Below, piece after piece: positions 1 to 41,360 of a DNA stretch of 41,360 nucleotides. The notes below the pieces were generated by a model. It saw only the letters and a list, made by a program, of their open reading frames with translations, had not been told where the DNA came from and did not search any database. Numbering within the stretch: position 1 is the first letter of the stretch; every line of letters begins with the position of its first letter. The position numbers and the translations under genes were made by a program. The DNA lies in the NCBI GenBank assembly GCA_001510275.1, contig LFEY01000002.1, positions 1-41,360 on the forward strand. The letters are read 5' to 3'. This DNA comes from Thaumarchaeota archaeon casp-thauma3 (lineage in GTDB: Archaea; Thermoproteota; Nitrososphaeria; Nitrososphaerales; Nitrosopumilaceae).

Positions 1-4
1 GGTT

Positions 5-70
5 ATGAGTAAAACTTCAAACAAATCCAAAACAAAGAAGAAAAAACAATCAATAAAAGATAATTCTTAG
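5..70 (+). CDS. Lysine-rich 21-residue peptide or tail of an upstream gene
   Basis: An ATG at 5 opens a 21-residue frame that is very rich in Lys, Ser and Asn and ends at a TAG at 68-70. Four bases precede the ATG and contain no stop in that frame, so this may be the basic C-terminal tail of a longer protein cut by the window edge. Lys-rich tails of this kind are common on small archaeal nucleic-acid-binding proteins, but nothing here allows a family call. Confidence 0.3.
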   Translation: MSKTSNKSKTKKKKQSIKDNS

Positions 71-152
71 ATTCTAAACTCCAACACGCCTAAGTTCAAA
101 ATTAGTTAACATTTTGTATCATTTAATTAAGATTAGTTTCTATCTAATTCAA

Positions 153-329
153 ATGGCTGATGAGAAAAATGAGATCGAAAAACTTATTGATAATATGATT
201 ACTAGTGGAGATGAGTTAGTTAATAATCTAAAAACTATTTTGCCCAGCACTCTGTCTGAATCTATGGTAATGTTTCATGAATCAAATGTTACAAATCTAA
301 AGAAAATTAAAGAATTTCTCAACAAATAG
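153..329 (+). CDS. Small helical hypothetical protein (58 aa)
   Basis: The frame is open further upstream, but the ATG at 153 (protein starts MADEKNEIEKL) is preferred because a TTTAATTAA box sits at about 122-130, roughly 25-30 nt upstream, as expected for a leaderless archaeal transcript. The product is acidic, predicted mostly alpha-helical, with no cysteines, signal peptide or membrane segment. It resembles no family I can name. It may be a small lineage-specific protein. The next gene runs in the same direction after about 65 nt. Confidence 0.6.
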   Translation: MADEKNEIEKLIDNMITSGDELVNNLKTILPSTLSESMVMFHESNVTNLKKIKEFLNK

Positions 330-395
330 AGTCAAAGTATTGATACCTATGATTGATACTATATCTTTTTTAATCATTGTTTGAATTTTTTTATT

Positions 396-776
396 GTGAT
401 TAGATCTAGGGTTGTCTCCATTATTGTGAAAAAAAAGACTGGAGATGCATTTGATGCAATTTTACAAATTCCCTCAAAGATGATGCCTGATGCAAAAATG
501 AATGATAATGGGTGGTGGTCTTTTACTGGTCCTCATGGTAAGGCTCAACTCAAATTCAATGAAAACAAGTCTCTTGGAATCTTAGATCATCAGTATGTTG
601 ATGATGAATCTTCTTGGAATGTTCCAATGCGAGTTGTCTCTAATGGTGATTTTTCTGAAGTTGTGATTACTTTGAACAAGCCTGATGAAATAACTGATGA
701 GCAGTTTGATCAAAGAGTATCAGAAATTAGTGAGATGGCAGTTACAATGAAAAATATCATTGAATCTGATGCCTAA
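396..776 (+). CDS. SRPBCC-superfamily (START/Bet v1-like) small protein
   Basis: The product has the short SRPBCC layout: a first strand (RVVSIIVKKKT), a helix starting GDAFDAIL, a Trp-Trp segment (NGWWSFTGPHG), a strand pair with DHQYVDDESSWNVPMRVV, and a long C-terminal helix from about TDEQFDQRV. Such folds bind hydrophobic ligands; the ligand is unknown here. The frame opens at a TTG at 381, but a GTG at 396 lies about 26 nt after a TTTTTTAAT box and keeps the first strand intact, so 396 is my choice. A second SRPBCC protein is encoded about 1 kb away on the other strand (1322-1783). Confidence 0.7.
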   Translation: MIRSRVVSIIVKKKTGDAFDAILQIPSKMMPDAKMNDNGWWSFTGPHGKAQLKFNENKSLGILDHQYVDDESSWNVPMRVVSNGDFSEVVITLNKPDEITDEQFDQRVSEISEMAVTMKNIIESDA

Positions 777-837
777 AACAAGTACAAATCATTCCTCAAG
801 CTTAAATGCAAATTTGTTAATAGTAAACTGTTAAAAA

Positions 838-924
838 ATGCCATATGAAGAAGTATGTTTTCAAAGATTGGAAGAAGACAATCCTGAAGATTATCAGAAA
901 CTAAAATCTAAAAAATCATCATAA
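838..924 (+). CDS. Micro-ORF, acidic 28-residue peptide
   Basis: ATG at 838, TAA at 922-924, 28 codons. The peptide starts MPYEEVCFQRLEED and ends in a Lys/Ser-rich tail. It has a single Cys. The amino-acid pattern (Glu/Asp-rich middle, basic end) is protein-like and it fills the gap between 776 and the convergent gene ending at 935. A TTAAT-type AT-rich stretch lies at about 813-822, roughly 20 nt upstream. Function is unknown, and it could be chance. Confidence 0.4.
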   Translation: MPYEEVCFQRLEEDNPEDYQKLKSKKSS

Positions 925-934
925 TCTTGTTTCT

Positions 935-1270
935 CTAATCCTTATCTGAATCCTCATTTTCCCTTCTACCGGGACCAACCATGTCTTCTGGTTTTACTTT
1001 ATTGTCCCAATCTCCTCTCACTCCTTTTACTAAGGCTATTATTCCTGCTCCAATAAACCCAATAATTAGTGCAAAGAATAATGCCTGTTCAAATATCTTT
1101 GTTGAACAGTTGATTTCAACTGGTGCATTTTCATCAGAATAGTCATAACAAGTTCCAAACTCATTTGATTCTATAGTTGCTACTTGATAATTATCTCCAA
1201 ATCCTGCAAGAATGATAAATCCTACAAAAATTAATGCAATACCAATTATGATAAATCTCATATCACTCAT
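935..1270 (-). CDS. Two-TM small membrane protein
   Basis: 111 residues. One hydrophobic segment lies near the N terminus (MRFIIIGIALIFVGFIILAG, residues about 4-23) and another in the middle (ALFFALIIGFIGAGIIALV, about 63-81). Between them is a segment with two cysteines (FGTCYDYSD and EINCST) that probably faces outside and could form a disulfide. The C-terminal 30 residues are charged (Lys/Asp/Glu). No family recognised. The next gene upstream on the same strand is the SRPBCC protein, about 50 nt away. Confidence 0.65.
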   Translation of the reverse strand: MSDMRFIIIGIALIFVGFIILAGFGDNYQVATIESNEFGTCYDYSDENAPVEINCSTKIFEQALFFALIIGFIGAGIIALVKGVRGDWDNKVKPEDMVGPGRRENEDSDKD

Positions 1271-1321
1271 ATTTTTTTCCTTAATTAATCGTATTTACAT
1301 TTTGACCTGAAAATCTTTTTA

Positions 1322-1783
1322 TTATTTTTCAAGTAATACTTTGAGATTTTCAAGCCCTGCCTCATAAAATGCACCCATAAATACAAGAAATTCTAAGAAC
1401 TGGTTTTCAGACATTTTTTTACTATTAAGATAAGATTGCCATGTTAGTTGAACAACCTTCTTTGATTTTGCCTTTATTGAAATTGTTGCAACATACGCCC
1501 TTAGTGGCAAACCATCAGTTGCAATATATGTAAAGTACTCTCCATTTTTCCAAGCAACAATATGCTCTTCAATTTCATTTCCGTCTGCAAATGTAATTAA
1601 TCTGATTGCCCCTACATCTCTTTTCTTTTTAGAAAGGTAAACTGTCTTTTTTACGTCAACTAACCACGTTGGTAATCCTACAATGTTGCTAATTTTTCTC
1701 CACACTTTATCTTTTGATGCTTTAATTACAATTGTCTTTTTCACCAAACCTGTATGGAATGATTTTTTAGCAGTTTTTCTCAT
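1322..1783 (-). CDS. SRPBCC / polyketide cyclase-dehydrase-like protein
   Basis: 153 residues. After a basic N terminus the order is a strand (KKTIVIKASKDKVWRKISN), a helix, GLPTWLVDVKKTVYLS, then strands (IRLITFADGNEIEEHIVAWK, FTYIATDGLP) and a long C-terminal helix (NQFLEFLVFMGAFYEAGLENL). This is the usual order for polyketide cyclase/dehydrase-type SRPBCC proteins, which form a hydrophobic ligand pocket. Archaeal ones are of unknown substrate. The Lys-rich N terminus (residues 2-16) is an extension before the fold. Probably its own transcription unit, divergent from 1861. Confidence 0.75.
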   Translation of the reverse strand: MRKTAKKSFHTGLVKKTIVIKASKDKVWRKISNIVGLPTWLVDVKKTVYLSKKKRDVGAIRLITFADGNEIEEHIVAWKNGEYFTYIATDGLPLRAYVATISIKAKSKKVVQLTWQSYLNSKKMSENQFLEFLVFMGAFYEAGLENLKVLLEK

Positions 1784-1860
1784 ACCCTAACCTGAAATCT
1801 AATGAATTTTAAATTTTAGTTGTACAACCATTTTTAATCCCCATAAAATAATAATATCAA

Positions 1861-3141
1861 ATGGTATTTGGATGGAGCAAAAAGCAACCAGAGGAACACG
1901 CAATGAATGAAATCACTGGGGAAAAAAAGATTCAACTATCTGATGTTCATAAAATTGTGATTGATCTTAGCCAATTACGGAAATCTCAAACCACCTCTGA
2001 GATTAAACACCTAAGAAACAACACTGAACCTCTGATAGGTGATCTAATGAAAATAGGAAGTGTACTTGAAAAAGACAATCTCAAAGTTGATGATATTGAC
2101 AAACATCTTGCAATTATTGTGGTTAGAGGCAAAAAGCAGGTAATTTCTGTTATCAAAAAAGATGTTGTACATTTACCTGAAATTTCATCCATTGATGATG
2201 CAAAAAAACTTGACTATTCACTAAACCAAATTCTTAAAAAAGTTGGTGATGTTTTGGGAAGACAAACTAGAGTGATCCACATTTTTGCCAAAAAATATGC
2301 AACTCAGTTAAAAGAAAATCTTGAAGTAATGAACAAAAACCAGTTAGATATTCATAAACTATTAAAAAATTATGATTCTGCAAAAATAACTTCTGATGAA
2401 ATAATTGATTCTCTAAATCAAATCAAAACTCTGGGAGAAGCACGACAAGAAAAAAATCAAAAAATTGATGATACAAATCAAAATGCACAATCCCTTGTTG
2501 AAAAAATTATTTCTCTACAGAACTCTATTGAAGAGATAAAGTCTTCAGATAATTATAAAAAATATCTTGAGTTAAAAAATAAATTAGATACATTTAGCGC
2601 TCAAAAATCAAATATAAAAAATGAGATTGATATACAATTTACAAAGATTTCTCGTCTTTTGAGTAGATATGAATATGGGTCTTCTTTGGATAAAGAACAA
2701 AAAAATATTTTGAGCACACTAGTTGAAAATCCATTTGACGTACTTGTTCCTCAAAATAAGGACACTATTATTGTAATTTTGGAAAATGTTAGAAAAGGAA
2801 TTTCTTCTGGCTCTATTTCTGTAAAGGATATTGACAAGTCTTTGTTTTATCTTACAGAAACTGAGGAGTCACTTAAAGGATTTGTAAAACAGATTTCAGA
2901 ATATTCACAAAAATATAAAAAGATGAAAAATGATCTAAATTCTCTTAATTCCGATGAACTCGTATCTTTGGAACATGAACTAGCCAAAAATACCTCATTT
3001 AAGGAAGATTCACAACTCAAATCTGAAACTTTTCAAGGTGAGATAGATGAAATTGATTTAAAGATTCCACAACTTGTATCTGAAATTGAAGATAAATTAA
3101 GACAATTCTCAAATACAAAATATACCATACTGTCATCTTAA
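1861..3141 (+). CDS. Long coiled-coil protein (426 aa) upstream of a JAMM protease
   Basis: 426 residues, no signal peptide and no membrane segment, so cytoplasmic. About residues 130-280 and 320-426 are Lys/Glu-rich heptad-like helices (for example LKENLEVMNKNQLDIHKLL); the stretch at about 75-115 looks like a small folded part. No ATPase motif is present, so it is not an SMC/Rad50 head protein. Promoter: TTTTTAAT at about 1828-1835, 26-30 nt before the ATG. The JAMM protease gene starts 31 nt downstream in the same direction, suggesting co-transcription. No family name is supported. Confidence 0.7.
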   Translation: MVFGWSKKQPEEHAMNEITGEKKIQLSDVHKIVIDLSQLRKSQTTSEIKHLRNNTEPLIGDLMKIGSVLEKDNLKVDDIDKHLAIIVVRGKKQVISVIKKDVVHLPEISSIDDAKKLDYSLNQILKKVGDVLGRQTRVIHIFAKKYATQLKENLEVMNKNQLDIHKLLKNYDSAKITSDEIIDSLNQIKTLGEARQEKNQKIDDTNQNAQSLVEKIISLQNSIEEIKSSDNYKKYLELKNKLDTFSAQKSNIKNEIDIQFTKISRLLSRYEYGSSLDKEQKNILSTLVENPFDVLVPQNKDTIIVILENVRKGISSGSISVKDIDKSLFYLTETEESLKGFVKQISEYSQKYKKMKNDLNSLNSDELVSLEHELAKNTSFKEDSQLKSETFQGEIDEIDLKIPQLVSEIEDKLRQFSNTKYTILSS

Positions 3142-3172
3142 AATTAAATTAGTTCGGAGCTGAAGAATTTTT

Positions 3173-3580
3173 ATGATTTTTAAGAAAAAAAAGTTTGAGC
3201 GCAAGGTATTGCTACAAAAAGAAGTACTCGATAGCATTCTATCTTATTGCCAAATGAAACATCCAAACGAAGGAATCTTGATACTAAAAGGGAAATCCAA
3301 AGATGGAGAAATCAAAATAGATGGGCTTGTAATTCCTCCTTTCAGTGAGAGTGGCCCAACATTTGCTGGATTTCCTCATTCATTTTTACCATTTGATATG
3401 AGTTATATTGGAATTGTTCATTCTCATCCAAGTGGTTCTGCAGAACCATCTGTCACTGATTTGCATAACTTTTTTGGATTAGTATCACTAATTGTAAAAT
3501 CTCCATATCATGATGATTCTATTTTTGCATGGGATAGTAGTGGGAATTCCATCCCACTCTCAATCATATCAAATTTGTAA
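3173..3580 (+). CDS. JAMM/MPN+ metalloprotease
   Basis: 135 residues, a single MPN domain. The full JAMM zinc site is present: catalytic Glu33 in HPNEGILIL, then His83-x-His85 and Ser93-x-x-Asp96 in HSHPSGSAEPSVTD. Archaeal proteins of this family cut isopeptide bonds of ubiquitin-like modifiers (SAMP/Urm1 type) or process their precursors; this activity is inferred from the intact site. It follows the coiled-coil gene by 31 nt. The first ten residues are strongly basic (KKKKFERK). The substrate is unknown, and no ubiquitin-like gene is in the window. Confidence 0.85.
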   Translation: MIFKKKKFERKVLLQKEVLDSILSYCQMKHPNEGILILKGKSKDGEIKIDGLVIPPFSESGPTFAGFPHSFLPFDMSYIGIVHSHPSGSAEPSVTDLHNFFGLVSLIVKSPYHDDSIFAWDSSGNSIPLSIISNL

Positions 3581-3649
3581 AATATCTGATGAAAAATCTA
3601 AAAAAACTGACAAAACTTTATAACCTTTTTTTAAGATACTTTTAATGAA

Positions 3650-3973
3650 TTGTTTAATTATAAAACTTATTTGATTTTCTTATTTGCATCACTTGCTATC
3701 AGTATTGGATTGCAAATGGTTCTTCCATTTCCATATGGGTTAGTAGCTGCATTGGCGATTTTTATTGCATTTCCTTTATTCCTAAGAAGACGATACATGA
3801 ATAATATGCGTGGTTATGGTGGAGATTCTGAAACAAGAGGTGGTGGATTTTTTGGAATGGGGTCTCAAGAGGGTTCTACTAAAGTAAAATATGTTTGCCT
3901 TGTTTGTAGCAACAAACACAATGGTGGTGATTGTCCACGTTGCGGATCAAAGATGCAACGAGCTGATTTTTAA
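3650..3973 (+). CDS. Membrane-anchored zinc-ribbon protein
   Basis: 107 residues. Two adjacent hydrophobic stretches at about residues 7-26 and 29-45, then an Arg/Gly-rich linker (RRRYMNNMRGYGG), then a C-terminal zinc ribbon with CLVCSNK and CPRCGSK (two CxxC pairs). The start is the TTG at 3650: a CTTTATAA box at about 3616-3623 is 26-30 nt upstream, and the nearby ATG at 3645 is in a frame that stops quickly. The zinc ribbon should face the cytoplasm. Role unknown. Confidence 0.7.
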   Translation: MFNYKTYLIFLFASLAISIGLQMVLPFPYGLVAALAIFIAFPLFLRRRYMNNMRGYGGDSETRGGGFFGMGSQEGSTKVKYVCLVCSNKHNGGDCPRCGSKMQRADF

Positions 3974-3985
3974 TCGGAAAGAAAG

Positions 3986-4303
3986 TTGACATTAGAAGAA
4001 TTAAGAAAAAAAGTCCTATACCAAAACTCCATTGAGATATGGATTGGAGCAAGTAAAGAAAAAAATATAGACTGGTTTGATACTGAAAATTACAAAAAAT
4101 TCATTGCTTTTCTTCTAAAAAATAATCTAAACATGAAACAAATGCCCATTTGCTTTGATGAATCAGACAAAGCATCTGAAGGTGGTCACAGCAAAAAAGT
4201 ATTTGCTAACAAATTGGCAGCATTCAAGGATGAAAATTCATCATGTTATTCAATTAAATTGAATGATGGTAATATTGAATTAATTCGAAAATTTGATCTC
4301 TAA
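3986..4303 (+). CDS. Small hypothetical protein (105 aa)
   Basis: Starts at a TTG 12 nt after the stop of the membrane zinc-ribbon gene, with a GGAAAG stretch just upstream, so it is probably translated from the same transcript. The product is soluble, mixed alpha/beta, with two separated cysteines (MPICFDES and NSSCYSI) and no clear metal motif. It ends five bases before the stop of the convergent ABC permease gene. No family recognised. Confidence 0.6.
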   Translation: MTLEELRKKVLYQNSIEIWIGASKEKNIDWFDTENYKKFIAFLLKNNLNMKQMPICFDESDKASEGGHSKKVFANKLAAFKDENSSCYSIKLNDGNIELIRKFDL

Positions 4304-4308
4304 TTTTC

Positions 4309-5676
4309 TTATCGTTTTAACTTTGGATTAACTATTGCATCAAGTGCACTTCCAATAAAGACAAATGCAAGACCCGTTATTGCAATCATTACTCCTGGTG
4401 GCATTATCCACCACCATAATCCTCTTGCTGCTGCTCCAAACGTATTTGCATCATGTAGGATCTGACCCCATGTTGGGAATGATGGATCTCCTAATCCGAG
4501 AAAACTAAGACCAGCTTCAGTAGTTATTGCAGCTGGAACTGATATTGCAATGCTTGCAAATGCATATGGTAATAATTGTGGTAATATGTGCTTGAAGATT
4601 ATCTTGGAATCTTTCTGACCCATCATCTTTGCAGCATCCACGTACCCTCGAGTCTTGATTTGTAGTGACATACTTCTTGCTACTTTTGCAATCCCTACCC
4701 AACCAAAAATCATCAAAAACCCAACCATCAAAAATATGCTATTGCTAATTGTTACTGAAAGTATGATGAGAAATGGGAGTGCTGGTAATGCATAGATCAC
4801 ATCATTGAATCTCATCATTGTTTCATCTGTTTTTTTGCCCTTGAATCCTGCGTATACTCCATAAATTAATCCCATAATCACTGATGCAATTGCAACAACT
4901 AGACCGATAAATAACGCAAGTGGGGTTCCCCATAACAAACCGATTGCTAAATCACGCCTTAACTCATCAGTTCCCATTACTCCAAAAGCTTTACCTCCAA
5001 TGATTAGTTTTGATTCAGAAATCTGAGATTCTGAACTCACTGAATACAAATCTATTAAAAAAATATAATTTCCTTTTAGTGGTTCATTTGTTTGTATTTT
5101 TGAAAAAACAATGTCTTCAGCTGATGATCTGTTAAAAGTAAATGCAAATAATTCTGATTGTAATGACAAGTTTTTCTTTATTACTTCATCTGTTGAAAAA
5201 ATCCTTTCACTGTGAATAGTTTTTGAATTTGAAAATGGGAGTGATGTTGATAATAATTCAAGTTTAATCCCATCAGGTCTAATCACTGTCATTTGCAGTA
5301 AAGGAGAACCCGTATATTCTGATGTGAACTCGTAGATGAAATCATTTGGAAAGTCATCATAATCAAAATTCAGTCCAAATTGATATGATGTAAGTGAAAC
5401 TTCTCCTTGTGAATATGTTTGAATGTTTGGAGTCTCTAAAATTTTATGCTCTGGAATTTTTTCTGTCATAAAGAGATTCACCCAAATTGGAATTGCAACT
5501 TTTGGATATAAAATCCAACTACTTGGGTTGTTCCATTCTTGAAAAGTCTCAACTGGGATTGCAACTATTGCAATAATTGATGTTGCAACAAGTATTGCAA
5601 GAATTGCAATTCCTGTAATCCCAATCTTACTTTTAAGAAACTCTTGCTTTATTTCTTGAGGGGATAAACTACTCAT
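4309..5676 (-). CDS. DppC-type ABC transporter permease with a large extracytoplasmic insert
   Basis: 455 residues; the C-terminal about 210 residues are a standard peptide/nickel-type permease of the DppC/OppC class, with TM helices from about 245 onward and the EAA loop (YVDAAKMMGQKDSKIIFKHI) that contacts the ATPase. After TM1 (about 17-37) there is an insert of about 200 residues before the next TM; typical DppC is near 300 residues, so this family member carries an additional outside domain. It overlaps the upstream permease gene by 4 nt (ATGA), showing translational coupling. No ATPase or solute-binding gene is within the window. Confidence 0.9.
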   Translation of the reverse strand: MSSLSPQEIKQEFLKSKIGITGIAILAILVATSIIAIVAIPVETFQEWNNPSSWILYPKVAIPIWVNLFMTEKIPEHKILETPNIQTYSQGEVSLTSYQFGLNFDYDDFPNDFIYEFTSEYTGSPLLQMTVIRPDGIKLELLSTSLPFSNSKTIHSERIFSTDEVIKKNLSLQSELFAFTFNRSSAEDIVFSKIQTNEPLKGNYIFLIDLYSVSSESQISESKLIIGGKAFGVMGTDELRRDLAIGLLWGTPLALFIGLVVAIASVIMGLIYGVYAGFKGKKTDETMMRFNDVIYALPALPFLIILSVTISNSIFLMVGFLMIFGWVGIAKVARSMSLQIKTRGYVDAAKMMGQKDSKIIFKHILPQLLPYAFASIAISVPAAITTEAGLSFLGLGDPSFPTWGQILHDANTFGAAARGLWWWIMPPGVMIAITGLAFVFIGSALDAIVNPKLKR

Positions 5677-6737
5677 TGACCTGTCCTCACTCTTGGATCA
5701 AAGTAACCATAAAGCAAGTCTGCAATGAATATGCTAACAAGGAAAAATACTGTAAGGATGTAGGTGGCACCAATTATCACTGGAAGGTCCATAACTGTAA
5801 TTGCCTCAAAGTATAGTCTTCCCATTCCTGGCCAATCAAATACTGCTTCTGTGATAATTGCACCGCCAAGTGATCCTGATAAACTAAGTGCCAAAATTGT
5901 TACAATTGGTGGGGCTGCATTTTTTAGAGCATGAGTGTAGATTATTTTGTTTTGCTTGATTCCAATTGTCTTTTTTGCCATGATGAAATCTTCTTGCATT
6001 ATTCCAACCATGAAATTTCTTACCAAGTAAGCCCATGAACCAAAACCAATCATTACAATTGTAATTAATGGTAATGTCATATGATACAATAATGCACCAA
6101 TGTATCCAGGATCTGATGATGGAATATCTGGAGTTGCTCTTGCTGGAAATATCTGATATGTAAATGAAAATAGGAATATCATTAACATTCCTATCCACCA
6201 TACAGGAAAACTAGAACTAATTATTGCAAAACTTGATGTAATTCTATCAATAATAGAGCCAACCTTACTGCTAGATAATGCTCCTAGAAATATTCCTATA
6301 ATTGAGATAATTATTGTAGCTGTTGTGAAAAGTAGAATTGTTCTTGGAAGTTTTTCAAAGATGATGTCTTTTACATCCGAAGAACCAGAATCACTAATGA
6401 GAAATGTTGCATGGCCAAAATCAAGAAACAATATTTTGTACATCGTAAGTCCTATTCTTTGAGGCGAATACCACGGCTCATCTAACCCCAAAACTTTAAT
6501 TCTTTGGTCTGTCTGACTTTGAATAAATCCTTCAAACTCTTCAACTGATGAAAAACTTTCAGATATTGTGGGATCTTCTGTTATCTCAGATCTTACTTGA
6601 AAGACAACTCCTTGTTTTAATATGGTATCCATGTTAGAGCCCACAAGTGATATTGTGATTAATAGCGTAATCATCAAAACACCAAACATTGTTACCATTC
6701 TTGTGGCAACATATCTTTTCATACCCAATAATCTCAA
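5673..6737 (-). CDS. DppB-type ABC transporter permease
   Basis: 354 residues. TM1 at about 12-30, then an outside stretch including DQRIKVLGLDEPWY, then five further TM segments. The EAA loop is EDFIMAKKTIGIKQNKIIYT followed by HALKNAAPPI, matching the DppB/OppB pattern in which this loop docks on the ATP-binding subunit. It is the first gene of a two-gene unit with the DppC-type gene. The partner ATPases must be encoded elsewhere. Substrate (peptide, nickel or other small solute) cannot be told from permeases alone. Confidence 0.9.
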   Translation of the reverse strand: MRLLGMKRYVATRMVTMFGVLMITLLITISLVGSNMDTILKQGVVFQVRSEITEDPTISESFSSVEEFEGFIQSQTDQRIKVLGLDEPWYSPQRIGLTMYKILFLDFGHATFLISDSGSSDVKDIIFEKLPRTILLFTTATIIISIIGIFLGALSSSKVGSIIDRITSSFAIISSSFPVWWIGMLMIFLFSFTYQIFPARATPDIPSSDPGYIGALLYHMTLPLITIVMIGFGSWAYLVRNFMVGIMQEDFIMAKKTIGIKQNKIIYTHALKNAAPPIVTILALSLSGSLGGAIITEAVFDWPGMGRLYFEAITVMDLPVIIGATYILTVFFLVSIFIADLLYGYFDPRVRTGQ

Positions 6738-6863
6738 ATGATAAAATTAGTTTATAACATTATTACTAATCTGCCATATTAGTAATTGAAACTAGTATTT
6801 TACTTAAAGTGGGCTGAAAAATGAAAATTAAAGAATAAAAAATGATAATACATTTGACTTGTT

Positions 6864-7106
6864 ATGAGTGCAAACACTCTCCGAAAAGCAAAGAAGCTTG
6901 TTGAAAGCGGTGGTGTAGTAATGATAGAAGATGACTTGTTTCAGATAAAATCCTCATCTGATCCTGGAAAATCTTACTTTGTAACCTCTGATACCTGTGA
7001 ATGTCCTGGATTCAAAAACTTTTACAAATTCCATCATGGAAAGGGGCTAAAAGCAAATTGCTCTCATTTAGAAGCAATCAGAATTTTCAAGAAAGAACAA
7101 TCTTAA
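6864..7106 (+). CDS. SWIM zinc-finger small protein
   Basis: 80 residues with a C-terminal SWIM signature: Cys-x-Cys (DTCECPGF) and, after a His/Lys-rich loop, Cys-x-His (ANCSHLEAI). SWIM fingers bind DNA or protein partners and are found in archaea as short stand-alone proteins, some linked to recombinase paralogues. The N terminus is basic (TLRKAKKLVESGG). The ATG at 6864 fits. The gene ends 1 nt before the stop of the convergent ArsC-like gene. Confidence 0.8.
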   Translation: MSANTLRKAKKLVESGGVVMIEDDLFQIKSSSDPGKSYFVTSDTCECPGFKNFYKFHHGKGLKANCSHLEAIRIFKKEQS

Positions 7107-7107
7107 A

Positions 7108-7443
7108 TTATTTTAGATTCTTTGCATCAATTTTTCCAATAAACGCCTTGTTTTTTGTAATCACAATTGGACGCAAGATTAATCCTGGATATTTTACCAT
7201 TAATTTGATTAGTTGTGCATCTGTCTTTTTGTTATTATCCAAGTTCAATTCTTTGTACACCTTGTCTCTTTTTCTGAGAATCTCTACTGGTTTTTTTCCT
7301 GTCATTTTGATGATTTTTTTTAATTCTGTCTCTGAAAATGGGTCTTTGAAAAAATCTCTTTTCTCAATATCTGCATTCATTCTCTCAATCTCTGTAATTG
7401 CTTTTTTACACGTAATGCATGTTGATTTGTGATATATCATCAA
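7108..7443 (-). CDS. ArsC/Spx-family thioredoxin-fold protein
   Basis: 111 residues, the usual length for the ArsC family. The N terminus has the thioredoxin-like active site strand with CITC (MIYHKSTCITCKKA), followed by the ArsC-type helix set and the LILRPIVI strand near the C terminus, where the conserved Arg of the family lies. ArsC members reduce arsenate with glutaredoxin; Spx members bind RNA polymerase in Firmicutes. Which activity, if either, holds in this archaeon cannot be told. Arsenate reduction is not established, because no arsenite pump gene is near. Confidence 0.8.
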   Translation of the reverse strand: MMIYHKSTCITCKKAITEIERMNADIEKRDFFKDPFSETELKKIIKMTGKKPVEILRKRDKVYKELNLDNNKKTDAQLIKLMVKYPGLILRPIVITKNKAFIGKIDAKNLK

Positions 7444-7506
7444 TTCACTTTTTGTGCCTAAAATGGGTTAAAAATTGTTTAGAATTAATAATTCTAGACT
7501 TAAAAA

Positions 7507-7572
7507 TTAGTCAGAACTCCCAAGTGGAATTAACAAAACAACTGATATTGCGATAATTATTACAGGTTTCAT
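7507..7572 (-). CDS. Single-TM micropeptide (21 aa)
   Basis: ATG at 7572, TAA at 7507-7509. The peptide is nearly all membrane-spanning: MKPVIIIAISVVLLIPLGSS. Its ATG overlaps the TGA of the preceding micro-ORF by four bases (ATGA), the same coupling as in the permease pair. That overlap and the clean TM character make a real gene plausible, though 21 codons is very short. Confidence 0.4.
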   Translation of the reverse strand: MKPVIIIAISVVLLIPLGSSD

Positions 7573-7676
7573 TCTTTTTTCTCTTCATCCCGTGCATTTT
7601 CTTCATCAATTTTTTTATTGTATTCATCTACTTTTTTGTTATACTCATCTATTTCATCATCATCGTCTATAACCAT
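7569..7676 (-). CDS. Acidic 35-residue coiled peptide
   Basis: ATG at 7676, TGA at 7569-7571. The peptide is highly charged with a repeated unit: DEYNKKV then DEYNKKI, then DEENARD, i.e. a seven-residue period typical of a short coiled coil. It has no hydrophobic membrane segment. It is upstream of, and overlaps, the single-TM micropeptide. The leader upstream of its ATG is closely similar to that of the zinc-ribbon gene at 8017 (see repeat entry), which supports transcription. Confidence 0.5.
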   Translation of the reverse strand: MVIDDDDEIDEYNKKVDEYNKKIDEENARDEEKKE

Positions 7677-7690
7677 GAATTCTCTACATT

Positions 7691-7714
7691 ATACTATGAA
7701 AAAAGAGTTAAGAA
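7691..7714 (-). promoter_or_regulatory. Shared leader/promoter block, copy 1
   Basis: On the plus strand 7691-7714 reads atactatgaaaaaagagtta agaa, and 8032-8055 reads the same with only a few changes (atactatggaaaaagagttt agaa). On the minus strand each block ends about 15 nt before the start codon of its gene (7676 and 8017), so it covers the TATA/initiator region. Duplicated promoter is the simplest reading. Confidence 0.5.
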
Positions 7715-7723
7715 TCTAAGATT

Positions 7724-8017
7724 TTAGATTATTGAAAAACTAAATCCAAGGATAATATCTATTATCAGTAGAACAACTCCTAACTTTAGACAATTCTTAG
7801 CCTTTTTTGGGTCATCGTCTTTTATTACAAACCATGCTATAACACCACCAATAATACCAAAAATTATTGGTAAAAGATACCATAAACCTGAGACCTGTTT
7901 TTGGTTTCACTCAAAAGTCTTACTAGTCCTTAAAATTCGATAGCCACAATTTGCACAAAGATTAATTTTATCATCAAATCTAAGTTCTCCACATTTTCCA
8001 CATCTAGAATAAGCCAT
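7724..8017 (-). pseudogene. Zinc-ribbon / two-TM membrane protein gene interrupted by an in-frame TGA
   Basis: One frame runs from the ATG at 8017 to the TAA at 7724-7726 (98 codons) with a single internal stop, TGA at 7907-7909. The first 36 residues are a zinc ribbon (CGKCGEL and CANCGYR). After the TGA the same frame encodes a linker (NQKQVSG), a TM segment beginning LWYLLPIIFGIIGGVIAW, the charged turn KDDDPKKAKNC, and a second TM. Archaeal proteins with a zinc ribbon followed by exactly this LLPIxFGIIGG / KDDDPKKA part are a known architecture, so this looks like one gene broken by a point stop rather than two genes. Either half, or a read-through product, might still be made. Confidence 0.7.
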
Positions 8018-8031
8018 AACACATTCACAAC

Positions 8032-8055
8032 ATACTATGGAAAAAGAGTTTAGAA
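8032..8055 (-). promoter_or_regulatory. Shared leader/promoter block, copy 2
   Basis: Second copy of the 24-nt block described at 7691, immediately upstream (minus strand) of the zinc-ribbon gene start at 8017. The leader of the next gene upstream (start 8318) also has a TAGTATG element followed by a similar GTTCAATAATG stretch, so the three minus-strand micro-genes may share a control signal. Confidence 0.45.
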
Positions 8056-8078
8056 TGTCCTAACTGTAATGAATAATA

Positions 8079-8318
8079 CTAATGTGACCAATGGTCATGG
8101 TCTGAACTACAATTACTACATTTACAACAATTACAATTCTTCTTTTCTCTATCTTTCAAAATTTTAGATAAAACTATCGAACCTATTCCAACAGCTACAA
8201 GAATTATGCCTAGAGAAGTAACTAGTGGAGTATCACTAGGTGAAACAATAGATATTCCTAATACAGATAAACCAAATAATATCAAAAGAACTCCAAAAAT
8301 CGTTGTGAATAGTTTCAC
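8079..8318 (-). CDS. Two-TM protein with Cys/His-rich C-terminal tail
   Basis: 79 residues, GTG start at 8318. TM1 at about 4-25 and TM2 at about 31-50 form a hairpin; after a charged stretch (KILKDREKK) the tail is NCNCCKCSNCSSDHDHWSH, with five cysteines and three histidines in under twenty residues. Such a tail should bind a soft metal (Cu or Zn), facing the cytoplasm if the hairpin topology is right. Neighbours on the same strand are also tiny zinc-ribbon/membrane genes. No family name recognised. Confidence 0.65.
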   Translation of the reverse strand: MKLFTTIFGVLLILFGLSVLGISIVSPSDTPLVTSLGIILVAVGIGSIVLSKILKDREKKNCNCCKCSNCSSDHDHWSH

Positions 8319-8340
8319 ACATTATTGAACATCATACTAA

Positions 8341-8640
8341 GAATTAAAGGATAATTGTGGGTCTTACCCCCAAACCCCTGCCTGAAGATGGTATGAAAAG
8401 TGTCATCAAATGTGTGTTGGTGTGTTAGTTTAGTATCTAAGAATTATTAATCTCGTTTACTGTTTTTTACAGATACATTTAGGGCGTTTTAGATGACACT
8501 TGTTACAATAATGTCTTTGTGTTCGAGTTACTGCCATAGTCAAACATTTCGAGTAAGTGAATAAATGTTTACTGTTTGACCTTGCTCTGAAGGGAGAAGT
8601 GACATCAGAATATGCGTTGTGTTAGTTTAGAAAAATAAAA
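8341..8640. other. Gene-free 300-nt block with direct and inverted repeats
   Basis: No convincing ORF. It holds an imperfect direct repeat, 8399-8433 and 8598-8630, both starting AGTGWCATCA and ending TGTGTTAGTTTAG. The start of the first copy (AGTGTCATC, 8399-8407) is perfectly complementary to GATGACACT at 8492-8500. At 8539-8580 two helices compete: GTCAAAC with GTTTGAC (8539-8545/8574-8580) and AAACATTT with AAATGTTT (8542-8549/8563-8570). A tight GGGTCTTACCC hairpin is at about 8360. A GTTCGAG at 8521 resembles a tRNA T-loop but has no stem. Candidate small RNA or regulatory region. Confidence 0.4.
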
Positions 8641-8647
8641 AATACTG

Positions 8648-8815
8648 TTACACACAGCAGATGGATTTTTTGAAATCTTCAGAATTTCTTTCAAAATTGC
8701 ATTCTTTACATACTTGCCAACTTCTTTTCTTTAGAACTGAGAATACTGACTCATAACTTACAGAATACATTTTTCCGCCACACGATGGACATGATAATGG
8801 AATATCTATTTGCAT
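8648..8815 (-). CDS. Small zinc-ribbon protein (55 aa)
   Basis: Residues 7-14 contain CPSCGG and later CKECNF, a four-Cys zinc ribbon; a further Cys pair lies at the extreme C terminus (SICCV). An upstream in-frame ATG at 8851 exists, but the start at 8815 (MQIDIPLSCPS) is preferred because a CTTATATTC box lies about 26 nt before it on the minus strand. The longer form would include the box inside its coding region. Function unknown; may bind RNA, DNA or protein. Confidence 0.65.
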   Translation of the reverse strand: MQIDIPLSCPSCGGKMYSVSYESVFSVLKKRSWQVCKECNFERNSEDFKKSICCV

Positions 8816-8872
8816 GAAATTATATTGTCTAATTTTGAATATAAGGCGCACGTAGAATTTATCAATCGTTCA

Positions 8873-9760
8873 TTAATTCTCAGAATCTTCTAATTGTTTA
8901 TCTAGTATTTCTTGATTGAATTGTTCAAGAACTTCCTTTGGAATTGAAATCATATCAAGATATACCTGTCTTGCTTCTTCATATGTTCCACCATTAGCAA
9001 TAATCTCATCTCTGAGTTTTTGTGCATCCTCAAATGTATTCTTTGTAAAGTTGAGTTGGCTTGCAATCAAATCTTTTATCTCTGGATTGAGACTATTGAT
9101 GTAATCATCATACTGATATCCTCCATAAGTTCCATTACCTAGATTGGATTCATCAATGGCTTTGTTTCTTAGATTTTCAGCAATAATTCTTTGCTCTTCT
9201 AGATACATTTGCTCGTCTGCAAGTTCACGATATTCTTCCTCTTCTATAATTAATTCTTCAAACAATCCTTGATAATATCTGAATAAAGTTTGTCCAATTG
9301 GGTTTTTCTCAAAATCACTTTCATTTGCGTATAGATATTTTCTTGCTTCATCTGTAGATAATTTTTCTTCTAATATTGAAACTTTGGAGACATCTCCATT
9401 TACTTGAAATTGGCTACTTGATAATCCTGTCATGCCATTTAATGATGCAATCACATTAACTGCATATGTTCCTGGAATTCGTTGAAAGTCTTTGAATTCT
9501 CCTGTAAATACTCCATATTGATCAGTAAATGCTAATGTAGTGTCTGAACCTGCTCTAATGAAAACTTCTGCTTCACTTATTGGCTTGTATGCATGGTCTA
9601 CTACTTTGCCTGACACTACTACTGTCTCTCCTGAGTGGATATCTCCTTTCACATCTAACTCAATAATTAACTCCCATAACTCTGCTTGTGATACTGGAAT
9701 GAATGAAAATATCATTAAAAATGAAAATAATCCAATTATTATTGCCTTGTTTTTAAACAC
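8873..9760 (-). CDS. Secreted/surface protein with Ig-like (carboxypeptidase-regulatory-like) domain and helical tail
   Basis: 295 residues. A signal peptide (hydrophobic 8-22, then PVSQAEL) suggests export. Residues about 30-120 form a beta-sandwich of the CNA-B/carboxypeptidase-regulatory kind (GETVVVSGKVVDHAYKPISE, then VFIRAG and FTDQYGVFTGEF). Residues about 130-290 are acidic and helical (EELIIEEEEYRELADEQM). No C-terminal TM, so it is free or surface-bound. It lies on the minus strand with the micro-genes but has its own leader. Surface adhesion or structural role is a guess. Confidence 0.7.
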   Translation of the reverse strand: MFKNKAIIIGLFSFLMIFSFIPVSQAELWELIIELDVKGDIHSGETVVVSGKVVDHAYKPISEAEVFIRAGSDTTLAFTDQYGVFTGEFKDFQRIPGTYAVNVIASLNGMTGLSSSQFQVNGDVSKVSILEEKLSTDEARKYLYANESDFEKNPIGQTLFRYYQGLFEELIIEEEEYRELADEQMYLEEQRIIAENLRNKAIDESNLGNGTYGGYQYDDYINSLNPEIKDLIASQLNFTKNTFEDAQKLRDEIIANGGTYEEARQVYLDMISIPKEVLEQFNQEILDKQLEDSEN

Positions 9761-9934
9761 AGATCCTCCTTCTGATTTTTGTTGTTAAGACAAAGTATGA
9801 AGAACAATTTACTATTCTTTAATTTTATTTGAGTAACTTTATTCATTTTGAGACTAGAAATTTTCTTGTGCGCTGTGAAATAGACTTCTAACTTTCCTTT
9901 TAAATGAGAAAAAATTCAAATTCATCTATTGTTT

Positions 9935-10081
9935 ATGACTAGTAAGATGATTTGTGCTGCATGTGAGACAAGAAAGCATTTCGAGTGTATTGATTGCGTG
10001 AATAATCATGAAACTCATCTATGTGCTTGTGATTGTCATGATGAAAATACTGAACCACATCCAACCGGTAAATCTCATTAA
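9935..10081 (+). CDS. Cys/His-rich micro-protein (48 aa)
   Basis: ATG at 9935, TAA at 10079-10081. Motifs in order: CAAC, then CIDC, then a tight CACDCHD run, with further His residues (HETH, EPHPTG, SH end). About 8 Cys and 5 or more His in 48 residues implies binding of two or more metal ions, a B-box-like or treble-clef-like knuckle. A TTTTAAATG box at 9898-9906 is 29 nt upstream, so it is probably transcribed alone and leaderless. It ends 2 nt before the convergent PAC2 gene. Confidence 0.6.
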   Translation: MTSKMICAACETRKHFECIDCVNNHETHLCACDCHDENTEPHPTGKSH

Positions 10082-10083
10082 AC

Positions 10084-10764
10084 TTAATTTTTGAATTTTC
10101 TTTCAATCTCTTGGGCTATAACTTCTAACTGATTTGTATCTCCCAACTTTCTGTAGGTTAGTTTTTCAAGGGTTTTGATAATACTAATTGCTGCCCTGTA
10201 CTGTGGAATTTCAGGCGCATTTAGTTCTCCATACATCCCTATTCCCTGAATTCCATTTTTCTTTGCAAACCCTAGAATCAATCCGTTGAATCCAGTAATT
10301 ATTGACTTTTGGGGAGTTATCTCCACATCAAGCCCCTCCATCTGTTTTGTTAACTCTATAGATGTTGTAGTGATGTATGTTTTAGGATTATTATCTAAAA
10401 CTCTGTTAGTATGAAAACCTCCAAGTGTGTAGATAAATTTTGCAGAATATTTTTTTGCAACATCTATTACATCTTGACACAAAGCGTTTATTTCATTATT
10501 ACTTTGAGGTTGCCCCTTTCCTCCACCAAATAATATCAAGTCATCTGTGTATTTATATTCCCAACTCTCATTTGGAAGATCAATATATCCTCCTTTATCT
10601 ACTACATATGTTGGGTATGATGTTTTTGCAATTCTGAATGTTTTTGTTCTCAAAGAATCATTAATGAAATTTATTACAATACTTCCAACATTTCCCATAT
10701 CTTGCATTGCTGCAATTACAATCGGTTTTTCTATAGTTGGTTCTTCATCTTGTGTAAACTCCAT
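10084..10764 (-). CDS. PAC2-family protein (proteasome assembly chaperone-like)
   Basis: 226 residues, the normal size for archaeal PAC2 proteins. Diagnostic stretches are the early strand VIAAMQDMGNVGSIVINFI, the DDLILFGGGKGQP loop, FIYTLGGFHTNR and SIITGFNGLILGFA. Eukaryotic PAC2 helps assemble proteasome alpha rings; archaeal members are also seen as stand-alone ATP-grasp-associated proteins, and their role is unproven. Its divergent/convergent neighbours give no pathway link. The start at 10764 is the ATG of MEFTQDEEP. Confidence 0.85.
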   Translation of the reverse strand: MEFTQDEEPTIEKPIVIAAMQDMGNVGSIVINFINDSLRTKTFRIAKTSYPTYVVDKGGYIDLPNESWEYKYTDDLILFGGGKGQPQSNNEINALCQDVIDVAKKYSAKFIYTLGGFHTNRVLDNNPKTYITTTSIELTKQMEGLDVEITPQKSIITGFNGLILGFAKKNGIQGIGMYGELNAPEIPQYRAAISIIKTLEKLTYRKLGDTNQLEVIAQEIERKFKN

Positions 10765-10820
10765 AATTTTTCTGAAATCTAATGAATTTTAAACGTATAC
10801 TGTGCATAAAAAAACTGGTT

Positions 10821-11213
10821 TTACGAATAGTATTTTTTAAAACCTTTGTCAGTTGGATAAAGTTCTATTTTATTTCCAACAATTCCATTTTTCTTTACTA
10901 CTTTCATTAATCCCTGATCTTCTAAATCTTTCAAAATATTTTCTAATTCCTGATTATCTATGTTGAGATTTTTTTGAATTTTATTGAAATCTTTGACTCC
11001 CCCATTTAACTCTCCTAGAACTCGGGCCTCTTTGTTTTGTGGTCTTTGAATTGATTCTTGCTTTTGCTCTATTCCTGACTCGCTTGGATTAAACTTATTT
11101 TCCGCAGGTGTGATGTTTCTTTTTTGCCACTTTCTCACTAAACGAGGAAGTATTCTTGCTAATGGAATTATAAAAAATATCAGGTAAATCCAGTAAAATC
11201 CCTCTTCGACCAT
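10821..11213 (-). CDS. Membrane-anchored winged-helix protein
   Basis: 130 residues. One TM near the N terminus (YWIYLIFFIIPLARILPRLV, about 7-26) followed by a basic linker, then a C-terminal winged helix at about 60-130 (EARVLGELNGGVKDFNKIQKN and ILKDLEDQGLMKVVKKNG, then YPTDKGFKKYYS). The TM places the DNA-binding-type domain on the cytoplasmic face. Such membrane-tethered HTH proteins occur in archaea; the target is unknown. Confidence 0.7.
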   Translation of the reverse strand: MVEEGFYWIYLIFFIIPLARILPRLVRKWQKRNITPAENKFNPSESGIEQKQESIQRPQNKEARVLGELNGGVKDFNKIQKNLNIDNQELENILKDLEDQGLMKVVKKNGIVGNKIELYPTDKGFKKYYS

Positions 11214-11418
11214 GCCTAAAAATACATTTAATGATTCATTATTTGTTATTTTGTATCGTTAACTAGTCCACTTTGAGCCTAGCGATCTGCGAGTGAAATT
11301 TTTTCTTATAGTATTAAACATTGTCATATTTTAACTCTTGTAGATTTTTGATTAGTTTATCAATGATCTCTAAAACATGAAAGATTCATAAGGCAAAAAA
11401 ACTTTCACACGACAAATT

Positions 11419-13143
11419 ATGGAAACAACCATGGAAACCATTGGCACATTGGAATATGTTCTTGATAAATATTCCAAAATATGGAGTTGGAAAATTGTTG
11501 GCGATCGTGCAGTAAACATGATCTCAAGACTAGTCCCTGAAGCTTGGTATGGTGAAAATGTAAACGAAGTAATTATCCCTGACAGTACTGAAAACGTAAA
11601 ACAAATCAAACTAATTATGGATAGATATCCACTTGAAATTTTATCAAAGCATGCATGGCAAAGAAAAATTGTAAAGACATTTGCACCAAAACCTACTTTA
11701 CCTCCAGTAAAACATAAACTAAAACGCGCAAAAGCTGGTGAGCAATTCCGAGGAAAGCTCTTAAATTTTCAAAAAGAAGGTCTAGACTTTTTACTAAAGT
11801 CTTCTGGTAATGCATTACTAGCTGATGAGATGGGACTTGGAAAAACTGTGGAGACATTATCTTATGTAGCTACTGAAAAGAAAACATTTCCTGTACTTGT
11901 TATCGCACCATTAGTTACATTACATAACTGGGAGAGAGAAATTGAAAAATTTCTAAAGAAAAAAAGTAGAAATGGACGGATAATAGAATCAGAAACCCCT
12001 AGCGTTACACTCATTCGAACTGGAAAATCTCAAGAACTTCCAAAGAGTGACATTTACGTAATTAATTATGAATTACTTTTCAAAAGAGATAATGATTTGG
12101 CAAAACTTGGAATAAAGACCATAGTTTGTGATGAGGTACATAATCTAAGATCCAAAACCACTCAGAAATACAAGGCAGTCAAAAAACTTGCAGCTGTTCC
12201 TTCAGTTTTATATAGAATTGGTCTTTCAGGAACTCCAATTTACAATCGAGGTTCGGAAATTTGGCCAATAATTGATATCATAAAGCCGGGGTTACTTGGA
12301 AGTTTTAAGGAATTTTGTGAGTATTTTTGTTATGTCAATGAAAAAGGAAAGGCCATTGTTTTAGAAAATAAACGAGCCTCACTTAGACATGAATTACAAA
12401 AACATGTAATGCTAAGAAGGAAAAAATCTGATGTTCTAAAAGAACTAAAAGATAAAGTTCGTTATAAAGAAGTCATTGCATCTGATACTGATTATTATCT
12501 TGAAGAACTTGATAAAATTTGGAAGAAGCTTGAAGAAGAACAAAAAAATGCAGAAACTGCATTCTCAAAGTCGGCATCATATCAACGAGCAATTCAAAGT
12601 GAGAGACAGATTGCAGGTATTGCAAAACTTCCTCATGTGATAAATTTTGTTAAAAACATTATGGAGATTGAAGAAAGTGTTGTAGTGTTTTGTCACCACA
12701 GGGCAATTCATACACTACTTCATAAAAGTCTTCAGGAATTTTCCCCTGTTGCTATAATTGGTGGACAAACAGATTCATTTAGACAGGATCAGATTGATAA
12801 ATTCCAAAATGGAGAATCAAAATTAATGATTGCTGGTCTTCGTGCAGGAAACGTTGGAATCAACTTGACTAGAGCAAAATATGTCATCTTTGCAGAACTT
12901 GATTGGAGTCCTGCAGTTCACAGACAAGCAGAAGATAGACTACACAGAATCGGTCAGAAAAATACTGTCTTTGCGTACTACTTGATTGGACACGGAACAC
13001 TAGATGATCATGTTGCAAATATTTTAGTAGATAAGAGTTTTGAGATTGATGCAATAATGGATGAGTCAGTTGACAACTATGAAAATAAGAACAAGGCAGA
13101 ACTCATCTTAGCTCAAATACAAGACAAGATTCGCTCAAAATAA
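11419..13143 (+). CDS. SNF2/Rad54-family DNA translocase (helicase superfamily 2)
   Basis: 574 residues. Motifs seen in order: Q-like LLNFQKEGLDFLL, motif I DEMGLGKT at 136-143, motif Ia VIAPLVTLHNWEREI, motif II DEVH at 238-241, motif III GLSGTPIYNR, motif V GLRAGNVGINLTRA and motif VI RQAEDRLHRIGQ. All are intact, so it should be an ATP-driven dsDNA translocase. Only about 110 residues precede the core and there is no extra chromatin-type domain, as in compact archaeal SNF2 proteins. Role: DNA remodelling or repair. Its stop is directly followed by that of the convergent wHTH gene. Confidence 0.95.
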   Translation: METTMETIGTLEYVLDKYSKIWSWKIVGDRAVNMISRLVPEAWYGENVNEVIIPDSTENVKQIKLIMDRYPLEILSKHAWQRKIVKTFAPKPTLPPVKHKLKRAKAGEQFRGKLLNFQKEGLDFLLKSSGNALLADEMGLGKTVETLSYVATEKKTFPVLVIAPLVTLHNWEREIEKFLKKKSRNGRIIESETPSVTLIRTGKSQELPKSDIYVINYELLFKRDNDLAKLGIKTIVCDEVHNLRSKTTQKYKAVKKLAAVPSVLYRIGLSGTPIYNRGSEIWPIIDIIKPGLLGSFKEFCEYFCYVNEKGKAIVLENKRASLRHELQKHVMLRRKKSDVLKELKDKVRYKEVIASDTDYYLEELDKIWKKLEEEQKNAETAFSKSASYQRAIQSERQIAGIAKLPHVINFVKNIMEIEESVVVFCHHRAIHTLLHKSLQEFSPVAIIGGQTDSFRQDQIDKFQNGESKLMIAGLRAGNVGINLTRAKYVIFAELDWSPAVHRQAEDRLHRIGQKNTVFAYYLIGHGTLDDHVANILVDKSFEIDAIMDESVDNYENKNKAELILAQIQDKIRSK

Positions 13144-13755
13144 CTAAATCTCTAATCTATCTTTTAGTTTAGATAATTTTTCAGTAATCTTCTCTTTTTC
13201 TAATTGGTCAATTTGAGACTCTTGAATATCTCTTACAATCTCATCGATTATACTTAGAATTTCTACTGATTTGGATTCAGCAAAGTTGATGTTGTCAAAT
13301 CCTTCTGTTTCTGTCTTTTCAATTTCTTCTATTCCTTCAGGTAATATCTCGTAAACTTTGATAATTCTGTTTTCTTGCCTTTGTGGTGACATTAAGACAA
13401 ATTGATTTTTTCTTAATTTTTCAATATCTTCTATTAGTTTGTCTTCAGGTGTTCTAAGAATGTCTGAAATTTGTTTCATACTGCAAGACTTTACTTGAAG
13501 AAGACGCAAGATTTTTGCCCATGTTGGGACATTATTACTCCAAAGAATATCTCGTGCAAGATCTGTAATGGAAAAAGAACCATCTGTATTTAGTGATATT
13601 AGTTTTCTGTCTTTTAATGATGCAAGGGCATCAAGAATTCTTCCAACTCCTAATCTCTTTAATACTGATTTTTCTAGATTATCTTCATTAAATGTTCCAT
13701 TCTCTTTAATTGCTAAATCTAAAACTTCTAAATCCACAGTTCCTATTTTCCTCAT
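13144..13755 (-). CDS. Winged-helix regulator-like protein with C-terminal coiled coil
   Basis: 203 residues. Two helix-turn-helix-like parts: about 5-75 (RLGVGRILDALASLKDRKLI, then FSITDLARDILW) and about 80-135 (KILRLLQVKSCSMKQISDIL then IEDIEKLRKNQFVLM). The C-terminal about 45 residues are a charged coiled coil (DIQESQIDQLEKEKITEKLS) probably used to dimerise. No ligand-binding domain. Likely transcription regulator, target unknown. Convergent with the SNF2 gene; upstream side faces the superoxide dismutase gene. Confidence 0.7.
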   Translation of the reverse strand: MRKIGTVDLEVLDLAIKENGTFNEDNLEKSVLKRLGVGRILDALASLKDRKLISLNTDGSFSITDLARDILWSNNVPTWAKILRLLQVKSCSMKQISDILRTPEDKLIEDIEKLRKNQFVLMSPQRQENRIIKVYEILPEGIEEIEKTETEGFDNINFAESKSVEILSIIDEIVRDIQESQIDQLEKEKITEKLSKLKDRLEI

Positions 13756-13870
13756 GTTTTACATCCCTCTTCAAGATTTATCATCTTTTCTATGTTATTA
13801 CAAAATGTTTTTTAAAAAAGCACTTAATTTTGTTCTTGAAGAATATATGTGGATTCAAATAATTTGATTT

Positions 13871-14494
13871 ATGGTTCAATATCAACTTCCAAAGTTGTCT
13901 TATGGATATGATGAGTTAGAACCATTCATTGATACAGAAACAATGAAAATTCATCATCAAAAACATCATCAAGCATATGTTGATGGATTAAATAAATCCC
14001 TTGAACAAGTTGGTAGTGAATTTCATCCTCAATACATTTCATCCATTCTCTCTGATCTAAAATCAATTCCTGAATTAGGTCGAAGTGCAGTCAACTTTTT
14101 TGGTGGGGGGTTTGAGAATCATCGAATATTTTGGGAAACAATGACTCCAAACAGTGAAGGTGAACCTGGAGGAAAATTAGAAGATTCAATTGATGTTTAT
14201 TTTGATAACTTTGAGAATTTCAAGAAAGTTTTTTCTAAAACAGCTACTGCAATTCAAGGAAGTGGTTGGTGTTGGTTGGTTTTCAATCCAACTTATAATA
14301 AAATTGAAATCATTACAACGCAAAACCAGGACAGTCCTTGGACAGTTCAAAAAACACCTTTGTTGGGATTGGATGTTTGGGAGCATGCATACTATCTAAA
14401 GTATCAAAACAAAAGACCAGATTATGTAAAGGCTTGGTGGAATGTTGTTAATTGGGATTATGTGGGAAATCGGTTCTCTGAACTTTCTGAATAA
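13871..14494 (+). CDS. sod: Superoxide dismutase, Fe/Mn family
   Basis: 207 residues, full length. Converts superoxide to oxygen and hydrogen peroxide. Metal ligands are His28 (MKIHHQKHH), His84 (GGGFENHRIFW), Asp168 and His172 (GLDVWEHAYY). The active-site glutamine lies in the C-terminal domain in the NQDSP stretch (about 152-156), the arrangement usual for Mn-type enzymes; Fe-type enzymes usually carry it earlier, so manganese or cambialistic use is favoured. GSGWCWLVFN and the WWNVVNWDYV signature are also present. It probably protects the ammonia-oxidising respiratory chain. The next gene starts 50 nt on. Confidence 0.95.
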   Translation: MVQYQLPKLSYGYDELEPFIDTETMKIHHQKHHQAYVDGLNKSLEQVGSEFHPQYISSILSDLKSIPELGRSAVNFFGGGFENHRIFWETMTPNSEGEPGGKLEDSIDVYFDNFENFKKVFSKTATAIQGSGWCWLVFNPTYNKIEIITTQNQDSPWTVQKTPLLGLDVWEHAYYLKYQNKRPDYVKAWWNVVNWDYVGNRFSELSE

Positions 14495-14544
14495 ATATCT
14501 GATTTGGACAAATTCTTTTAAACAAAAATCAGATCCTTCTTTAC

Positions 14545-15804
14545 ATGAACAAGAGTCTAAGATATATTGCAATTCTAGCAATAATCCCCTTGTTTACAAC
14601 AGGATTGACAACTGATTATTTCACAGATGCCAACGCTATCAAAAGCCAAGGCACTGGAACATCAAAATATGGTTCCCAAACTAATATTTGTGGATTAAAT
14701 CTATGTTCTGAAATTCCAGGAGGCAAAGCTGCTTGGATGGCAGAACAAGGTCAAACAACTCCTGTAGCACCAGTTACAGAAAAGAAAAATGAAATGGAAA
14801 AAGATGATTCCATGATGGAAAAAGTAACTGAAGCTGACTTGGGGTCTGTACTTAGATTATCGAGAGCAAATGTTCCGGCAACAATTCCTTTGCATCAAGG
14901 GTACTATGACAGTGGAAAAGTTTTCTTTATCATCACTGACTCTAGTGATCCTACACATGCAGAAATTATTACAAAGAATCAAGGTTGGCAAGTAGAACTT
15001 GCTCCTTTATTGAAGAATGCTCCTGATGAAGCACTTTCAAGAACATACATGTTTACCAACGGCATTAATGGCAATGGGATACATGGATTCCAAGGTGAAG
15101 TCTTTACAAGTACTCCTGCACAAGCAGACGTGTACAGCGCATTGGCTTCTCATGTTCATGTAACATGGAATGAAAGTAGTACACCAAGAGTACTTGATTC
15201 AGATGCAATGATTATGGAGGCAGTTGATAACGGAGAAATTACATTAACAGAAGTTGATGTAGTTTTAAATATGCCACAAATTGTTTGGCCCGATGGTAAG
15301 ATGATGGTTAAAGATGTAACTTTAACTGATACTACGCCTTACGGTGGTGGTCAAGTTCTTGATATCAATACAGAAGAGATGAATGTAACTTTCATTGCTC
15401 ATCGCGGATGGGGTCCAGATGGCAGAACTATCTATTACATTGTAACAGATGCTACTCCTAGTGGTCCTGCCGGAATGATGGGTGTTGTAAATGCATCAAC
15501 CTCTGCAAGCTTAATTGCAAATTCAGCAGCAGTAGATTTGTTTCAGTTCAAAAATGGTTTGACAGGTACTGGTCCATTAGGATTTCAACCTGGAATTGCA
15601 GCAGGAGCTCCTGGCGATGTAAACTATTCTCCTATGTGGAGAATTTTTATGATTGGCTGGGGTAATCCTGAAAATGCACAAGTTCTAGAAACCATTGATG
15701 ATATGAACGCATATCGAGAAGCTGGTTTGATCAACATTGGTATTGCACGTCCAATGGATAGTGACCATATTGTTAACTGTCCATTTATTGATCCATTCCA
15801 ATAA
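14545..15804 (+). CDS. Secreted protein with a duplicated domain
   Basis: 419 residues. A signal peptide (IAILAIIPLFTTGLTT, cleavage near DANA) sends it out of the cell. After a Met/Glu-rich linker (about 70-95) come two copies of one domain, about 105-260 and 275-418. Matching parts are GYYDSGKVFFIITD versus GRTIYYIVTD, FTNGINGNGIHGFQGEVF versus FKNGLTGTGPLGFQPGI, and HVHVTWNESSTPRVLDS versus RIFMIGWGNPENAQVLE. The family is common in marine ammonia-oxidising archaea as an abundant exported protein but I cannot name its function. A TTTTAAAC box is about 26 nt upstream of the ATG. Metal or copper binding is possible but unproven. Confidence 0.7.
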   Translation: MNKSLRYIAILAIIPLFTTGLTTDYFTDANAIKSQGTGTSKYGSQTNICGLNLCSEIPGGKAAWMAEQGQTTPVAPVTEKKNEMEKDDSMMEKVTEADLGSVLRLSRANVPATIPLHQGYYDSGKVFFIITDSSDPTHAEIITKNQGWQVELAPLLKNAPDEALSRTYMFTNGINGNGIHGFQGEVFTSTPAQADVYSALASHVHVTWNESSTPRVLDSDAMIMEAVDNGEITLTEVDVVLNMPQIVWPDGKMMVKDVTLTDTTPYGGGQVLDINTEEMNVTFIAHRGWGPDGRTIYYIVTDATPSGPAGMMGVVNASTSASLIANSAAVDLFQFKNGLTGTGPLGFQPGIAAGAPGDVNYSPMWRIFMIGWGNPENAQVLETIDDMNAYREAGLINIGIARPMDSDHIVNCPFIDPFQ

Positions 15805-15916
15805 GATCTAATCTTTTTTTATTTTTTTCCATATCCTTGAAAATATCTTTTTCATCAAGTAGAAGGTCATTTTGTGCCACAGGCAAGTTAATAGGCTTAA
15901 TTTAGGCACAAAAAAT

Positions 15917-17074
15917 ATGTCTTCTAATTCTCAAGATATACGACATTCCATTTTATCAAATTGGCATGAAATCCTCTCAAAATATGGGAATTTATTTTCT
16001 TCTGATTCAATTAGTGGCACCAGTCCACCGTCTGTCTTTGTAGGCTCTTATAATTATCCCAAAGTTTTTGTCGGCCCAATGGTACCTCCAATTCACGGGG
16101 ATACAAGTTTACTTGATAGTCCTGAAAGATGGAAAGGAAAATCCCTTGAAGAAATTGTGAATTTCAGATTAAATTTAGTTCGTGGAATACAAAAAATTTC
16201 AATTGATCAAACAGATGGACGATACATTGAAAACCTTCAAGAAGTTACAATGTCTTCAAAACCAACTGATTCTGATTTACTATTTGAAAAGGCACCATCC
16301 CCAAGTGTATCCCTTGATGATGAAAGTGCTCCTTTTGGTCCTATTGGTCAGATAAAATCTGCAAAATTTTCTGGAACTACTTCTGTAAAATCAATTGAAA
16401 AGGTATTTTATGATACGGATTTGAAAGCCCAAGATGCTGTTTTGAATTTATATAATTCTGGAATTGAGATTTCTAAAATTCAAAAATGTTTCAGTATTGG
16501 AATGTTGGGACAAAAAAGAAAACTTGTTCCAACTAGATGGAGTATAACTGCAACTGATGATATTATCTCTAAATCTTTGACAGATGAAATTTTAGATTAT
16601 GATTTAATTGATTCATGTAAAGTCTTTTCATATGGGCATTTGGGTAATGCCTTTTCTGTAGTTTTATTTCCTCATAGATGGATATATGAAATGATTGAGG
16701 CTTGGTATTCAAATGGAATACTAGGATTTGGATCTGATTGCGAAGATGCTCGTGGAATTCATCATCCTCCTGCCATAGCCGGGGTTTATTTCGCAGCCAA
16801 ATTGGGAGTGGTGGAATACTTGAGTAAAAAGAAAATCCAAGCAGGAGTTGTAATTCTTAGAGAAATTAGACCAGAATATGCTATTCCTGTCGGAGTATGG
16901 CAAATTCGTGAGGGCATTCGTGAGGCTATGAAGCAAAATCCTGTAACTGTTAATAATTTTGATCATGCTCTAATTTTAGCATCAGATAAAATGAGCATAA
17001 GTAAATCTGAATGGCTTTCACATGGAAAAATCTCAAAACTAATCAAGCAAAAAACACTGTCTGACTTCTTTTAG
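15917..17074 (+). CDS. Nre-family archaeal DNA repair protein with PIP box
   Basis: About 385 residues from the ATG at 15917; the frame is open upstream to a TTG/other codon, but the extra residues (MCHRQVNRLN) look unlike the family. Hallmarks: SPPSVFVGSYNYPKVFVGPM near the N terminus, PTDSDLLFEKAPSPS, IPTRWSIT-like LVPTRWSITATDD, and GSDCEDARGIHHPPAIAG. The last residues (QKTLSDFF) fit the Q-x-x-L-x-x-F-F PCNA-binding box, so it should work on the sliding clamp. Haloferax NreA/NreB act in DNA-damage repair; that role is extended by homology. The four-Cys N-terminal zinc finger found in some Nre proteins is not seen. Confidence 0.9.
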   Translation: MSSNSQDIRHSILSNWHEILSKYGNLFSSDSISGTSPPSVFVGSYNYPKVFVGPMVPPIHGDTSLLDSPERWKGKSLEEIVNFRLNLVRGIQKISIDQTDGRYIENLQEVTMSSKPTDSDLLFEKAPSPSVSLDDESAPFGPIGQIKSAKFSGTTSVKSIEKVFYDTDLKAQDAVLNLYNSGIEISKIQKCFSIGMLGQKRKLVPTRWSITATDDIISKSLTDEILDYDLIDSCKVFSYGHLGNAFSVVLFPHRWIYEMIEAWYSNGILGFGSDCEDARGIHHPPAIAGVYFAAKLGVVEYLSKKKIQAGVVILREIRPEYAIPVGVWQIREGIREAMKQNPVTVNNFDHALILASDKMSISKSEWLSHGKISKLIKQKTLSDFF

Positions 17075-17152
17075 ATTTTTTAGTATTGATATTCCTTGAT
17101 CTCTTCAAATAAAAGGGCATAAATCCTAGATTTTAAATAAAAAATTGAAAAG

Positions 17153-17908
17153 ATGACTAACGAAACTTCTGAAAAGATTTTTTCAAATTATGGGGTATAT
17201 GAGGTAAATGAAAACCTTGAACTTTCTTTTCCAAACACTGAGATTAAAATTGAACGAATAGGAAAAAATGTTTTTTCTTATTCTAGAAATGATTCTGAAT
17301 CTAACCTTGTTAAAAAAATAATTCCAACAAAATCTAATGATCTTACAATTGAGATATCTCCAATCAGACCATTGAATTATCCTGCGAGAAGAACAAGCTA
17401 TATGTATTTGGAATTTGAATCTCCTGTTTTCTTATCTGAAAATTCTGCTGCCACTGTTTTTGCTCGTTGTCCGATTGAAATTGGTGTATTTTTACTTCAT
17501 AATGAACACAAGAACCCCTTAGATTGGTTTACTTGTGATCCACTAAATTCAAGATTTGGTCTTTATGGTGCCCCTGACTCTGGAACTTTGTGTAAATATA
17601 GTTCATCTGAAATTGCTGAATCTTATGAGGATTCTATTCCGTTTTTTAATGCTGTTTTAGAAATAAATCTTAAAAATGAATTAGATAGCGGGCATTCTAT
17701 TTCTAAAGTGATTTTTCCAATATCTGATTATTCAGTCTATTACAAAAATTCAAAGGCAATAATTGATTCTGTTAATGCTATCATGAAGAAAAAAATTACT
17801 TTGGAAATCTTTGATGTTTCTTCAAAACCTATTCAAACGGATTGGGCTAAATCTCCAACATATGAGCATACTATAGATATTAAACGAATTGATATGGGTG
17901 TGGATTAA
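17153..17908 (+). CDS. DUF432-family protein, partner of the MscS channel
   Basis: 251 residues, all beta-strand-rich with no TM. Recognised as DUF432 by the stretch FANCPIEIGV-like FARCPIEIGVFLL, the FTCDPLNSRFGLYGAPDSGTL segment and the C-terminal TYEHTIDIKRIDMGV. DUF432 genes in archaea usually sit directly before a mechanosensitive channel gene; here the stop codon overlaps the MscS start (TAATG, 17906-17910). A regulatory or assembly role for the channel is inferred from this fixed neighbourhood. It carries no catalytic motif. Confidence 0.8.
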   Translation: MTNETSEKIFSNYGVYEVNENLELSFPNTEIKIERIGKNVFSYSRNDSESNLVKKIIPTKSNDLTIEISPIRPLNYPARRTSYMYLEFESPVFLSENSAATVFARCPIEIGVFLLHNEHKNPLDWFTCDPLNSRFGLYGAPDSGTLCKYSSSEIAESYEDSIPFFNAVLEINLKNELDSGHSISKVIFPISDYSVYYKNSKAIIDSVNAIMKKKITLEIFDVSSKPIQTDWAKSPTYEHTIDIKRIDMGVD

Positions 17909-18732
17909 TGGTTTTGGATTTTCTACAGAGTTTAAGTGAAATAGAACTTGTGGGCGGGTTGACCCTTCTTTCTTTATTGATTGGAGGAATAATTATGGTA
18001 GTTGGTATAACTCTCGCTAGAACTGTTAGATTACTTTTTACAAAGTACTATGCACCAAAATTATCCCAAGATACTGCAAAGAATTTTGGTAAACTAATCT
18101 ATTTTGGAATAATAATTATTTCATTTTTGGTGTTTACATCTTCTACAGGCGTTGATTTATCTGGGCTCATTGTTGCAGGTGGAATATTTGGAATTGTAAT
18201 TGGGTTTGCTACACAATCTGTTGTATCTAATTTAATTTCAGGAGTTTTCTTAATGCTAGAAAAGCCTGCCAAACAGGGTGATTCTATTGAACTTCCTAGT
18301 TTGAATATCTCTGGAACTTTATTGTATATTGGTACTTTCTCTGTTAAAATAAGGCAATTTGATGGAACAATTATTAGGGTTCCAAATGAATCTATTTTTA
18401 CTACTAATATTAGATCACTTACTTCAACACAAGTGAGGAGATCTGAATGTATTGTGGGAATTGCATACAAAGAAGATATAGATGCAGCTATCACTGTAAT
18501 CAGAAAAGAAATTCGTAAAACAATGTCCTATGTTTTAATGGTACCAAAACCTGAATTTCGGATAAAAGAATTAGCTGATTCAAGTGTAAATATTGAAATT
18601 TTAGTATGGCATCCTAGAGAAGATTGGGTGGAAGTATCTCCAAAATTGTTACAGGTTGTTAAAAAAGCACTTGATGATAACGGAATAGAAATACCATTCC
18701 CACAGCGCGTTATTTGGGAAGCAAAAGATTAG
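17908..18732 (+). CDS. mscS: MscS-type small-conductance mechanosensitive channel
   Basis: 274 residues. TM segments at about 17-37, 58-77 and the pore-lining TM3 at about 83-118 (GIVIGFATQSVVSNLISGVFLMLEKP), followed by the beta domain (GDSIELPSLNISGTLLYIG, RVPNESIFTTNIRS) and the alpha/beta C-terminal domain. This is the minimal three-TM MscS form, which releases solutes on hypo-osmotic shock. Its ATG uses the last A of the DUF432 stop, so translation is coupled. Confidence 0.95.
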   Translation: MVLDFLQSLSEIELVGGLTLLSLLIGGIIMVVGITLARTVRLLFTKYYAPKLSQDTAKNFGKLIYFGIIIISFLVFTSSTGVDLSGLIVAGGIFGIVIGFATQSVVSNLISGVFLMLEKPAKQGDSIELPSLNISGTLLYIGTFSVKIRQFDGTIIRVPNESIFTTNIRSLTSTQVRRSECIVGIAYKEDIDAAITVIRKEIRKTMSYVLMVPKPEFRIKELADSSVNIEILVWHPREDWVEVSPKLLQVVKKALDDNGIEIPFPQRVIWEAKD

Positions 18733-18733
18733 G

Positions 18734-19018
18734 CTAACTAATATTTACTATAACTTGATTTTTTTTAGCCATTCTTTTCTTAAGTAGACTGTACATTATC
18801 ATTCCAACATTAACAATTGAAACAATTTCAATCAAGTCTACCCCATACAAAAACCAATCAATTACTGGATGTATTCTTGATACAATTCCTGCTTCTAACA
18901 TAATATCTGCATTCCATATCATATGTGGAATTTGAATAAACTGTATAATCGCAATTATGATTATACTTCCTAGTATTTTGTTTTCATACCATTTCCAAAA
19001 TTTATTCCATGCATTCAT
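18734..19018 (-). CDS. Small two/three-TM membrane protein
   Basis: 94 residues. Hydrophobic segments at about 15-34 (ILGSIIIIAIIQFIQIPHMI), possibly 52-62, and 64-80 (IVSIVNVGMIMYSLL). It has an aromatic N terminus (MNAWNKFWKWYENK) and a basic C terminus (KKRMAKKNQ). It converges with the MscS gene with a 1-nt gap. No family recognised; a link to the channel is not shown. Confidence 0.55.
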   Translation of the reverse strand: MNAWNKFWKWYENKILGSIIIIAIIQFIQIPHMIWNADIMLEAGIVSRIHPVIDWFLYGVDLIEIVSIVNVGMIMYSLLKKRMAKKNQVIVNIS

Positions 19019-19367
19019 GTATTGTGATATTTTTTAATTCTATTAAACAGTGTGAAAATTAGATGCAACTAATTAGACTCTCCTAATTTTTTTAGGAACA
19101 AAAATCATTAGTGTATACTAATTAGTACAAACTAAGTTGTTATATTGCATGTTCATAAAATTACATTAAAATATTATTAAAGAGTAAGCAGTAACACAAC
19201 TTATTGGCTCGTATAATGATAGTTGAAGATTCTGTAGAGCTAGAAAATACTGAAAATTTAATTGGATTAAAATAAAATCATAATTCCCCAGTACCACTAT
19301 ATTTTTTAAAAAATACAATCACTTCAACTAATTAGTATAAACTATGTAGAAATTTTTTGTGATTAGT
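19019..19367. repeat. Intergenic region with CTAATTAG repeats
   Basis: The 8-nt palindrome CTAATTAG occurs three times (19069-19076, 19118-19125, 19328-19335). Around the last two the match extends to about 21 nt: ACTAATTAGTACAAACTAAG at 19117-19136 and the same with two changes at 19327-19346. A TCCTAA/TTAGGA hairpin (19081-19086 with 19092-19097) may be a terminator. Between the repeats is the small ORF at 19204. Paired near-identical sites about 210 nt apart suggest a protein-binding site or the ends of a small lost element. Confidence 0.45.
19204..19275 (+). pseudogene. Receiver-domain-like fragment (23 codons)
   Basis: From a TTG at 19204 the frame reads MARIMIVEDSVELEN and stops at 19273-19275. 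The first eleven residues match the first strand and acidic pocket of response-regulator receivers (MARILVVEDx). The rest of the domain is missing. It could be a decayed remnant of a response regulator, a micro-peptide, or chance. It lies between the two extended CTAATTAG repeats. Confidence 0.3.
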
Positions 19368-20009
19368 TTAATTTAATAATTCTTGATTATTTTTTTGAGT
19401 TTTTACAGAATAACAATCAGAACACAAAGCTTGACAATTATCTAGATTATTATTATTTTTATTCCCATCAAAGTAATCATATTTCCATTTTGTTGGTGGA
19501 GTGAAACATATATTGCATTTACCAAATTGTCTATCTTTTACTTGTTTTTTCTGAACACTGTTCCAACCTCGTCTTTGAAATACTATTAATTTTCTCTTCT
19601 TTGTACTGGCCCAAATAATACTGCCCACGATTCCAATTAAAACAAGTATAGTGATTTCAACAATTCCAGTTTGTTCATCATTAATGGTTATATCTTCTGT
19701 ATCTGAAATAATAATTATCTGTGAATCTAATTCAGTAATTTTTTCTGAATTCAAATCCGTTACTATCATTGATTCTAGTTTTAGAATTTGGTTAGATAGA
19801 ATATCTCTACATGTTTCATTTCCTTGATTGTCTATACCATGATAAGCATTTTTTGGACAATCTAATTCAAAATCCTGTTGACCATATGCTTCGATCATAA
19901 AGTATGAAAAAAAACTTGCTGCAAGTAATGTGACTCCCAAAATAATACCAATCTTATCTCTTCTCATCTGGGATTTCTCCGTGATTTTCTGCAGCTTTTT
20001 AAATTTCAT
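19368..20009 (-). CDS. Membrane protein with degenerate HNH-type zinc domain
   Basis: 213 residues. TM1 at about 20-39, an outside domain of about 75 residues with two cysteines (Cys51, Cys67), TM2 at about 115-135, then a basic cytoplasmic part (RRGWNSVQKKQVKDRQ) leading to an HNH-like domain: Cys165-x-x-Cys168, then YDYFDGNKNNNN, then Cys196-x-x-Cys199-Tyr. Normal members read DHIDGN and CxxCH; here both histidines are tyrosines. So the zinc knuckle is kept but the nuclease centre seems lost. The promoter carries three ACCAAT boxes (see 20033). A binding or sensor role is more likely than DNA cutting. Confidence 0.7.
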   Translation of the reverse strand: MKFKKLQKITEKSQMRRDKIGIILGVTLLAASFFSYFMIEAYGQQDFELDCPKNAYHGIDNQGNETCRDILSNQILKLESMIVTDLNSEKITELDSQIIIISDTEDITINDEQTGIVEITILVLIGIVGSIIWASTKKRKLIVFQRRGWNSVQKKQVKDRQFGKCNICFTPPTKWKYDYFDGNKNNNNLDNCQALCSDCYSVKTQKNNQELLN

Positions 20010-20032
20010 ATAAAATTGGCGATTATTCGCAA

Positions 20033-20070
20033 TAATTTATACTTATTGGTAATGATTGGTAATTATTGGT
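20033..20070 (-). promoter_or_regulatory. TATA box with three ACCAAT boxes spaced 10 bp
   Basis: On the minus strand the sequence before the gene starting at 20009 has TATAAAT at 20035-20041 and, directly upstream, three copies of ACCAAT (plus-strand ATTGGT at 20045-20050, 20055-20060 and 20065-20070). The period is exactly 10 bp, about one turn of the helix, so a protein would read all three on one face. TATA lies about 26-30 nt before the ATG, as for a leaderless transcript. An activator site next to the box is the natural reading. Confidence 0.65.
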
Positions 20071-20266
20071 TTTCAATACCTATAATTTTAACAGAATATG
20101 GACTAACTTAGTGTTGCTATCTATTGTTCAAATATTCTTAGATCTCTTCTGATCGTTATTTTACATTCATGTATACATATTATGATCATTTTTGAGTGAT
20201 TTTCCCTAAAAATTATTTAATTTTCTATATGCTGGGTGGGGTTGACAGATATGTCTGATGTTGAAT

Positions 20267-21133
20267 CTAAAGTGGAATGCTTTTTGATTTTGCCCACAGG
20301 GAACTAAATAATAATTTTTTAGAATAAATCATTGCAGTAGAATTTGTCCAAAATGCACTGACGTTTTCTTTTCCTGATTCATAATTCTTCATGTAAAATA
20401 ATACTTCATCATTATCTTTTACAACAAAACAGAGTTCCCCATTTATTGAAGCAGGTAGTTTTTTAACATTAGTTCTATCAATTTCATCAAATACGTATAG
20501 TGTTTTATCAGAAGAATTAGTTAATACCTCAAGTTTAACTGGGGATTTATCTAATTGCTCTAAAGTATTTGCTTGATAGAATTGCAAAAAGTCTTTTTCA
20601 CTTCCAATTATCAGGAATTCTTTTTTTGAGTTGATAATCATATCGTTAATTTTACTATGAATTTGGTTTTCACCTTGAAGTATTTGGAATCTAGATTCAG
20701 CAATCTTTTCTATCTTGTTATGGAATTCTGGTATATTATCCCATAATTGATTTAACTCTGATTTTTGGTTTTCTAATTTCTTTATGCGAGTTTTTTCTGT
20801 ATTAATTAATGAATGTACTGCATCAGTTAGTGACATTGCTGAAAATTGTATTGGATGTTGAAATGATGCTGAAACTATTCCTTTCTTCTGTAAGGCAGCC
20901 AAAATTTTGTATGTTTCAGTCCTTGGTAACTTTAAGACTTTGGAAATACCTGGTGCAGTTCTTGAACCATATTTTCCAAGAAAGATGTAGACCTTACATT
21001 GATTTGAGGTTAATCCAAAAGATGATAATTGAAGTTGAATCTTTTCAAGTGATTCTCTGTATTCATTTACAAAAGAATCTGTGTCATCTGTGAAAAGTGA
21101 AGCTTGTGATGAATGATTCTCTACTTTGCTCAT
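20267..21133 (-). CDS. TrmB-family transcription regulator
   Basis: 288 residues. N-terminal winged helix at about 35-105 of the TrmB type (GLTSNQCKVYIFLGKYGSRT, APGISKVLKLPRTETYKILA, ALQKKGIVSASFQHP), a dimerising coiled coil at about 110-145, then a C-terminal domain (KEFLIIGSEKDF, VFVVKDNDEVLFYM-like CFVVKDNDEVLFYM) as in TrmB proteins with a PLD-like sensing fold. TrmB regulators in archaea sense sugars or metabolites; the effector is unknown here. A GATCGATC palindrome overlaps its own start region (21136-21145), which suggests self-control. Confidence 0.85.
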   Translation of the reverse strand: MSKVENHSSQASLFTDDTDSFVNEYRESLEKIQLQLSSFGLTSNQCKVYIFLGKYGSRTAPGISKVLKLPRTETYKILAALQKKGIVSASFQHPIQFSAMSLTDAVHSLINTEKTRIKKLENQKSELNQLWDNIPEFHNKIEKIAESRFQILQGENQIHSKINDMIINSKKEFLIIGSEKDFLQFYQANTLEQLDKSPVKLEVLTNSSDKTLYVFDEIDRTNVKKLPASINGELCFVVKDNDEVLFYMKNYESGKENVSAFWTNSTAMIYSKKLLFSSLWAKSKSIPL

Positions 21134-21135
21134 AG

Positions 21136-21213
21136 TGATCGATCAATTTGAAGGCCCGATTTATCTACCGAGAGTGAAATATTTTTGATCGAATCTATCA
21201 GATAATCGATCGA
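21136..21213 (-). promoter_or_regulatory. GATCGA-rich control region of the TrmB gene
   Basis: Perfect palindrome TGATCGATCA at 21136-21145, two bases before the start codon (minus strand); a half-site TGATCGA at 21186-21192; and palindrome TCGATCGA at 21206-21213. A GATAAATC box lies between the first and second, at about 21148-21160. CG-containing sites are rare in this AT-rich sequence, so three within 80 nt are unlikely to be chance. Likely autoregulatory operators. Confidence 0.55.
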
Positions 21214-21348
21214 GCCTAAATTGTGCCTATTTTTAGATAAGAATGATTTTCAGCATTTATGCGTGAATTAATTCATGTGGTGCCTAGTGGTGTATCCATC
21301 AAAAATTACATACCCGTTCTCATATAGCAATTCGTATTTTCATGGATA

Positions 21349-22764
21349 ATGGAAGATGTTGAGTTTGAGACAAAAAAAGTATTTAAAAATTGGGATGATT
21401 GTGGCTTAGATGTTGAACTCTATAATCACGCAATTCGAGAAAAAATACACCAGCTTGAATCAAATATAAAAAAATCAAAATATGATGTAATAAATCGACT
21501 TGCTGAGCAACCTTATTCAGATAAAATAGAACAAGACATAAAATTTAATCAAAAACTTCAACATAGAATTATGGAATTAGAAAAAGAAAAAGAAAAACTT
21601 GAAATGCAAATACTTACAGATAAAAAAATTCATGAATTAGAAAAATCCAATATTGAACTCAAGGCTAAGTTGTCTGAAAAATCTACAACAGAATTAAAGT
21701 GGGAAGAAGAACAAAAATCTACTTTAGACCCATTTCAAGTCAAGGAATTAATACAAGAAAAACTTGTTCTATTTGAACTTAACGCAATCTTGGAGGAAAC
21801 AATTAATTCAGTAGAGAAGGAAAAATTTAAGCTTGAAATTAAAAACCAAACATCTGATAAATTACATGAATTAGAAAAATCAAATATTGAACTAAAAACA
21901 AAACTTGAAAATCATTCCGAGAATTTACGTGAGGCAAAACAAGAAAAATCACTACTTACAGAAAAAGTGGATTCAAGAGAAAAAACAAGTTTTTCTATGA
22001 TGAGAAAATATTATTTGACAATAGCTATTACAGGTTTAATTATTGGTGGGTTTGTTGCTGGTTTTACTTTTTATGAAAATAGTATTGAAAAAGATCCGAT
22101 AATGCTTATCGGAGAACATGCCAAATCAAAATACTTGGTACAAAACTTACGTGGTGATACACTAAAAACATGGTTCCCATGGATGCTTGTTGGAAATCAA
22201 GCTCTTCATGTAAATATTTTAGATAATAGTTTAGCAACTCCGGAAAGAATAGATGCAATTAAAAATGCTATTATCTCTGAAGAAATTTTAGATATTGATA
22301 ATGTACTTGTTCCCAAAGGTCCAAAGGGAACAACATCTACTTATTACAAAGGTTGGGTTGGGGCATTAAATATTGCTGCACAACAAAATACAGAATTGAA
22401 GATTCCAACAATTTTTGAAATTTCTAGTTCCAAGAAACCAATAGGCGACATAACTGTTGAATTATCTTCTCTTAGTGATCCTGATGGTTATTCAGGCTAC
22501 ACAAAATCAGTAGTAGACCAAGGCGAGATCTTAAAGAGTCATATCAAAATTTATGATGCAAATTCTCTTTCAACTGAACAACTATCGATTATATTCCTCC
22601 ATGAATTTGGTCATGCATTAGGCCTTGCACATTCATCTGCCCCTGATGATCTTATGTATCCAGTAATTGAGACCAATTTTCCATATGTCTCAGAATGTAT
22701 GGTCGATGCAATAACTGGATTATATGATGGAATAAAATCAAGTGAGGTAGAATGTCAAAATTAA
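21349..22764 (+). CDS. Membrane-anchored matrixin-like metalloprotease with cytoplasmic coiled coil
   Basis: 471 residues. Residues 1-215 are a Lys/Glu-rich coiled coil; a repeat inside it pairs about 77-110 with 155-188 (HELEKSNIELKAKL and HELEKSNIELKTKL). One TM at about 221-242 (YYLTIAITGLIIGGFVAGFT), then an outside domain ending in the metzincin zinc site HEFGHALGLAH (His418, Glu419, His422, His428) and a Met-turn (DLMYP, Met436). The type II layout puts the protease outside and the coiled coil inside. All zinc ligands are present, so it should be active. The response-regulator-like gene follows after 30 nt, probably co-transcribed. Confidence 0.85.
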   Translation: MEDVEFETKKVFKNWDDCGLDVELYNHAIREKIHQLESNIKKSKYDVINRLAEQPYSDKIEQDIKFNQKLQHRIMELEKEKEKLEMQILTDKKIHELEKSNIELKAKLSEKSTTELKWEEEQKSTLDPFQVKELIQEKLVLFELNAILEETINSVEKEKFKLEIKNQTSDKLHELEKSNIELKTKLENHSENLREAKQEKSLLTEKVDSREKTSFSMMRKYYLTIAITGLIIGGFVAGFTFYENSIEKDPIMLIGEHAKSKYLVQNLRGDTLKTWFPWMLVGNQALHVNILDNSLATPERIDAIKNAIISEEILDIDNVLVPKGPKGTTSTYYKGWVGALNIAAQQNTELKIPTIFEISSSKKPIGDITVELSSLSDPDGYSGYTKSVVDQGEILKSHIKIYDANSLSTEQLSIIFLHEFGHALGLAHSSAPDDLMYPVIETNFPYVSECMVDAITGLYDGIKSSEVECQN

Positions 22765-22794
22765 TAATCATCAATATGATGGGAGGTATCATAG

Positions 22795-23445
22795 ATGACA
22801 ATTAGAGCAGTTGTAGTTGACGATGATAAAGAAACCCTAAATCTATTTTGTGATTTATTGACAAGTCATAAAATCAAGATAGTTGGTAAGGGGTATAATG
22901 GTCAAGAAGCAGTATTTCTGTATCAAAAACTAAAACCTGATGTAATTTTTCTTGATGACTCTATGCCCGTTTATGGAGGAGTTGATGCATTACAAAAAAT
23001 AAAAGAACTAAACCCTAATGCTATTGTAATTATGATAATAGAGAAAATGAAATTAAATACAGAATTGATATTAAATAGATTGCATCCATCTGCGCTGTTT
23101 CATGAACCAATAGATATTGATGAGATAATTCAAAAAACTCATCAATTATGTTTGCCTGCAAAAGATGAATTAGAAAATATGCACAAAACAATGATTACAT
23201 TGACTTTGAAAAATACTTTATTAGAATTAGGAAATGATTCATTAGAAAAAGTAATCACAATGTTACACAAGGATCATAATATTTCATTAGATGATTGTTA
23301 TGATAATCCTGATGCCCTTAAGCAAGTATTACAAGATTTGTTTGGAGAGTCTTACAATGATATATTAAATTCAATTAAAGAAAATTTAAAAGAAATCTCT
23401 ACAAAGTCACATACTACAAATTTTATTAATGATCTAAATGCTTAA
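22795..23445 (+). CDS. Receiver-domain (response-regulator-like) protein with altered active site
   Basis: 216 residues. Receiver domain at 1-125: acidic pocket VVVDDDKE (Asp9-11), phospho-acceptor Asp54 in VIFLDDSMPVYGG. However the strand-4 Thr/Ser is not seen (IVIMIIEKM) and the invariant Lys is replaced in LFHEPIDIDEI, where KPI is expected. The C-terminal about 90 residues are helical with no HTH and no known output domain. The protein may bind partners without normal phosphotransfer. The gene lies 30 nt after the metalloprotease gene, next to a GGGAGG-type ribosome site (about 22780). Confidence 0.8.
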   Translation: MTIRAVVVDDDKETLNLFCDLLTSHKIKIVGKGYNGQEAVFLYQKLKPDVIFLDDSMPVYGGVDALQKIKELNPNAIVIMIIEKMKLNTELILNRLHPSALFHEPIDIDEIIQKTHQLCLPAKDELENMHKTMITLTLKNTLLELGNDSLEKVITMLHKDHNISLDDCYDNPDALKQVLQDLFGESYNDILNSIKENLKEISTKSHTTNFINDLNA

Positions 23446-23453
23446 ACTATTTT

Positions 23454-24842
23454 TTAATTTTCAGCTTTAATATTTTCTTTTTTCATCCAGATTGTATTTA
23501 CTTTATGATCAATTAACTCTACATTCATTTTGTTGAGTTTATCTCGAATTTTATCTGCCTCCTCAAATTGTTTTTCTTTTCTAAATTGCTCTCTATTCTC
23601 AATTAGATTGTCTATCTCTTGTTTCTCGTTTTCTGTCATTTCTGGTATGCTTAATCCTAAAATCTCTAACATTCTTTGCAATTCTATTTTGATAATCTGT
23701 GCATCTTCTTTTCCAAGTTTCTCATCAGCTGCCAATCTATTCCCTTCTCTAACTAGTTGGAAAAATGCTGATAATGCAAGATGTGTGTTAAAATCATCTT
23801 CTAAGGCATTATCAAATTCGGTACTCGCTTTCTTAACAATTGGGTTGATCTCTTCATGATTTTCACTACTTGCATGAATTAATTCATAATAACATGTCTC
23901 TGCTTGTCTCCATTTTGTTAGATTCTCTTTTAGCAAATCCTCTGAATAATCAATTGGTTTTGAATAATGCCCTGATAGACAGAATAATCTTATAATGTTT
24001 GGACCCCAATTTTTTAAAACATGTTTGATTGATTTTATATTTTCAAGTGACTTTGACATTTTTTCTCCATTTATTGTTACCATTCCTACATGAACCCAAA
24101 TTTTTGCAAATGGAGAACCAGTACATGATTCAGATTGTGCAATTTCATTTTCATGATGAGGAAATATCAAATCTCTTCCGCCACCATGAATCTCAAAGTT
24201 TTCTCCAAGATACTTTATGCTCATTGCAGAGCATTCAATGTGCCATCCTGGTCTGCCTTTGCCCCATGGACTATCCCATATAGGTTTGATATCTGAGAAT
24301 TTCCATACTGCAAAATCTAAGGGGTCTTTTTTTGCTTCATCTATTTCGATTCTTGCCCCTGATTGTAGTTCATCTATTTTCTTTTTTGATAACTTTCCAT
24401 ATTCTGGAAATTTTGATACTGAGAAATAGACACCATTTTTTGTAGTATATGCGATTTGTTTTTCAATTAGTTTTTCAATAAACTTGATAATATCGTCTAT
24501 GTGTTCTGTAGCTTTTGGATAGTTTGTTGCACGTTTAACATTTAATCCATCAAAATCTTTGAAATAGTTCTCAATGTATTTAGTACTAATTTCTTCTGCA
24601 GTTGTGCCTTCAGTTTGTGCGCGACTTATGATTTTATCATCTACATCTGTAAAATTCTGAATAAATTCAAGTTCTATTCCCTTTTTTTCTAGATATTTTC
24701 TTAACACATCAAAAACTATGATAGTTCTTGCATGGCCAACATGGGATTCATCATAAACTGTTACTCCACAAAGGTAAATTCTCACTTTTTTTGAAATATC
24801 TAATTCTTGCTCTGAATTTGATAATGTATCTTGAAGTTTCAT
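23454..24842 (-). CDS. cysS: Cysteinyl-tRNA synthetase
   Basis: 462 residues, class I. Charges tRNA-Cys with cysteine. Signatures: HVGHART (HIGH, His34-His37) after the zinc-site Cys of YLCGVTVYDESH, FTDVDDKII, the zinc site WHIECSAM with FPHHENEIAQSE, and GEKMSKSLENI. Length matches bacterial/archaeal enzymes. The start is 2 nt downstream of the nadE stop, forming a two-gene unit. No odd features. Confidence 0.97.
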   Translation of the reverse strand: MKLQDTLSNSEQELDISKKVRIYLCGVTVYDESHVGHARTIIVFDVLRKYLEKKGIELEFIQNFTDVDDKIISRAQTEGTTAEEISTKYIENYFKDFDGLNVKRATNYPKATEHIDDIIKFIEKLIEKQIAYTTKNGVYFSVSKFPEYGKLSKKKIDELQSGARIEIDEAKKDPLDFAVWKFSDIKPIWDSPWGKGRPGWHIECSAMSIKYLGENFEIHGGGRDLIFPHHENEIAQSESCTGSPFAKIWVHVGMVTINGEKMSKSLENIKSIKHVLKNWGPNIIRLFCLSGHYSKPIDYSEDLLKENLTKWRQAETCYYELIHASSENHEEINPIVKKASTEFDNALEDDFNTHLALSAFFQLVREGNRLAADEKLGKEDAQIIKIELQRMLEILGLSIPEMTENEKQEIDNLIENREQFRKEKQFEEADKIRDKLNKMNVELIDHKVNTIWMKKENIKAEN

Positions 24843-24844
24843 TC

Positions 24845-25636
24845 TTATTCACTATCTGGCTTTTGTGCTGATGATCTTTTATGTTCACTGTTTATGTTTA
24901 ATTCATGGATTTTTTCTACAATTGATTTTTCAATTTGAGTAATTTTTGATGTTTCCTCAATTGATAATTTTTTGTCATATAAACAATATAGAGTAGAATC
25001 TATCTCTTCATACGATGCCCCTATTTCTTCTTCTGCCTCGTGTTCTTTCCATAAATGTGGGCTGCTCCTTTTTGAAATAATATTTTCTGGCACTCCAAGA
25101 TACTTTGCAATCTCTCTTACTTGGAGTTTGTATAGTGAAATAATCGGAGTAATATCTGATGCACCATCTCCAAACTTTGTAAAATACCCAATCAAATTCT
25201 CACTTTTATCACTTGAACCTAAAACTAGAAGATCTTTGGAATTTGCATAGTAATACAAAATATTAGTTCTAACTCTTGCACGAAGATTTCCTCTGGCCTT
25301 ATCATTTGGTTCAATATACATTGAATATTCATTTACAATTGGCTTGATATCGATTAGTTTGTATTCTATTCCTGTTAATGCAATCATTTTGAGTGCATCT
25401 TCAGTTTCTATTTTTGGTGTAATTGATGTATCTGGCATTATTATTGCCAATGTTTTTTCTTTTAGTTTTCTCTTACAGATATATGCTAAAACTGCTGAAT
25501 CAACTCCTCCACTTAATCCTAAAATAATTCCTTTTGCATGATTTCTTTCTATTTGTTCTGATAAGAATTTCTCAATTGATTCAGTAATTGAAGCATAGTC
25601 TTGGTTTTTAATTTCATTTATGATATCTTGGTTCAA
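24845..25636 (-). CDS. nadE: NAD+ synthetase, ammonia-dependent form
   Basis: 263 residues, a single NadE domain without the N-terminal glutaminase of the longer form, so it should use ammonia directly. P-loop of the N-type PP family: LSGGVDSAVLAYICK (SGGVDS at 42-47). Other signatures: ARVRTNILYYYAN, LVLGSSDKSENLIGYFTKFGDGASDITP and SPHLWKEHEAEEEIG-type specificity loop. Start is a TTG at 25636. Translation of cysS begins 2 nt after its stop, so the two genes are co-transcribed. Final step of NAD biosynthesis. Confidence 0.95.
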   Translation of the reverse strand: MNQDIINEIKNQDYASITESIEKFLSEQIERNHAKGIILGLSGGVDSAVLAYICKRKLKEKTLAIIMPDTSITPKIETEDALKMIALTGIEYKLIDIKPIVNEYSMYIEPNDKARGNLRARVRTNILYYYANSKDLLVLGSSDKSENLIGYFTKFGDGASDITPIISLYKLQVREIAKYLGVPENIISKRSSPHLWKEHEAEEEIGASYEEIDSTLYCLYDKKLSIEETSKITQIEKSIVEKIHELNINSEHKRSSAQKPDSE

Positions 25637-25709
25637 TAACTTATTTGTAGAATATGTTAGAATAAAAATTGTGCCTAATGTTACATCTGAATTAGTTCAT
25701 TTTAGATAT

Positions 25710-26012
25710 TCAAAAATCCACGTAGATGCCGTCATCTCTTGCCTCTACAGCATATGTTTCTAGTTTGACATCTTTGAGATAATCATTAAGCTCACCTGTC
25801 TTAATGTTATAATGCCAAAAGTGTAATGGGCATTCTACAATATCGCCATCTAATTTTCCAGGAGCAATTGAACCATCTTGATGAACACAAAGATCATCTA
25901 ATGCATGATATCCGTCTTGATTAAATATTGCAATTTGTTTTCCATCAATTTTAAAGGCTTTACCTTTTCCTGCAGCAACTTCTCCTTTTTCTGCAATCTT
26001 TCTCCAAGTCAA
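25710..26012 (-). CDS. Rieske-type [2Fe-2S] ferredoxin
   Basis: 100 residues, a stand-alone Rieske domain with no TM. Cluster ligands: Cys42-Val-His44 (LCVHQDGSI) and Cys61-Pro-Leu-His64 (ECPLHFWHYN). The second loop lacks the extra disulfide cysteines of bc1-type proteins, so it belongs with soluble dioxygenase-type or NirD-like ferredoxins that carry electrons. The start is TTG at 26012, with an AATAAATG box about 26 nt upstream. Electron partner unknown; no oxygenase is adjacent. Confidence 0.9.
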   Translation of the reverse strand: MTWRKIAEKGEVAAGKGKAFKIDGKQIAIFNQDGYHALDDLCVHQDGSIAPGKLDGDIVECPLHFWHYNIKTGELNDYLKDVKLETYAVEARDDGIYVDF

Positions 26013-26087
26013 TAATTTTCTGATATTCTTGTCATTTATTTACATTCGCATGATAGAATTTTATATGCCAATTAAAGAATCCGCATA

Positions 26088-27329
26088 TTGAGTAAAGTAA
26101 AGACTAGTCAAAAATTAATCAAAGAAGGCAAGTTATCTTATGACTGGGCCAGATCTCACATGCAAATTCTAGATAATACAATTAATCGATTTAAAAAATC
26201 AAAACCACTAAAAGGAGTTACACTTGGATTTTGTTTACATATCACAAAAGAGACTTCGGTCTTACTAATGGGTGCAAAAGAACTAGGTGCAACTGTTGTA
26301 TGTTGTGGCGGAAATCCATTAACTACTCAGGATAATATTGCTGCATTTTTAGCATCTCAGGGAATCCATGTTTATGCATGGCATGGACAATCAGTCAAAG
26401 AATATGATTGGTGTATTGATCAAGTGTTGAAACACAAACCAACCATTCTAACTGATGATGGTGCTGACATGAATATCAAGGCTCATTTTGATAATAGATT
26501 CAAGAACATGACCATCTTAGGGGCAACTGAGGAAACTACTGCTGGTGTTACTAGAATCAGAGCAGTAGAAAATCAGGGTAAACTTCGATATCCTGTAATT
26601 TTAGTTAATGAAGCATACACAAAACACATGTTTGATAATCGATATGGCACTGGACAAAGTACCATTGATGGCTATCTTCGTGCAATGAATCTTCTCATGG
26701 CATCAAAACGTGTTGTAGTTGTAGGATATGGTTGGGTTGGACGTGGTGTTGCATCTAGATTCCATGGAATGGGTTCAAAAGTAATTGTTACTGAAATAGA
26801 TCCTGTTAAAGCCCTTGAAGCTCATATGGATGGATTTGAAGTAATGCCAATGTCTCAGGCTGCAAAGATTGGTGATATGTTTGTCACATGTACTGGAATG
26901 ACAAGCGTAATTAGAAAAGAACACATCTTGCAAATGAAAAATGGTGCAATCATGGGCAATGTCGGTCATTTTGATGTCGAAATTGATAGTAACTTTTTAC
27001 TAAAAAAATCAAAATCTGTTAAAGAAGTAAGAGCAAATCTTGATGAATGTACATTGAGTACTGGAAAAATAGTTTATCTAATTGGACAAGGCCGTCTTGC
27101 AAACTTGGTTGCAGCAGAAGGGCATCCACCAGAAGTAATGGCACAATCCTTTTCAAATCAAATTTTATCTGTTTTGTATATTCTAAAAAATCATAAAAAA
27201 ATGGAAAACAAAATTATTAACGTCCCTGAAGAAATTGATAAACAAATAGCAGTTGATGCTCTAAAGGCAATGGATGTTAAAATCGATAAACTTACTCCAG
27301 AACAAGTAAAGTATGCTAACAACTGGTAA
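26088..27329 (+). CDS. ahcY: S-adenosylhomocysteine hydrolase (adenosylhomocysteinase)
   Basis: 413 residues. Splits S-adenosylhomocysteine to adenosine and homocysteine, keeping methylation going. Seen: LGFCLHITKETSVLLMGAKE-type substrate loop, DDGADM, GATEETTAGVTRIRA, the NAD-binding Rossmann motif VVVVGYGWVGRGVASRF with TEIDPVKALEA, and NVGHFDVEID. It lacks the large insertion of eukaryotic forms, as usual for archaea. Start is a TTG at 26088 with a TTATAT box at about 26060. metG follows after 38 nt, and both enzymes belong to methionine metabolism, though co-transcription is not certain. Confidence 0.95.
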   Translation: MSKVKTSQKLIKEGKLSYDWARSHMQILDNTINRFKKSKPLKGVTLGFCLHITKETSVLLMGAKELGATVVCCGGNPLTTQDNIAAFLASQGIHVYAWHGQSVKEYDWCIDQVLKHKPTILTDDGADMNIKAHFDNRFKNMTILGATEETTAGVTRIRAVENQGKLRYPVILVNEAYTKHMFDNRYGTGQSTIDGYLRAMNLLMASKRVVVVGYGWVGRGVASRFHGMGSKVIVTEIDPVKALEAHMDGFEVMPMSQAAKIGDMFVTCTGMTSVIRKEHILQMKNGAIMGNVGHFDVEIDSNFLLKKSKSVKEVRANLDECTLSTGKIVYLIGQGRLANLVAAEGHPPEVMAQSFSNQILSVLYILKNHKKMENKIINVPEEIDKQIAVDALKAMDVKIDKLTPEQVKYANNW

Positions 27330-27367
27330 AACTTCTTAACCTCAATACTCTTCTTGACCAATATCTG

Positions 27368-29035
27368 ATGAACAAAAAAGCTATCATTACAAGTGCGTTA
27401 CCTTATGCAAATGGAGAAATCCATTTAGGACATATTGCATCTACGTATCTTCCAGCAGATGTCACTACTAGATTCTTAAAACAAAATGGAGTAGAGGCTT
27501 ACTATGTTTGTGCATCTGATGATTTTGGAACTCCAATCTTAATTCAATCAGAAAAAGAAGGAAAAACTCCTGCTGAATATGTTGCTTACTGGAATAAGCG
27601 TGATTATGAAGATTTTTCTGCATTTAATATCAAATTTGATTATTTTTACAAAACTAGTTCTCCTGAAAATATTGCATTTGTTCAGGAGGTCTTTAACAAA
27701 CTAAATGATGCAGGTCATATATATGCGCAAGAGATCATCCAATTTTACTGCAATAATGATAAGAAATTCTTACCTGATAGGTACGTCAAAGGCACATGTC
27801 CATATTGTCAAGCAAAAGACCAATACTCTGATCTTTGTGAAAGTTGCGGTCGTGTTCCTGAGGAAATTATTGATCCAAAATGTTCGCTTTGTGGCCAACC
27901 TCCAACTAAAGAAAAATCAAATCACTATTTTTTCAAACTCAAAAACTTTGCTGATTCCTTAGCTAAGTGGTTAGATGAAAATCAACATCTACAAAAAGAT
28001 GTCAAAAAATATGTTCAAAACTGGATTAAATCTGGTTTAATTGATTGGGATATCACTCGAGATATGTCTTGGGGTGTTCCTATACCCTTAGATGATGCCA
28101 AAGACAAAGTTTTCTATGGATGGTTTGATAACCATTTGGCATACATTTCAACTACAATCAAATTTCTAAACGACAAAGGAATCAATGGAAAAGAATTTTG
28201 GAACTCTGCTGACATTTATCACTTTATCGGAAAAGATATTGTGTATCATCACTTTCTTTTCTTACCTGCAATGAGATTGGGGCTAAACAATGAATACAAA
28301 TTACCTGATTACATTCCAACTCGAGGACATCTAACACTTCAAGCAAAGAAAATTTCTAAAAGCAGAAATTGGTATATTGGCCTAAAGGAATTCTTGAAAT
28401 TTTATCCTGCAGATTATCTTAGATATTATCTGGTAGCAATTAATCCCTACTCTCAAGATGATTTGAATTTTGATTGGGATGACTTTGCCACTAGAATTAA
28501 TTCTGAATTAATTGGAAACTTTGGAAACTTTGTTAATCGTGCCTTAGGATTTACCAAAAAAGCATTTGATGGCAAAGTTCCTGAATCTAATTCCTTTGAT
28601 GATAATGATTCTGAGGCAGAAGAAAAAATCAAAAGTCTTGCAACTGATGTAGGCTCACTTATGGAACAGAATCATCTTGATAGGGCTCTAAAAAAAATAA
28701 TGGAATTCTCATCGTTTTTCAATCAATATTTCCAACACAAAGAACCCTGGAAAAATGGCCTTGGAACACAAAATTGCGTATTTCTTTCAGTTAATGCAGT
28801 TAGAAGCTTGGCAATTGCAGTATTCCCATTTATTCCAGAATCTGCACAAAAAATTTGGTGCCAACTAGGGCTAGATGGAAACGTTGATGAATTATCATGG
28901 AGTGAGATATCTATTTTAGGAATTTCTTCTGGTCATGTATTAGGTGAGGCATCACCTTTGTTTGCCAAAGTAGAGGACACTGATATTGAAAAACACAAAA
29001 AACAACTAGGCCCTTCTGCTACAAAATCATCCTAA
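27368..29035 (+). CDS. metG: Methionyl-tRNA synthetase
   Basis: 555 residues, class I. Loads Met on both initiator and elongator tRNA. Signatures: LPYANGEIHLGHIAS (HLGH at 19-22), zinc knuckles CPYCQAKDQYSDLCESC and CSLCGQP at about 140-178, the ATP loop KKISKSRNW (KISKS), and the anticodon-binding domain (GNFGNFVNRAL). No C-terminal dimerisation domain is seen, which is common for archaeal enzymes whose tail is separate. Follows ahcY. Confidence 0.97.
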   Translation: MNKKAIITSALPYANGEIHLGHIASTYLPADVTTRFLKQNGVEAYYVCASDDFGTPILIQSEKEGKTPAEYVAYWNKRDYEDFSAFNIKFDYFYKTSSPENIAFVQEVFNKLNDAGHIYAQEIIQFYCNNDKKFLPDRYVKGTCPYCQAKDQYSDLCESCGRVPEEIIDPKCSLCGQPPTKEKSNHYFFKLKNFADSLAKWLDENQHLQKDVKKYVQNWIKSGLIDWDITRDMSWGVPIPLDDAKDKVFYGWFDNHLAYISTTIKFLNDKGINGKEFWNSADIYHFIGKDIVYHHFLFLPAMRLGLNNEYKLPDYIPTRGHLTLQAKKISKSRNWYIGLKEFLKFYPADYLRYYLVAINPYSQDDLNFDWDDFATRINSELIGNFGNFVNRALGFTKKAFDGKVPESNSFDDNDSEAEEKIKSLATDVGSLMEQNHLDRALKKIMEFSSFFNQYFQHKEPWKNGLGTQNCVFLSVNAVRSLAIAVFPFIPESAQKIWCQLGLDGNVDELSWSEISILGISSGHVLGEASPLFAKVEDTDIEKHKKQLGPSATKSS

Positions 29036-29108
29036 TCAAAATTCATAATTTCACATTAAAATGATTACATTTGAATACTGGATAAATTTAGAATTATGGG
29101 GATGACGC

Positions 29109-29774
29109 ATGAATAAAACCCTGTTAACTGGTATAGTTGGTGCTTTATTCTTAGTTTGTTCTAGTTACCAATCAATCATTTTTGCTGAAGAATTTACATC
29201 TACAGAAACCATTGATCATGCCGCAGAAATGGAATATAATATTGAGATAGTGGTTGGTATTGCTCACTGGCTAACAGGAGTAGGTACTGTAGTATTGGCA
29301 GTTGCTCTTATTAGGACATTTAAACACATGGAGGCTGTTACAAAAATGACTTCCATTGAGACTGAATATCGTTTAAGACCTTGGATTGGACCTACTGGTC
29401 CTATTAAAAAAATGGAAAAATCAATTAGTGATGATTGCCAGTTTGATGTTGCCATAAAAAATTATGGTGAAATACCTGCAGGTTATGTTACTGCAAAATT
29501 TGTAAGAAGTGATAAACCACTTACACGTGAATCATTTCAATCAGACGATGTTAGTTCCTATGATTTAGGCCCCGTTATGCCAACTATGGAGAAACACTAT
29601 TGGTTTTTCATTGATTCTGAGATATGGAAAAAAGCTGACTCTGGTTCAGAACCACTTTATACTGCAATATATTTTGAATATTCTAATTCGGGGAAAAAAT
29701 GTGGATATGGCATGTTAAGTGAGTATAGTTCTACTGCAAAGAATTTCATTCACAAAGATATGTGGATTGATTAG
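29109..29774 (+). CDS. Membrane-associated hypothetical protein
   Basis: 221 residues. Signal/anchor at about 5-25 (LTGIVGALFLVCSSYQSII) and a second TM at about 50-68 (GIAHWLTGVGTVVLAVALI), then a soluble domain of about 130 residues with a beta-rich centre (CQFDVAIKNYGEIPAGYVTA, YDLGPVMPTMEKHYWFFID). The second half reads like a small Ig-like or beta-sandwich domain. No family recognised. An ATAAATTT box is about 28 nt before the ATG. Confidence 0.65.
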   Translation: MNKTLLTGIVGALFLVCSSYQSIIFAEEFTSTETIDHAAEMEYNIEIVVGIAHWLTGVGTVVLAVALIRTFKHMEAVTKMTSIETEYRLRPWIGPTGPIKKMEKSISDDCQFDVAIKNYGEIPAGYVTAKFVRSDKPLTRESFQSDDVSSYDLGPVMPTMEKHYWFFIDSEIWKKADSGSEPLYTAIYFEYSNSGKKCGYGMLSEYSSTAKNFIHKDMWID

Positions 29775-29795
29775 TAATTTAAAAAGACTATAATT

Positions 29796-31007
29796 TTACC
29801 ACTCAATTTTGAATGTTCTGCCTTTTGGGATGTCTAACATTTCCCATTTTATTACTTCTTGGGAATCTTTAGTGGAAATTTTTGGTATTATTTTAGATGG
29901 TGTACTCTCTTCTGTCTCTTGGACAATCTCTAAAAGCTGAGGCTGTTTAATTCCCTTTCCTGTTGGATATTGAAATGCCATGTTAAATTTTTGGCAATCA
30001 ATCAAAAATGCATTCGAAAAGTATCTTTCAGGCTCTTCTATTTCGTATTCTAAAGTATATTTTTTACCTGTATCTTCTTTGGTAATAGGCTCACTAAATG
30101 CTGTAGTAAATTCTTTGCAATCTAGTTTATCTACGTTGATGCTGGTAATTTTACATTCTCTATGTTTTTCATCATAGACTTTGATGTTCATATCATTAAT
30201 ATCTGGAATATTCACATCCATGGCAATTCCATGTAGGACATTTTTTATTGGCTCATTTGATATGTTTACAACTTCGTATGTTCTTTTATGATGAACCAAC
30301 ATTTTTTCTGGATCCAAAACAGTAATTACTAAATCAATTGATTGGTATAGAGTAGTCTTTTGTAATCTGAGAATTTCTTCTCCGTACTTGCTTCTTATAG
30401 AAGCTCCTTTTTCTGGATGTTTACTATTTCCAAAACCATCTCCATATGCTGAATAAAGAAGCATTGTGTGTCCATGTTTTAATATTACATCATGAACTGG
30501 TTTGATAATTCCATAGTATTCATCTGATAATGAACGTAAATCTTCTGCAAGAGTTGGGGATAGTAAAATATGTGCGTCATCCCCAAAGTCCATTACTCTT
30601 CTGGCATAGATGATTCCTGGACCCCATGTATTCCTGTTCCCAAGCAAGTCATTTACAATAAAACAATTTCCACTGTGTAATCCGATTCTTATTCGAACAG
30701 TCTCACTTGGGATTTTTGCTTTGTTGTATTCAGCTAGTTTTGAGTGTAACTCAATTGCCAACAGTAACGGAAGTTCAGGTCCTTGTAAAAATCCAATACA
30801 ACAACCATCACCAGTTGGTAATAGTAATAATGACTCTATTGGAACTGATTTGAATGACTTACATTCAGATATACATCTGTTTAGGGTCTCAATTTTTTTG
30901 ATCTGAGTTTTTGTAGACATTGTGGTATCTGATAACCCTACAATATCTACAAAGAAGAAATTTGCATGAATTAGTTTAAGCGATGCTGTAAAATCCATTG
31001 CACTCAT
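29796..31007 (-). CDS. Class III nucleotidyl-cyclase-like protein
   Basis: 403 residues. N-terminal cyclase domain at about 10-190: FFFVDIVGLSD with metal Asp21, LPTGDGCCIGF with Asp67, VRIRIGLHSGNC, then the dimer arm. The usual GDTVNxAxRL stretch reads TWGPGIIYARRVMDFG, keeping the Arg but not the conserved Asn, so the transition-state residue is altered and catalysis is uncertain. Residues about 200-403 are beta-rich with no recognised domain. No TM, so cytoplasmic. If active it makes cyclic AMP or GMP. It faces the hydrolase gene head-to-head over 60 nt. Confidence 0.8.
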   Translation of the reverse strand: MSAMDFTASLKLIHANFFFVDIVGLSDTTMSTKTQIKKIETLNRCISECKSFKSVPIESLLLLPTGDGCCIGFLQGPELPLLLAIELHSKLAEYNKAKIPSETVRIRIGLHSGNCFIVNDLLGNRNTWGPGIIYARRVMDFGDDAHILLSPTLAEDLRSLSDEYYGIIKPVHDVILKHGHTMLLYSAYGDGFGNSKHPEKGASIRSKYGEEILRLQKTTLYQSIDLVITVLDPEKMLVHHKRTYEVVNISNEPIKNVLHGIAMDVNIPDINDMNIKVYDEKHRECKITSINVDKLDCKEFTTAFSEPITKEDTGKKYTLEYEIEEPERYFSNAFLIDCQKFNMAFQYPTGKGIKQPQLLEIVQETEESTPSKIIPKISTKDSQEVIKWEMLDIPKGRTFKIEW

Positions 31008-31067
31008 GAACTATTTTCTGACAAATAACACTTTTGATATTTAATAAAATCCTAACCTGTTATTACA

Positions 31068-31940
31068 ATGCCTACTTTTACAATTCTTAAGGATTTTATA
31101 CGCCTAAGAATGTTTTTTGTTTGTGAGCAAGGTAAAAAATTCAAAGTTAATAAAATACAAAGAAATTCTGGATCCTGCTCAAAATTGAGTGGCATTATCC
31201 CTAGAATATCTACTAGAAACTATTATGATCTTTCCAATGGAAAGACACTGAAAAATAATCCCTATTTTCTATATCCCAAAAAATCATTTGACATACTAAA
31301 CCACTCAAAAGAGGTGACAATAATGATTCATGGTTTAAGAAATAATAATGCAGGGGCGATTGAAAAAGTTCTATTGGCAAAAAATCAATTACGTAAATTG
31401 GGATACACTCATTCAGTAATTGGGTTTAGTTATGATTCAAACATTACTGGTGCACATTTAATCAAACATGCAAAACATGCACTAACTGTAGGACAAATAA
31501 TTGCAAAGAAGAATGGTCGTAATCTTGGTAAATTCATTGAAGATTTTAAACTGACTAGTCCAAAAACAAAGATTAGACTAATTGGTCATTCTTTAGGTTC
31601 TCAGGTAATACTAAGTACTATTGAATATCTTGCAAAAAAGAAACAAAATTATGGAATTATAGAAAGTGTTTACTTTTTTGGTGCATCAATTACTGATGAT
31701 GTTCCATCTTCTAAAAAATATGGAAAACTATTGCAAAATATTGTAAGTAAAAAAATCATTAACCATTATGCTCCAACTGATGAAGTACTTGTATGGGCTG
31801 ACAAGGGAAAATATGTCCAAGGTCCACTTGGTCTTAAAGGTGCAATTGGAAAGCCCATTAGTAAATATCATCAAAAATTAGTAAAGCCAAAAAATCATAG
31901 ATTTGCAAGTTATGCTGCGATGTTAAACTCTTTTCCATAG
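31068..31940 (+). CDS. Alpha/beta hydrolase
   Basis: 290 residues. First 80 residues are a basic extension (KKFKVNKIQR). The hydrolase part has the oxyanion strand VTIMIHGLRNNN, the nucleophile elbow LIGHSLGSQV with Ser175, a likely acid Asp238 (APTDEVLVW), and His277 (KNHRFASY). This is a complete Ser-Asp-His triad; spacing is like DUF676/TMCO4-type lipase or esterase members. Substrate unknown. The divergent partner is the cyclase-like gene, sharing the AT-rich promoter (about 31015-31045). Confidence 0.8.
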   Translation: MPTFTILKDFIRLRMFFVCEQGKKFKVNKIQRNSGSCSKLSGIIPRISTRNYYDLSNGKTLKNNPYFLYPKKSFDILNHSKEVTIMIHGLRNNNAGAIEKVLLAKNQLRKLGYTHSVIGFSYDSNITGAHLIKHAKHALTVGQIIAKKNGRNLGKFIEDFKLTSPKTKIRLIGHSLGSQVILSTIEYLAKKKQNYGIIESVYFFGASITDDVPSSKKYGKLLQNIVSKKIINHYAPTDEVLVWADKGKYVQGPLGLKGAIGKPISKYHQKLVKPKNHRFASYAAMLNSFP

Positions 31941-32001
31941 ATTATTTGCTCAAGTATAATTTGTTCGTGACTCTTTTATAGAAAAATAATAATCATATCT
32001 T

Positions 32002-32112
32002 ATGAAATCAAGTGCATTGCATTCATCTAGTAGAAAATCAATATTGTATCATCTGCATATTTTAGATGAAGCCTCTGAATTTTCAGTTGATCTCTCTGAA
32101 TACCCTTGTTAG
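32002..32112 (+). CDS. Micro-ORF (36 aa) with strong promoter
   Basis: ATG at 32002, TAG at 32110-32112. The peptide (start MKSSALHSSSRKSILYH, end EYPC) has an amphipathic pattern, with one Cys at the last position. A TTTTATAG box at about 31975-31982 lies 26 nt upstream, the optimal distance for a leaderless gene. The spacing argues that it is transcribed and translated; the sequence itself shows no motif. Confidence 0.5.
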   Translation: MKSSALHSSSRKSILYHLHILDEASEFSVDLSEYPC

Positions 32113-32157
32113 AAATGACTCGTATGGTTTTTAGTGCCTAATTTTCATCTATTCATA

Positions 32158-33078
32158 TTGGTAAAATCTGTAAACTTTGTAGTTTTAGGCAAACAAGACA
32201 TTGCATCTGAATTTGGAAAAAAAGGAACAGTAACTGATCTTTCTCTTTATGACCGAAAAGAATCAGATATAATTAAAACATGGGTAACTCCAAGTGGATT
32301 TCCTGAAAAAATCCAACCACTATTTCAGGCAATAAACTTGGCAGAATATGTAATATTTCATGTAGATAAATTAGATAAATTCACAGGTGAGCAAATCATT
32401 GCACTTGATTCTCTAAAAAAAGACAAAGGAATCTTGTCTCACACATTTGATGTTGATGAATCAAAACTGGATTTAATGATTAAAGGAACTGTGGTAGAAA
32501 AATACACCAAAGTTGATCAAGATAAAATTAAAGAAGAGATGGATAAACTTGAGCCTATCTCAAATGATGATCCATCTGAGATGGTAATTGATCATTGCTT
32601 TGATGTAAAAGGTGTTGGAACTGTGATTTTAGGTAAAATAACTAATGGAAAAATAAAACAATATGATAATCTAAAACTATACCCTGCAGGAATTGATGTT
32701 TTGATAAAATCAATTCAAATGCATGATGATCCTGTTGCTGAATCTATTTGTCCTGCAAGAGTAGGACTAGCAGTTAAAGGTGTAAAACCTGATGAAGTTG
32801 GACGTGGAGATATTATCTCTGAGGAAGGCGCAGTTGAAATTAAAACTGAGATTGAACTTGATTTTAAAAAAAACCCTTTTTACAAAAATGATATTTCAGA
32901 AAACCAAGGATGTTTAGTCAATATAGGGCTGCAAATAAAATCTGCAAAATTTACTTCAATCTCTCCTTTAAAACTGACATTTGAAAAACCAATTGTATAC
33001 AAAAAAGATCAAATTGCAGTTCTTTTAAAACCCGAATCTGTAACAATTAGAATTATCGGTAGTGGTAAAATCAAATAG
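32158..33078 (+). CDS. SelB-like (aSelBL type) elongation-factor relative lacking GTPase motifs
   Basis: About 306 residues from the TTG at 32158 (MVKSVNFVVLGKQ); a GTG at 32134 would add eight residues. Domain order follows EF-Tu/SelB: a shrunken G-like domain (about 1-130) that lacks the P-loop GxxxxGKS/T, then domain II (FDVKGVGTVILGKITNGKIK, with KSIQMHDDPVAESICPARVGLAVKG) and domain III. This matches the archaeal SelB-like family described as broad but patchy in archaea and devoid of GTP-binding residues. No selenocysteine machinery is in the window, so decoding of selenocysteine is not implied. Role unknown. Confidence 0.8.
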   Translation: MVKSVNFVVLGKQDIASEFGKKGTVTDLSLYDRKESDIIKTWVTPSGFPEKIQPLFQAINLAEYVIFHVDKLDKFTGEQIIALDSLKKDKGILSHTFDVDESKLDLMIKGTVVEKYTKVDQDKIKEEMDKLEPISNDDPSEMVIDHCFDVKGVGTVILGKITNGKIKQYDNLKLYPAGIDVLIKSIQMHDDPVAESICPARVGLAVKGVKPDEVGRGDIISEEGAVEIKTEIELDFKKNPFYKNDISENQGCLVNIGLQIKSAKFTSISPLKLTFEKPIVYKKDQIAVLLKPESVTIRIIGSGKIK

Positions 33079-33124
33079 AACATTTCTCTGTTTGTTTAAA
33101 TAATAACTTATTAGCATTATTTTT

Positions 33125-33823
33125 GTGAAACAAAATATTCTTTTTTCATTATTTTTGCTAATTGGGGTATTGTCATTAACTGTATTCTCTATATCTGATA
33201 TCAATGGAGAAATTTTTAACCCAAATGGCAAGGTTGTCATAATTGGATTTGGTATTGGTCATATTGATCAATTGATGCCTACTACTTACTCTTCTGCAAA
33301 AACACTCTTGAATAACGCTGTACATTGGGTCAGTCTTTCTGATTCCCCTAGAATTCTTCTCTTAATTGATCCATCTGTCACTTTACTAGGTGACCGTTCT
33401 CTTGATCCTGATTTTATTGAAGAATTCCTGTCTGAATTTTCCATAGATAGAATGGTTGACCCTCTAGATGGAATCTCTATTACTGATCTTAAGAATTATG
33501 ATATTGTTATCTGGAGTGGTGAGTATAGTCCTTTACCTTCCCCTTCTCATTCTAATACTTCTAGAACTTTGTTGGAGTTTTTTGAAACTGGGCATGGTGT
33601 AATTTTAATCAGTGATGATGCAACATGGGATTCAACAAGTGGAGACCCTAAGAACAGTTCTGAAGTTACACGTTCATTGACTCAGGTGGTAACAAGAGAC
33701 ACTGGAGTGCCTAGAGATATACAAACTGTCATTTCTACATTTGAAGGACAACAGCATCCAATAATGAGTGGAATTCTTAGAATTAATGTTCTATCTGAAT
33801 TAATCAGTATTAATGATTTGTAA
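33125..33823 (+). CDS. Exported protein with glutamine-amidotransferase-like fold
   Basis: 232 residues, GTG start with a TTTAAATA box about 28 nt upstream. N-terminal signal (FSLFLLIGVLSLTVF) then, from about 35, alternating strands and helices: KVVIIGFGIGHIDQL, SPRILLLIDPSVTLLG, YDIVIWSGEY, and GHGVILISDDATWD followed by QQHPIMSGI. This resembles the class-I amidotransferase/ThuA-like flavodoxin fold of exported DUF-type proteins. The nucleophile Cys is not present, so a binding role is more probable. Confidence 0.6.
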   Translation: MKQNILFSLFLLIGVLSLTVFSISDINGEIFNPNGKVVIIGFGIGHIDQLMPTTYSSAKTLLNNAVHWVSLSDSPRILLLIDPSVTLLGDRSLDPDFIEEFLSEFSIDRMVDPLDGISITDLKNYDIVIWSGEYSPLPSPSHSNTSRTLLEFFETGHGVILISDDATWDSTSGDPKNSSEVTRSLTQVVTRDTGVPRDIQTVISTFEGQQHPIMSGILRINVLSELISINDL

Positions 33824-34030
33824 CCTATAATATTTTTAATTTAACAAACATTACTTAATCTTATACGTATATTCATGATGAAAATTTCAACCATTTCATC
33901 TCGATTGATGATCCAAAGGATTATTTTCTGATGATGGATTTTTCAATTCTATAAAATTTTTAGTTGAAACAGAAATTATTATGATATAGTAATTATCTGA
34001 TAAATTGAGTGAATCTTGATTCTTTAGTAA
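33824..34030. other. Intergenic AT-rich stretch without a gene
   Basis: This stretch, about 200 nt, precedes the micropeptide at 34031. It has a short open frame near 33875 (18 codons) that lacks a well-placed promoter and is rejected. A TTATAC box lies at about 33861. Nothing else is visible. Confidence 0.4.
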
Positions 34031-34117
34031 TTATGTTGAAAAAGAATTTAGTGCAAGAATTAAAATCCCCATTCCCAAAAGTGCATAACCAATATTAGCG
34101 ATATTTTGAGGCTGCAT
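34031..34117 (-). CDS. Single-TM micropeptide (28 aa)
   Basis: ATG at 34117, TAA at 34031-34033. The peptide is MQPQNIANIGYALLGMGILI followed by LALNSFST: one clean TM segment of about 18 residues with polar ends, typical of stand-alone membrane micro-proteins. A GATATACC box sits about 31 nt upstream on the minus strand. It is divergent from the winged-helix gene at 34215. Confidence 0.5.
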   Translation of the reverse strand: MQPQNIANIGYALLGMGILILALNSFST

Positions 34118-34194
34118 AATTAGAATATGTCAAATCTGGTATATCTTCTTTCAAAATTCTACTAACGATACTGATTAATAGTTATCCTATCTAT

Positions 34195-34210
34195 ACTAGG
34201 TTGACCTAGT
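34195..34210 (+). promoter_or_regulatory. Perfect 7-bp dyad operator upstream of the winged-helix gene
   Basis: ACTAGGT (34195-34201), spacer TG, ACCTAGT (34204-34210) forms a 16-nt perfect dyad that ends 4 nt before the ATG at 34215. At that position it would overlap the transcription start of a leaderless transcript. A homodimeric winged-helix product of the same gene is the obvious binder. Confidence 0.6.
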
Positions 34211-34214
34211 AATA

Positions 34215-34790
34215 ATGAGTCAATATGAGCCTAACTTGAATATGTATGAGCGTGAAAGGATTCTACTTGAGAGTATCAAAAATAATCTAAATTTGCATCA
34301 TAATGCACTGCTAAAACTAATTGTACCAGAGTTTATGGCAAAAACAACCTTTGAGAAGACAAGGAATGCTTTACTTGAAAAAGAGATCATTTCCGTACAA
34401 AGAAAAGGAAATATGAAATTTTATCATCCTACAGAAAACTATGAACAAAAATCACAACAACACATTGAGCAAAATACAAACAACTCTTTTCATGATTTAA
34501 AATTACAAGTTAAAAGACTAGATACTGACTATCCACACAAGGATGTTGATGAGAAGATAACTATTGCAAAATCGCTTCTAAAAAATTTACTACAAACAGA
34601 TAACGGATTCACTGTTTTAGATTCTGCAAAAAACCCAAAAAAGACTCTGTATAGAGATGAGCACTTGATGATTCAACAATTAATCCACCGGGTATTTGAG
34701 GTGATAAGACATGATAAAGACTTTGAGATAATCTTTCCTAGCATCGTAAGCTATCTAGGAATTGCTATGCCAAAAAATTCACTGGATTAA
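34215..34790 (+). CDS. Winged-helix DNA-binding protein
   Basis: 191 residues. HTH part at about 12-65: MYERERILLESIKNNLNLHH then TFEKTRNALLEKEIISVQRK and the wing GNMKFYHPTE. The rest (about 80-191) is helical (HDLKLQVKRLDTDYP, DEHLMIQQLIHRVFEVIRHD) and may sense a signal or dimerise. Typical of small lineage-specific archaeal regulators. The dyad directly upstream points to autoregulation. Confidence 0.7.
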   Translation: MSQYEPNLNMYERERILLESIKNNLNLHHNALLKLIVPEFMAKTTFEKTRNALLEKEIISVQRKGNMKFYHPTENYEQKSQQHIEQNTNNSFHDLKLQVKRLDTDYPHKDVDEKITIAKSLLKNLLQTDNGFTVLDSAKNPKKTLYRDEHLMIQQLIHRVFEVIRHDKDFEIIFPSIVSYLGIAMPKNSLD

Positions 34791-34837
34791 TAGTGTTATA
34801 TCTAATTATTTATTCAGGTGAATTTTATCACTAATTG

Positions 34838-35065
34838 ATGGGATTATTGTATACCAAATTCTACATGGATTTTGATGAAGAAGAGTGGAAGCAGATTTCA
34901 AATGATCCTATAGTTTTTCAGACAATCAAAGATGATGTAACTTTGGAAATAGAAGATATATCCCACAAATCATATAAATTAAATTTTAAGGAGGGTGCAA
35001 AGTTTAAACTATTCAGAGTAACAGGAAAATTTCGTCTTACTTGGGATGATGAAGATGTATTGTAA
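34838..35065 (+). CDS. Small hypothetical protein (75 aa)
   Basis: The ATG at 34838 is preferred over the TTG just before it. The product is acidic at its ends with a central KSYKLNFKEGAKFKLFRVTG segment and an aromatic, beta-rich pattern (FRLTWDDEDV). No Cys, no TM, no recognised domain. Located 47 nt after the winged-helix gene, same direction. Confidence 0.55.
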   Translation: MGLLYTKFYMDFDEEEWKQISNDPIVFQTIKDDVTLEIEDISHKSYKLNFKEGAKFKLFRVTGKFRLTWDDEDVL

Positions 35066-35102
35066 TTTGTTGAAATAATAATGGCTAGTTTTAGATAATT
35101 TC

Positions 35103-35333
35103 ATGTCATTAGAAGACCAAATTAAACAGACTCTGGATAATTTTGATAATGCCCAATCAGAAAACATTCTTGAAATTTTAAAGCAAATAAAAACTCATTT
35201 CAAAAGTGAATTAATCTTAGAATACCTTCAGGGAAAAATCCAAAAAATTCTAGATACAAATGATGAGGCTGAAAAGAAGAAACTCTGCAAGGCATTAAAA
35301 CCATATTTTGATTGGTATCTGCAAGGACTCTAA
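35103..35333 (+). CDS. Small helical protein (76 aa)
   Basis: ATG at 35103. Nearly all alpha-helical (MSLEDQIKQTLDNFD, LEILKQIKTHFKSELIL, DEAEKKKLCKALKPYFDWYL), probably a helical bundle. No recognised family. It converges with the next gene with only 2 nt between the stops. Confidence 0.55.
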   Translation: MSLEDQIKQTLDNFDNAQSENILEILKQIKTHFKSELILEYLQGKIQKILDTNDEAEKKKLCKALKPYFDWYLQGL

Positions 35334-35335
35334 AT

Positions 35336-35761
35336 TTATTCTGAATATTGCTTTATTTTATCTAGTGCTGTTTTGATAATCTTTAGATCATCTCTTGCCT
35401 CTACCATGTTTCCAACTAGTTTTAGAAAATATTCATGCCCTGTATCTTCTGCCTTGTGAATATCTGCCTCATAACACGACAATGCTTTTTCTAAAAATGA
35501 AATATCTTCGCTTAATTTACTAATTGATTGGGAATCTGCAAGATTGTTTTGAATCTTTTGAATTGTTTCATCAATTTTTGGAATTGTTTTTACTGCTTGT
35601 TGATTTAGAACTGATGCAAACATTGCTCCTGCATCTTTTAGTTCTGGACTATTATCGATAGTTTTTAATCTATTTTTATAATGTCTTAGAGATTTTAGAA
35701 CTATCTCATAACCTCCTTCATCTTTAAGATAAATTGCACCAATCCAAATCTTCTCAGACAT
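35336..35761 (-). CDS. Helical hypothetical protein (141 aa)
   Basis: Starts with MSEKIWIGAIYLKDEGGYEI, then long helices (LKSLRHYKNRLKTIDNSPEL, AGAMFASVLNQQAVKTIPKID, SISKLSEDISFLEKALSCYEA). No TM and no catalytic motif. It resembles small thaumarchaeal helical-bundle proteins in shape but no family is certain. Followed upstream by the two-TM gene (35801). Confidence 0.6.
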   Translation of the reverse strand: MSEKIWIGAIYLKDEGGYEIVLKSLRHYKNRLKTIDNSPELKDAGAMFASVLNQQAVKTIPKIDETIQKIQNNLADSQSISKLSEDISFLEKALSCYEADIHKAEDTGHEYFLKLVGNMVEARDDLKIIKTALDKIKQYSE

Positions 35762-35800
35762 TCCTCAGTGTTGTTTTGCTTTATTATAATAATTTAGATC

Positions 35801-36025
35801 TTAGACATCAAAATTTTCTTTAATTGGTGGTTCATTCTTGTTTATTAGATATAGCAAAATTCCTGCAAGTGCAACACCCATTCCACTAAGACCTACAAAT
35901 GTGCCAACATTTTTGATTAATCTTAATACGGGATTTGTTTGACCTAATTCAATAGAGTAAAACAATACTAGTCCTATAGCAAACATGATTATTCCTATAA
36001 TCATAACTATTTTTCCTGCTATCAT
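35801..36025 (-). CDS. Two-TM small membrane protein (74 aa)
   Basis: TM1 at about 5-26 (KIVMIIGIIMFAIGLVLFYS) and TM2 at about 42-62 (FVGLSGMGVALAGILLYLI), with a short charged loop (ELGQTNPVLRLIKNVG) between and a polar C terminus (NKNEPPIKENFDV). No family recognised. Confidence 0.6.
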   Translation of the reverse strand: MIAGKIVMIIGIIMFAIGLVLFYSIELGQTNPVLRLIKNVGTFVGLSGMGVALAGILLYLINKNEPPIKENFDV

Positions 36026-36252
36026 GCCTCAACTCATTTTTTCTGACTAATAAATAACAAGAACAAAATTATATGTCATTTTGAATACAGTAAACTCTTT
36101 TTACTATATTTGAACAAGGAATAATCAGAAGTTTGGTGACTAATTACAACAGATATCTTTTAGATAAACAATAGAAAAAGTAGAGCATACTTCTAATCTT
36201 TTGAAATGTTTTCAATGGCTTATATTTAGTGAAGGAATTTTTGAATTTAGTA

Positions 36253-36633
36253 ATGGCAGCAAAGAAAAAAATCGATCTTTTAGTTATAGTTCAGAAAATT
36301 CTCAAATTAGATTCCCAGATGAGATTTGCAGCAATAATTGATTCAAAAGGCAAAATTCGAGAGGCAATTATGAAGGCAGGAAAAACAAGTCTTGACTCCC
36401 AAAAAGAAGAAGAGCATTTCTGTAAACAAGTTGCACAAAGAAGAGCAATGAGACAAGAATTTAACAAAAGTCTTGGTAAAGTAAGATACGTACATGTTGA
36501 ACGAGAAAAAGTATCTCAAATGGTAATTTACACAAAAAGAAACATTGTCTACTTTGCAATGGAACCTGAAATGCCAATTAGCACAAAAATCAGATTAATT
36601 ACAAAAATAAAGAAAATTACTACTAACCTTTAG
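36253..36633 (+). CDS. Small alpha/beta protein of a thaumarchaeal paralogous family
   Basis: About 126 residues. The start at the ATG 36253 (MAAKKKIDLLVIVQKIL) is preferred because a TTATAT box at 36220-36225 is 27-33 nt upstream; an earlier GTG at 36229 would fall inside the box-to-start interval. Strands ILKLDSQMRFAAIIDSKGKI and VRYVHVEREKVSQMVIYTKR, and a C-terminal strand IVYFAMEPEMP, suggest a roadblock/LC7-like or profilin-like fold. Similar proteins occur in several copies in ammonia-oxidising archaea (often named DUF6659; this name is from memory). Role unknown. Confidence 0.6.
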   Translation: MAAKKKIDLLVIVQKILKLDSQMRFAAIIDSKGKIREAIMKAGKTSLDSQKEEEHFCKQVAQRRAMRQEFNKSLGKVRYVHVEREKVSQMVIYTKRNIVYFAMEPEMPISTKIRLITKIKKITTNL

Positions 36634-36668
36634 AGAAAATATAGATAATCTATTTTTTTCCAAACATT

Positions 36669-37010
36669 ATGACAATTCACAAATATCTTGTGGACTCTAA
36701 AATGTTTGAGTATGACAAACATTACAGAGAATGTCAGCAACAAAACAAACCGTTTATCAAAGCAAGGATTAATCCTGTAAATCAACACTGTTTTGTTCAA
36801 ATTGATTTGATGAGTTGTAACTATGAATTGTCAAAGCAAGAACAAAAAGAAATCAAACAACTAGTCCAAAATGAAATAGAGTTTGTAAAATCTAAATTTC
36901 ATGATTTTAACATTGATAAAGAACTTGCTTGGTTTGATTGTGTATCGTCTGAACATGTTGATAAATTTTGTGAAAATCTTTATGATTTAACACAGAAATA
37001 TCACAATTAA
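36669..37010 (+). CDS. Small hypothetical protein (113 aa)
   Basis: Begins MTIHKYLVDSKMFEYDKHYR and has four scattered cysteines (YRECQQQ, QHCFVQ, MSCNYE, FDCVSS and FCENL), without a clear zinc pattern. A polar alpha/beta protein without TM. The stop shares bases with that of the convergent gene (TTAA at 37007-37010). No family recognised. Confidence 0.6.
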   Translation: MTIHKYLVDSKMFEYDKHYRECQQQNKPFIKARINPVNQHCFVQIDLMSCNYELSKQEQKEIKQLVQNEIEFVKSKFHDFNIDKELAWFDCVSSEHVDKFCENLYDLTQKYHN

Positions 37011-37213
37011 AATCTAATTAGGTTTTTTAGAATTTTATCAATTACTAGAATCTCTTCTTTTCTTTCTTTGATGGTTTCTTCATTCCATTTTTTTGCAAAT
37101 TCTGATTCTTTATCCATCTTTTCTAATTCCTGAATGTATTTTATCAAGTGTGTCTTGTAGTCTTGAAGCAAGTCTAGGTATTTGTTATGATTTTTCTCAG
37201 TTGGTGTTGACAT
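37007..37213 (-). CDS. Small helical protein (68 aa), second of a tandem pair
   Basis: The start ATG at 37213 (MSTPTEKNHNKYLDLLQDYK) follows the stop of the upstream gene by one base; an earlier in-frame ATG would lie inside that gene. Highly charged coiled helices (YKTHLIKYIQELEKMDKESE, KWNEETIKERKEEILVIDK). It shares a KNHxxY...K pattern with the neighbour at 37215, so they may be old tandem duplicates. Function unknown. Confidence 0.6.
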   Translation of the reverse strand: MSTPTEKNHNKYLDLLQDYKTHLIKYIQELEKMDKESEFAKKWNEETIKERKEEILVIDKILKNLIRF

Positions 37214-37214
37214 T

Positions 37215-37433
37215 TTATTTCTCTTTTGTAATGTCTGGAAACATCTCCCTAATTCTCTTTTTGTCTTTTTCAACTGCATCAATTCTCTCATCAAGATGAC
37301 TCTGAATTGTAGGATCTACCTCTAGATTTTTTTCTTTTTGAATCTCAGAGATTACTTTGGTTAATGATTTGTAGTATATGATGTGATTTTTCTTTGATTC
37401 TTCTGATTTATCTTCTTTTTTTATATCCATCAT
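37215..37433 (-). CDS. Small helical protein (72 aa), first of a tandem pair
   Basis: Starts MMDIKKEDKSEESKKNHIIY, then helices KSLTKVISEIQKEKNLEVDP and DERIDAVEKDKKRIREMFP. Similar length, charge and a KNHxxYYK motif to the 37007 product. Both genes are on one transcript; the second begins one base after this stop. Probably a lineage-specific pair. Confidence 0.6.
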   Translation of the reverse strand: MMDIKKEDKSEESKKNHIIYYKSLTKVISEIQKEKNLEVDPTIQSHLDERIDAVEKDKKRIREMFPDITKEK

Positions 37434-37517
37434 AAATTAATGACTTTATTGAAAATAAGTACTTGATCATTTGACATGTTGATTTACACTAATATTGAAA
37501 TAAAATCATGAAATGAT

Positions 37518-37790
37518 ATGAAAATTCTAGTAGATGAAAATTTAGATGGTATGGATGAACGGCTTAAAGAACAAGGCTTTGATGCTTATAGCGTGCGAAA
37601 ACTGCAAATCGAAGGAAAAAAACTTGGTTCTGATTATTCAATAATTAATTATGCTCGTGAAAATAACATGATCATAGTCACAAAAGATACAGAATTTCGT
37701 AAAGCAAGCGAGGAAAACAATTTTCCTCTAATTCTTCTTGATGATGAAGAAATTCTTAAAGTTATTGTAGAAAAGCTAAAACAATTCTAG
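37518..37790 (+). CDS. PIN-like DUF5615-family protein
   Basis: 90 residues. Starts MKILVDENLDG (Asp6) and later shows DYSIINYARENNMIIVTKDT (Asp58 in VTKDTEF). These acidic positions match the DUF5615 PIN-like ribonuclease fold, often a toxin in toxin-antitoxin pairs. The first residues lie directly on the ATG. The neighbouring winged-helix genes are convergent, so an antitoxin is not evident. The stop overlaps that of the next gene (CTAG). Confidence 0.75.
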   Translation: MKILVDENLDGMDERLKEQGFDAYSVRKLQIEGKKLGSDYSIINYARENNMIIVTKDTEFRKASEENNFPLILLDDEEILKVIVEKLKQF

Positions 37791-38353
37791 TTTACATTCT
37801 TTGAATTAAACTGCAGTATTCTCAAATTTGCAAGAATTTCATTTAGAAAATTATCTTCTGGTTGATGTGTAATAGTACTCATAATTGATTGCCAGCAATC
37901 ATTTATCTTTCTGTTAATCTGTGAAAACATTTTATCTTTTTTAAATGCAGGATAATACAATAATAATCTCATTACCCCATCAGTTGACTGTACTATGTGT
38001 ATGATGTGAATGACTGATCTTAGTCTTTCCTGGAAGGAAAATTTTTCTTCTTTACCAACAATCTCAAAATTTGCAATTTCCTTAAAAACTATTTCAATTT
38101 CTTTATGGATGTTTTTGAGTTGGCTATTTACTGATTCTGATAAATTGATCAATTCGTATTCTATGTGGGATTTGCTGTGAATCTTTTTTTCTATCTCCCC
38201 TGCTTCAACTAGTGCACTAATTTCTCTGTAAACCATTTTTTCATTACCTACTTTTTCTATGACTCTTTTGGCAAGTTCAGTTCCACGTATTTTCCCATTT
38301 TCGTTGAGAATTCTGATAATCTCTGTCCTGATAATTCCTAAATTTTTATTCAT
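37787..38353 (-). CDS. Winged-helix protein (about 188 aa)
   Basis: The ATG at 38353 (MNKNLGIIRTEIIRILNENG) is preferred over the GTG at 38368 because a GGAGAG ribosome site is 5-10 nt upstream of it. HTH at about 10-70: KIRGTELAKRVIEKVGNEKM, YREISALVEAGEIEKK. The second half (about 80-188) is helical with YPAFKKDKMFSQ and may be a sensing part. Second gene of a two-gene unit with 38369. Confidence 0.7.
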   Translation of the reverse strand: MNKNLGIIRTEIIRILNENGKIRGTELAKRVIEKVGNEKMVYREISALVEAGEIEKKIHSKSHIEYELINLSESVNSQLKNIHKEIEIVFKEIANFEIVGKEEKFSFQERLRSVIHIIHIVQSTDGVMRLLLYYPAFKKDKMFSQINRKINDCWQSIMSTITHQPEDNFLNEILANLRILQFNSKNVN

Positions 38354-38368
38354 TTTCTCTCCTAGCAC

Positions 38369-38602
38369 TTAGTTTTGATGTTTGTCTAGTACTGCTTTTT
38401 CTCCAATCTCATTAATCTCTCTTACTAATTCTTCTAAAATCTCTATTCCTTTTTTAATTGGCTCTTTTTCCAAATTTTTGTGTTCAAGTTTTTGTTTGAG
38501 TACTATTTTTTCATTGTTAAGAAAACTCAGCATACTCACATTTTCACCCATGTTGAGATTGATAAAAAAATCTACATATTCTGAGGCTGATTGGATACCC
38601 AT
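38369..38602 (-). CDS. Small hypothetical protein (77 aa)
   Basis: Starts MGIQSASEYVDFFINLNMGE and continues as charged helices (NNEKIVLKQKLEHKNLEKEP). It lies 15 nt before the ATG of the winged-helix gene on the same strand, so co-transcription is likely. No family recognised; a small partner protein is possible. Confidence 0.6.
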   Translation of the reverse strand: MGIQSASEYVDFFINLNMGENVSMLSFLNNEKIVLKQKLEHKNLEKEPIKKGIEILEELVREINEIGEKAVLDKHQN

Positions 38603-38678
38603 TATTACTAATTTTCTCTTCTAGTATTTGTTTGAAACGACTACAACCTAGAACCAGAAGATTCTAAAAATCAAAAAA

Positions 38679-39509
38679 TTACTTTGTAGGGTCTATTTTA
38701 CAACTACCATCTGAGTTTCGTAATTTTTTTGCCATTAGATATGGTGTAACTAGTAATATTGGAATTGATATTGCAATAAATAATGTCTGCATTTGTGTTA
38801 ATGCAATTGATAATGCAATTCCACTTGCAGTTCCGATAAATATTGATAGAAATGTTCCAGCACAAGTTGGGCATGCAATGAATAGCCCTGTAGCTGCCCC
38901 GATAGTACTTACTCCTCTACCTTTCTTTGAAATTGCATATGCATTAATTGCAATTGAAGCATTTAATCCAACTAAATATGATACAATTATTTGCAATACC
39001 AAATTTATTGGAATTATCTGCAAACCAACATGCTCTGTCAAATAGACAATTATTTTTGGCATGTATCCAGGATTATCACAACATGGTGCAATAAAACCAG
39101 ATGGAATTGTTGCACCATAATGAATTGCAAAGTTAACTTCAGGTTGATATACCAATGTGCCTGATATTAGTGAAAAAAATATGCCGTACCCAATAAACGT
39201 GGCAACAAAGATTTTTCGTGACTTTGAATTCCATGTTGTTAGTGCAATTATTGTTGTTAGACTGTTTCCCTTATTTTTGACTTTTTCTTTGTGATACTGA
39301 TACATACCAAATCCAATTGCTCCAAATGCTGCAACAAGTGTTATGTAAAATCCATATGCAATTCTTTGAATGGAATCAATTGCACTAGGTGTGAGAAGTT
39401 CTGGATCCTGATATCTATGATATAGTAAAAATAAGATTACAATTGTCACAAATCCTAAAACAATCAGTCTTTTTCCATTACTTACACTCTTATCTAATTG
39501 GTCTCTCAT
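38679..39509 (-). CDS. Multi-TM membrane protein with paired cysteines
   Basis: 276 residues with about six to seven TM segments (examples: LIVLGFVTIVILFLLYH, YGFYITLVAAFGAIGFGMYQ, KIFVATFIGYGIFFSLISGT, VLQIIVSYLVGLNASIAIN, GTFLSIFIGTASGIALSIAL, FIAISIPILLVTPYLMA). Two Cys pairs stand out: APCCDNPGY on one outside loop and FIACPTCAGTFL inside or at the edge of a TM. A CxxC in a TM-adjacent position suggests metal or thiol chemistry. Not assigned to a known transporter family. Confidence 0.65.
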   Translation of the reverse strand: MRDQLDKSVSNGKRLIVLGFVTIVILFLLYHRYQDPELLTPSAIDSIQRIAYGFYITLVAAFGAIGFGMYQYHKEKVKNKGNSLTTIIALTTWNSKSRKIFVATFIGYGIFFSLISGTLVYQPEVNFAIHYGATIPSGFIAPCCDNPGYMPKIIVYLTEHVGLQIIPINLVLQIIVSYLVGLNASIAINAYAISKKGRGVSTIGAATGLFIACPTCAGTFLSIFIGTASGIALSIALTQMQTLFIAISIPILLVTPYLMAKKLRNSDGSCKIDPTK

Positions 39510-39549
39510 AATTTTGAATTTTTTTCTATGAAATTAAATCCTATCCTAG

Positions 39550-39636
39550 CTAAGTTAAGACTAAACCTTCTTCTAGGTTCAACTCCACAGGGACTCGCCT
39601 ACCATTTTGGGGATAAAAATGGACGCAGATAGGCAT
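39550..39636 (-). CDS. Possible 28-aa ORF overlapping a GC-rich hairpin
   Basis: From an ATG at 39636, four bases after the preceding minus-strand stop, the frame reads MPICVHFYPQNGRRVPVELN and ends at a TAG at 39550. The sequence is protein-like. But the codons are unusually GC-rich for this genome (AGG CGA GTC GTG GAG), and the same bases form the hairpins in the next entry, so a structured RNA could explain them equally well. Confidence 0.35.
   Translation of the reverse strand: MPICVHFYPQNGRRVPVELNLEEGLVLT
39597..39634. ncRNA. GC-rich two-part hairpin
   Basis: GCCTA (39597-39601) pairs with TAGGC (39630-39634); inside it CCATTTT (39602-39608) pairs with AAAATGG (39616-39622). The terminal loop is GGGGATA and the right side has an ACGCAGA bulge. 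On the minus strand a second small hairpin follows (AACCT with AGGTT, about 39564-39579). It stands out from the AT-rich surroundings. It could be a leader element of the membrane-protein gene starting at 39509 or part of a small RNA. Confidence 0.45.
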
Positions 39637-39640
39637 AAAA

Positions 39641-39775
39641 TCATTCAACAAAAATTTGAATTTTGATTTTGTACTTTTTCTCATATGTGTGAATTTTACC
39701 CATTATGATGTGATAGTCTATCCAATGATTTCCTGTTTTTCCAATCTCTTCTAAAAAGTCACTGAATTCCATCAT
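39641..39775 (-). CDS. Small protein (44 aa)
   Basis: ATG at 39775 (two tandem ATGs), TGA at 39641-39643. The peptide reads MMEFSDFLEEIGKTGNHWID, then HIIMGKIHTYEKKYKIKIQ: a helix followed by a strongly strand-like Lys/Ile pattern. Its own box GGTTTAAG lies about 27 nt upstream (minus strand), divergent from the RNA candidate at 39818. Typical codon use. Function unknown, but it looks like a real gene. Confidence 0.6.
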   Translation of the reverse strand: MMEFSDFLEEIGKTGNHWIDYHIIMGKIHTYEKKYKIKIQIFVE

Positions 39776-39817
39776 AAAATAATGTTACATATTAAATTCT
39801 TAAACCAATTTGCATAG

Positions 39818-40070
39818 GCCCTCAAGGTGACTTGTCAAAATTAGTTCAAGGCACTTTATGGTGTTAAATACAAATCAAGGCACTGGGGAGATTTATCAAA
39901 TCACATTGACACTCCAAGGCCGTCAAAGGGTCTTGATAAATTCGGTACTTCGATAAATTGTATAGATAGTAATCAAAACCAAGTAGTTGCCCAATGGCAA
40001 CTCTATGTTCTGATCCCAACACCAACTTTCATACCCCTGATGTTTTTACTAGTTGATTACTATCTGTAGA
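39818..40070 (+). ncRNA. Candidate structured non-coding RNA
   Basis: No ORF fits this 250-nt stretch. Helices, in order: CAAG-GTGA-CTTG with a GNRA-type loop (about 39823-39834); ATTTATCAA (39891-39899) with TTGATAAAT (39933-39941), with inner TTGAC/GTCAA (39906-39910/39922-39926); a 16-bp helix of 39961-39976 with 40053-40068 (15 Watson-Crick pairs and one G-T); and inside its loop AGTTGCC-CAAT-GGCAACT (39985-40002). The 10-mer TCAAGGCACT occurs twice (39846, 39875). A TTAAAT box at 39792 is about 25 nt before the likely start. No match to tRNA, 5S, SRP or RNase P layout was seen. Confidence 0.55.
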
Positions 40071-40189
40071 AAATATTTTGTCGTGACATAAAAATAGTAT
40101 TGAGATAATTATGAACATTTGTTTAATTTACAGATGTATGGGAAACAACACCATTTCTAAAAAAATGTTTGATATTTTTTGATATGTGT

Positions 40190-40290
40190 TTTATATTACG
40201 AATGAGAATTATAATATACATACCTCTCGTATGTACACAGGATTGATAGTCATAATATTAGCAATACGTCAAGTTGGCTATCAATCTATG
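40190..40290 (+). ncRNA. Second hairpin pair with its own promoter box
   Basis: A TTTATATTA box is at 40190-40198. About 25 nt on begins TACATAC-CTCTC-GTATGTA (40217-40235), then GATTGATAGTCA (40241-40252) pairs over 12 bp with 40275-40286 (one G-T pair). No coding frame. It lies upstream of the small gene at 40347, so it may be a leader, or a separate small RNA, or dyad binding sites in DNA. Confidence 0.45.
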
Positions 40291-40346
40291 ATTAGTAAAT
40301 AGTAAAATCATGGAATAATTATTTATGATGACGTGTATTGATAGAT

Positions 40347-40568
40347 ATGGATCCAGAATCATCTGAGAAAATTGACGAAATAATATTTGAGACTAATGAC
40401 AAAATTGATGCCATTGCAGATGAAATAAGATTGATCAGATTCTCAAAGATGGATGAGAAAGAAAAACAAATTAAACTTGATAAATTACGAAAAGAATTTG
40501 AAAAAGTTATGTATGCAGAAGAAAAATTGGTTGAAAAAGTAATGAAAAACTCTACTGATATTTCATAA
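40347..40568 (+). CDS. Small helical protein (73 aa)
   Basis: The ATG at 40347 (MDPESSEKIDEIIFETNDKI) is preferred over the TTG at 40338 because a TTTATG box is about 25 nt upstream. Highly charged alpha-helical protein (EIRLIRFSKMDEKEKQIKL, KEFEKVMYAEEKLVEKVMK), likely a coiled-coil dimer. No recognised family. It converges with the TFB gene. Confidence 0.6.
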   Translation: MDPESSEKIDEIIFETNDKIDAIADEIRLIRFSKMDEKEKQIKLDKLRKEFEKVMYAEEKLVEKVMKNSTDIS

Positions 40569-40614
40569 ATAGATAGTGTAAGGTAAAAGATTTGGCATAC
40601 TTCATTTGGTTATT

Positions 40615-41360
40615 TTAAATCAATTTAACATATTTTGTAAATTCTGTAAGTCTATTGCGTATGGTTATGCTAGTTATGCCTGATATTTTAGATATTTTTT
40701 GCTGAGACACACTTTCATTATTTTTGATACATGCCATATAGACTACTGTAGCTGCAACTGCATCTGGTTTTTTCCCAGCAACAACTTGTTTTTCTTTTAG
40801 AGTATCAAGGATAAAGATTGCATCTCTTTTTATTTTCTCAGATAGTTCCAGATTATTTGAGAATCTAATTATACTTGATGTTGGATCAGGAACAGAAACT
40901 TGTAGACTTAACTGTTGGAACAATAATCGATAACTTTTTGCTATGCTTTTTCTTCTCTCCTGCATACATTCTGAAATTTCAATTATGGTTCTAGCAGTTC
41001 CCAAATCTCTGCAAGCCGCATAAATACATGCTCCAACAATTCCCTTAACTGTTCTTCCACGTATCAATTTTTTCTCAGATGCTTTTCTGTAAAAATATGC
41101 AGCTCTTTCAATAATTGCATCTGAGAGTGACAGTTTTTCTTTGAGTTTGTTTATTTCTATAAGGGCAGTGGTGAGATTTCTGTGAGCAGTGGTACTATAT
41201 TTACTTCTTGAATCCCACATTCTCATTCTATTTAATGTCCCTTTCATACCATGAGATACAGCCTTACCACTAGAGTCAAAATTAGCTCTTCCAATAATAG
41301 TAGAGAGACCCCCATCATGAATTGTTATGGATATTTTCGGCCCTGTTCTTGAGTTTTTAA
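40615..41360 (-). CDS. tfb: Transcription initiation factor TFB (5' end outside the window)
   Basis: About 248 residues are visible, running to the window edge; the N-terminal zinc ribbon is outside. In frame upstream of the first visible ATG the sequence continues with SRTGPKISITIHDGGLSTII and GRANFDSSGKAVSHGMKG, the B-linker of archaeal TFB, so the visible ATG at 41247 is internal. Two cyclin-like repeats follow: RKASEKKLIRGRTVKGIVGA with CIYAACRDLGTARTI, and EKQVVAGKKPDAVAATVVYMA. The end carries the HTH (SQQKISKISGITSITIRNRL) that reads the BRE next to TATA. TFB recruits RNA polymerase to TBP-bound promoters. These genomes carry several TFB genes. Confidence 0.92.
   Translation of the reverse strand, partial: KNSRTGPKISITIHDGGLSTIIGRANFDSSGKAVSHGMKGTLNRMRMWDSRSKYSTTAHRNLTTALIEINKLKEKLSLSDAIIERAAYFYRKASEKKLIRGRTVKGIVGACIYAACRDLGTARTIIEISECMQERRKSIAKSYRLLFQQLSLQVSVPDPTSSIIRFSNNLELSEKIKRDAIFILDTLKEKQVVAGKKPDAVAATVVYMACIKNNESVSQQKISKISGITSITIRNRLTEFTKYVKLI

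Follow-up and report, generated by a model that had tools for sequence, protein, structure and literature searches.

A structured RNA family of the Nitrosopumilaceae, found standing alone and before the start codon of TFB genes

The window, by which is meant the whole 41,360-nucleotide stretch of DNA that was analysed, almost certainly contains at positions 40067-39961 of its minus strand a stand-alone gene for a three-way-junction RNA of approximately 107 nt. The RNA is preceded by its own promoter, consisting of a TATA box and an upstream element, and belongs to a Nitrosopumilaceae family that lies outside Rfam. Other members of this family, with the same fold and the same promoter, sit directly before the start codon of genes for the general transcription factor TFB. 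A preliminary description of the interval 39818-40070 had proposed a new structured RNA, to be checked by comparison with Rfam and by covariation in relatives, and to this extent it is borne out; the length of about 250 nt and the strand given there are replaced by roughly 107 nt and the minus strand.

Among the Nitrosopumilaceae are some of the ocean's most abundant archaea. Their genomes encode numerous TFB paralogues, and how these are controlled is not understood. An RNA specific to this lineage that both leads the genes of one TFB clade and occurs alone, behind a common promoter, provides a direct and testable handle on the control of alternative TFBs, and the family may regulate transcription itself. 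The preferred reading is that the TFB-linked form acts as a leader or attenuator, and that the stand-alone copies, the window RNA included, act as decoys in trans. Identity and mechanism taken together, this statement has a probability of about 0.5; the mechanism itself stands at approximately even odds against the remaining readings combined. If true, Archaea would here offer one of few examples in which a structured RNA regulates a general transcription factor.

Limits, strand and promoter of the RNA

On the minus strand, the segment 39961-40067 folds with z = -5.08, none of 200 shuffled sequences being equally stable. The left half of the interval (39818-39960) gives z = -1.38, near its shuffles, and all 253 nt folded together yield z = -1.95 and -1.96 on the two strands, which is marginal relative to shuffled sequence. 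In a DNA search of 60 related genomes, the right-hand part is matched in approximately 10 genomes from about 39961 onward, with the fullest matches reaching to about 40131 and at most to about 40136; the right-hand homologous unit is thus the hairpin RNA plus some 65 nt beyond it on the right side. The left half matches separate, unlinked places (L008, L010, L015, L017). Because the fold signal splits at 39960 and homology breaks at the same point, the RNA unit is assigned to 39961-40067, and the left half is unrelated repeat and flanking sequence outside the RNA. The repeated 10-mer TCAAGGCACT that had been counted among the features of the RNA is present at 39846-39855 and 39875-39884, within this left half, and is not part of the RNA. 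The interval is an ORF-poor intergenic stretch, previously described as free of ORFs, and no reading frame reaching 60 aa occurs across it.

To the right of the RNA, the minus strand displays in order the upstream element AAACAAATGTT (40114-40124), the TATA box TTTTTAT (40088-40094) and the stem P1. This is the real promoter, on the minus strand and to the right of the RNA, and it supplants the promoter-like box proposed earlier; a bacterial sigma-70 promoter scan of the window is uninformative, the host being an archaeon. Both elements are common to the family, as revealed by pattern search, spacing across members and consensus. The distance from TATA to P1 is 24-25 nt in 70 of the 88 members scored (from a set of 91), the upstream element begins 29-30 nt before TATA in 61 members, and the consensus of 87 members extends over 50 nt (AAAAATAAACAAATgTTnAnnATTTnnAnAATanTnTTTTTATTTCAT). 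The window copy carries AAACAAATGTT and TATA at this fixed spacing (40124-40088).

From the fixed TATA-to-P1 spacing, transcription of the minus strand is predicted to begin at P1, and the predicted 5′ end accordingly lies at about 40067-40065, with the 3′ end at about 39961 or slightly past it. In 73 of 91 members, P1 is succeeded by a T-run of at least four residues, which would be the likely site of termination. The run is not clear in the window copy, where the 3′ end is uncertain because the T-run after P1 is poor (CAATTTATC).

The same AAACAAATGTT plus TATA promoter also precedes a different RNA-like sequence at two loci (L084, G004:C24 from 8926 on; L096, G016:C183 from 1104 on), which reads AAGGCUGUAGUU..GACGCCUUCG..UAGUGGUUUAGGCAUGC..ACCACUA, has no Rfam match and may represent a further RNA of this regulon. 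Apart from the window, five loci with the promoter pattern were compared with Rfam and returned nothing.

A conserved fold in three subtypes

The window RNA displays the family fold, a P1-P2-P3 three-way junction with a UUGAUUACUAUC-like 3′ strand, and scores 113, 40.1 and 33.7 bits with covariance models R1, R2 and R3, respectively; the plus strand scores 26.4 bits with R1 and 18.7 bits with R3. It is a stand-alone member of type I, in which the helices are P1, P2, P4 and P3 and 98.7% of cells are paired (alignment A7). The core of P1 pairs 40054-40065 with 39964-39975 (98.7% of cells paired, double changes in two pairs), and its 3′ strand, UGAUUACUAUCU, is better conserved than any other sequence in the family. 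The helix of about 16 bp noted previously is this stem, recovered by inverted-repeat search and MFE folding as 39962-39977 paired with 40053-40068. P2 joins 40038-40044 to 40018-40024, with double changes in four of its seven pairs in the type I covariation alignment; in the same alignment P4, which is found in type I only, joins 40011-40016 to 39976-39981 (100% paired, double changes in two of six pairs). P3 is the perfect 7-bp hairpin that had been recognized inside the loop of the long helix (39985-40002); it is 97.7% paired, and in type II five of its nine pairs show double changes. Its loop reads AUUG on the strand predicted to be transcribed and CAAU on the complement, rather than the GNRA tetraloop first reported.

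Compensatory changes exceed those of shuffled alignments in all three subtypes; covariation in relatives was the check that had been proposed. In type I, double changes occur in 9 of 32 pairs, distributed over all four helices, against a shuffle mean of 2.5 (0 of 500 shuffles). Type II has 12 of 31 such pairs and 51 double-change cells, against 14.8 ± 4.0 cells in shuffles (0 of 500), and type III has 11 of 30 pairs (1 of 500) and 19 cells against 8.8 (0 of 500). When the pairing partners are slid by one to three columns, most of the signal is lost in each subtype; the shuffle test ignores relatedness, a concern that the use of three subtypes and the slide controls lessen and do not remove. 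The stand-alone types I and II are therefore under structural selection of their own and are conserved as RNAs. The proposal that the stand-alone copies are solely relics of lost TFB genes is rejected, since type II covaries strongly.

The union of R1, R2 and R3 comprises 130 homologous loci, which are spread over 80 of 250 Nitrosopumilaceae genomes at one to seven per genome, under strict filters that may miss divergent members in such large sets; R2 and R3 match in 61 and 55 of these genomes. No match outside the Nitrosopumilaceae is obtained with R1 over 300 genomes of the order or with R3 over 330. Many complete genomes have no family member, and the RNA family is thus an accessory one. 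Although built from type III only, R3 detects one element at significance in the window (E = 6e-5), namely the window RNA, with the correct strand and ends, and finds many type I and II loci genome-wide, so that the stand-alone form is tied to the leader form by homology. Type I stands alone except for type-I-like leaders such as L044, and type II stands alone in the loci that were read. Apart from clade-level synteny and TFB, no protein neighbors are common to all loci. In G156, a stretch of no more than 2 kb (C1:1351580-1353545; L041, L219) contains three members that differ in subtype.

Comparison with Rfam 15 covariance models, C/D and H/ACA guides and 6S RNA among them, at gathering thresholds gives no hits in the window, and the interval has no tRNA match, consistent with the earlier statement that the sequence resembles no tRNA, 5S, SRP or RNase P RNA and with its assignment to no known family; a scan at relaxed E-value returns only rliD, at 11.2 bits (gathering 50) and outside the RNA. 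An H/ACA guide is not indicated, as no common ACA box lies 3′ of the stem and the members read end in UAUA, UAUU, AAU and the like after P1. A scan with an exact 19-nt 3′ motif retrieves Nitrosopumilus and Nitrosarchaeum records, contigs of Nitrosopumilus sp. Nsub and Nitrosarchaeum sp. BD3 among them, together with scattered unrelated organisms and viruses. The hits to viruses and outside the thaumarchaea receive no score from either R1 or R2, and within this motif search a viral origin or an occurrence outside the Nitrosopumilaceae is rejected.

TFB leaders and a possible regulatory role

Searching with the promoter pattern alone revealed the type III subtype, which resides directly before the start codon of TFB genes; in most type III leaders, P1 ends approximately 10-14 nt before the ATG. 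A TFB query of 95 Nitrosopumilus genomes yields 12 orthologues above the score gap, and all 12 have an RNA leader. Two Nitrosarchaeum TFBs have type I-like leaders (L133, L134), and a TFB of a different clade has a type III leader (L207). At least 15 of the 130 loci directly precede an intact TFB gene, far above random placement among some 2000 genes, a count in which the loci are mostly orthologous, hence not independent, and for which the downstream genes of part of the model hits were read. On the TFB tree, the leader label requires 3 changes, compared with 12.5 in shuffles.

The window has its own TFB gene, at 40615-41358 on the minus strand, whose 5′ part is lost at the contig end (Pfam TFIIB, 8.7e-41). 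Pfam detects TFIIB repeats both in this protein and in a leader-clade protein, and the tree places the window paralogue in the sister clade of the leader-bearing TFBs. The window RNA lies approximately 550 nt downstream of this gene with no TFB after it, and most family members likewise have no TFB directly downstream. In the leader clade, three Nitrosarchaeum TFBs are without a leader, and a type I RNA lies approximately 3.4 kb upstream of them on the same strand.

Several side observations concern these loci. Intact RNA leaders precede decayed-looking TFB genes at L128A/L159 (G013), L211, L222 and L224, and such decay behind an intact leader may be a route to stand-alone copies. Leader-bearing TFBs (L160-L170, L120, L135) appear to be without the first CxxC of the zinc ribbon; in its place they begin with a conserved M-VRVPIVQK-like stretch whose codons come immediately after the RNA. 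A conserved ORF of 72-76 aa, present in the window at 40350-40568 on the plus strand and divergent from the RNA, has homologues beside family members in two genomes: in G013 it is divergent from the TFB-leader locus (L155), and in G156 it lies 47 nt downstream of an RNA (L219).

In the most likely mechanism, the RNA of the leader form and the T-run just before the TFB start codon would constitute an attenuator or a block to translation, the state of which would be set by an RNA-binding protein. The first candidate for this protein would be the TFB, or else some other component of the transcription apparatus. Stand-alone copies, expressed from the same kind of promoter, could then bind the same partner in trans as decoys, and leaders and decoys together would tune the amount or the activity of the alternative TFB. 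This mechanism is preferred because a common partner is the simplest reason for the same fold and promoter to be found before TFB and alone. The analysis establishes the fold and its conservation, the common promoter, the leader position and the homology of the forms; transcription, termination, the binding partner, the regulatory sign and the competition in trans are inferred. That TFB is the direct binding partner is a tentative suggestion, more doubtful than the mechanism as a whole. The same low confidence attaches to the broader proposal of an archaeal RNA control of basal transcription, whereby an alternative TFB would be regulated by its own leader RNA and the dispersed copies would bind TFB, or TFB with polymerase, in trans.

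Most loci stand alone, with convergent or unrelated genes downstream, and syntenic conservation is seen within clades (rsmA-IDH, aldo-keto reductase). Many genomes with stand-alone RNAs also lack the leader-bearing TFB clade, and the link to TFB is therefore unnecessary for retention. Such features would be expected of a trans-acting small RNA family, operating by base-pairing or through an unrelated protein, from which TFB genes merely captured a promoter and terminator with no regulatory meaning. This explanation is conceivable, and it is somewhat unlikely given that a captured promoter hardly accounts for an RNA that is kept in 12 of 12 TFB orthologues, at the same short distance to the ATG and with compensatory changes, or for the leader in another, distinct TFB lineage (L207).

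A small-molecule or ion riboswitch acting on TFB would similarly occupy the 5′ UTR, end in a terminator-like T-run and use a three-way junction with conserved joining sequences, all of which are found here; the stand-alone copies would then be sensor RNAs or decayed leaders. The structural selection on types I and II is incompatible with decayed leaders, no metabolic gene is common downstream, and no alternative pairing was seen, although none was sought in detail, so this explanation appears improbable.

Still less credible is a MITE-like mobile palindrome that spreads as DNA, with P1 as its terminal inverted repeat. Inverted-repeat ends, dispersed and non-syntenic copies at one to seven per genome and a patchy distribution resemble such an element. 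TFIIB genes are, moreover, frequent in thaumarchaeal mobile elements, including integrated ones (PMC6563490), a frequency that may bear on the patchy spread of the RNA. Against this, the termini are not symmetric, as conservation continues for approximately 65 nt outside P1 toward the promoter and not in the opposite direction; P2, P3 and P4 covary in the interior; and copies in the same genome usually differ in subtype instead of being near-identical. The 250-nt plus-strand RNA over 39818-40070 originally envisaged can be set aside, for its arms do pair on both strands, but no homologue spans both halves, the left half is no more stable than expected by chance and the minus strand outscores the plus strand with both R1 and R3.

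Related systems and neighboring elements

The arrangement of a leader element with a stand-alone decoy is known in bacteria, where EutX/Rli55 accompany eut leaders and CsrB/CsrC accompany CsrA-bound leaders. As in these leader-plus-decoy systems, the same structured element of the new family is found in the leaders of mRNAs and also as small RNAs that stand alone; it differs in being archaeal, in its unrelated sequence and fold and in its linkage to a general transcription factor gene. Like 6S RNA and the 7SK/B2 RNAs, it is a small structured RNA tied to the basal transcription machinery, here by gene position only, yet it forms a three-way junction rather than one long bulged hairpin and has no Rfam match. 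The type III form is comparable to autogenous ribosomal-protein leaders in that a fixed, structured leader immediately precedes the gene for a nucleic-acid-binding protein, whereas in the new family the stand-alone copies outnumber the leaders and binding of TFB to the RNA is hypothetical. To our knowledge, no layer of regulation like 6S or CsrB has been described in Archaea, and the leader plus stand-alone decoy arrangement appears to be new there and for a general transcription factor. Searches of the open-access literature found no description of this RNA as a thaumarchaeal ncRNA or as a TFB leader.

The archaeal candidate structured RNAs of a 104-motif survey (PMC2864571) rest on covariation evidence like that for the present family. 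As far as is known, these candidates are now Rfam families; no Rfam family matches the window. Another structured ncRNA of marine archaea with no assigned function is Tan1, an abundant 229-nt RNA of marine group II Euryarchaeota; the new family belongs to another phylum, is half as long and has a different context (PMC5069720).

Other elements were observed around the RNA. A second inverted repeat, of 12 bp with a 22-nt spacer (GATTGATAGTCA / TGGCTATCAATC, 92% complementary), lies at 40241-40286, within the intergenic stretch that holds the RNA and on the upstream side of its promoter. On the other side, a 44-aa ORF at 39641-39775 of the minus strand (MMEFSDFLEEIGKTGNHWIDYHIIMGKIHTYEKKYKIKIQIFVE) is 86% identical to its counterpart in G033 (L008) and has no Pfam match. 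At 39575-39639, also on the minus strand, is a dispersed repeat of approximately 65 bp (GCCTATCTGCGTCCATTTTTATCCCC...GTTGAACCT), with four copies in its own genome and more in relatives; its 3′ part resembles a tRNA T-arm, and ARAGORN identifies no tRNA. Short segments of the left half, 39817-39855 and 39886-39917 (the 10-mer TCAAGGCACT included), recur unlinked in other Nitrosopumilus genomes, and at one such locus (L017) left-half segments adjoin the 65-bp repeat in reversed order.
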